Source of the DNA: Firmicutes bacterium HGW-Firmicutes-19
GTDB lineage: Bacteria; Bacillota_I; Bacilli_A; Erysipelotrichales; Erysipelotrichaceae
Direction: 5' to 3'
Assembly (NCBI GenBank): GCA_002841515.1
Contig: PGZW01000004.1
Location: 1-33,160 of the forward strand
DNA length: 33,160 nucleotides
In this document: positions 1 through 33,160 of the stretch, piece by piece
Layout: the number at the start of each line of letters is the position of its first letter
How positions within the stretch are numbered: position 1 is the first letter of the stretch
Notes under the pieces: model-generated
What the model saw: only the letters and a program-made list of their open reading frames with translations
Databases searched by the model: none
What the model was told of the DNA's origin: nothing
Made by a program: the position numbers and the translations under genes

Positions 1-42
1 CTGTTATGGAAACTTGAAAAGCGTAAGCAATATATCAAACCG

Positions 43-1326
43 TTGAATTTGACGAACCGGGTTCGCCGGCAAATGTTAATCATGTTATTGCTTTTTATTT
101 TGATCGTATTGCCCATGATGTTGTGGCTGCCAATGCGAGGCTGGCTGATCATGATTCCGGTATTTTACTGGTTGCCGTGGCTGTTGATCGTATTGATGGC
201 CATTATTACCGAACCTATCGAAAGTTTTGTTAAAAATTATTATATCTACTTGGCAAAGCGGATTTTACGCAAAAGAGATAATCTCATAAAAATCGGAATT
301 ACCGGGAGTTACGGGAAAACTTCGAGCAAAAATATTCTTAATGATATTCTGACAAATCAGTTTTATTCATTGATGACTCCGGCTTCGTACAATACGCCGA
401 TGGGAATCACGATCACTATCCGTACGATGTTAAAGCCGATTCATCAGGTGTTTATTTGTGAGATGGGTGCAGACAAAGTCGGTGAGATCGATATGCTAAC
501 GAAATTTGTCCGTCCGCAGTTTGGTATCGTTACCTCCATCGGTCCTCAGCATCTGAATACATTTAAAACACTGGATAACATCATCAACGAAAAAATGAAG
601 ATGATAGAAAATCTTCCGATTTCAGGGGTTGGTGTGCTTAACCGTGATAATGAACACATACGTAACTATCGCATCAAGAATAAATGTCAAATCCTTTGGT
701 ATGGGATCGAGAGTGTAGATGTCGATTATCGAGCAGTCAATATTCGTTATTCGCCGAAGGGTACGGATTTTGATGTAATAACGCGTGAGCAGGTTACGAT
801 ACCGTTTGAGACCAAGATGCTGGGTGAGCATAGTGTGTTGAACATACTTGCGGCCATTGCTTTGGGTAAGCATTTGGGGATCGACTGGGATCGCTTGCAG
901 AAAGCCGTAGCTTCAACCCGTCAGGTGGAACACCGGTTGGAAGTTAAGAAGATGTACGGCTTTACCGTGATTGACAATGCTTTCAATTCGAATCCGGTCA
1001 GTGCGAAGAATTCGTTGCATATTCTCTCACTGATGCCAAACAAACGCATCATCATGACACCCGGTATGATTGAATTAGGTGAGAAACAAGATGATTATAA
1101 TCGGGCGTTTGGCGCAATGATGAAAGACAAGGCGGATGTCGTGTTGTTGATTGGTAAAAATCAGACATTGCCTATTGTAGAAGGTTTGAAGGAGTCTGGT
1201 TTCGATATGGAACATGTATTCGTACTTTCATCCGTCAAAGAGGCTTTTGCTTGGTTGGCATCCAATGCGTCAAAAGAAGATACTGTATTGATTGAGAATG
1301 ATTTGCCCGACGCGTTCAGCCGTTAG
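43..1326 (+). CDS. murF: MurF-like Mur ligase (UDP-N-acetylmuramoyl-tripeptide--D-Ala-D-Ala ligase family) with N-terminal transmembrane segments; 5' end probably extends upstream of the window
   Basis: P-loop GITGSYGKTSSKN, HRLEV and DNAFNSNP motifs typical of Mur ligases; hydrophobic N-terminal helices; frame is open to base 1 with a non-ATG start at 43. Confidence 0.85.
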   Translation: MNLTNRVRRQMLIMLLLFILIVLPMMLWLPMRGWLIMIPVFYWLPWLLIVLMAIITEPIESFVKNYYIYLAKRILRKRDNLIKIGITGSYGKTSSKNILNDILTNQFYSLMTPASYNTPMGITITIRTMLKPIHQVFICEMGADKVGEIDMLTKFVRPQFGIVTSIGPQHLNTFKTLDNIINEKMKMIENLPISGVGVLNRDNEHIRNYRIKNKCQILWYGIESVDVDYRAVNIRYSPKGTDFDVITREQVTIPFETKMLGEHSVLNILAAIALGKHLGIDWDRLQKAVASTRQVEHRLEVKKMYGFTVIDNAFNSNPVSAKNSLHILSLMPNKRIIMTPGMIELGEKQDDYNRAFGAMMKDKADVVLLIGKNQTLPIVEGLKESGFDMEHVFVLSSVKEAFAWLASNASKEDTVLIENDLPDAFSR

Positions 1327-1397
1327 CGCCCGGGCTTTTTTATTGTTTTCATTGAACAGGGTTTTAGGGTATAATGATACAGAAAGAAGGCGCTATT

Positions 1398-1997
1398 ATG
1401 AACTGGGAGCAATTTGCCGTTAAGGTAATGAGCATAAGTAAAATCGGATTAAAGTTTAGTAAGGATGATTATGCTCTGGAGAATTATGAGGAGCTTGAAC
1501 GGATCAGCCGGGATATGTTGAATCACTTGCCCATCGAGCCGATTGCGAAAAATCTTTATGAGCGAGACTTATATCCGACGCCAAATGTTTCGGTAAGAGT
1601 GCTCTTGTTTGACAACCAAGGACGTTTGTTGCTTGTAAAAGAAAAGGCTGAGGATAAATGGGCGGTTCCGGGGGGCTGGTGTGATGTGTTTGAGTCACCG
1701 AAGGAAAATGCCATCAAGGAAGTAAAGCAGGAAGCGGGATTTGATGTTGAAATCGACCGTTTGGTCGGAGTGTTTCAACGAGAGAAATATAAAGATTATC
1801 CGACGTTAGTGTCGGAATATGTACATTATTTTGTTGGTCATATCGTAAATGGAGTGGCTATGCATAATCATGAAACTACGGAAGTCGCTTTCTTTGAAAT
1901 CGACCGGTTGCCGGAGTTATCTAAAAAAACGACACGCCTGGAAATCGGTCGCGCGTTGGAAGTTGCTTTATATGGCGGTGATGCCGCATTTGATTAG
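1398..1997 (+). CDS. NUDIX hydrolase with N-terminal NUDIX-associated domain
   Basis: Nudix box-like GGWCDVFESPKENAIKEVKQEAGF; start set at ATG 1398 behind agaaagaagg. Confidence 0.88.
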   Translation: MNWEQFAVKVMSISKIGLKFSKDDYALENYEELERISRDMLNHLPIEPIAKNLYERDLYPTPNVSVRVLLFDNQGRLLLVKEKAEDKWAVPGGWCDVFESPKENAIKEVKQEAGFDVEIDRLVGVFQREKYKDYPTLVSEYVHYFVGHIVNGVAMHNHETTEVAFFEIDRLPELSKKTTRLEIGRALEVALYGGDAAFD

Positions 1998-2007
1998 GAG
2001 GTCGACA

Positions 2008-3183
2008 ATGAAAGTTACAGTGGGTGTTTTGTTTGGCGGGGAGTCCGTTGAACATGAAGTGAGTATTATTTCTGCCGTTCAAGCAATGGAAGCACTAGAT
2101 AAGACGCGATATGAGGTCATTCCTCTGTATATTTCGAAATCGCATGTTCTCTATACGTCTTTATTGCTTCGTGATATCAAGCAGTATAAAGATATGAATA
2201 AACTCATTCGGAATTTAGAGCCGATTTCTTTGGTGCGCCAAAAGAATCAAGTCATCGTTTTACCCCTTAAAAAACGTTTGCTTTCGTCCCGTCCGGTAGT
2301 GTTGGATGTAGTTATTCCGGTGGTTCACGGTACGCATGCGGAAGATGGTACGGTACAAGGATATTTGGAAATGTTGGGTGTCCCGTATGCCGGTTGTGAT
2401 GTGATCGCAGCGGCAGTCGGTCAGGATAAGGTCATCATGAAGCATGTATTGGAGAACTCACGATTGCCGATCGTTCCGTGGTTTTGGTTTTATAGCGGGC
2501 ATGTCAATGACAGTAAGCAAGCTATCGTAACCAAGGCGAAAGAAATTGGTTATCCGTTGATCATTAAGCCCGCATGTTTAGGGTCTTCGATTGGTATCAA
2601 GACGGCACATGATGAAGCAGAGTTGTTTGAGGCCATCGAATATGCTTCGATGTATGATCGTAAAATATTGGTTGAGCGTAAGTTGGAAAATATTCGGGAA
2701 GTAAATTGTTCGGTTTTGGGTGTCGGGCTAGACATGAAGGCATCTTCGATTGAGGAAGTATTAAAAACGGATGAGATTCTATCTTATGAGAATAAATATC
2801 AAGGCAATACCAAAGGTAGTAATTCAAAAGGGATGGCATCGACCAGTCGGCAGATTCCGGCAAATATCGGTGAAGAGCTGAGCAATCAAATCAAGCATTT
2901 AGCCGTGAAGGCCTTTGAAGTGTTAGGGGCAAATGGAGTATCAAGAATTGACTTTTTGATTGATGCTGATACGATGAAACCTTATATTAATGAAATAAAT
3001 ACGATTCCTGGTTCGCTGTCTTTTTATCTTTGGCAACATGACGGGTTGGATTTTTCATCACTGATGGATACATTGGTTGAACAGGCGATCGACAGGCAGA
3101 GAAGCCGCGAAAAAATGGTGTTTTCTTACCAGACGAATTTACTGGCAAACTTCGAGAAAAAGGGCTCTAAAGGGGCGAAATAG
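2008..3183 (+). CDS. ddl: D-alanine--D-alanine ligase
   Basis: MKVTVGVLFGGESVEHEVSIISA, EVNCSVLG, NEINTIPGSLSFYLW; aggaggt SD just before ATG 2008. Confidence 0.95.
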   Translation: MKVTVGVLFGGESVEHEVSIISAVQAMEALDKTRYEVIPLYISKSHVLYTSLLLRDIKQYKDMNKLIRNLEPISLVRQKNQVIVLPLKKRLLSSRPVVLDVVIPVVHGTHAEDGTVQGYLEMLGVPYAGCDVIAAAVGQDKVIMKHVLENSRLPIVPWFWFYSGHVNDSKQAIVTKAKEIGYPLIIKPACLGSSIGIKTAHDEAELFEAIEYASMYDRKILVERKLENIREVNCSVLGVGLDMKASSIEEVLKTDEILSYENKYQGNTKGSNSKGMASTSRQIPANIGEELSNQIKHLAVKAFEVLGANGVSRIDFLIDADTMKPYINEINTIPGSLSFYLWQHDGLDFSSLMDTLVEQAIDRQRSREKMVFSYQTNLLANFEKKGSKGAK

Positions 3184-3207
3184 AAACGATGGCAACATCG
3201 TTTTTTT
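3184..3207 (+). terminator. Rho-independent terminator after ddl
   Basis: AAACGATG-GCAA-CATCGTTT hairpin followed by T-run. Confidence 0.75.
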
Positions 3208-3257
3208 GTTGTGCAAAGATACGTTTGAGGTTAAAATGGTAAAGTAGGAGGTGCACT

Positions 3258-4613
3258 ATGGAAAATTGGGATGAATTGACATTGACAATGCTTAAAGAGA
3301 TCATCACAAATAAACAAGTTAAAAAACTGCGTGAGATCTTTGAAGAAGTCAACATCGTCGACTTGGCGGAGATGGCGGAGCAATGTACCTTAAGTGAGGT
3401 TCTTTTTGTCTTTAAGACGGTAAAAAAGGAAGTTACGGCAGATTTGTTTGCGTATCTTTCTGTTGATAAACAAGAAGAACTGATCAGAACCTTTACCGGA
3501 CCTGAAATCAAGAGCATTTTGGATAACTTGTACCTGGATGATGTGGTTGACTTTTTGGAAGAAATGCCTGAAAGCATCGTTAAGAAAGTCCTTCAAAATG
3601 CGACCAGTGAGCAGCGGGTTGAAATCAATACCCTGTTAAGTTATGCACCAAATTCAGCCGGTTCGATTATGACGACGGACTATGTGGAATTGTTTGAGCA
3701 TCATACGGTTGAAGAGGCGATGGAGCAAATTCGGAAGCAAGGTAAAACGGCAGAAACCATTAATACTTGTTTCGTTATAAATAAAAGCAATACATTATTA
3801 GGTTCAGTATCTTTGCGTGAGATTCTTTTTGCTTCTGAAGATAAAGAAATTTGCGAAATCATGGATACGGACATCGTGGCGGTAACCACCGGTGATGACC
3901 AGGAAGAAGTAGGCCGCATTTTCCAGAAATATGACATCTCAGTGGTAGGGGTCGTTAATAGTCAGTTTAAACTGGTAGGAATCATTACTGTCGATGACGT
4001 TATTGACGTATTGGAAGAAGAAGCAACCGAAGATATCCACTTAATGGCTGGTATCCGCCCGGTCGAGGGGTCTTATTTAGAGTCCAATGTCTGGGAGATT
4101 TTTAAAAGCCGGATTCCGTGGTTGTTGATTTTGATGATTCCGGCAACACTTACAGGGTTGATCATTGAGGGGAACTCGGCTATTTTACTGATTGTTCCTT
4201 CATTGGTTAACTTTATCCCGATGTTGATGGATACAGCAGGAAATGCCGGATCGCAGGCAAGTGCGATGGTCATTCGGGGAATTGTTGTCGATGATCTGTC
4301 GATCAAAGATTTTTTGGCGGTTCTGTTTAAGGAACTTAGAGCATCCTTTATGACTGGGTTGATTTTATTTGTGATCAATACGTTAAGAATTGTGATATTT
4401 ATGCCTAATGTTGGCATTATCGTGGCGATATTGGTATCGTTTACAGTTTTTCTGACCATTATACTGGCTAATCTGATTGGTGGTTTGTTGCCTTTGTTTG
4501 CATTGATATTGAAGATCGATCCGGCTTCGATGTCAGGACCAGTCATCACGACACTTGTCGATGCTGTTTCTTTGCTTGTATATTTTTCAATCGCGATTGC
4601 GGTTTTGGGTTAG
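3258..4613 (+). CDS. mgtE: Magnesium transporter MgtE (copy 1)
   Basis: MgtE N domain, CBS pair, TM domain with DTAGNAGSQASAMVIRG. Confidence 0.95.
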   Translation: MENWDELTLTMLKEIITNKQVKKLREIFEEVNIVDLAEMAEQCTLSEVLFVFKTVKKEVTADLFAYLSVDKQEELIRTFTGPEIKSILDNLYLDDVVDFLEEMPESIVKKVLQNATSEQRVEINTLLSYAPNSAGSIMTTDYVELFEHHTVEEAMEQIRKQGKTAETINTCFVINKSNTLLGSVSLREILFASEDKEICEIMDTDIVAVTTGDDQEEVGRIFQKYDISVVGVVNSQFKLVGIITVDDVIDVLEEEATEDIHLMAGIRPVEGSYLESNVWEIFKSRIPWLLILMIPATLTGLIIEGNSAILLIVPSLVNFIPMLMDTAGNAGSQASAMVIRGIVVDDLSIKDFLAVLFKELRASFMTGLILFVINTLRIVIFMPNVGIIVAILVSFTVFLTIILANLIGGLLPLFALILKIDPASMSGPVITTLVDAVSLLVYFSIAIAVLG

Positions 4614-4625
4614 AGGAGGTTTACC

Positions 4626-5984
4626 ATGGTTGAAATGATGGATATTACTTCCCAACAATTGAGTGAACTGATCGAATTGCGTCAAGTCAGGAATCTTCGG
4701 ACGATTTTTGATGAGTATAACTTGATTGACTTAGCGGAAATTGTTGAACAGTTGCAGTTGAAGGAGATTTTGTTTTTGTTTAAGACGTTGAAGAAAGATA
4801 TTACAGCGCAGATTTTCACGTATCTGACCTATGAGAAAAAACAGGAAATCATACAATCGTTTACTTCCGTTGAAATCATGGCGATGTTGGATAATCTGTA
4901 TACGGATGATATCGTCGACTTCTTAGAGGAAATGCCGGCGAATATCGTCAAGCAAGTTTTGAACTCTGCAAGCGCGGAGCAACGTGCGGATATCAATTTG
5001 CTTTTAAGTTATCCTGAGTATTCAGCGGGTTCGATCATGTCTACGGATTTTGTGGAACTTGAGGCAACGGATACTGTGGCTCGGGCTATTCGAAAAATAA
5101 AGCAGCAAGGGAAAACGGCTGAGACCATCAGTGTCAGTTATGTCATTTCTCAAAATCGTGAGTTGGTAGGTACCGTTCGCTTGAGAGATATACTATTAGC
5201 GGAAACGGAGGATACGATTGAAGATTTGATGGATGTCGATGTCATTTCTGTTAAGACGCATGATGATCAGGAGTCGGTTGCTCATGTAATTAAGCGATAT
5301 GACATTACGGTTGTTCCGGTGGTCAACGATGAAAATCGTCTGATTGGGATCATCACGGTCGATGATATCATTGATATTTTGGAAGATGAAGTTACTGAGG
5401 ATATTCAAAAGATGGCTGCAATCATGCCAATCGAGGGGTCATACTTGAAGACTTCAGTCAAAGAGATGACAAAAAGCCGTATCACGTGGCTGTTGGTGTT
5501 GATGGTTTCGGCAACGTTTACGGGTACCATTATTTCAGGATATGAGGATGCTTTGCTTTTGATTCCAGCTTTAGCAGCATCGATTCCATTGATCATGTCA
5601 ACTGCGGGTAATGCAGGCTCTCAGGCGTCTGCAATGGTCATTCGTGGTATTGCAGTTGGAGAGTTGTCAGTGAGTGATTATTTGAAGGTCATCTTCAAAG
5701 AAGTACAAGTGGCGATCCTTAGTGGTTTGGTATTGTTTGCGATCAACTGGTTGCGTTTGATGATTTTCACGCCGGAAACAAGTATGACCGTAGATTTGGT
5801 TATTTCGTTGACATTGATGCTTACGGTGGTGATTTCTAAGCTTGTGGGCGGTGTGTTACCTTTATTGGCGATGTTCTTTAAACAGGATCCGGCGGCAATG
5901 GCGGCTCCGTTGATTACGACCATGGTCGATGCGGTGGCTTTGATGATTTATTTCAATCTGGCAGTATCTATGTTGGGTTTATAG
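4626..5984 (+). CDS. mgtE: Magnesium transporter MgtE (copy 2, tandem paralogue)
   Basis: Same domain layout as copy 1, STAGNAGSQASAMVIRG motif; agaggaggt SD upstream. Confidence 0.95.
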   Translation: MVEMMDITSQQLSELIELRQVRNLRTIFDEYNLIDLAEIVEQLQLKEILFLFKTLKKDITAQIFTYLTYEKKQEIIQSFTSVEIMAMLDNLYTDDIVDFLEEMPANIVKQVLNSASAEQRADINLLLSYPEYSAGSIMSTDFVELEATDTVARAIRKIKQQGKTAETISVSYVISQNRELVGTVRLRDILLAETEDTIEDLMDVDVISVKTHDDQESVAHVIKRYDITVVPVVNDENRLIGIITVDDIIDILEDEVTEDIQKMAAIMPIEGSYLKTSVKEMTKSRITWLLVLMVSATFTGTIISGYEDALLLIPALAASIPLIMSTAGNAGSQASAMVIRGIAVGELSVSDYLKVIFKEVQVAILSGLVLFAINWLRLMIFTPETSMTVDLVISLTLMLTVVISKLVGGVLPLLAMFFKQDPAAMAAPLITTMVDAVALMIYFNLAVSMLGL

Positions 5985-6026
5985 TTTATATTTGATATAA
6001 TTGATTTATAAGTAAAGGAGAAATTT

Positions 6027-6737
6027 ATGTCTACACCACATAACAAGGCAGTTGAGGGACAAATTGCACGTACTGTTTTAATGCCGGGGGATCCGCTTCG
6101 GGCGAAGTTTATAGCAGAGAATTTTTTGGAGAATGTTGAGATGTTCAATGATGTTCGTAACATGTTTGGATATACAGGGACGTATAAGGGTCACAAAATT
6201 TCCGTGATGGGCTCGGGCATGGGTATGCCGAGTATCGGTATTTACTCATATGAACTGTATGCTTTCTATGGTGTTGAGAATATCATTCGGATTGGCTCTG
6301 CCGGTTCTTACAGTAAAGATGTCAATTTATATGATGTCGTTTTGGCGGATAGTGCTTGGAGTGAGTCGAGTTTTGCTTTAACGGCATTTGGTTATAATGA
6401 GGATGTCATGTTACCATCGGTAAAACTAAATGGTAAACTGATTTCGGCTGCTGAACGTTTGGATATTCCGTTTGTTTTGGGTCGGATTCATTCCAGTGAT
6501 GTATTCTATCGGGATTCGGGTGTCACATTTGAGGATATTTTCAAACAAACCGGTTCGGTAGCGGTTGAGATGGAGTCGTTTGCATTGTTTGCCAATGCGA
6601 AGAAATTGGGTAAACATGCGGCTTGTCTGGTGACGATTTCGGATTCGCTGGTTACCCATGAAGTTACAACGCCGGAGGAACGTCAGAATTCTTTTACCAA
6701 GATGATGCAGATTGCTTTGGAAATGGCTTTTGAGTAG
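6027..6737 (+). CDS. deoD: Purine-nucleoside phosphorylase, DeoD type
   Basis: MSTPHNKAVEGQIARTVLMPGDPLRAKFIAE, IRIGSAGSY, VEMESFALF. Confidence 0.96.
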   Translation: MSTPHNKAVEGQIARTVLMPGDPLRAKFIAENFLENVEMFNDVRNMFGYTGTYKGHKISVMGSGMGMPSIGIYSYELYAFYGVENIIRIGSAGSYSKDVNLYDVVLADSAWSESSFALTAFGYNEDVMLPSVKLNGKLISAAERLDIPFVLGRIHSSDVFYRDSGVTFEDIFKQTGSVAVEMESFALFANAKKLGKHAACLVTISDSLVTHEVTTPEERQNSFTKMMQIALEMAFE

Positions 6738-6755
6738 GCCGGAAGGAGAAGCAAA

Positions 6756-6947
6756 GTGAAACATATTATATTTGTTAAGGATATGAACTGTGAGCATTGT
6801 GTCAAACGGATCACAGAAGCACTTAGTGAAACCAGGGTTGATTTTGAGATCAATCTTGAGCGTCAGGCAGTGATTGTCGAGGGTCGCAATGATATTGTTC
6901 ATATTGCAAAAATGGCAATCCGCGAGGCGGGGTATACAGTAGAATAG
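6756..6947 (+). CDS. Heavy-metal-associated (HMA/CopZ-like) domain protein
   Basis: 63 aa with MNCEHCVKRI metal-binding motif. Confidence 0.85.
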   Translation: MKHIIFVKDMNCEHCVKRITEALSETRVDFEINLERQAVIVEGRNDIVHIAKMAIREAGYTVE

Positions 6948-6974
6948 ACCTGAAATATCAGGTCTGTTTTTTTT
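6946..6974 (+). terminator. Rho-independent terminator
   Basis: AGACCTGA-AATA-TCAGGTCT hairpin plus T-run. Confidence 0.85.
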
Positions 6975-6993
6975 ATAAAATGCTTAAAAATAC

Positions 6994-7022
6994 TTGCACA
7001 AAATCAGTGCGTATGATAACAT
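6994..7022 (+). promoter_or_regulatory. Putative sigma-A promoter for the tRNA cluster
   Basis: TTGCAC-17 nt-TAACAT upstream of tRNA-Ser. Confidence 0.45.
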
Positions 7023-7053
7023 AAAAAGGCGCTAAGTTGGTCAGCAAGTGTAT

Positions 7054-7144
7054 GGAGATGTACTCAAGAGGCTGAAGAGGTGCCCCTGCTAAGGGTATAG
7101 GTCGGGAAACTGGCGCGAGGGTTCAAATCCCTCCATCTCCGCCA
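7054..7144 (+). tRNA. tRNA-Ser(GCT)
   Basis: GGAGATG/CATCTCC acceptor stem, long variable arm, anticodon GCT, encoded CCA. Confidence 0.93.
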
Positions 7145-7160
7145 TTCTTAGATAAAAAAC

Positions 7161-7236
7161 GGTTCAGTGGTGTAGTGGTTAACATGCCTCCCTGTCACGG
7201 AGGAGATCGCGGGTTCGATCCCCGTCTGGACCGCCA
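7161..7236 (+). tRNA. tRNA-Asp(GTC)
   Basis: Cloverleaf, anticodon loop CTGTCAC, encoded CCA. Confidence 0.93.
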
Positions 7237-7244
7237 TTATTTTT

Positions 7245-7318
7245 GCAGGTGTAGTTCAATGGTAGAACACGACCTTGCCAAGGTTGATACGGGGGTTCAA
7301 TTCCCCTCACCTGCTCCA
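7245..7318 (+). tRNA. tRNA-Gly(GCC); probable prophage integration target
   Basis: GCAGGTG/CACCTGC acceptor stem, anticodon loop TTGCCAA, encoded CCA; integrase immediately downstream. Confidence 0.93.
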
Positions 7319-7324
7319 TAAGTA

Positions 7325-7352
7325 AAAAACCCCACTAAACAGTGGGTTTTTA
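7325..7352. terminator. Bidirectional terminator between tRNA-Gly and integrase
   Basis: aaaaaacCCCACT-aaac-AGTGGGttttt, A/T tracts both sides. Confidence 0.7.
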
Positions 7353-7381
7353 TTTTGATTGGCACTACATTGGCATTACAT

Positions 7382-8416
7382 TTATGATTTTTCCATGATT
7401 TCCAGTAAGTAATCCTCTGATTCTTTCATCAAATGCGTGTAAACTCTTAGTGTCGTATTGATGTCTTCGTGTCCCAGTCGCTTCGATACAGCTACGATAT
7501 TAACGTTCTTCGAAATAAGGTAAGAGGCATGTGAATGTCTCAAGTCATGCAGTCGTATCTCTTTTATTCCGGCTGCAAGCGTTGCTTTGCGAAACTCACG
7601 TTGAATCGTTGATAAGGCAACGGATGAATGATTGCCGAATAAATAGTCGCCAGGGCTCTCTAGAAGAGGTTTTAACACATCCATCAACACATTATCCATC
7701 TTGATCGTTCGTGCGCTGTTTGCGTTCTTCAGAGGCTTATGTCCGTTCTTGAAATGCTTTATCGACTTATTGATCGTCACTTTGTTATCCTGGATGTCAC
7801 TCTTCAGCAAACCGAGAGCTTCAGATCGGCGAGCTCCAGTTCTAAAGAGAAACGTAAAGTATCCAACCAATATCGGACTTTCGACATGTGAAATGAACTT
7901 CTCGAATTCTTCCGGTGTCCACACTTCAAAGTCGCTGACATCCTCAGCTGTCTTTGGGACGTTCTCCAGTGTCTTGGCCAGATCGGGCAAGTCATAGTAG
8001 ACAAAACCAAACCTGCTGATGGACCGTAGGATCGTGATGGCTTTATTCTTGTAGTTTCGACTGTAGTCGGAATTGGCTATATAATTCCAAACGGCAAGAT
8101 AGTCCCTGGCACGAATCGCTTTTACTTTTTTATCAAATAAATCGCCCCAAAAGTGACTGGCGATATGTTGCTTTTCATGAAGTGTCGCGTCATTGGCCGA
8201 TGCTTTTTTCTTTTGCATGTACGCTTCGAAAAGGTCTCCATAAGTCATCGTGGCATCCGCACTGGGATTGATCTGTGTGCGCAGCGTCACTTCGTAATTG
8301 ATGGCTTCACGCTTGGTGCGAAAGCCACGCTTCTTTTTCGATTTGACGTTACCTAAATTATCCCGGTAAGATACCTGGATGAAATACGTACCGTTGGTGT
8401 CTTTAAAGACTGCCAT
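7382..8416 (-). CDS. int: Phage tyrosine recombinase/integrase
   Basis: RTGARRSEALGL, LHDLRHSHASYLI, LGHEDINTTLRVYTH catalytic motifs. Confidence 0.96.
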   Translation of the reverse strand: MAVFKDTNGTYFIQVSYRDNLGNVKSKKKRGFRTKREAINYEVTLRTQINPSADATMTYGDLFEAYMQKKKASANDATLHEKQHIASHFWGDLFDKKVKAIRARDYLAVWNYIANSDYSRNYKNKAITILRSISRFGFVYYDLPDLAKTLENVPKTAEDVSDFEVWTPEEFEKFISHVESPILVGYFTFLFRTGARRSEALGLLKSDIQDNKVTINKSIKHFKNGHKPLKNANSARTIKMDNVLMDVLKPLLESPGDYLFGNHSSVALSTIQREFRKATLAAGIKEIRLHDLRHSHASYLISKNVNIVAVSKRLGHEDINTTLRVYTHLMKESEDYLLEIMEKS

Positions 8417-8428
8417 AAAGGATCACCT

Positions 8429-9127
8429 CTATCTGTTAGATAAGTCAATCAATCCGCTACTCAAACCTAATGGACCACCATAGATTCTTAATTTGAATTC
8501 TTTTGAATCAGCCATATCCACTGGTACATCGTAAATTAGTACCGCTTTAATAGATAGTCCGGGGTTGATTCCAGTCTCGTTTAAAGCTCTATATTGCTTA
8601 TCAGGATAGACAAGCGGAGCATTCATACTGGGATTATAACTCTTTTCTCCTTGACGCAAAGAGAAATCTCCATTATCAATGAAAACCGCAGCGTCGGAAT
8701 TGTTTGAAATCTCTAGAAGGATAACAACAAATTTACCTGTTGGTGAAACTGTTATCCCAGAGCCTATTTTAGGGGATGTCATAACTTCAAGGACTTTAAA
8801 GCTGACGTTGTCTAAAATTAACGGCTCACCGATTTTTGGTTCGGTATCAATTTCATCCCCCGGAGAAAATGCGATAATCATAACGGGGATCATCAGAATA
8901 GCAAGCGCTATTAAAAGTAAGTTAAGCAGCTTCTTTTGAAAACGGGTAAATCTGTTTTTGTCCGGATGTTTAAGCATGACATGTGTTACGGATCCATCCT
9001 GGATCACATCCACCTGGTCACCTACTTTAAAAATTGTCTTATGTTTCTTCTTTGGTTGGTCAAGAAAAGTCCCGTCATCCATAGCGATCCGGAACTGCTT
9101 CCCCTTGGTGCTAATTATCTTTGCCAT
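8429..9127 (-). CDS. Lysogeny-module membrane protein: N-terminal cytosolic domain, one TM helix, DUF4352-like extracellular domain
   Basis: LLNLLLIALAILMIPVMIIAF helix followed by PLILDNVSFKVLEVMTSPK...FVVILLEISNNSDAAVFI, typical of DUF4352; start set at ATG 9127 behind ggaggg. Confidence 0.65.
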   Translation of the reverse strand: MAKIISTKGKQFRIAMDDGTFLDQPKKKHKTIFKVGDQVDVIQDGSVTHVMLKHPDKNRFTRFQKKLLNLLLIALAILMIPVMIIAFSPGDEIDTEPKIGEPLILDNVSFKVLEVMTSPKIGSGITVSPTGKFVVILLEISNNSDAAVFIDNGDFSLRQGEKSYNPSMNAPLVYPDKQYRALNETGINPGLSIKAVLIYDVPVDMADSKEFKLRIYGGPLGLSSGLIDLSNR

Positions 9128-9145
9128 TGTGTTTCCCTCCCACAA

Positions 9146-9712
9146 TTACTTCTTATCTTTCATCAGTTCGTTAAAAATCTCGTCTAAAGACAATCCTTCC
9201 TGCTTAAGCTCTTCGAGTCTCTTTAGCGTTTCCGGAAACTCTTGTCTGTGTTCTATAATTTCTTCCTTGGTATTGTATCCGTAGTTTGGATTTTGAGACA
9301 AGTCGTAAATATAGTCTATTACTTTTTCGAATCCATCTTCATTGATAAAATCCAATGCCGACAGGACTTGGAAATATAAATCCTCCATCCCGTCTCTGAC
9401 GGTTGCTGATGCGATCATGCTAGCATAATCTTTTAGCATATCATCTGCTATCGCACTATCACCAAATCTTGCTTCTATATCAGAGTCGAATTTGTTCATA
9501 GCGACCCCTTCAAAGCCCATCAACCAAGCTTCTTTTACGTTTAGCGCTTTTGCTATTTTATAAATGTTGTCTTGTTTAGGCTCGTATCTTCCCTTAACGT
9601 ATTCTGAAATCATTGATTTAGATATGCCTGTCTTCTCAGCTAATTTGCTTTGTTTTATCCCCCGCACTTTCATAGCCTCTTTCAAGCGGCTACTCACTGG
9701 TGTTCTCTCCAC
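9146..9712 (-). CDS. CI-like XRE-family repressor
   Basis: RLKEAMKVRGIKQSKLAEKTGISKSMISEYVKGRYEPKQDNIYKIAKALNV HTH; divergent from the Cro-like gene; GTG start with SD. Confidence 0.9.
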   Translation of the reverse strand: MERTPVSSRLKEAMKVRGIKQSKLAEKTGISKSMISEYVKGRYEPKQDNIYKIAKALNVKEAWLMGFEGVAMNKFDSDIEARFGDSAIADDMLKDYASMIASATVRDGMEDLYFQVLSALDFINEDGFEKVIDYIYDLSQNPNYGYNTKEEIIEHRQEFPETLKRLEELKQEGLSLDEIFNELMKDKK

Positions 9713-9746
9713 AATAACACCTCCTCGGTAAACATATTATTGCATA

Positions 9747-9760
9747 AAAGTTCGGTAACT
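9747..9760. promoter_or_regulatory. Putative repressor operator 1
   Basis: AGTT-CGGT-AACT dyad in the divergent switch region; shares AGTTCGG core with the other sites. Confidence 0.55.
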
Positions 9761-9777
9761 GCAAATAAAACATTAAA

Positions 9778-9792
9778 AAAGTACGGAAATAC
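9778..9792. promoter_or_regulatory. Putative repressor operator 2 (imperfect)
   Basis: AAAGTACGGAAATAC, variant of the AGTTCGG core. Confidence 0.45.
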
Positions 9793-9803
9793 GAATTTTT
9801 GTG

Positions 9804-9832
9804 TTGACATATCTGTTTTTCATTGATATGCT
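9804..9832 (+). promoter_or_regulatory. Putative early rightward promoter (PR)
   Basis: TTGACA-17 nt-TATGCT upstream of the Cro-like gene. Confidence 0.75.
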
Positions 9833-9839
9833 AAAATCA

Positions 9840-9854
9840 AAGTTCGGAAAACTT
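9840..9854. promoter_or_regulatory. Putative repressor operator 3
   Basis: AAGTT-CGGAA-AACTT perfect dyad just downstream of the -10 box. Confidence 0.6.
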
Positions 9855-9875
9855 GACAAATAAGGAGGAAGTGAA

Positions 9876-10145
9876 ATGGAGAAAACGCAATTCGATCATT
9901 CTAAACTAAGAGGAAGAATCCGGGAAAAACTCGGAACTGAGCAAGAATTTCAAAAAAGAATGGGTTTTTCTAAGTTTACAACGACCAATAGGCTCAACGG
10001 CGCTTCATATTTTAAAACCGATGAGATAAAACTGGCCTGCGCAATTTTAGAAATACCTGCATCTGAAATCCCTGCTTATTTTTTTTCACACAATAGTTCG
10101 GAAATCTTAACTATTCTATACACCGAAAAGGAGAATAACACATGA
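9876..10145 (+). CDS. Cro-like / DUF739-type phage regulator
   Basis: Small HTH-like protein KLRGRIREKLGTEQEFQKRMGFSKFTTTNRLNG at the divergent switch. Confidence 0.7.
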   Translation: MEKTQFDHSKLRGRIREKLGTEQEFQKRMGFSKFTTTNRLNGASYFKTDEIKLACAILEIPASEIPAYFFSHNSSEILTILYTEKENNT

Positions 10146-10234
10146 AAGGTTACCGTTTAAAGTGGTGGGTGGTCCCTGCGATCGCTGTACTATGGCATGT
10201 ATTTATATGGTTATGGGCGTGCAGTAAGTTATGA
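10142..10234 (+). CDS. Small hydrophobic protein (30 aa)
   Basis: MKGYRLKWWVVPAIAVLWHVFIWLWACSKL; ATG overlap with upstream and downstream genes. Confidence 0.5.
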   Translation: MKGYRLKWWVVPAIAVLWHVFIWLWACSKL

Positions 10235-10416
10235 GTGATGATCGCGAATACAAACTGACGCCACAAGAATGTCGGGATCAACAAATCGCAGCGTTCAAGC
10301 AAAGGCAGCTCGATGAATATGCAACGAGTTTTACCGAAGCACCCGATCCAATCGAATATCGGGAAGCAATCAAACACTTATTGAAGAAAAGGAGGAAGAA
10401 ACATGGAAGAAGATAA
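10231..10416 (+). CDS. Hypothetical phage protein
   Basis: ORF in the compact early operon, ATGA overlap. Confidence 0.6.
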   Translation: MSDDREYKLTPQECRDQQIAAFKQRQLDEYATSFTEAPDPIEYREAIKHLLKKRRKKHGRR

Positions 10417-10747
10417 CTACAAATGTCCGCGGTGCGGAAGCAAGCTGATTTTATCCAATTCAGTCCGTACAAACAACGTACATGGCTATGAAGTTTGGCA
10501 GTGCGTAAGAGAAGGATGTAATTTCACATTCCAAAGACGCATGGATGAACCGCAAGAAGAATCCGAGCGCAACTTCTTCGCCGACTGTTCCAATACTGAA
10601 TCACTGGCGTGGCAGTACATCGGCTGGACAGGGGCGATACTCAATGGCAGTCTGTTCAAAAAGGACAGCCACAAGCTCGCCGATCTGAAGGAAGCGCTGG
10701 AGCATTTCAAGAAGCGCTGGGAGGAGATTCTTAATGAAACGAAGTGA
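10403..10747 (+). CDS. Zinc-ribbon hypothetical protein
   Basis: YKCPRCGSKLI...VREGCNFTF; SD aggagg upstream. Confidence 0.7.
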   Translation: MEEDNYKCPRCGSKLILSNSVRTNNVHGYEVWQCVREGCNFTFQRRMDEPQEESERNFFADCSNTESLAWQYIGWTGAILNGSLFKKDSHKLADLKEALEHFKKRWEEILNETK

Positions 10748-11018
10748 AATACTGAATCTCTATTATCTTCGCCGGTGCGACATCATGGCGCTGATGATGA
10801 TAGACAGAACGGCAGCGGATAAACAGTTTGAAAAAGCCAAGAGATTAGAAAAGGGAACAGACCCCATCTATGTAAACAAAGTGGAAATGCCCAACTGGAT
10901 CAAGGCGAACCACATCGACATACCGTTACTTACGGAACAAATTAAACGCCAGGAAGGAAAGGAAGAACTCAATGAACCAAAATCAATCCTATCAACCTAC
11001 CCATTTAATACCCGATAA
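10734..11018 (+). CDS. Hypothetical phage protein
   Basis: Operon-embedded ORF overlapping its neighbours by a few bases. Confidence 0.6.
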   Translation: MKRSEILNLYYLRRCDIMALMMIDRTAADKQFEKAKRLEKGTDPIYVNKVEMPNWIKANHIDIPLLTEQIKRQEGKEELNEPKSILSTYPFNTR

Positions 11019-11160
11019 CCACAGAGGGCGCAGACTGCGTGCCAAACGACTGATCGCACAGAAGGCGGTGTGTCCGAAGCACAACGTGCTGCTTACCCTG
11101 GAAGGACCTCAGGCTTTATGTCCGATATGTTCGTACAGGCAACGGAAGCTTCGCAAATGA
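10972..11160 (+). CDS. Hypothetical Zn-finger-like small protein
   Basis: CPKHNVLLTLEGPQALCPICS. Confidence 0.5.
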   Translation: MNQNQSYQPTHLIPDNHRGRRLRAKRLIAQKAVCPKHNVLLTLEGPQALCPICSYRQRKLRK

Positions 11161-11498
11161 ACGGCCTGACCCCGTTTGTCATCGCCGTTGACTTCGATGG
11201 CACGCTTTGCGAAGACAAGTGGCCAGCCATCGGAAGACCCAATAAGGAACTGATCCAACGTTTAAAAGAAGCTCGCCAGGTCGGACAGAAAGTCATTCTG
11301 TGGACGTGCCGGGAAGACCAGCTGCTGAAAGATGCGGTTGCCTGGTGCAAGAGCTACGGACTGGAGTTCGATGCCGTCAACGCCAATCTGCCGGAGAGGA
11401 TCGCTTTGTATAAGACGGACCCCCGCAAAGTCGGTGCCGACCTCTACCTGGATGATCGTGCCGAGAATGTACGGCTGGAGGATGGCGGCTATGACTGA
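11157..11498 (+). CDS. HAD-like hydrolase
   Basis: MNGLTPFVIAVDFDGTLCED motif I, DLYLDDRAENV; start set at ATG 11157 (ATGA overlap). Confidence 0.8.
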   Translation: MNGLTPFVIAVDFDGTLCEDKWPAIGRPNKELIQRLKEARQVGQKVILWTCREDQLLKDAVAWCKSYGLEFDAVNANLPERIALYKTDPRKVGADLYLDDRAENVRLEDGGYD

Positions 11499-11862
11499 GC
11501 TTAAGTCCAGCGGGAAGAAACGCCAGTTCGCTTCCGGAGCTTTACGGGACGATGCGACAGGCAAACCCCGCATGGAGCTGTTGCCGATGGATCTGCTGAC
11601 GGATGTTGCCCAATGGTACACCCTAGGCGCAGTGAAGTACGGAGACAACAACTGGAGACTGGGTCAGCCGGTATCCGCCTGTGTAGGAAGCCTGCTGAGG
11701 CATCTAGCCAAATGGCTGTGCGGACACCGGGATGAAGACCATCTCTCCGCCATCATCTTCAACACACTGTCCATCATGAACGTGGTCAAGTATCACAGCC
11801 ATGATCCGCAGCTCAACGATATGAACTACCAAAAGCAAATCAAGAAGGAGGAAGACACATGA
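11491..11862 (+). CDS. dATP/dGTP diphosphohydrolase N-terminal-domain (MazZ-like) protein
   Basis: GKPRMELLPMDLLTDVAQWYTLGAVKYGDNNWRLG...LRHLAKWLCGHRDEDHLSAIIFNTLSIM, typical of this phage family. Confidence 0.75.
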   Translation: MTELKSSGKKRQFASGALRDDATGKPRMELLPMDLLTDVAQWYTLGAVKYGDNNWRLGQPVSACVGSLLRHLAKWLCGHRDEDHLSAIIFNTLSIMNVVKYHSHDPQLNDMNYQKQIKKEEDT

Positions 11863-11993
11863 CCCAATTCACCGCCGGATTCATCACCGCATTGCTGTTG
11901 ATGTTTGTATTAGGAACAGCCCTGGTATTGCAGGGGCTGACGGAAAAACCCTCCCAGCAAGACGAAGAGTGGAACTGGGAAAGAGAACTCTAG
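11859..11993 (+). CDS. Small single-TM protein
   Basis: MTQFTAGFITALLLMFVLGTALVLQGLTEKPSQQDEEWNWEREL; SD aggagg. Confidence 0.55.
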   Translation: MTQFTAGFITALLLMFVLGTALVLQGLTEKPSQQDEEWNWEREL

Positions 11994-12010
11994 GAAAGGA
12001 GTTAAGACAC

Positions 12011-12337
12011 ATGACGAATGAAACTTTCGATCAACTATCTGAGAAATTAAATACTTTGTATCCTGGTGCCTATTTACAAACACTTTCAGATAGAGGAATC
12101 CCTATGCTTGTTTCAAAGAAATACCATAATGCGATCCAAATCGCTTGGAATGGTCTAAATATTTATTTTCTACCAGTAAAGAAAATTAAAAGAGAGTATA
12201 TCTACATGTTTGCACCAAGTACAAAACCTGTTGATCAGATTATTGAAGAAATCAGAAACTTCAACAGACGAATTAAGTCGGAAAAAGCAGAGCAATTAGC
12301 GCTATTCGATACAGAAGCGTTGAGGCTAAGACCATGA
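12011..12337 (+). CDS. Hypothetical phage protein
   Basis: ORF with SD aaaggag; operon context. Confidence 0.6.
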   Translation: MTNETFDQLSEKLNTLYPGAYLQTLSDRGIPMLVSKKYHNAIQIAWNGLNIYFLPVKKIKREYIYMFAPSTKPVDQIIEEIRNFNRRIKSEKAEQLALFDTEALRLRP

Positions 12338-12552
12338 TTGAGTATATCGGCTTGGCAGGAACAGTTACAGTTCTAATCGCCTTTACTAGAAAAGGTGAGC
12401 TTCAAATCCGCTTAGTGAGTTTAATAGGGGCGATATTATTCCTGATCTACGGCATTTTGCTCAGTGCTACCAGCGTAATCTTGCTTAACTGGATTCTGAT
12501 TGGGGTACATGTTCAAAGAATAATCAAACTTAGAAAGGAGAAAGCTCAATGA
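12334..12552 (+). CDS. Small multi-TM protein (YgjV/SemiSWEET-like appearance)
   Basis: Hydrophobic 72 aa: MIEYIGLAGTVTVLIAFTRKGELQIRLVSLIGAILFLIYGILLSATSVILLNWILIGVHV. Confidence 0.55.
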   Translation: MIEYIGLAGTVTVLIAFTRKGELQIRLVSLIGAILFLIYGILLSATSVILLNWILIGVHVQRIIKLRKEKAQ

Positions 12553-12959
12553 ATAAAAGCATTTTCTTAATATGCCCAGTAAGAAACGCAACTGAAGTTC
12601 AGAAGCAAAAAATGGAAAAGCATATATCAAAAATCGAAAGCCAAGGTCACACGATTTACTATCCTGCGCGAGACACTGACCAAAACGACGGCGTCGGCTA
12701 TCGCATCTGTACCGATAACCTAAATGCGATGAAAGCTGCAGATGAGATTCATATCTTCTGGGATCCTTCAAGTACAGGAACACTATTTGATCTTGGCATG
12801 GCCTTTGCTCTTAAGAAGAAGTTGAAAATTGTCAACTTTGAAGAAGTCGAAATCACAAGGAGTAAATCCTTTTCTAACATGATCAGACACTGGCAAAACG
12901 TTTCCGTTCTAGGCGACTTAATATCCGCTATTGCAAACTCGCCTGCGGATGACATGTAA
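12549..12959 (+). CDS. Nucleoside 2-deoxyribosyltransferase-like (NDT-fold) protein
   Basis: FLICPVRNA...IYYPARDTDQND...AADEIHIFWDPSSTGTLFDLGMAFAL. Confidence 0.65.
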   Translation: MNKSIFLICPVRNATEVQKQKMEKHISKIESQGHTIYYPARDTDQNDGVGYRICTDNLNAMKAADEIHIFWDPSSTGTLFDLGMAFALKKKLKIVNFEEVEITRSKSFSNMIRHWQNVSVLGDLISAIANSPADDM

Positions 12960-12975
12960 GAAAGGAGAAAGACAC

Positions 12976-13215
12976 ATGAGAAACAAACTAACCGACTTGA
13001 ACAATTATCTGTTTGAACAACTCGAAAGACTCAATGACGATGATCTCACGCCGGAAGAGCTCGAGAAAGAAATCCGCCGATCCAATGCCGTGACCAAAAT
13101 CGGACAGGTCGTCATCAATAATGCAAACATCCTTCTTGAAGCTAAGAAGCACCTGGACGCATTCAGCGGGGATACTTCGGTACTTCCGGACATTCTGAAG
13201 CTTGACAACAAGTAA
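12976..13215 (+). CDS. Hypothetical phage protein
   Basis: ORF with aaaggag SD before ATG 12976. Confidence 0.65.
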   Translation: MRNKLTDLNNYLFEQLERLNDDDLTPEELEKEIRRSNAVTKIGQVVINNANILLEAKKHLDAFSGDTSVLPDILKLDNK

Positions 13216-13216
13216 C

Positions 13217-13831
13217 ATGAACACTCAGCGAAAATACACACCCGAGATCATCCAGTTTGTCCGGGAGAAAGTCAAAGAGTACACCGATAAGCAAATTGCA
13301 GAACTCATCAACCAACGCTGGAATCTCGGCGTCACTGAGTCAAGCATTACCAATCTGAAGACAAGACATAACATCCGGACCGGATTTCATCGGGCGACGT
13401 TTCCGAAAGGACACACACCGATCAATAAAGGAACCAAAGGCATGTTCAACGTCGGAGGCAATGTCACAAGCTTTAAAAAAGGTCACACACCAAACAACTA
13501 TAGACCCGTCCGTAGCGAACGCCTGGATAAAGACGGGTATGTGATGGTCAAGGTTCAGGAACACGGACTGTACCAGCACCGATGGCGGCTGAAACACCGC
13601 GTCGTGTGGGAAGAAGCTTACGGACCGTTAACACCAAATGAAGCAATCGTGTTCAAAGACGGTAACCGAAAAAACTTCGATCTTGACAACTTGATGAAGG
13701 TAACTCGAGCCGAGTTGGTTCAACTGAATAAGCATCGATACCTGACGGGACACGCAGACACTGCAGAACCATCACTCACCCTGATAAGAATCATACGGGC
13801 CATTAGAAAACGAAAGGAGAAAAGAACATGA
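13217..13831 (+). CDS. HNH endonuclease (putative free-standing homing endonuclease)
   Basis: TFPKGHTPINKGTKGMF...RPVRSERLDKDGYVMVKV...LKHRVVWEEAYGPLTPNEAIVFKDGNRKNFDLDNLMKV. Confidence 0.88.
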   Translation: MNTQRKYTPEIIQFVREKVKEYTDKQIAELINQRWNLGVTESSITNLKTRHNIRTGFHRATFPKGHTPINKGTKGMFNVGGNVTSFKKGHTPNNYRPVRSERLDKDGYVMVKVQEHGLYQHRWRLKHRVVWEEAYGPLTPNEAIVFKDGNRKNFDLDNLMKVTRAELVQLNKHRYLTGHADTAEPSLTLIRIIRAIRKRKEKRT

Positions 13832-13962
13832 ATTGGTTATGGACACTAGCCTTATGCATGATATCCGGAGCCATTGGCTTTATGTGGTGCGCCCTGCTCA
13901 CCATAGGCAGAGAATCTGATAGAGAATACCATACGAAATGCGAAGGTACGTCGGATGATTAG
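13828..13962 (+). CDS. Small membrane protein
   Basis: MNWLWTLALCMISGAIGFMWCALLTIGRESDREYHTKCEGTSDD; SD aaggag. Confidence 0.6.
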   Translation: MNWLWTLALCMISGAIGFMWCALLTIGRESDREYHTKCEGTSDD

Positions 13963-14113
13963 CAAAAAGCAACTGGAAGAGAAACTTGCCAAACTTAAGC
14001 GCGAATTGAAGGATGTCCTGCACGATAACGACATAGCGGAATTTGACAGATTAAGCAAAGAAATCGACGATGTGAAGTTTGAAATTGCTTACTACAAGGA
14101 GGATGCTGCATGA
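13955..14113 (+). CDS. Small coiled-coil hypothetical protein
   Basis: MISKKQLEEKLAKLKRELKDVLHDNDIAEFDRLSKEIDDVKFEIAYYKEDAA. Confidence 0.55.
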   Translation: MISKKQLEEKLAKLKRELKDVLHDNDIAEFDRLSKEIDDVKFEIAYYKEDAA

Positions 14114-14481
14114 CCTACACCAACGTTTACGTACAGCTGAGAGAATGCCTCAATCAACAAGTGCCGGAATATGCCTGGCAGAAATGCTCAACATGTGAAA
14201 TCGTCGGTGTACATCTGCAAAACGACCCGATGATCAGCATCCTGGTCGAAGTATTGTATGCCAAAAACGTAGAAGGAAAAATCATCAACAAGTTTCGAAT
14301 CACAGGAACCGCAAAGCCCCGCATTGAAGACAAGACCGTGACGACCAACTATATATCGATATCATCCAAGGCCGACAGCATTGAAGGGGCGATCGAACAA
14401 ATCAACTCCGCCCACCGCTATCTGTATGGACACAACTTCCGGCTTCCCCTGGAGTTTAACGAGCATGGCGCTGTATCCTGA
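14110..14481 (+). CDS. Hypothetical phage protein
   Basis: ORF with caaggagg SD, ATGA overlap with upstream gene. Confidence 0.65.
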   Translation: MTYTNVYVQLRECLNQQVPEYAWQKCSTCEIVGVHLQNDPMISILVEVLYAKNVEGKIINKFRITGTAKPRIEDKTVTTNYISISSKADSIEGAIEQINSAHRYLYGHNFRLPLEFNEHGAVS

Positions 14482-14953
14482 CGCTTTGCCGGATGACGCG
14501 AATACGATCACCGTCATGGAGTACGACTTCCCGCTGACCAACGAGAAGTGTCGGATACGCGTACTGAAGCAAACACAGTCTTACGAATACAATTATGGAT
14601 TCACATCGCCCGATGGCAGTACTACCTGGATGGTCGTCTCGAAGAAAGACTTCAGAGGGGCCTTCCGAACCGCCACCAAAGCGATCGAACGCTTCGTCGG
14701 AGAAGCTCAAGAAGCTGACACCGACGAATGGAACTTATTCTCAATCGGAAAGGAGGACTACAATGTTCCAAATCAATATCGAACTGACGATCAAGCCATC
14801 CAAAGAGATGATAGAAATCGTCAAAGCTCTGACAGGGCTCAATCTTTCAGCTCCGACTCCAAAACCGCTAAGCGTGGTGCTGGACGGCCAACCCATCGCC
14901 GAAGTATATCAAGAAGAACCGGCACCCAAGAAGAAAGTCAAGAAGACCGATGA
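14465..14953 (+). CDS. Hypothetical phage protein; C-terminal part overlaps the next gene by ~190 nt
   Basis: MALYPDALPDDANTITVMEYDFPLTNEKCRIRV; ORF runs past the SD and start of the next gene. Confidence 0.5.
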   Translation: MALYPDALPDDANTITVMEYDFPLTNEKCRIRVLKQTQSYEYNYGFTSPDGSTTWMVVSKKDFRGAFRTATKAIERFVGEAQEADTDEWNLFSIGKEDYNVPNQYRTDDQAIQRDDRNRQSSDRAQSFSSDSKTAKRGAGRPTHRRSISRRTGTQEESQEDR

Positions 14954-15230
14954 AAATGCGACTGCACCAACCGAAGCTGCGCAACCTCCCGTATCCATGG
15001 AAGAAATCAAAGCGCTGTTGGCCAAAGCCAAAGCCGAGAAATCCGATGAAGGATTCGACGTACGTAAGTTTATCCGGGCGTACAACATCAGCTACAACAA
15101 GTTATCCGATGCAGATACTCAGTGCTATCCGTCCATGAAACAAATGCTGGAAGAACTGCTGTACGGCGAAGGCTGGGAATCCTTCAGCAAGAAGCTGGAG
15201 GTGATCACCCGTGACGGTCTCCCATTCTAA
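14763..15230 (+). CDS. Hypothetical phage protein with charged linker
   Basis: MFQINIELTIKPSKEMIEIVKALTGL...EEPAPKKKVKKTDENA; aaaggagg SD. Confidence 0.65.
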   Translation: MFQINIELTIKPSKEMIEIVKALTGLNLSAPTPKPLSVVLDGQPIAEVYQEEPAPKKKVKKTDENATAPTEAAQPPVSMEEIKALLAKAKAEKSDEGFDVRKFIRAYNISYNKLSDADTQCYPSMKQMLEELLYGEGWESFSKKLEVITRDGLPF

Positions 15231-16371
15231 CCGAGCCCATGCGCTGTTAGGTGCATCCAGCGCCTATCGCTGGCTGGCATGTCCTGCCAGTGCCCGACTG
15301 GAAGAAACATTCCCCGAAACAACGACTGCTTATGCTGAAGAGGGAACAAGAGCTCATGAGCTGGCCCAACAGTATTTAGAGAACTTTATCAATGGCGGAG
15401 AGGACAACATCATGTTGTTCTCACGCGAAGAGCAAATTGTGTTAAAAGAGCTTGAACCCTACACGGATTTCATCATTGAAAAGTGGAACGGTATCCGTTC
15501 ACAACATCCCGAAGCCAACATCTTCTTTGAACAGAAACTTGATTTCTCACAATATGTTCCCGATGGCTTCGGAACCGGTGACGTTCTGATCATCTATGAC
15601 GACGTGATGGAAGTCATCGATCTGAAGTTTGGCAAAGGCGTCAAAGTCGATGCTTACAATAACCCCCAGCTTCGCTTATACGGCTTGGGTGCATACCTCG
15701 CCTTCGGTGACATCTATGACTTCACCAAAGTCATCGTCACCATCCATCAGCCCCGTTTAGACCACGTCAGCAGTGAAGAGCTGAGTGTGGATGAATTGCT
15801 TGACTGGGCAGAGAACTCGGTAAAACCGACAGCTGAGCTCGCCTACAACGGTGAAGGCGGATATCATCCCGGCGATCACTGCCGGTTCTGTAAAGCCGCC
15901 GCCGTCTGCCGTGCCCGTGCTGAAGCCAATCTAGCCTTAGCAAAGATGGAGTTTCGAAGCGCTGACATCCTGGATGATGAAGAGATTGCAGAAGTGTTGA
16001 CCAAAGCTTCCGAGCTGGCGAAGTGGGCGGAAGCAATCGAGGCCTATGCCTTGAAAGAAGCCATCGCCGGCCGTGAGTTCCCTGGGTTTAAAATCGTTGA
16101 AGGACGCTCCGTGCGCGCCATCACAGACCCCGAAGCCGCTGTCAAGATACTGGTTGAAAACGGAACTCCGGAAGCCATGCTCTATGAACGCAAGATGCTC
16201 ACGCTGACAGCGATGGAGAAAGTGGTAGGCAAGAAGTCGTTTACGGAACTGCTGAAGGATCTGATTGAGAAGAAGCCGGGGAAACCCGCACTGGTACCGG
16301 CAAGCGACAAACGTCCAGCATTCGTGCCTGCCTCCATCGACTTCGCTGATGTGGTGGTGGACGATGAGTAA
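15211..16371 (+). CDS. DUF2800 family protein (RecB/Cas4-like PD-(D/E)XK nuclease)
   Basis: HALLGASSAYRWLACPASARLEE...GTRAHELAQ...GDVLIIYDDVMEVIDLKFGKGVKV...CRFCKAAAVCRARAE. Confidence 0.9.
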   Translation: MTVSHSNRAHALLGASSAYRWLACPASARLEETFPETTTAYAEEGTRAHELAQQYLENFINGGEDNIMLFSREEQIVLKELEPYTDFIIEKWNGIRSQHPEANIFFEQKLDFSQYVPDGFGTGDVLIIYDDVMEVIDLKFGKGVKVDAYNNPQLRLYGLGAYLAFGDIYDFTKVIVTIHQPRLDHVSSEELSVDELLDWAENSVKPTAELAYNGEGGYHPGDHCRFCKAAAVCRARAEANLALAKMEFRSADILDDEEIAEVLTKASELAKWAEAIEAYALKEAIAGREFPGFKIVEGRSVRAITDPEAAVKILVENGTPEAMLYERKMLTLTAMEKVVGKKSFTELLKDLIEKKPGKPALVPASDKRPAFVPASIDFADVVVDDE

Positions 16372-16582
16372 ACCAACCAAGCGAATCACCTGGGAAGTCT
16401 TCCAGGAAGTCACGGTAGAAGTGCCGGTGGAAGCCACAGAAGAAGAGATCACGCTCATTCAATCCTCAACGATGATTGAACAGTTCCCCGGCTTCTTCTG
16501 CGGCGACTGGAAGGAAGATGAAGGAGAGCAAAAGTATCCTATAAAAATACCTCGAAGTGAAAAGGAGGAAACATGTACATAA
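16364..16582 (+). CDS. Hypothetical phage protein
   Basis: ATG overlaps end of DUF2800 gene. Confidence 0.55.
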   Translation: MSKPTKRITWEVFQEVTVEVPVEATEEEITLIQSSTMIEQFPGFFCGDWKEDEGEQKYPIKIPRSEKEETCT

Positions 16583-16821
16583 CCGTTGAGATGAATGCCT
16601 ATGAATATGCGAAAATACTGGGCGTTACCGTTGGTCAACCCTTCAAGGCAGTAGCTAGTGATGAATTTGGTGAATGCAATTTAGAATGTGTCGTTTTGGA
16701 AAACGGCACAGTGATGACAATAACCAATGGTAATTACAGTGTCTTAGGACCTAGCGGGATCAGAGATTTATTGGTAAATGAAAAAGGTAAACCAGGGCAG
16801 TTTGGGATCGCAAAGCGATGA
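16573..16821 (+). CDS. Hypothetical phage protein
   Basis: aaaggagg SD before ATG. Confidence 0.65.
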   Translation: MYITVEMNAYEYAKILGVTVGQPFKAVASDEFGECNLECVVLENGTVMTITNGNYSVLGPSGIRDLLVNEKGKPGQFGIAKR

Positions 16822-17117
16822 CTGAAGAACAAGCCCTCGCTGAGCTGACCAAGCTCGCAGAACTCGGCCCGGATGAATACTTTCACCGGGCTGAGAATAA
16901 AGAAATTGTAGCTGAAACTATGGTGTGGCTGAGAGTTGTCCTACACAAATACAGGCAACAAACATCACAGTTCGCTATCGTTCTCCGACACGGAAGTCAG
17001 TACATGGCGTTCGACTCAGAAATGGAAGCTCTGCAGTTTGCAGAGGAGAAGAACCTAAAAGGATGCCATCTGATGTATATCCAAAAAATCAAGAAAGGAG
17101 TCATAACACATGACTAA
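16818..17117 (+). CDS. Hypothetical phage protein
   Basis: ATGA overlap with upstream gene. Confidence 0.55.
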   Translation: MTEEQALAELTKLAELGPDEYFHRAENKEIVAETMVWLRVVLHKYRQQTSQFAIVLRHGSQYMAFDSEMEALQFAEEKNLKGCHLMYIQKIKKGVITHD

Positions 17118-17685
17118 CAAAACAAATGCCCCTGCCGCTGAGACGAAAGTCATCACCGGCAAAGTCCGTTTATCTTATGCCCATCTGTTTACCCCCAAGG
17201 CCGCGCCGGGGAGTACGGAAGCCAAGTATTCCGTATCGCTGATCATCCCGAAGTCGGATAAGAAGACACTCTCCAACATCCGCAGAGCCATAGAGAATGC
17301 GACCCAAAACGGCATCGCTTCCAAGTGGGGCGGAAAACTCCCGCGCAATCTGAAAACCCCGTTGCGTGACGGCGATGATGAGCGCCCCGATGATCCGACG
17401 TATGCCAATTCATATTTCATCAATGCAACCTCGAAGACGGCCCCCGGATTGGTCGACCAACGCCGTCAGCCGATCATCAGCGAAGAAGACCTCTACTCCG
17501 GTGCTTATGCCTTTGTATCTGTCAACTTCTATCCGTTTGACACCAACGGCTCCAAAGGGATTGCCTGCGGTCTCAACAACGTGATGAAAGCGGCAGACGG
17601 AGACTTCCTGGGCGGACGTGCTTCTGCAGATGAAGATTTCAAGGACATCGAGGTTGACGAAGACGAAGACGATGCACTGAATTAG
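17110..17685 (+). CDS. DUF2815 family protein (putative phage ssDNA-binding protein)
   Basis: TGKVRLSYAHLFTPKAAPGSTEAKYSVSLIIPKSDK...YAFVSVNFYPFDTNGSKGIACGLNNVM. Confidence 0.88.
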   Translation: MTNKTNAPAAETKVITGKVRLSYAHLFTPKAAPGSTEAKYSVSLIIPKSDKKTLSNIRRAIENATQNGIASKWGGKLPRNLKTPLRDGDDERPDDPTYANSYFINATSKTAPGLVDQRRQPIISEEDLYSGAYAFVSVNFYPFDTNGSKGIACGLNNVMKAADGDFLGGRASADEDFKDIEVDEDEDDALN

Positions 17686-17686
17686 T

Positions 17687-20611
17687 ATGGGTGCAAAACA
17701 CACGACTCGGCATCTCAGTATCGACTTGGAAACCTACAGTAGTGAAGATTTACAATCTGTAGGTCTATACAAGTATTGTGAATCCCCGGATTTCCAAGTC
17801 CTGTTGTTTGCTTACAGCATTAACGGAGGTGAGGTAGAAGTACTCGACCTTGCCTCCGGCGACTCGCTGGATGACGACATGATTTGGATGCTGACTTCGC
17901 CTAACGTACTCAAGCACGCCTATAATGCCCAGTTCGAACGTGTCTGCTTATCCCGCCATCTCGGGTTCCAATTACCGGCGGATCAGTGGCGATGCACACA
18001 AGTGCTGGCCAGCATGCACGGACTGCCGGGACATTTGGCAGAAGTCGGACCCGCCCTAGGCATCACCAATGAAAAGCATTCGTACGGCAAAGCGCTGATC
18101 CAATACTTCAGCAAGCCGGTAACCCCAACCAAAGTCAATCACATGCGCACGAGAAATCTGCCTCACCACGACCCCGACAAATGGGCTCTGTTCAAAGATT
18201 ACTGCGCACAGGACGTGCGTGCGGAAATGGAAATAGCCGACCGGCTGAATGCTCAAGGCATCGACCTGTACACGGACGACCTCAATGAACAACATCTCTA
18301 CACCCTGGATCAGATCATCAACGACCGTGGTATCCGGGTGCAGATGGACCTCGTACAAAACGTAATCAACTACCATCAGCATTACACCAACGAACTGATG
18401 GAATCTGCCAAAGAACTCACCGGGCTCGATAACCCGAAAAGCAACGCGCAAGTCAAAGGATGGCTGGCACAGCGGGATGTGGAAGTCGGCTCGCTCAATA
18501 AAGAATCTGTAGAGAAACTGATGGAAGAGGACCTTGACGATGATGTCAGCGCTATGCTCAACATGCGTAAAGAACTCTCCAAAACATCGATGGCCAAGTA
18601 TGACACCCTCTACCGAGCAACCTGCAACGATGGACGCATTCGGGGAGTATTGCAGTACTACGGAGCCAACCGAAGCGGACGATGGGCCGGAAGGCTCGTC
18701 CAGGTGCAGAACCTGCCGCGTAATTATTTAAAGGAACTCGACGCTGTGCGTCAGCTGGTGATCAAAGACGATTTCGAAAGTCTCAACATGATTTACGATC
18801 AGCTGACAGACATCCTGTCTCAGCTCATACGCACCACGCTGATTCCGGGCAAAGGCAGAAAGTTTGCCATTGCGGATTACTCGGCCATCGAAGCCCGCGT
18901 CATCGCGTGGTTGGCCAATGAGCCTTGGCGCCGGGAAGTATTCGCCGGACACGGCAAGATATACGAAGCCTCTGCTTCGCAGATGTTTAAAATACCGCTG
19001 GAAAACATTACAAAGGATCTAAGACAGAGTGGTAAAGTGGCTGAACTGGCATGCATTGCAGAAGGCCAGTTAGTACTGACGGATCAAGGCTTAGTGCCAA
19101 TTCAGCATATTACATTAAAGCATAAAGTTTGGGACGGACAGAACTTTGTTCGCCACCAAGGATTGTTATACAAAGGCAAAAAGGAGGTAATTACCTATGA
19201 CGGCCTTACCGCAACACCCGACCACCGAGTCTTTGTTGAAGGGCAACAAAGGGAGATACCCTTCGGGGACGCTGCCTCCGGCATTCACCGTTTGCATCGA
19301 CCAAAAACTCCTCGGACAAGTGTTCGGGCACGTGGAGATCATCAGTGCTCAACGACGTTACACGAGACCGAAACACAAAACCCCTTACGTGCTGACAAGG
19401 TGCCTGTCCTGCGGTTACGAACAATGGATAAATTGGAGCAATCTTCGAAGAGGAAAAACCCGAGGATGCCAAGCATGTTCAAAGCCTCGACAAATTCCAC
19501 GATGGCTGGATCGGCGACTGACTGCGGCCAAACAACGCTGCGAGAATACAAACGATCAGGGATATCCGAATTACGGAGGCCGCGGGATAAGATTCGAGTT
19601 CGAGAGCGTATTGCAGGCGGGACTTTGTATGTTGGAGAATTTTCCTCACATAGACCGAGCGCTGGAGCTGGACAGAATCGACAACGATGGTCCTTACGCT
19701 CCTGGAAATATACGCTTGGTGCCTCGGAAAGTAAACCAAGGCAATCGGCGGATAACAAGAATACCGGAATGGTGTCCGGAAGACTGGCCTTACGCATACA
19801 CCGTTGTTTCAAGATATACCAGGGAAGGCAAGTCGAGGGAAGACATACTGGAGTTGGCAAGACTGGCTGTTGCGGAAAAACGCAAGAACTGGCGACAAAT
19901 CGCAAGATGGTTAGAGTCTACGACATCCTCAATGCGGGACCGAAACACAGATTCACAGTCTCCGGAGTGTTAGTACACAACTGCGGATATGGAGGAGGCC
20001 CGCAAGCTTTAGTATCTATGGGCGCTCTTAAAATGGGATTACTAGAACAGGATTTACCCGGGTTGATCCGGAAGTGGCGCAAAGCAAACCCAAACATCGT
20101 GGCTTTATGGAAAAATACGGAAGAAGCCGTCATACAGGCCGTGATGACAGGAAGAGAAGTGAAACTGTCGGATTTGCACAAACAGACTCCTGCAGACCTA
20201 CGTTTCTTCGTCAAAAATGACAACTTGTACATCGTACTTCCTTCCGGAAGAAAAATGGTTTACCGCGGGATCCGTGTGACGGAAAGCGCGGATGGGCGAT
20301 TCGCTATCGATTACTGGGGCGTTAACCAAACCACGCGAAAGTGGAGTCTGACCCGAACATATTCGGGCAAGCTCGTCGAAAATATTATTCAAGGAATCGC
20401 CCGCGACTGTCTGGCTCACACGCTGCTTCAGCTGGACGAGCATCTGTTTACGATCGTCTTCCACGTCCACGATGAGGTCATCTGTGAAACGGACGACCCG
20501 GACAACACCGTAGAGAAAATGAAGCGTATCATGGCTCAGGAAATCCCTTGGGCTAAAGGGCTGACGCTCAAAGCCGAGGCCTACCACAGTGATTATTATG
20601 TCAAGGATTAA
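17687..20611 (+). CDS. Phage family A DNA polymerase (3'-5' exonuclease + polymerase), interrupted in frame by an intein (exteins 17687-19051 and 19982-20611)
   Basis: Exo LSIDLETYSSEDL; motif A FAIADYSAIEARVIAWLA; motif B RQSGKVAELA/CGYGGG split by intein; motif C VFHVHDEVICE. Confidence 0.96.
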   Translation: MGAKHTTRHLSIDLETYSSEDLQSVGLYKYCESPDFQVLLFAYSINGGEVEVLDLASGDSLDDDMIWMLTSPNVLKHAYNAQFERVCLSRHLGFQLPADQWRCTQVLASMHGLPGHLAEVGPALGITNEKHSYGKALIQYFSKPVTPTKVNHMRTRNLPHHDPDKWALFKDYCAQDVRAEMEIADRLNAQGIDLYTDDLNEQHLYTLDQIINDRGIRVQMDLVQNVINYHQHYTNELMESAKELTGLDNPKSNAQVKGWLAQRDVEVGSLNKESVEKLMEEDLDDDVSAMLNMRKELSKTSMAKYDTLYRATCNDGRIRGVLQYYGANRSGRWAGRLVQVQNLPRNYLKELDAVRQLVIKDDFESLNMIYDQLTDILSQLIRTTLIPGKGRKFAIADYSAIEARVIAWLANEPWRREVFAGHGKIYEASASQMFKIPLENITKDLRQSGKVAELACIAEGQLVLTDQGLVPIQHITLKHKVWDGQNFVRHQGLLYKGKKEVITYDGLTATPDHRVFVEGQQREIPFGDAASGIHRLHRPKTPRTSVRARGDHQCSTTLHETETQNPLRADKVPVLRLRTMDKLEQSSKRKNPRMPSMFKASTNSTMAGSATDCGQTTLREYKRSGISELRRPRDKIRVRERIAGGTLYVGEFSSHRPSAGAGQNRQRWSLRSWKYTLGASESKPRQSADNKNTGMVSGRLALRIHRCFKIYQGRQVEGRHTGVGKTGCCGKTQELATNRKMVRVYDILNAGPKHRFTVSGVLVHNCGYGGGPQALVSMGALKMGLLEQDLPGLIRKWRKANPNIVALWKNTEEAVIQAVMTGREVKLSDLHKQTPADLRFFVKNDNLYIVLPSGRKMVYRGIRVTESADGRFAIDYWGVNQTTRKWSLTRTYSGKLVENIIQGIARDCLAHTLLQLDEHLFTIVFHVHDEVICETDDPDNTVEKMKRIMAQEIPWAKGLTLKAEAYHSDYYVKD
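19181..19188 (+). promoter_or_regulatory. Internal Shine-Dalgarno for the nested HNH gene
   Basis: AAGGAGGT, 8 nt before ATG 19197, inside intein codons K-K-E-V. Confidence 0.8.
19197..19973 (+). CDS. HNH-type homing endonuclease nested out of frame inside the intein
   Basis: 258 codons: LGQVFGHVEII...YVLTRCLSCGYEQWINWSNLRRGKTRGCQACSK (Zn finger) ... RLTAAKQRCENTNDQGYPNYGGRGIRFEFES...LELDRIDNDGPYAPGNIRLVPRKVNQGNRR (HNH-like core); own SD and ATG; stop 8 nt before the intein end. Confidence 0.88.
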   Translation: MTALPQHPTTESLLKGNKGRYPSGTLPPAFTVCIDQKLLGQVFGHVEIISAQRRYTRPKHKTPYVLTRCLSCGYEQWINWSNLRRGKTRGCQACSKPRQIPRWLDRRLTAAKQRCENTNDQGYPNYGGRGIRFEFESVLQAGLCMLENFPHIDRALELDRIDNDGPYAPGNIRLVPRKVNQGNRRITRIPEWCPEDWPYAYTVVSRYTREGKSREDILELARLAVAEKRKNWRQIARWLESTTSSMRDRNTDSQSPEC

Positions 20612-20624
20612 CTAGGAGGGCAAC

Positions 20625-23024
20625 ATGGAAAAATACGCGATCGCCCTGGCGAACAGCCGTAAATCGACGCAATGGAAAAACACCGAGATCACTTGGAAGG
20701 ACTTCATCAAGAAGCTCTCCGTCACCACCCGTACCAGGGAGACCGTGGCGGAGTTTGCCAAGATGAAGAAGCTGGAACAGGATGAAATCAAGGATGTCGG
20801 CGGCTTTGTCTGCGGGCATCTCAAAGAAGGCAAAAGGCGCAACGGCTATGTCGTCAAGCGCTCCATGCTTACCCTCGATGCCGACTTCGCCCGAAGAGAT
20901 TTTTGGGAGGAGCTGACAGCACTCAATGATTTCCGATGTGCCATCTACTCGACCCACAAACACACGCCGAAAAGCCCCCGGCTCCGTCTGCTCGTCCCGT
21001 TATCACGAGACGTCAGCGCCGAGGAGTACGAGGCCATCGCACGCAAGCTGGCAGAAGAGTTGGGCATCGATCAGTTCGACGATACCACCTACCAGTCGGC
21101 ACGTCTGATGTACTGGCCTTCCACCAGCAGTGACGGAGAATACTTCTTCGATGCTCAGGAAGGCGACCTCCTCGATGCCGATGAAATGCTGGATAAGTAC
21201 ACCGACTGGAAGGATATCAGCTACTGGCCGATGTCCTCGAGGACCACACAGATCCATCAGTCGGCCGGCAAAAAGCAGGAAGACCCAACCGCTAAAGGCG
21301 GGATGATCGGTGCCTTCTGCCGGACGTACAACATTCATCAAGCCATCGATAAATACCTTTCCGACATCTACTTGCCGACCGATAAAGAAGACCGTTACAC
21401 CTATGTCAACGGCTCCACGGCGGCAGGACTTGTCGTTTATCAGGATAAATTCGCCTACTCCAACCACGCAACGGATCCCTCCTCCGGCATGCTGTGTAAC
21501 GCGTTCGACCTTGTCCGGCTGCATCTGTTTGGTCACCTTGACGCCGATGCGCCGGAAGGGCCGATCAACAAACAGCCGTCCTTCACTAAGATGAACGAGC
21601 TGGCGACCAACGACCCGGACGTGGTGTATACCGTCAACAAAGAACGCATCAGCTCCGCCAACGTGGACTTCGAAGGCATTGAGATTGATGAAGAGAAAGC
21701 CGTCAGTGATGAGTGGATCAAGCAGCTCAAGATGGCTCCAAGAGGCGGTATCGAGCCAACCATTGAAAACATGCTGCTCATCCTGCGCAACGATCCAAAC
21801 CTCGCCAACCTTGGCGGATTCAACGAGTTCAACTACCGCTCGGAGACCTTCGGAGCTCTGCCATGGAACAAGGACACCACCCATCGAAGCTGGAGCGATA
21901 CCGACGATGCCGGACTGAGACATTATGTAGAAAAGGTCTATCAGGTATCCGCGCCCAACAAGCTGGAAGATGCCTTGGCCCTGCGATTTGAAGAAAACAA
22001 ATTCCACCCGGTAAGGCAGTATTTAGACCCGCTGGTGTGGGACGAAGAAGACCGACTGGATTACTTACTGATCGATTATCTCGGAGCTGAAGACTCCCAT
22101 TATGTCCGTGCGGTGACACGCAAAGCCTTCACGGCCGCCGTAACAAGGATCATGCGTCCGGGAACAAAGTTTGATTTCATGCTGACTCTTACAGGTGTTC
22201 AAGGCATTGGGAAGTCGACACTCATCAAGAAGATGGCACGCAACTGGTACTCCGACTCGCTGATATCCATCGGCACCAAGGACGCCTATGAAGCGCTCCA
22301 AGGTGTATGGCTGATTGAAATGGCCGAGCTTACTGCCACCAAAAAGGCGGAAGTGGAAGCCGTCAAGCAGTTCATCAGCAAACAAGAAGACACCTATCGC
22401 AAAGCCTATGCCCGACGTTCTACCGTCAATCCTCGACAGTGCGTGTTCTTCGGAACCACCAACACCCCGGAGTTCTTACGGGACATGACGGGAAACCGCC
22501 GCTTCTGGCCGGTGAAAACCGAGAAGGAACGCATAAGAAAAAGCGTCTTCGATGACCTCGATGATGCCACCGTGGACCAGTTATGGGCGGAAGCCAAGTT
22601 CTATTACAGTCATCACGAATCCTTGTTTCTCACCGGAGCACTGGAAGAAGAAGCGCTGAAACGTCAGGAAGAGCACAGCGAGTTCAACCCGAAAATCGGA
22701 CTGATCCTGCAGTATCTTGAGACGCCGCTGCCACCCAACTGGGACGAGATGGACCTCTACCAACGCCGCAATTACCTGCATGGCGAAGACATGATTAAAG
22801 CAGGCAGTGAGCTGATCAAAGGCACTACAACCCGGACACGGGTATGCGCTGCGGAGATATGGTGTGAGTTGTTCCGGAAGGAAATGGACACACTGACCAA
22901 CCTTCAGGCAAGAGAAATCAACGACATTCTAGCCAAGCTGGAAGGATGGGAGAAAGCAGAAAAACCGATTAGATTCAGAATATTCGGAGCCCAAAGAGGA
23001 TACCGAAAGATAGGAACTTTATAG
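20625..23024 (+). CDS. VapE/VirE-family phage primase-helicase-like ATPase
   Basis: LTLTGVQGIGKSTLIKKMA Walker A, VWLIEMAELTATKKAEVEAVKQFISKQEDTYRKAYAR, CVFFGTTNTPEFLRDMTGNRRFWPV. Confidence 0.93.
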   Translation: MEKYAIALANSRKSTQWKNTEITWKDFIKKLSVTTRTRETVAEFAKMKKLEQDEIKDVGGFVCGHLKEGKRRNGYVVKRSMLTLDADFARRDFWEELTALNDFRCAIYSTHKHTPKSPRLRLLVPLSRDVSAEEYEAIARKLAEELGIDQFDDTTYQSARLMYWPSTSSDGEYFFDAQEGDLLDADEMLDKYTDWKDISYWPMSSRTTQIHQSAGKKQEDPTAKGGMIGAFCRTYNIHQAIDKYLSDIYLPTDKEDRYTYVNGSTAAGLVVYQDKFAYSNHATDPSSGMLCNAFDLVRLHLFGHLDADAPEGPINKQPSFTKMNELATNDPDVVYTVNKERISSANVDFEGIEIDEEKAVSDEWIKQLKMAPRGGIEPTIENMLLILRNDPNLANLGGFNEFNYRSETFGALPWNKDTTHRSWSDTDDAGLRHYVEKVYQVSAPNKLEDALALRFEENKFHPVRQYLDPLVWDEEDRLDYLLIDYLGAEDSHYVRAVTRKAFTAAVTRIMRPGTKFDFMLTLTGVQGIGKSTLIKKMARNWYSDSLISIGTKDAYEALQGVWLIEMAELTATKKAEVEAVKQFISKQEDTYRKAYARRSTVNPRQCVFFGTTNTPEFLRDMTGNRRFWPVKTEKERIRKSVFDDLDDATVDQLWAEAKFYYSHHESLFLTGALEEEALKRQEEHSEFNPKIGLILQYLETPLPPNWDEMDLYQRRNYLHGEDMIKAGSELIKGTTTRTRVCAAEIWCELFRKEMDTLTNLQAREINDILAKLEGWEKAEKPIRFRIFGAQRGYRKIGTL

Positions 23025-23035
23025 GGAAATAGGTG

Positions 23036-23304
23036 TTACAAAGTCTGTTACAAACTCAAAAAAACTGTAACAATTGTAACTTTTAAAAGTTACAAAGTTA
23101 CAAAATCAAAATAAATGTTACCGACTTTGTAACACCAAAAAACCCACTGTTTTAGCAGATAAATCGATAAAAAGTTACAATGTTACAATTTTTTATCCTA
23201 TTAAACATTTTTAAAAAATAGAGAACGAAAACACATAAAACACGTATATAAACGCCTAATTCAAGCACTCATATAACGCGCGTGCAAGATTGTAACTTTG
23301 TAAC
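23036..23304. repeat. Iteron-like array of GTTAC(A)/TGTAAC motifs
   Basis: 12 copies: 23036, 23047, 23066, 23075, 23089, 23097, 23117, 23128, 23174, 23182, 23291, 23299; includes a perfect 22-bp palindrome 23074-23095. Confidence 0.8.
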
Positions 23305-23320
23305 TGGACAGGAGGACACA

Positions 23321-24034
23321 ATGGGCGAAGATAAGCAGACAGGTAAGTTAAGGCACTGGACAAAAGAAGAAGAGCATTTTATGCAGATCAATTACGGATC
23401 GATGACGGCAGAACAGATGAGCCTCCATCTGAACCGAACAATAACAGCCGTTCATCTAAGAAGTGCGAAGCTGAAGTTGAAGCAGCAGATAAGATACAAA
23501 CAGCCTCCCAAACAAGGCAACGATGTGATGTGGCGAATGACACCTTATCCGGGATACTGGATCACCGATACCGGAATTGTGTGGGATGGCCGGCGTGCCG
23601 TCTTTCTGAATCCGATTTTGATGAACAACGGTTTGGCCTGCGTGCAGATCCGGTTTGAAAAAAAGCAGATACCTACCTCTGTCGGTCGGCTGGTTTGGAT
23701 GAGCTTTCGGGGAGAGATACCATCTGGATATGTGATTGCCTACAAGGATCGAAACTGTTACAACAGTGATCTGAACAATCTGTTATTGATGAAGCATTCA
23801 GATATGATGAGGTTCGGGTACAGCACGACCCGGTGGATCGTTCAGACGGATGATCATGGAAAAAGGATTGCAGTGTACCCAACTATCAAAGCCTGTGCAA
23901 AAAAGTTTGGGGTATCGACGTTTACCGTAAGGGACTACCTGAAAGGCGAGCGCATACCGAAGAAACTGAGAGGCATTCATCTGCGCGTCATCAACCGACC
24001 GAAGGCGCGGGAACTGAGGAGGAAGAAGTCATGA
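23321..24034 (+). CDS. HNH endonuclease (second free-standing homing-type gene)
   Basis: N-terminal HTH-like segment; YPGYWITDTGIVWDGRRAVFLNP; VGRLVWMSFRGEIPSGYVIAYKDRNCYNSDLNNLLLM; C-terminal FGVSTFTVRDYLKGER; caggagg SD. Confidence 0.85.
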   Translation: MGEDKQTGKLRHWTKEEEHFMQINYGSMTAEQMSLHLNRTITAVHLRSAKLKLKQQIRYKQPPKQGNDVMWRMTPYPGYWITDTGIVWDGRRAVFLNPILMNNGLACVQIRFEKKQIPTSVGRLVWMSFRGEIPSGYVIAYKDRNCYNSDLNNLLLMKHSDMMRFGYSTTRWIVQTDDHGKRIAVYPTIKACAKKFGVSTFTVRDYLKGERIPKKLRGIHLRVINRPKARELRRKKS

Positions 24035-24303
24035 GAGAAAGCAGCATAGAACGGAAATTGGTACAGGGAATCAAAAAAGCCGGCGGACTGTGTATGAAGT
24101 TCACTTCTCCCGGAAGGCGCGGTGTACCTGACCGCATCATCCTGATCAATGGGAAAATTCTGTTTGTTGAACTGAAAGCCCCTGGGGGTGAATTAAGTGA
24201 ACTGCAGAGGGTCATGATCAGTAATATGCGGTTTAACGGAGCGCGTGTGGAAATCATCGACAGTGCAGAAAAAGTATATCGATTATTGGAGGAGCTGACA
24301 TGA
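24031..24303 (+). CDS. VRR-NUC domain nuclease
   Basis: ESSIERKLVQGIKKAGGLCMKFTSPGRRGVPDRIILINGKILFVELKAPGG. Confidence 0.93.
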   Translation: MRESSIERKLVQGIKKAGGLCMKFTSPGRRGVPDRIILINGKILFVELKAPGGELSELQRVMISNMRFNGARVEIIDSAEKVYRLLEELT

Positions 24304-25676
24304 AGTATCAGCCACACCTGTATCAGCAGATGGCTTACGACTTCGTCATGGAGCGTCCGGCATCGGGAATCTTCCTGGGCGTCGGATTGGGAAAAACCGT
24401 CATCACTCTGACAGCCATCAACGATTTGATTTATGATTTCGGCACCGTCAAAAAAGTTCTGATCATTGCCACCTTACGGGTTGCTGACACCGTGTGGGAC
24501 AGCGAGGTGGCAAAGTGGGATCATCTGAAGTATTTGAAGGTATCGAAGTGTATCGGCACGGAAGCCGAGCGGATGGCCGGACTTCATCGAAAAGCGGATA
24601 TCTATCTGATCAACCGGGAGAATGTTCCATGGCTGGTGAGTATGATGTCGAAAATGTGGGACTTCGATATGGTGGTGGTGGATGAGCTGTCGAGTTTCAA
24701 GAATCCGTCATCCAAACGTTTCAAGGCCTTGCGGAAGATGATGCCGATGGTGAGCCGGTTCATCGGACTTACGGCAACCCCGGCACCCAACGGGCTGATT
24801 GATTTATGGCCGCAGGTCTATCTGATCGACCAAGGCGAACGACTGGGAAAAACCTTTACTAAATTTCGAGATACCTATTTTACGCCGGGGTGGCGCAATG
24901 GGCATATCGTTTACAAATGGAACCTTCGGCCACAGGCGGAAGTCCAAATATACCGGGCGATCGATGATGTCTGCATGAGCATGAAGGCGGAAGACTGGAT
25001 CACCGTGCCTTCACGGACGGACATCATCGTCCCCGTGCACTTAACACCCCAACAGCAGTTGAGATATCACGCCTTTGAAAAGCAGGCTGTGATGGAAGTG
25101 GAGAACGATCAAACCATCATCGGACCCACGGCCGCTGTTGTGGCACAGAAGCTTCTGCAGTTTGCCAACGGGGCGATGTATGACGAAAACCGCAAGGTAC
25201 ATCATCTGCATGATCATAAGCTGGATGCCTTGGACGATCTGATCGAGCAGGCCAACGGCAACCCGGTGCTGGTATTCTACAACTTCCAGCATGACTGCAG
25301 CCGGATACTGGAACGGTTCAAAGACCTAAACATCCGGAAGCTCGAGACCAACGAGGACATCCAGGCATGGAACCGAAAAGAAATCGATGTGCTGTTGGCG
25401 CATCCGGCATCGGCCGGACACGGACTGAACCTTCAGGCCGGAGGCAACATCATCATTTGGTTTGGACTGGTGTACAGTTTGGAACTGTACCAGCAGGCCA
25501 ACGGACGACTGCACCGGCAGGGACAGAAACAGCAGGTATCCGTCTTCCACATTTTGGCAAAAAACACCGTGGATGAGGATGTCATGGATGTATTGGCTAC
25601 CAAGGAGATGGGGCAGGAAAAATTCTTAGCTGCCGTGAAAGCGAGGATCCGACATGCTGAAACTGGCCTTATGTAG
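24300..25676 (+). CDS. SNF2-family DEAD/DEAH helicase
   Basis: FLGVGLGKTVITLTA, VVVDELSSFKNPSSKRFKAL, GLTATPAPNG, QANGRLHRQGQKQQVSVFHILAKNTVDEDV. Confidence 0.95.
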   Translation: MKYQPHLYQQMAYDFVMERPASGIFLGVGLGKTVITLTAINDLIYDFGTVKKVLIIATLRVADTVWDSEVAKWDHLKYLKVSKCIGTEAERMAGLHRKADIYLINRENVPWLVSMMSKMWDFDMVVVDELSSFKNPSSKRFKALRKMMPMVSRFIGLTATPAPNGLIDLWPQVYLIDQGERLGKTFTKFRDTYFTPGWRNGHIVYKWNLRPQAEVQIYRAIDDVCMSMKAEDWITVPSRTDIIVPVHLTPQQQLRYHAFEKQAVMEVENDQTIIGPTAAVVAQKLLQFANGAMYDENRKVHHLHDHKLDALDDLIEQANGNPVLVFYNFQHDCSRILERFKDLNIRKLETNEDIQAWNRKEIDVLLAHPASAGHGLNLQAGGNIIIWFGLVYSLELYQQANGRLHRQGQKQQVSVFHILAKNTVDEDVMDVLATKEMGQEKFLAAVKARIRHAETGLM

Positions 25677-26118
25677 CGTGGAAGATGTGGACCACCTGGT
25701 CAACACCTATCAGAAGAACCTGGAGGTTAAAAAGAACGTCGAACTGAAGATTGAGGAGATCAATGCGAAGTTTGAAAAAGGAGCCGGTTCAATTATCCGT
25801 ATGGATAACGGTTGTCAGCGTGATCCTTTCAAGCGGAGCGCGTCGTATTCAGAGCTTTATCAGCAGTTGATTGACAACAATAACTATCTAAATGTGAATA
25901 TTTCTAAAATACAGGTAGTGGATCAGCTGTTGCAGATCCTTCAGAAAACCAACCCGATTGGGGCTAAAATCGCCGAAAAACGCATTAAAGGCATCAGTTT
26001 CGGGGAAATTGCATCAGAAATGAATTCGACCAAAATGAAAGTCCATCGTTATTGGTTTAAGTCCTTAGCAAAAGCTATTCAAAACGCAGGAATGATACAG
26101 TATCATGTCAAGTCATGA
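25654..26118 (+). CDS. Sigma-70 region 4-like / ArpU-RinA-type late transcription regulator
   Basis: C-terminal HTH GISFGEIASEMNSTKMKVHRYWFKSLAKA; position between replication and packaging modules. Confidence 0.65.
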   Translation: MLKLALCSVEDVDHLVNTYQKNLEVKKNVELKIEEINAKFEKGAGSIIRMDNGCQRDPFKRSASYSELYQQLIDNNNYLNVNISKIQVVDQLLQILQKTNPIGAKIAEKRIKGISFGEIASEMNSTKMKVHRYWFKSLAKAIQNAGMIQYHVKS

Positions 26119-26234
26119 TAAAATGGTATTGTAGAGTTTTACACCCAAGGGTGGTAAACCTCGACAATTCATGTGTCTTCCTTTCCGAAAGTCGCCGTCC
26201 TAATCCCCCACTAGGCAGCGGCTTTTGTCTATTC

Positions 26235-26257
26235 ACGGCTGAAACCAGCCGTTTTTA
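26235..26257 (+). terminator. Rho-independent terminator in the pre-packaging intergenic region
   Basis: ACGGCTG-AAAC-CAGCCGT followed by TTTTT. Confidence 0.75.
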
Positions 26258-26282
26258 TATCCCAAAACAACTGAGGTGACGT

Positions 26283-27431
26283 ATGCACAGTAATGCCGAG
26301 TTTAAAGCCCTGGCTGCCGTTCGAAATGAGATCGTGGCGGAGACAGGACGTAACGACTGGTCTGAAGTTAGTAAACGAATGTATCACAGATACGGATTTC
26401 TGAAATCTCCGGAAGCCTGGCGCAGCCTGTGGAAACGTAAAAAGGATTTTGCACCAACACCGGTTTCAGCTGCTGTCGAGTTCACTGATCATCGGGCAAA
26501 GGTGATCGATGACCTTCAAAAAGAACGCACCATTGAAGAACTGATTGAAAGGCTCAAGCTGTCAAAGAATGAACTGCTGGGATTGATCGAGCAGCTGAGG
26601 ATTGATGGTTACGATATCCGCAGAAGCTCGAAAAACGGACAGGTGTGTTACTACACATCCAAAACGGCGGATACCACGTATGAGGAGTTCGAACATTATC
26701 ATGAAGTTGACCAAACCATTAAAGTAGGTTTAGTCTCCGATACCCACACATCGTCGAAATACTGGCAGCGTACCTATCTGCAGATGGCGTATGACGACTT
26801 CGAAGCTGAAGGCATACGCACGGTCTATCATGCCGGGGATATCTCTGACGGCATGTACAGCAACCGAGCCGGCAACATCTACGAGCTTTACCGATTCGGT
26901 TATGATGAACAGTTGGATGAAATCGTGAATGAGTATCCGATGCGTCCAGGCATTAAGACATGCTTCATCACCGGAAACCATGATGCCACCCATATGATGA
27001 ACGGCGGAGCCAACATCGGCAAAGGCATCGAAGCCGCGCGTCCGGATATGGTTTACCTGGGGCATGAGTATGCAAAGATATGGCTGACAGATAAAGTTGA
27101 TTTGGATCTGATTCATCCAAGAGACGGAACAGCCTACGCCTACAGTTACAAAACGCAAAAGCGTATCGATGCAATGAGCGGCGGACAGAAGCCGAAGATC
27201 ATGGTCACCGGCCATTATCACAAAAACTTCTTCATGCAGTACCGCAACATATGGACGATTGGTATGCCTTCGTTTCAGGCACAGTCTCCATTTATGCGAG
27301 GTATGGGCTTGGTGAGTGATGTCGGCTATATCATCCTGGAAATCAAAGTCAATAAAAACGGGGACCTCATCGAGGTTACCCCGAGATACAAACCCTTCTA
27401 CGTAATGAAACAAGAAGTCTACAATCGATGA
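26283..27431 (+). CDS. Phage metallophosphoesterase
   Basis: VGLVSDTH...HAGDISDG...FITGNHDATH...MVTGHYHKN. Confidence 0.9.
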   Translation: MHSNAEFKALAAVRNEIVAETGRNDWSEVSKRMYHRYGFLKSPEAWRSLWKRKKDFAPTPVSAAVEFTDHRAKVIDDLQKERTIEELIERLKLSKNELLGLIEQLRIDGYDIRRSSKNGQVCYYTSKTADTTYEEFEHYHEVDQTIKVGLVSDTHTSSKYWQRTYLQMAYDDFEAEGIRTVYHAGDISDGMYSNRAGNIYELYRFGYDEQLDEIVNEYPMRPGIKTCFITGNHDATHMMNGGANIGKGIEAARPDMVYLGHEYAKIWLTDKVDLDLIHPRDGTAYAYSYKTQKRIDAMSGGQKPKIMVTGHYHKNFFMQYRNIWTIGMPSFQAQSPFMRGMGLVSDVGYIILEIKVNKNGDLIEVTPRYKPFYVMKQEVYNR

Positions 27432-27452
27432 ACACATAAGGAGGTGATCCGG

Positions 27453-27959
27453 ATGCCTATAAAAAAAGGAGACAATGTCAACAATACCGGAAAGAAGTAT
27501 TCGAAGGATATGACGTTGAACCGGCAGGAAAGATTCGCCCAGGAGTATGTGAAGACCCTAAACGCAACCAAGTCCGCAATCTCGGCGGGATACAGTGAGA
27601 GATCAGCGCACAGTACAGGCTGTACGCTATTGAAAACGCCTAAAGTCCTCGCACGTGTAAGGGAACTGCAGCAAGAGCTGCTCGCACAATTACCGGTCTC
27701 CGTCTACTGGGTGCTGAAACAATACATCGAAGTCTATGAACGATGCATGCAGCAAGAGCCTGTAATGAAATGGGATTACGAGGAAAAGAAATTCGTTCAC
27801 AACGGTGAATGGCAGTTCGATTCCAAAGGCGCGCTGAATGCGTTGGACTCGATGGGTAAATATCTGAATATGTTTGGAGTCAAGTCCGATATCAACGGCA
27901 ACAGCCTTGAGAAGCTGGATAAGATTCTAGGAGCGTTTGAAAAAGATGCTGACAAGTAA
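27453..27959 (+). CDS. terS: Terminase small subunit
   Basis: LNRQERFAQEYVKTLNATKSAISAGYSERSAHSTGCTLLKTPKV. Confidence 0.92.
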   Translation: MPIKKGDNVNNTGKKYSKDMTLNRQERFAQEYVKTLNATKSAISAGYSERSAHSTGCTLLKTPKVLARVRELQQELLAQLPVSVYWVLKQYIEVYERCMQQEPVMKWDYEEKKFVHNGEWQFDSKGALNALDSMGKYLNMFGVKSDINGNSLEKLDKILGAFEKDADK

Positions 27960-29208
27960 ACAGAGGGAGTTCATCAAAGAAGCCCGAAGACGTTGGAATA
28001 TCAAAATAGGAGCTACCCGATCCGGCAAGACATGGCTGGATTTCAATTACCGCATTCCAGCCAAGACCCGCGAGCTAAGCGGACTGGATGGGCTGTATGT
28101 CATTATGGGTGTCACCCAACAAACCGTAGAGCGTAACGTTCTAAGGCCTATGCGAGATGTGTATGGTGAGGACTTGGTAGGTATGATCCAAACCGGCAGA
28201 AACACAGTAAAGCTGTTCGGTGAAACGTATTTCGTCCTTGGTGCAGAGAAGATATCATCCCTGGCTAAAGTACAAGGGATGTCAATCAAGTACTGTTACG
28301 GGGATGAAATGGTCAGATGGAATCAGGAAGTGTTTGCAATGGTGCAATCACGTCTTGATAAGACATACAGCTGCTTCGATGGAACAGGAAACCCTGAAGG
28401 GCCGAATCACTGGTTAAAGAAGTTCCTGGATTCAGGAGCTGACGTATTCCACCAGCGCTACACCATTGACGATAACAATTACCTTGACCCGGTATTCGTT
28501 GCCAATCTGAAAAGAGAATACGCAGGCACGGTCTACTACGATCGCTACATCCTCGGATTGTGGGCGATGGCTGAAGGCCGGATATATAAAGTGTTCGGTC
28601 CGCAGAACAAAATACCCCATGTTTCGTGGTATGAACAGGACGAATACGGCAACTGGAAACATCCGTTGCGCAAAAACGTGATGTATGTACAAATCGGTGT
28701 CGACTTCGGAGGTACGAAATCCAGCCATGCATTCAATGCAACCGCTGTGACTCGTAACTTCAAAGAACTGATCACCGTCAAAGAGAAGCGGATCACCAAG
28801 GAAATCACCCCGGAAGAACTCGATAGGGCATTCATCGACTTCGTAAAAGAAGTCATGGACGAATATAAGGTGATTGGTATCAGGGCCGACAGTGCCGAAC
28901 AAGTGCTGATCCGCGGACTGAAGATGGCATTGATTAAGCATCAGCTGCCGGTATCCATTGATAACGCCACCAAAGGAGTCATCAATGATCGGATACGGTT
29001 CTACATCAGCATGATGAACCGGATGAAGTACTTCATCGTCGACAGCTGCAAAGAAACCATTGAAGCCTATGAAACGGCCGTATGGGACAGTGACTCCCAA
29101 GAGGATGAACGTCTTGATGACGGCACAACCAATATTGACAACTTAGATGCCCAGGAGTATTCCACAGAGCCCTGGCATAAAACCATGATTGACCTATCAC
29201 GGAGGTGA
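27946..29208 (+). CDS. terL: Terminase large subunit
   Basis: IKIGATRSGKTWLDF Walker A; ATPase/nuclease domain residues VGVDFGGTKSSHAF; ORF open from 27937. Confidence 0.92.
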   Translation: MLTSKQREFIKEARRRWNIKIGATRSGKTWLDFNYRIPAKTRELSGLDGLYVIMGVTQQTVERNVLRPMRDVYGEDLVGMIQTGRNTVKLFGETYFVLGAEKISSLAKVQGMSIKYCYGDEMVRWNQEVFAMVQSRLDKTYSCFDGTGNPEGPNHWLKKFLDSGADVFHQRYTIDDNNYLDPVFVANLKREYAGTVYYDRYILGLWAMAEGRIYKVFGPQNKIPHVSWYEQDEYGNWKHPLRKNVMYVQIGVDFGGTKSSHAFNATAVTRNFKELITVKEKRITKEITPEELDRAFIDFVKEVMDEYKVIGIRADSAEQVLIRGLKMALIKHQLPVSIDNATKGVINDRIRFYISMMNRMKYFIVDSCKETIEAYETAVWDSDSQEDERLDDGTTNIDNLDAQEYSTEPWHKTMIDLSRR

Positions 29209-30590
29209 TGAACTTGAAAGAAGCTTATGAACTACTGAAACAAGCCGGTGTTGATTTAAAGCCGGACGATTACCGAAAGAACATCACCAACTGGAAAGAA
29301 CTCTATGCTGGTGAGATTACCGGATTCCATACATACAGTGATTACAACGGCAACAGCTTAGTGAATAAACGCCGCAGATCATTGAAGATGGGCAAGAAGA
29401 TATGCGAGGACTGGGCCGACAGCCTTTTCAACGATAACGTGGACGTGTCCATCGGTGAAGGTGAGAATGATCCGGACAAGACCGTGCATGCTGTGCTGGA
29501 TGAGAACAACTTCCGGGAACAGTATACGCAGTTGATTGAAAAGACCTTCGCACTGGGAACCGGCGCAACGGTAGAGTACATCGACTCTGAGAAGAAAACG
29601 ATGATTGACTACATCGTTGCTGACATGATCTTCCCGATGAGAGCGAAGAACGGAAGAATACTGGACTGTGCTTTCGTCAGCATGGACGATACCTCAGCCT
29701 ATGTGAATGTACACCGTCAGCAACCCGGCGGATCCTATGAGATAACCAACGTCCTATTCGAGAAACAAGCCGACGGCACCTTCGGAATCGTCGAGGATAA
29801 GAATATCCGAGAAGTCGTGATATCTCCTGTCAAACTGTTTCAGATCATACGTCCTAATCTGGCCAACAACATGGAACTGTCTCATCCGATGGGATTATCC
29901 GTACTGGCCAATGCATGGGATGAACTGAAGGATATTGATACTGTCTATGATTCCCTGGTGAATGAAATAGACAGTGGCAAGCGCCGGATATTCGTTAAAG
30001 TATCCGGAGTGAAATGGAATCTCACGGAAGACGGGCACACAGTACCTATCTTCGACCCCAAGCAAACAACCTTTTATCAAATCCCGGGAGAAGAAGATGA
30101 CGGACAACCTACAGTACAAGACGTTGCTTCTCCGTTACGTATCACTGATCACAACGACGCGCTGCAAACATCACTGAACCTGTTAGGACGTAAAGTCGGA
30201 CTGGGTGATGACTATTACAGCTTCAAAGACGGCGCCGTCTATACCAACACGACACAAGTGGTGTCGAGTAACAGCAAGTTCTATAAAACACTCAAGAAGC
30301 ATGAAATGATTGTCGGACGTGCACTGAAGGAAATGGTACAGGCTATCCTGTATCTGCAGTCCGGTATCGTTTCAGATGCCGATGTATCCGTCAGCTTCGA
30401 TGATTCGATTGTCGAGGACATGTCTGAAGTACGTAAGCAAGCCATGTTGGAGTTCCATGCCGGGCTGATCGATGCCGTGGAGTACCACATGCGGGTCAGT
30501 GACATGACGAAAGAACAAGCCATTGCTTATGTAGCTGAGATTGAAGCACGCAAGCCTGAAGAGCCGGATGAAGAGGAGCCTGAAATCTAA
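29205..30590 (+). CDS. Phage portal protein (SPP1 gp6-like)
   Basis: Position after terL; 461 aa, KMGKKICEDWADSLFNDNVDVSIGE..., GLGDDYYSFKDGAVYTNTTQVVSSNSKFYKTLKKHE. Confidence 0.9.
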   Translation: MMNLKEAYELLKQAGVDLKPDDYRKNITNWKELYAGEITGFHTYSDYNGNSLVNKRRRSLKMGKKICEDWADSLFNDNVDVSIGEGENDPDKTVHAVLDENNFREQYTQLIEKTFALGTGATVEYIDSEKKTMIDYIVADMIFPMRAKNGRILDCAFVSMDDTSAYVNVHRQQPGGSYEITNVLFEKQADGTFGIVEDKNIREVVISPVKLFQIIRPNLANNMELSHPMGLSVLANAWDELKDIDTVYDSLVNEIDSGKRRIFVKVSGVKWNLTEDGHTVPIFDPKQTTFYQIPGEEDDGQPTVQDVASPLRITDHNDALQTSLNLLGRKVGLGDDYYSFKDGAVYTNTTQVVSSNSKFYKTLKKHEMIVGRALKEMVQAILYLQSGIVSDADVSVSFDDSIVEDMSEVRKQAMLEFHAGLIDAVEYHMRVSDMTKEQAIAYVAEIEARKPEEPDEEEPEI

Positions 30591-31714
30591 TGCTGAACGA
30601 TCGCGACTTTGATGAACTGACATATCCCATCATCGAACTATATTCGAAACTGGAACGTGAACTGCTAATCGAAGTAGCCCAGCGCTTCGCAGATTATGGC
30701 GAGATTAAAGGTGTGCTTGAGTGGTACCTTAAGAAGCTTGATGAATTAGGAGGATTGGACCGCAATGCCGTAAAACTGATTGCAGAAACCGCCAAATTGA
30801 GTGATAAACAAGTACTGAAGATGTTAGAAGAAGCTGGATACCGAAGTATTGACTTTCGGACGTATGATCGTGCTGCAAGACTGGGTCTTACCAGTGGAGC
30901 AGTTAATAAAACCGTCATAGCTAATGTCGTGGCCAACAGTCACAAAGCATTGCGTGATACGTTTCGACTGATACATACCAAAGCCCTGGAGAGCGCCAAG
31001 CAGTCGTATATGGACTCATTGAATCAAGTGTATCTGGAAGTATCAACGGGTCTGTATGACTACGAGTCAGCCATTAAGCGGGCTATTGGCCGATTATCAG
31101 ATAAAGGCATTACCGCAGCAACTTACAGGCGAAAAGACGGCACACTGGTGCGTTATTCACTAGAAGGTACCGTAAGACGGGATGTGCTTACTGCTGTTAA
31201 CCAGTTGGCCAACGAGACCAACGATAAAGTAGCTGAAGATCTGGGTGCGGATTATGTATATGTCACTGAACATCTCGGAGCACGAAACAAAGGTACCGGG
31301 CATCAGAACCACGAGAGCTGGCAAGGGCAATTGTATAAACGTATTGGCAGTGAACCCAACTATCCAAACTTTCAACAAACCACTGGATACGGACTCATTG
31401 ACGGATTAGCGGGTGTGAATTGCCGACATCTGCATTATGCCTTCTTCCCCGGAGTCAGTGAGATTCCCAAGAGGCTGGTGGATGATGCAGAGAACACAAG
31501 AGTATATGAGCTAATGCAGAAGCAGCGCATGATGGAACGATCGATACGCCATCTGCAGAAGAAGCAAGCGCTGCAAAGCGCATCCGGAGATATCGAAGGA
31601 AGCAAGAAGACGGCCTTTAAATTAAAACTGGCCCGATCACAGCTGAACTTCTTCGTTAAGGCGAATCCATCGATACGAAGATTAGCGAATAGAGAGATTA
31701 TCTACACAGTCTAA
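30590..31714 (+). CDS. Phage minor capsid protein
   Basis: GARNKGTGHQNHESWQGQLYKRIGSEPNYPNFQQTTGYGLIDGLAGVNCRHLHYAFFPG. Confidence 0.9.
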   Translation: MLNDRDFDELTYPIIELYSKLERELLIEVAQRFADYGEIKGVLEWYLKKLDELGGLDRNAVKLIAETAKLSDKQVLKMLEEAGYRSIDFRTYDRAARLGLTSGAVNKTVIANVVANSHKALRDTFRLIHTKALESAKQSYMDSLNQVYLEVSTGLYDYESAIKRAIGRLSDKGITAATYRRKDGTLVRYSLEGTVRRDVLTAVNQLANETNDKVAEDLGADYVYVTEHLGARNKGTGHQNHESWQGQLYKRIGSEPNYPNFQQTTGYGLIDGLAGVNCRHLHYAFFPGVSEIPKRLVDDAENTRVYELMQKQRMMERSIRHLQKKQALQSASGDIEGSKKTAFKLKLARSQLNFFVKANPSIRRLANREIIYTV

Positions 31715-31816
31715 GCCGTAAGGCTTTGACATAAATCGCCGAGGTGCAAGGCGCGATTTGCACAAACCCACGCAGAAGCAACCTGACGTAATAAAGCGTA
31801 AATGGGAGGAACGATT

Positions 31817-32341
31817 ATGAAACGCGAATTTCTTCGCAAATTAGGCTTGGAAGACGAGGTTATCGATAAGATCATGGCTCAGTCCGGACAAGAGAATGAT
31901 GATTACCGTGACCAGATCGCCAAGCAGACAGAGGCAGCCAAAGCTAAGGATGCACGCATCCTGGAGTTGGAGAAAGCCTACGAACCCTTCAAGGATGTCA
32001 ATATCGAAGAGCTCAAAGCAGCTCCCGAGAAGATTAAATCTGAGTATGAAGGAAAGCTTAAAACGGTTAAGGTGGAATCCTTAATCAAGGACAAACTGAA
32101 AGATACTAAATATCCCGATCTGTTATTGGGCAAATTTGACGTCACCAAGGTCGACTTCGATGAGAGCGGCAAGCCAAAAGGCATCGACGAGCAATATGAA
32201 GCCATTAAGAAACAGTATTCGGACATGTTCGAGGCATCCTCCCCTCCGGGAACCGGAAGAGGACACCTCAATCCACCACCTGCAGGGCAAAGCCTTGATG
32301 ACCAAATCAAGAGTGCTCTGTTTGGTGGCAAGAAAACCTAA
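31817..32341 (+). CDS. Phage scaffold protein (minor structural GP20-like)
   Basis: MKREFLRKLGLEDEVIDKIMAQSGQEN...coiled-coil; immediately upstream of capsid gene; start set at ATG 31817. Confidence 0.88.
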   Translation: MKREFLRKLGLEDEVIDKIMAQSGQENDDYRDQIAKQTEAAKAKDARILELEKAYEPFKDVNIEELKAAPEKIKSEYEGKLKTVKVESLIKDKLKDTKYPDLLLGKFDVTKVDFDESGKPKGIDEQYEAIKKQYSDMFEASSPPGTGRGHLNPPPAGQSLDDQIKSALFGGKKT

Positions 32342-32359
32342 TCAAGGAGGAAATGAAAA

Positions 32360-33160
32360 ATGCCTATTACATTAGCTCAAGCTAAAACGCTAAGCCAGGA
32401 CAAACTGGTTAACCAAGTCATTGACGAGTTCATGGAATCGCCGTTGATGGCTTCTCTGCCTTTTGACAACACTGTCAAACCTCAAGGCGGCAAGTCTTTG
32501 ACTTATGTATACAATCGTGTCACTACGTTACCGACGGCTGATACCCGCGCGATCAACAGTGAATTCGTTGCTCAAGAAACTGTTACGACTCAAGAAGTCG
32601 TCAACTTAAAAGTCTTGGGTGGATCATTTGAAATCGATCGCGTCATCGCAAATGACGAACGTCAAGTCGTTGAACATGTATCCTTCCAAGTTGGCCAGAA
32701 ATCCAAAGCTACCAAAGCGCTGTTTCATGACTTGCTGATTAACGGTGACTCCGGTGTTGATGCTACCGAATTTGACGGTCTTGATAAGGCTGTTACCGGC
32801 AGTTCTACGGAAATCATTCCGGGTGCAGCAATTGCATTGGACAGTGCAGCAAACATCGGCACCAACAAGGAAGCTTTCTTGTATCAGCTGCGCATGCTTA
32901 TTGGGGAGATGGATGGAGTTACGCATTTGTTGATGAACGGCAAAATGTACGCTGTATTCCAATCCTTGGCCGACCAAGTAGTTAATATTCGTTATGTCCG
33001 TAACGAGTTGGGCCAAGAAGTGTTGTTCTACGGTGAAGCCGCATTGGTTAAACTAGGTTACAAAGCCGGTACCAGTAATCCGATTATCCCTATCGGTGGC
33101 GCAAATGGCGAAACGGCCATCTATGCAATTCGCGTAGGTATGGACGGTGTTCATGGCGTA
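32360..33160 (+). CDS. Major capsid protein (HK97-type), truncated by window end
   Basis: Open frame MPITLAQAKTLSQDKLVNQVIDEFMESPLMASLPFDNTVKPQGGKSLTYVYNRV... to base 33160; aaggagg SD. Confidence 0.88.
   Translation, partial: MPITLAQAKTLSQDKLVNQVIDEFMESPLMASLPFDNTVKPQGGKSLTYVYNRVTTLPTADTRAINSEFVAQETVTTQEVVNLKVLGGSFEIDRVIANDERQVVEHVSFQVGQKSKATKALFHDLLINGDSGVDATEFDGLDKAVTGSSTEIIPGAAIALDSAANIGTNKEAFLYQLRMLIGEMDGVTHLLMNGKMYAVFQSLADQVVNIRYVRNELGQEVLFYGEAALVKLGYKAGTSNPIIPIGGANGETAIYAIRVGMDGVHGV

Follow-up and report, generated by a model that had tools for sequence, protein, structure and literature searches.

How can one segment of a phage DNA polymerase gene encode both a protein-splicing element and, in another reading frame, a homing endonuclease? 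The question is raised by a prophage in a bacterial contig, considered here in a window of 33,160 nt (the whole stretch of DNA that was analysed). The initial annotation had placed an intein at 19052-19981 and an HNH ORF at 19197-19973, beginning 145 nt into the intein and stopping 8 nt before its end, and all these coordinates and offsets are right. The answer that we favour is that the locus is very probably a mobile class-1 intein in a phage family-A polymerase, with the endonuclease encoded by a separate, internally initiated +1 overlapping gene. The setting is defined by the following genes.

7382-8416, – strand: integrase, a prophage gene
9146-9712, – strand: CI-like repressor, a prophage gene; replication genes and head genes come next
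17687..20611, + strand: prophage family-A DNA polymerase precursor, intein-containing, 974 aa (phrog_17, E=3.8e-126; PF00476, E=5.4e-19)

The same element is present on a public contig of the MAG Firmicutes bacterium HGW-Firmicutes-11 (the HNH region is 100% identical), and none of the 59 searched relatives of the host genome has a copy, which fits a phage-borne element. The intein and its splicing blocks are located as follows.

19052..19981, + strand: intein, 310 aa, from Cys1 to His-Asn, then Cys+1 (aligns with mini-inteins that lack HNH and occupy the same site; Foldseek matches to inteins, prob 1.00)
19052..19276, + strand: N-terminal Hint splicing block with Cys1 and block B TATPDH (median amino acid identity in the polymerase frame 67%; pLDDT >90, approximately intein residues 1-85)
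19901..19981, + strand: C-terminal Hint splicing blocks F and G, VYDILNAG...HRFTVSGVLVHN (conserved in mini-inteins; high pLDDT; both frames constrained)

Cys1, encoded at 19052-19054, is invariant across the aligned intein family, and block B has the TxxH pattern, with A54, T55, and H58 of the window's TATPDH invariant in the alignment. The intein C-terminus, VLVHN, ends at 19981 and is followed by the Cys+1 codon TGC at 19982, thus combining His-Asn with a nucleophile at +1, as in nearly all loci; the block F Asp is conserved along with Cys1, TxxH, His-Asn, and Cys+1. The profile of the HNH-less mini-inteins matches solved inteins (DnaE 7qil, E=4.6e-4), while the best Foldseek match of the predicted window-intein structure is the NpuDnaE intein (E=7.8e-4, prob 1.00), with some 40 other inteins after it. 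The AlphaFold model is of high confidence in approximately residues 1-85 and 285-310, with pLDDT <50 in most of 92-279, that is, in the polymerase-frame "shadow" of the HNH gene between the Hint halves. Pfam and NCBIfam recognised neither the window intein alone nor the window HNH protein alone, and neither HNH profiles nor profiles that included the shadow had a match in PDB. As Cys1, TxxH, His-Asn, Cys+1, and the Hint fold are all present, sequence and model together confirm a complete class-1 intein in the DNA polymerase ORF, predicted to splice; the initial annotation had read it so from the letters, and its Hint halves now match solved inteins both by profile and by predicted structure.

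Three features belong to the nested gene itself.

19197..19973, + strand: nested HNH-type homing endonuclease gene, 258 aa, in the +1 frame (phrog_374, E=3.9e-20; same frame in more than 90 loci)
19401..19478, + strand: zinc-binding CxxC...CxxC of the HNH protein (C69, C72, C91, C94; invariant in a 31-sequence alignment)
19662..19757, + strand: HNH (beta-beta-alpha-metal-like) core, ELDRIDNDGPYAPGNIRLVPRKVNQGNRR (PHROG HNH match; strand-strand-helix in the model; D159, R160, N171, and N183 invariant)

The ORF is +1 relative to the polymerase, and its 3′ end with the TAG stop is overlapped by the C-terminal Hint blocks F and G (19901..19981). Comparison of the alternate-frame protein with HNH families, a check suggested at the outset, yields clear homology, as phrog_374 is joined by phrog_3377 (E=2.9e-16); Pfam HNH_3 gives weak matches to 6 of 32 family members (best E=0.0039). 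The zinc finger and HNH-like core initially read from the sequence are thus retained in part: the CxxC...CxxC is invariant and the PHROG homology is there, but the first His of the canonical HNH is an invariant Arg (D-R-I) throughout the family, with Asn171 and Asn183 invariant, and hence the label "HNH" follows homology and not the strict motif. The structure model is of modest confidence (pTM 0.54), lowest over the 16 N-terminal and 13 C-terminal residues, whose codons overlap Hint, and Foldseek of this model against PDB returned nothing useful. Given the replaced catalytic His, the modest model, and the empty Foldseek result, we infer nuclease activity from PHROG homology and from the behavior of the element.

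The same arrangement is found far beyond this prophage. In phage records, tblastn with the HNH protein identified full-length matches of 45-49% identity in Streptococcus prophages and Gardnerella phage AB1, situated inside genes labelled only "DNA polymerase." A single-protein scan of viral contigs gave no matches, while alignment-based scans did find loci, and profile-guided scans of bacterial genomes and viral contigs resulted in 105 loci. More than 90 homologous polymerase inteins, from phages and prophages of several phyla, carry the HNH gene in the same +1 frame with no stops in the polymerase frame, so that the recurrence for which the initial annotation proposed a test is indeed observed. 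All of approximately 93 loci having both the HNH gene and the intein N-block are +1, the only exception being L016, whose public contig is frameshifted; a second assembly, apparently of the same strain (L051), lacks the frameshift. Record titles of the loci include Bacillota, Gardnerella/Bifidobacteriaceae, Spirochaetes, and a Synergistaceae MAG. The intein length is exactly 927 nt in 77 of 90 cases; the polymerase frame is broken in none of 90 inteins, and the HNH frame in two (a premature stop in L004 and L023). As the first scans had started from the HNH protein, a second search used the intein N-block alone, and produced inteins with a +1 HNH gene, a +2 HNH gene, or mini-inteins without one (330-522 nt), with no in-frame HNH among them. 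Hence, where a canonical endonuclease is fused in frame between the splicing halves, the HNH gene here is +1 to them, and, judging by these sequences, the nested arrangement has been conserved across phages from several bacterial phyla.

A candidate start signal for a separately translated nuclease lies inside the intein N-part.

19180..19188, + strand: Shine-Dalgarno sequence AAAGGAGGT of the nested gene, 8 nt before the ATG (duplex energy –14.0; family mean –12.6 vs. –10.3 under synonymous recoding, P=1.8e-5)

The ATG is formed from the polymerase-frame Tyr codon TAT and the following G. At this position 50 of 56 inteins have TAT, compared to 28.6 expected from the flanking polymerase codon usage (P=6e-11), and the biased Tyr codon together with the stronger Shine-Dalgarno sequence supports internal initiation at +145, with both the ATG and the Shine-Dalgarno sequence under selection. 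This is a family-level signal: the energy in the window alone (–14.0 vs. –9.0 expected) is not significant (P=0.17), and a direct comparison of HNH-bearing inteins with mini-inteins yields P=0.06; some HNH-less mini-inteins also have a Shine-Dalgarno sequence and ATG, as expected after loss of the HNH gene. The ATG at +145 is missing in 6 of 57 inteins, where the start must be elsewhere. Start positions also differ by clade, with ATG at +92 in the +2 clade (TTG in one member) and starts at approximately +202 to +205 in APSE, Caulobacter, and L186.

Programmed ribosomal frameshifting out of the intein N-part could in principle produce the nuclease as a Hint-HNH fusion, with no internal initiation, and since in many of the loci no more than a few codons of open HNH frame precede the ATG, both models need entry near that point. 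Still, the first 300 nt contain no conserved slippery heptamer (of 57 inteins, one has it at +128 and eight at +299), the HNH frame has a stop immediately before the ATG in many loci, that of the window among them, and the ATG and Shine-Dalgarno sequence are themselves under selection, all of which leaves frameshifting improbable. Internal initiation at the nested ATG is therefore the reading that we retain.

The overlap of the two genes comprises, besides the C-terminal edge listed above, two zones.

19197..19276, + strand: 5′ dual-coded zone, Hint block B in the polymerase frame and the HNH N-terminus in +1 (diversity at polymerase codon position 3 falls from 0.62 to 0.36)
19286..19896, + strand: the shadow, with the polymerase frame near-neutral but stop-free and the HNH frame under purifying selection (0 stops vs. 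10.7; HNH dN/dS-like values 0.10-0.29; pLDDT <50 in most of the polymerase-frame product)

When synonymous codons are shuffled with the HNH protein and codon counts fixed, 525 polymerase-frame stops are expected in the shadows of 57 dereplicated inteins and 0 are seen, with 658 in the third frame. For the window alone the values are 0 and 10.7 (P<0.001, 1000 shuffles), in agreement with the early estimate that a stop-free shadow would be unlikely by chance. The same test in the +2 and the other +1 lineages gives 0 stops in 13 of 13 loci, with P<0.05 individually in 11 of 13. The inteins are phylogenetically related, so that per-locus tests are not independent and P values are optimistic, but a drop from 525 to 0 at a median divergence of 34% is a contrast far beyond the uncertainty due to kinship. 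The open polymerase frame across the shadow is not a matter of chance.

Substitution patterns add the second half of the picture. A set of 45 equally long inteins, which differ pairwise by a median of 0.34 at the nucleotide level, is most diverse at polymerase codon position 3 (0.62) over its first 145 nt, and at the HNH third position (0.57 vs. 0.29 and 0.22) in the shadow. Two-frame substitution counts in the shadow yield NN/SN of 0.10-0.29 for the HNH frame and NN/NS of about 0.5-1.0 for the polymerase frame, and the ratios are reduced in both frames in the edge zones; these dN/dS-like values are simple counts, free of multiple-hit or codon-model correction. At the amino acid level, the shadows have a median identity of 66% when read in the HNH frame and of 33% when read in the polymerase frame; for the Hint block the value is 67%. 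The per-frame comparison thus reveals strong constraint on the HNH protein and weak constraint on the polymerase-frame shadow. The initial proposal that selection keeps both frames open is correct as regards the stop-free polymerase frame and purifying selection on HNH, but it does not extend to selection on the shadow at the protein level. On this evidence the shadow is kept only stop-free, and true dual coding is limited to the two edges.

These observations bear on three further explanations, each of which we consider very unlikely. In classical large inteins the endonuclease is in frame, and the HNH gene might once have been such a domain, frameshifted by indels or sequencing error and now decaying, as the premature stops in L004 and L023 would suggest; such decay is at odds with the purifying selection on the HNH frame, with its retained start codon and Shine-Dalgarno sequence, with the same frame in more than 90 separate assemblies, isolates included, and with the absence of an in-frame relative from the intein-N-block search. 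Secondly, free HNH ORFs are common in the group I introns of phages, and the SO-1 record bears a label of this kind, so that the element could be an RNA intron of the group I type with the open polymerase frame incidental. However, Rfam yields no intron match either in the window (only a sub-threshold 5.8S rRNA, E=0.34) or in eight related loci, an RNA intron has no need of the open frame that the stop test reveals, and the Hint blocks, intact at Cys1, TxxH, HN, and Cys+1, are predicted to fold as an intein. Finally, the shadow might itself be a selected domain (e.g., a linker or an Arg-rich DNA-binding region) with the HNH frame as a by-product, since the polymerase frame is always open and rich in Arg, Lys, and Ser, but its near-neutral amino acid sequence, its absence from mini-inteins, and the lack of any fold in AF2, set against the conservation and known homology of the HNH frame, leave this hardly credible. 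The preferred reading thus remains that of a class-1 intein with a separately translated nuclease in the overlapping frame.

If so, the element should move between polymerase genes, and presence/absence polymorphism is readily seen: 517 phage records hold at least 80% of the contiguous (intein-less) junction query, and the intein-less polymerase is the common state. The inteins of the Clostridium homopropionicum and Soehngenia longivitae prophages are 96% identical at the nucleotide level in polymerase exteins of 68-71% identity. The identity of their flanks starts at 0.97 upstream and 0.90 downstream of the intein and is down to 0.73 and 0.62, respectively, within three 60-nt bins, decaying over approximately 120-180 nt per side, as expected of homing with co-conversion. 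Similarly, in Streptococcus the inteins of PhiSdyV1524 and Javan113 are 99.6% identical, while the 3′ flank of PhiSdyV1524 is 97-100% identical to the intein-less Javan181 in four of six 100-nt bins and approximately 80% identical to Javan113. Near-identical inteins in divergent polymerases indicate homing and horizontal transfer, and the element appears to spread as a mobile unit. The HNH gene of PhiSdyV1524 has a premature stop, plausibly a decay that followed homing, and two mini-inteins retaining HNH remnants (L129 and L154) look like the stage after such decay.

The proposed mechanism would then run as follows. Translation of the polymerase would give a precursor with approximately 190 mostly disordered shadow residues between the Hint halves, and the Hint fold would excise itself, restoring the polymerase. 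The same mRNA would separately yield the HNH protein, with ribosomes initiating internally at the ATG 145 nt into the intein, behind its Shine-Dalgarno sequence, and the free nuclease would cut or nick intein-less polymerase alleles near the insertion site, whereupon repair would copy the intein with flanking polymerase DNA into the cut allele. Selection for splicing would keep the polymerase frame stop-free and the Hint blocks intact, and selection for mobility would retain the HNH protein sequence, its start, and the Shine-Dalgarno sequence.

Nesting seems to have arisen more than once. Three types are distinguished, the +1 Firmicutes type with the start at +145, the +2 Jerseyvirus/EBPR type at +92, and the +1 APSE/Caulobacter type near +202. 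In the HNH tree the +2 group forms one clade (100/99) and the Firmicutes-type +1 group another (100/98), while the +1 group of APSE, Caulobacter, and L186 (99/85) falls among HNH genes from outside polymerase inteins; the differing start positions agree with these separate clades. Two origins are well supported and three are likely, the alternative being that one of them is instead a frame change via border indels. With only about three origins, the lack of any in-frame case is no surprise statistically, since (2/3)^3 is approximately 0.3, and we make no claim of selection against in-frame insertion. Overall, out-of-frame nesting is likely to be a stable recurrent architecture, in which distantly related HNHs have been captured in the Hint linker at least two to three times, each separately initiated and never in frame, making the two functions translationally uncoupled but inseparable at the DNA level.

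Overlapping codes would thus be a third way to join a homing nuclease and a splicing domain, beside in-frame fusion and split or free-standing arrangements, and the family is a natural example, on a large scale, of one gene nested entirely within another on the same strand, where selection on each frame can be measured cleanly. It explains "endonuclease-less" large inteins with a disordered insert, as well as records labelled as introns or simply as "DNA polymerase I," and it suggests looking through every frame of other large inteins in which no nuclease can be recognised. The way in which splicing domains and nucleases come to be associated turns into a directly testable question.

Canonical large inteins, whether LAGLIDADG or HNH, likewise pair a Hint domain with a nuclease for mobility and sit at a conserved position in an essential DNA enzyme; in them the nuclease is a domain of the precursor, whereas here it has a gene of its own, out of frame and with a separate start. 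In the split-intein "fractured genes," reportedly described by Dassa et al. in 2009, a free-standing endonuclease lies between the halves of a host gene that is in two parts and relies on trans-splicing. There, as probably here, the nuclease is translated apart from the splicing halves, but in our case one ORF spans everything and the nuclease gene overlaps it. Group I introns with internal HNH ORFs likewise have a separate nuclease ORF in a self-removing element of a phage gene, whereas removal here would be at the protein level, and Rfam finds no intron RNA.

The initial annotation knew of no characterised example; this holds for the polymerase family, as no description of it or of its two-frame selection was found in the open-licence papers searched (a subscription paper could contain one), but not for the concept, which has been reported before (PMC11855218; PMC4422536). 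The terminase, an essential gene of a Brucella phage, is mentioned in passing as having an out-of-frame HNH within a putative intein (PMC4422536), the same idea in another host gene, with no splicing blocks, homologs, or selection tests in the passages concerned. Closest is ShiLan, an insertion in a phage DNA methylase with the host frame open, an HNH in the other frame, and a sporadic homing-like distribution (Arsenault, Gosselin, Gogarten 2025, PMC11855218). It lacks the splicing blocks of an intein and presumably remains part of the host protein, and its HNH, in the third frame, has a GTG and no detectable ribosome-binding site (PMC11855218). The polymerase element shares with ShiLan the out-of-frame HNH, the insertion open in the host frame, and the homing-like distribution, and differs from it by complete Hint blocks, a Shine-Dalgarno sequence with ATG, measured two-frame selection, and a DNA polymerase as the host. 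The polymerase intein with its nested HNH gene is thus a new, well-supported version of the barely described out-of-frame HNH insertions.

Among the homologous loci retrieved by scanning bacterial genomes, viral contigs and phage records, we observe several cases of apparent nuclease decay with the polymerase/intein frame retained. The intein HNH gene of Streptococcus phage PhiSdyV1524 (L004, 2501-3274) is interrupted by one premature stop, the polymerase/intein frame being intact; this intein is apparently a recent acquisition. The inteins of L129 and L154 are shortened to 372 and 504 nt, respectively, retain HNH remnants and keep the polymerase/intein frame, and apparently represent intermediates of nuclease loss.

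The intein-bearing Streptococcus phages (L002-L004) have in common a near-identical 5' flank of about 400 nt but not the 3' flank, hinting that the putative nuclease may cut upstream of the intein insertion site.

A single 214-kb viral contig contains both L153 and L157, two polymerase loci that are each interrupted by an intein with an HNH. At L103, a free-standing HNH gene related to the nested one (3785-4294) is located directly 3' of an intein-less polymerase; the nested gene may derive from this free-standing HNH gene. The window prophage also carries a second, free-standing HNH gene 5' of the replication genes (13202-13831, plus strand), matching Pfam HNH_3 with E=1.4e-14. Two adjoining MgtE-type magnesium transporter paralogs are seen in the host flank (3258-5984, plus strand).

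The intein N-blocks of L016 and L051 are one frameshift apart; these assemblies appear to represent the same strain, and the frameshift in L016 is probably an assembly error.

Polymerase inteins with HNH in the +2 frame are present in L192, L198, L199 (Salmonella Jerseyvirus) and in the following locus:

2504-3339, Sodalis phage SO-1 (L193), polymerase intein with +2-frame HNH

Annotation of such loci varies: the SO-1 record labels the intein-type element 'type I intron', the VT223 polymerase is annotated as 'endonuclease', and the SE2 polymerase is split into two CDSs.
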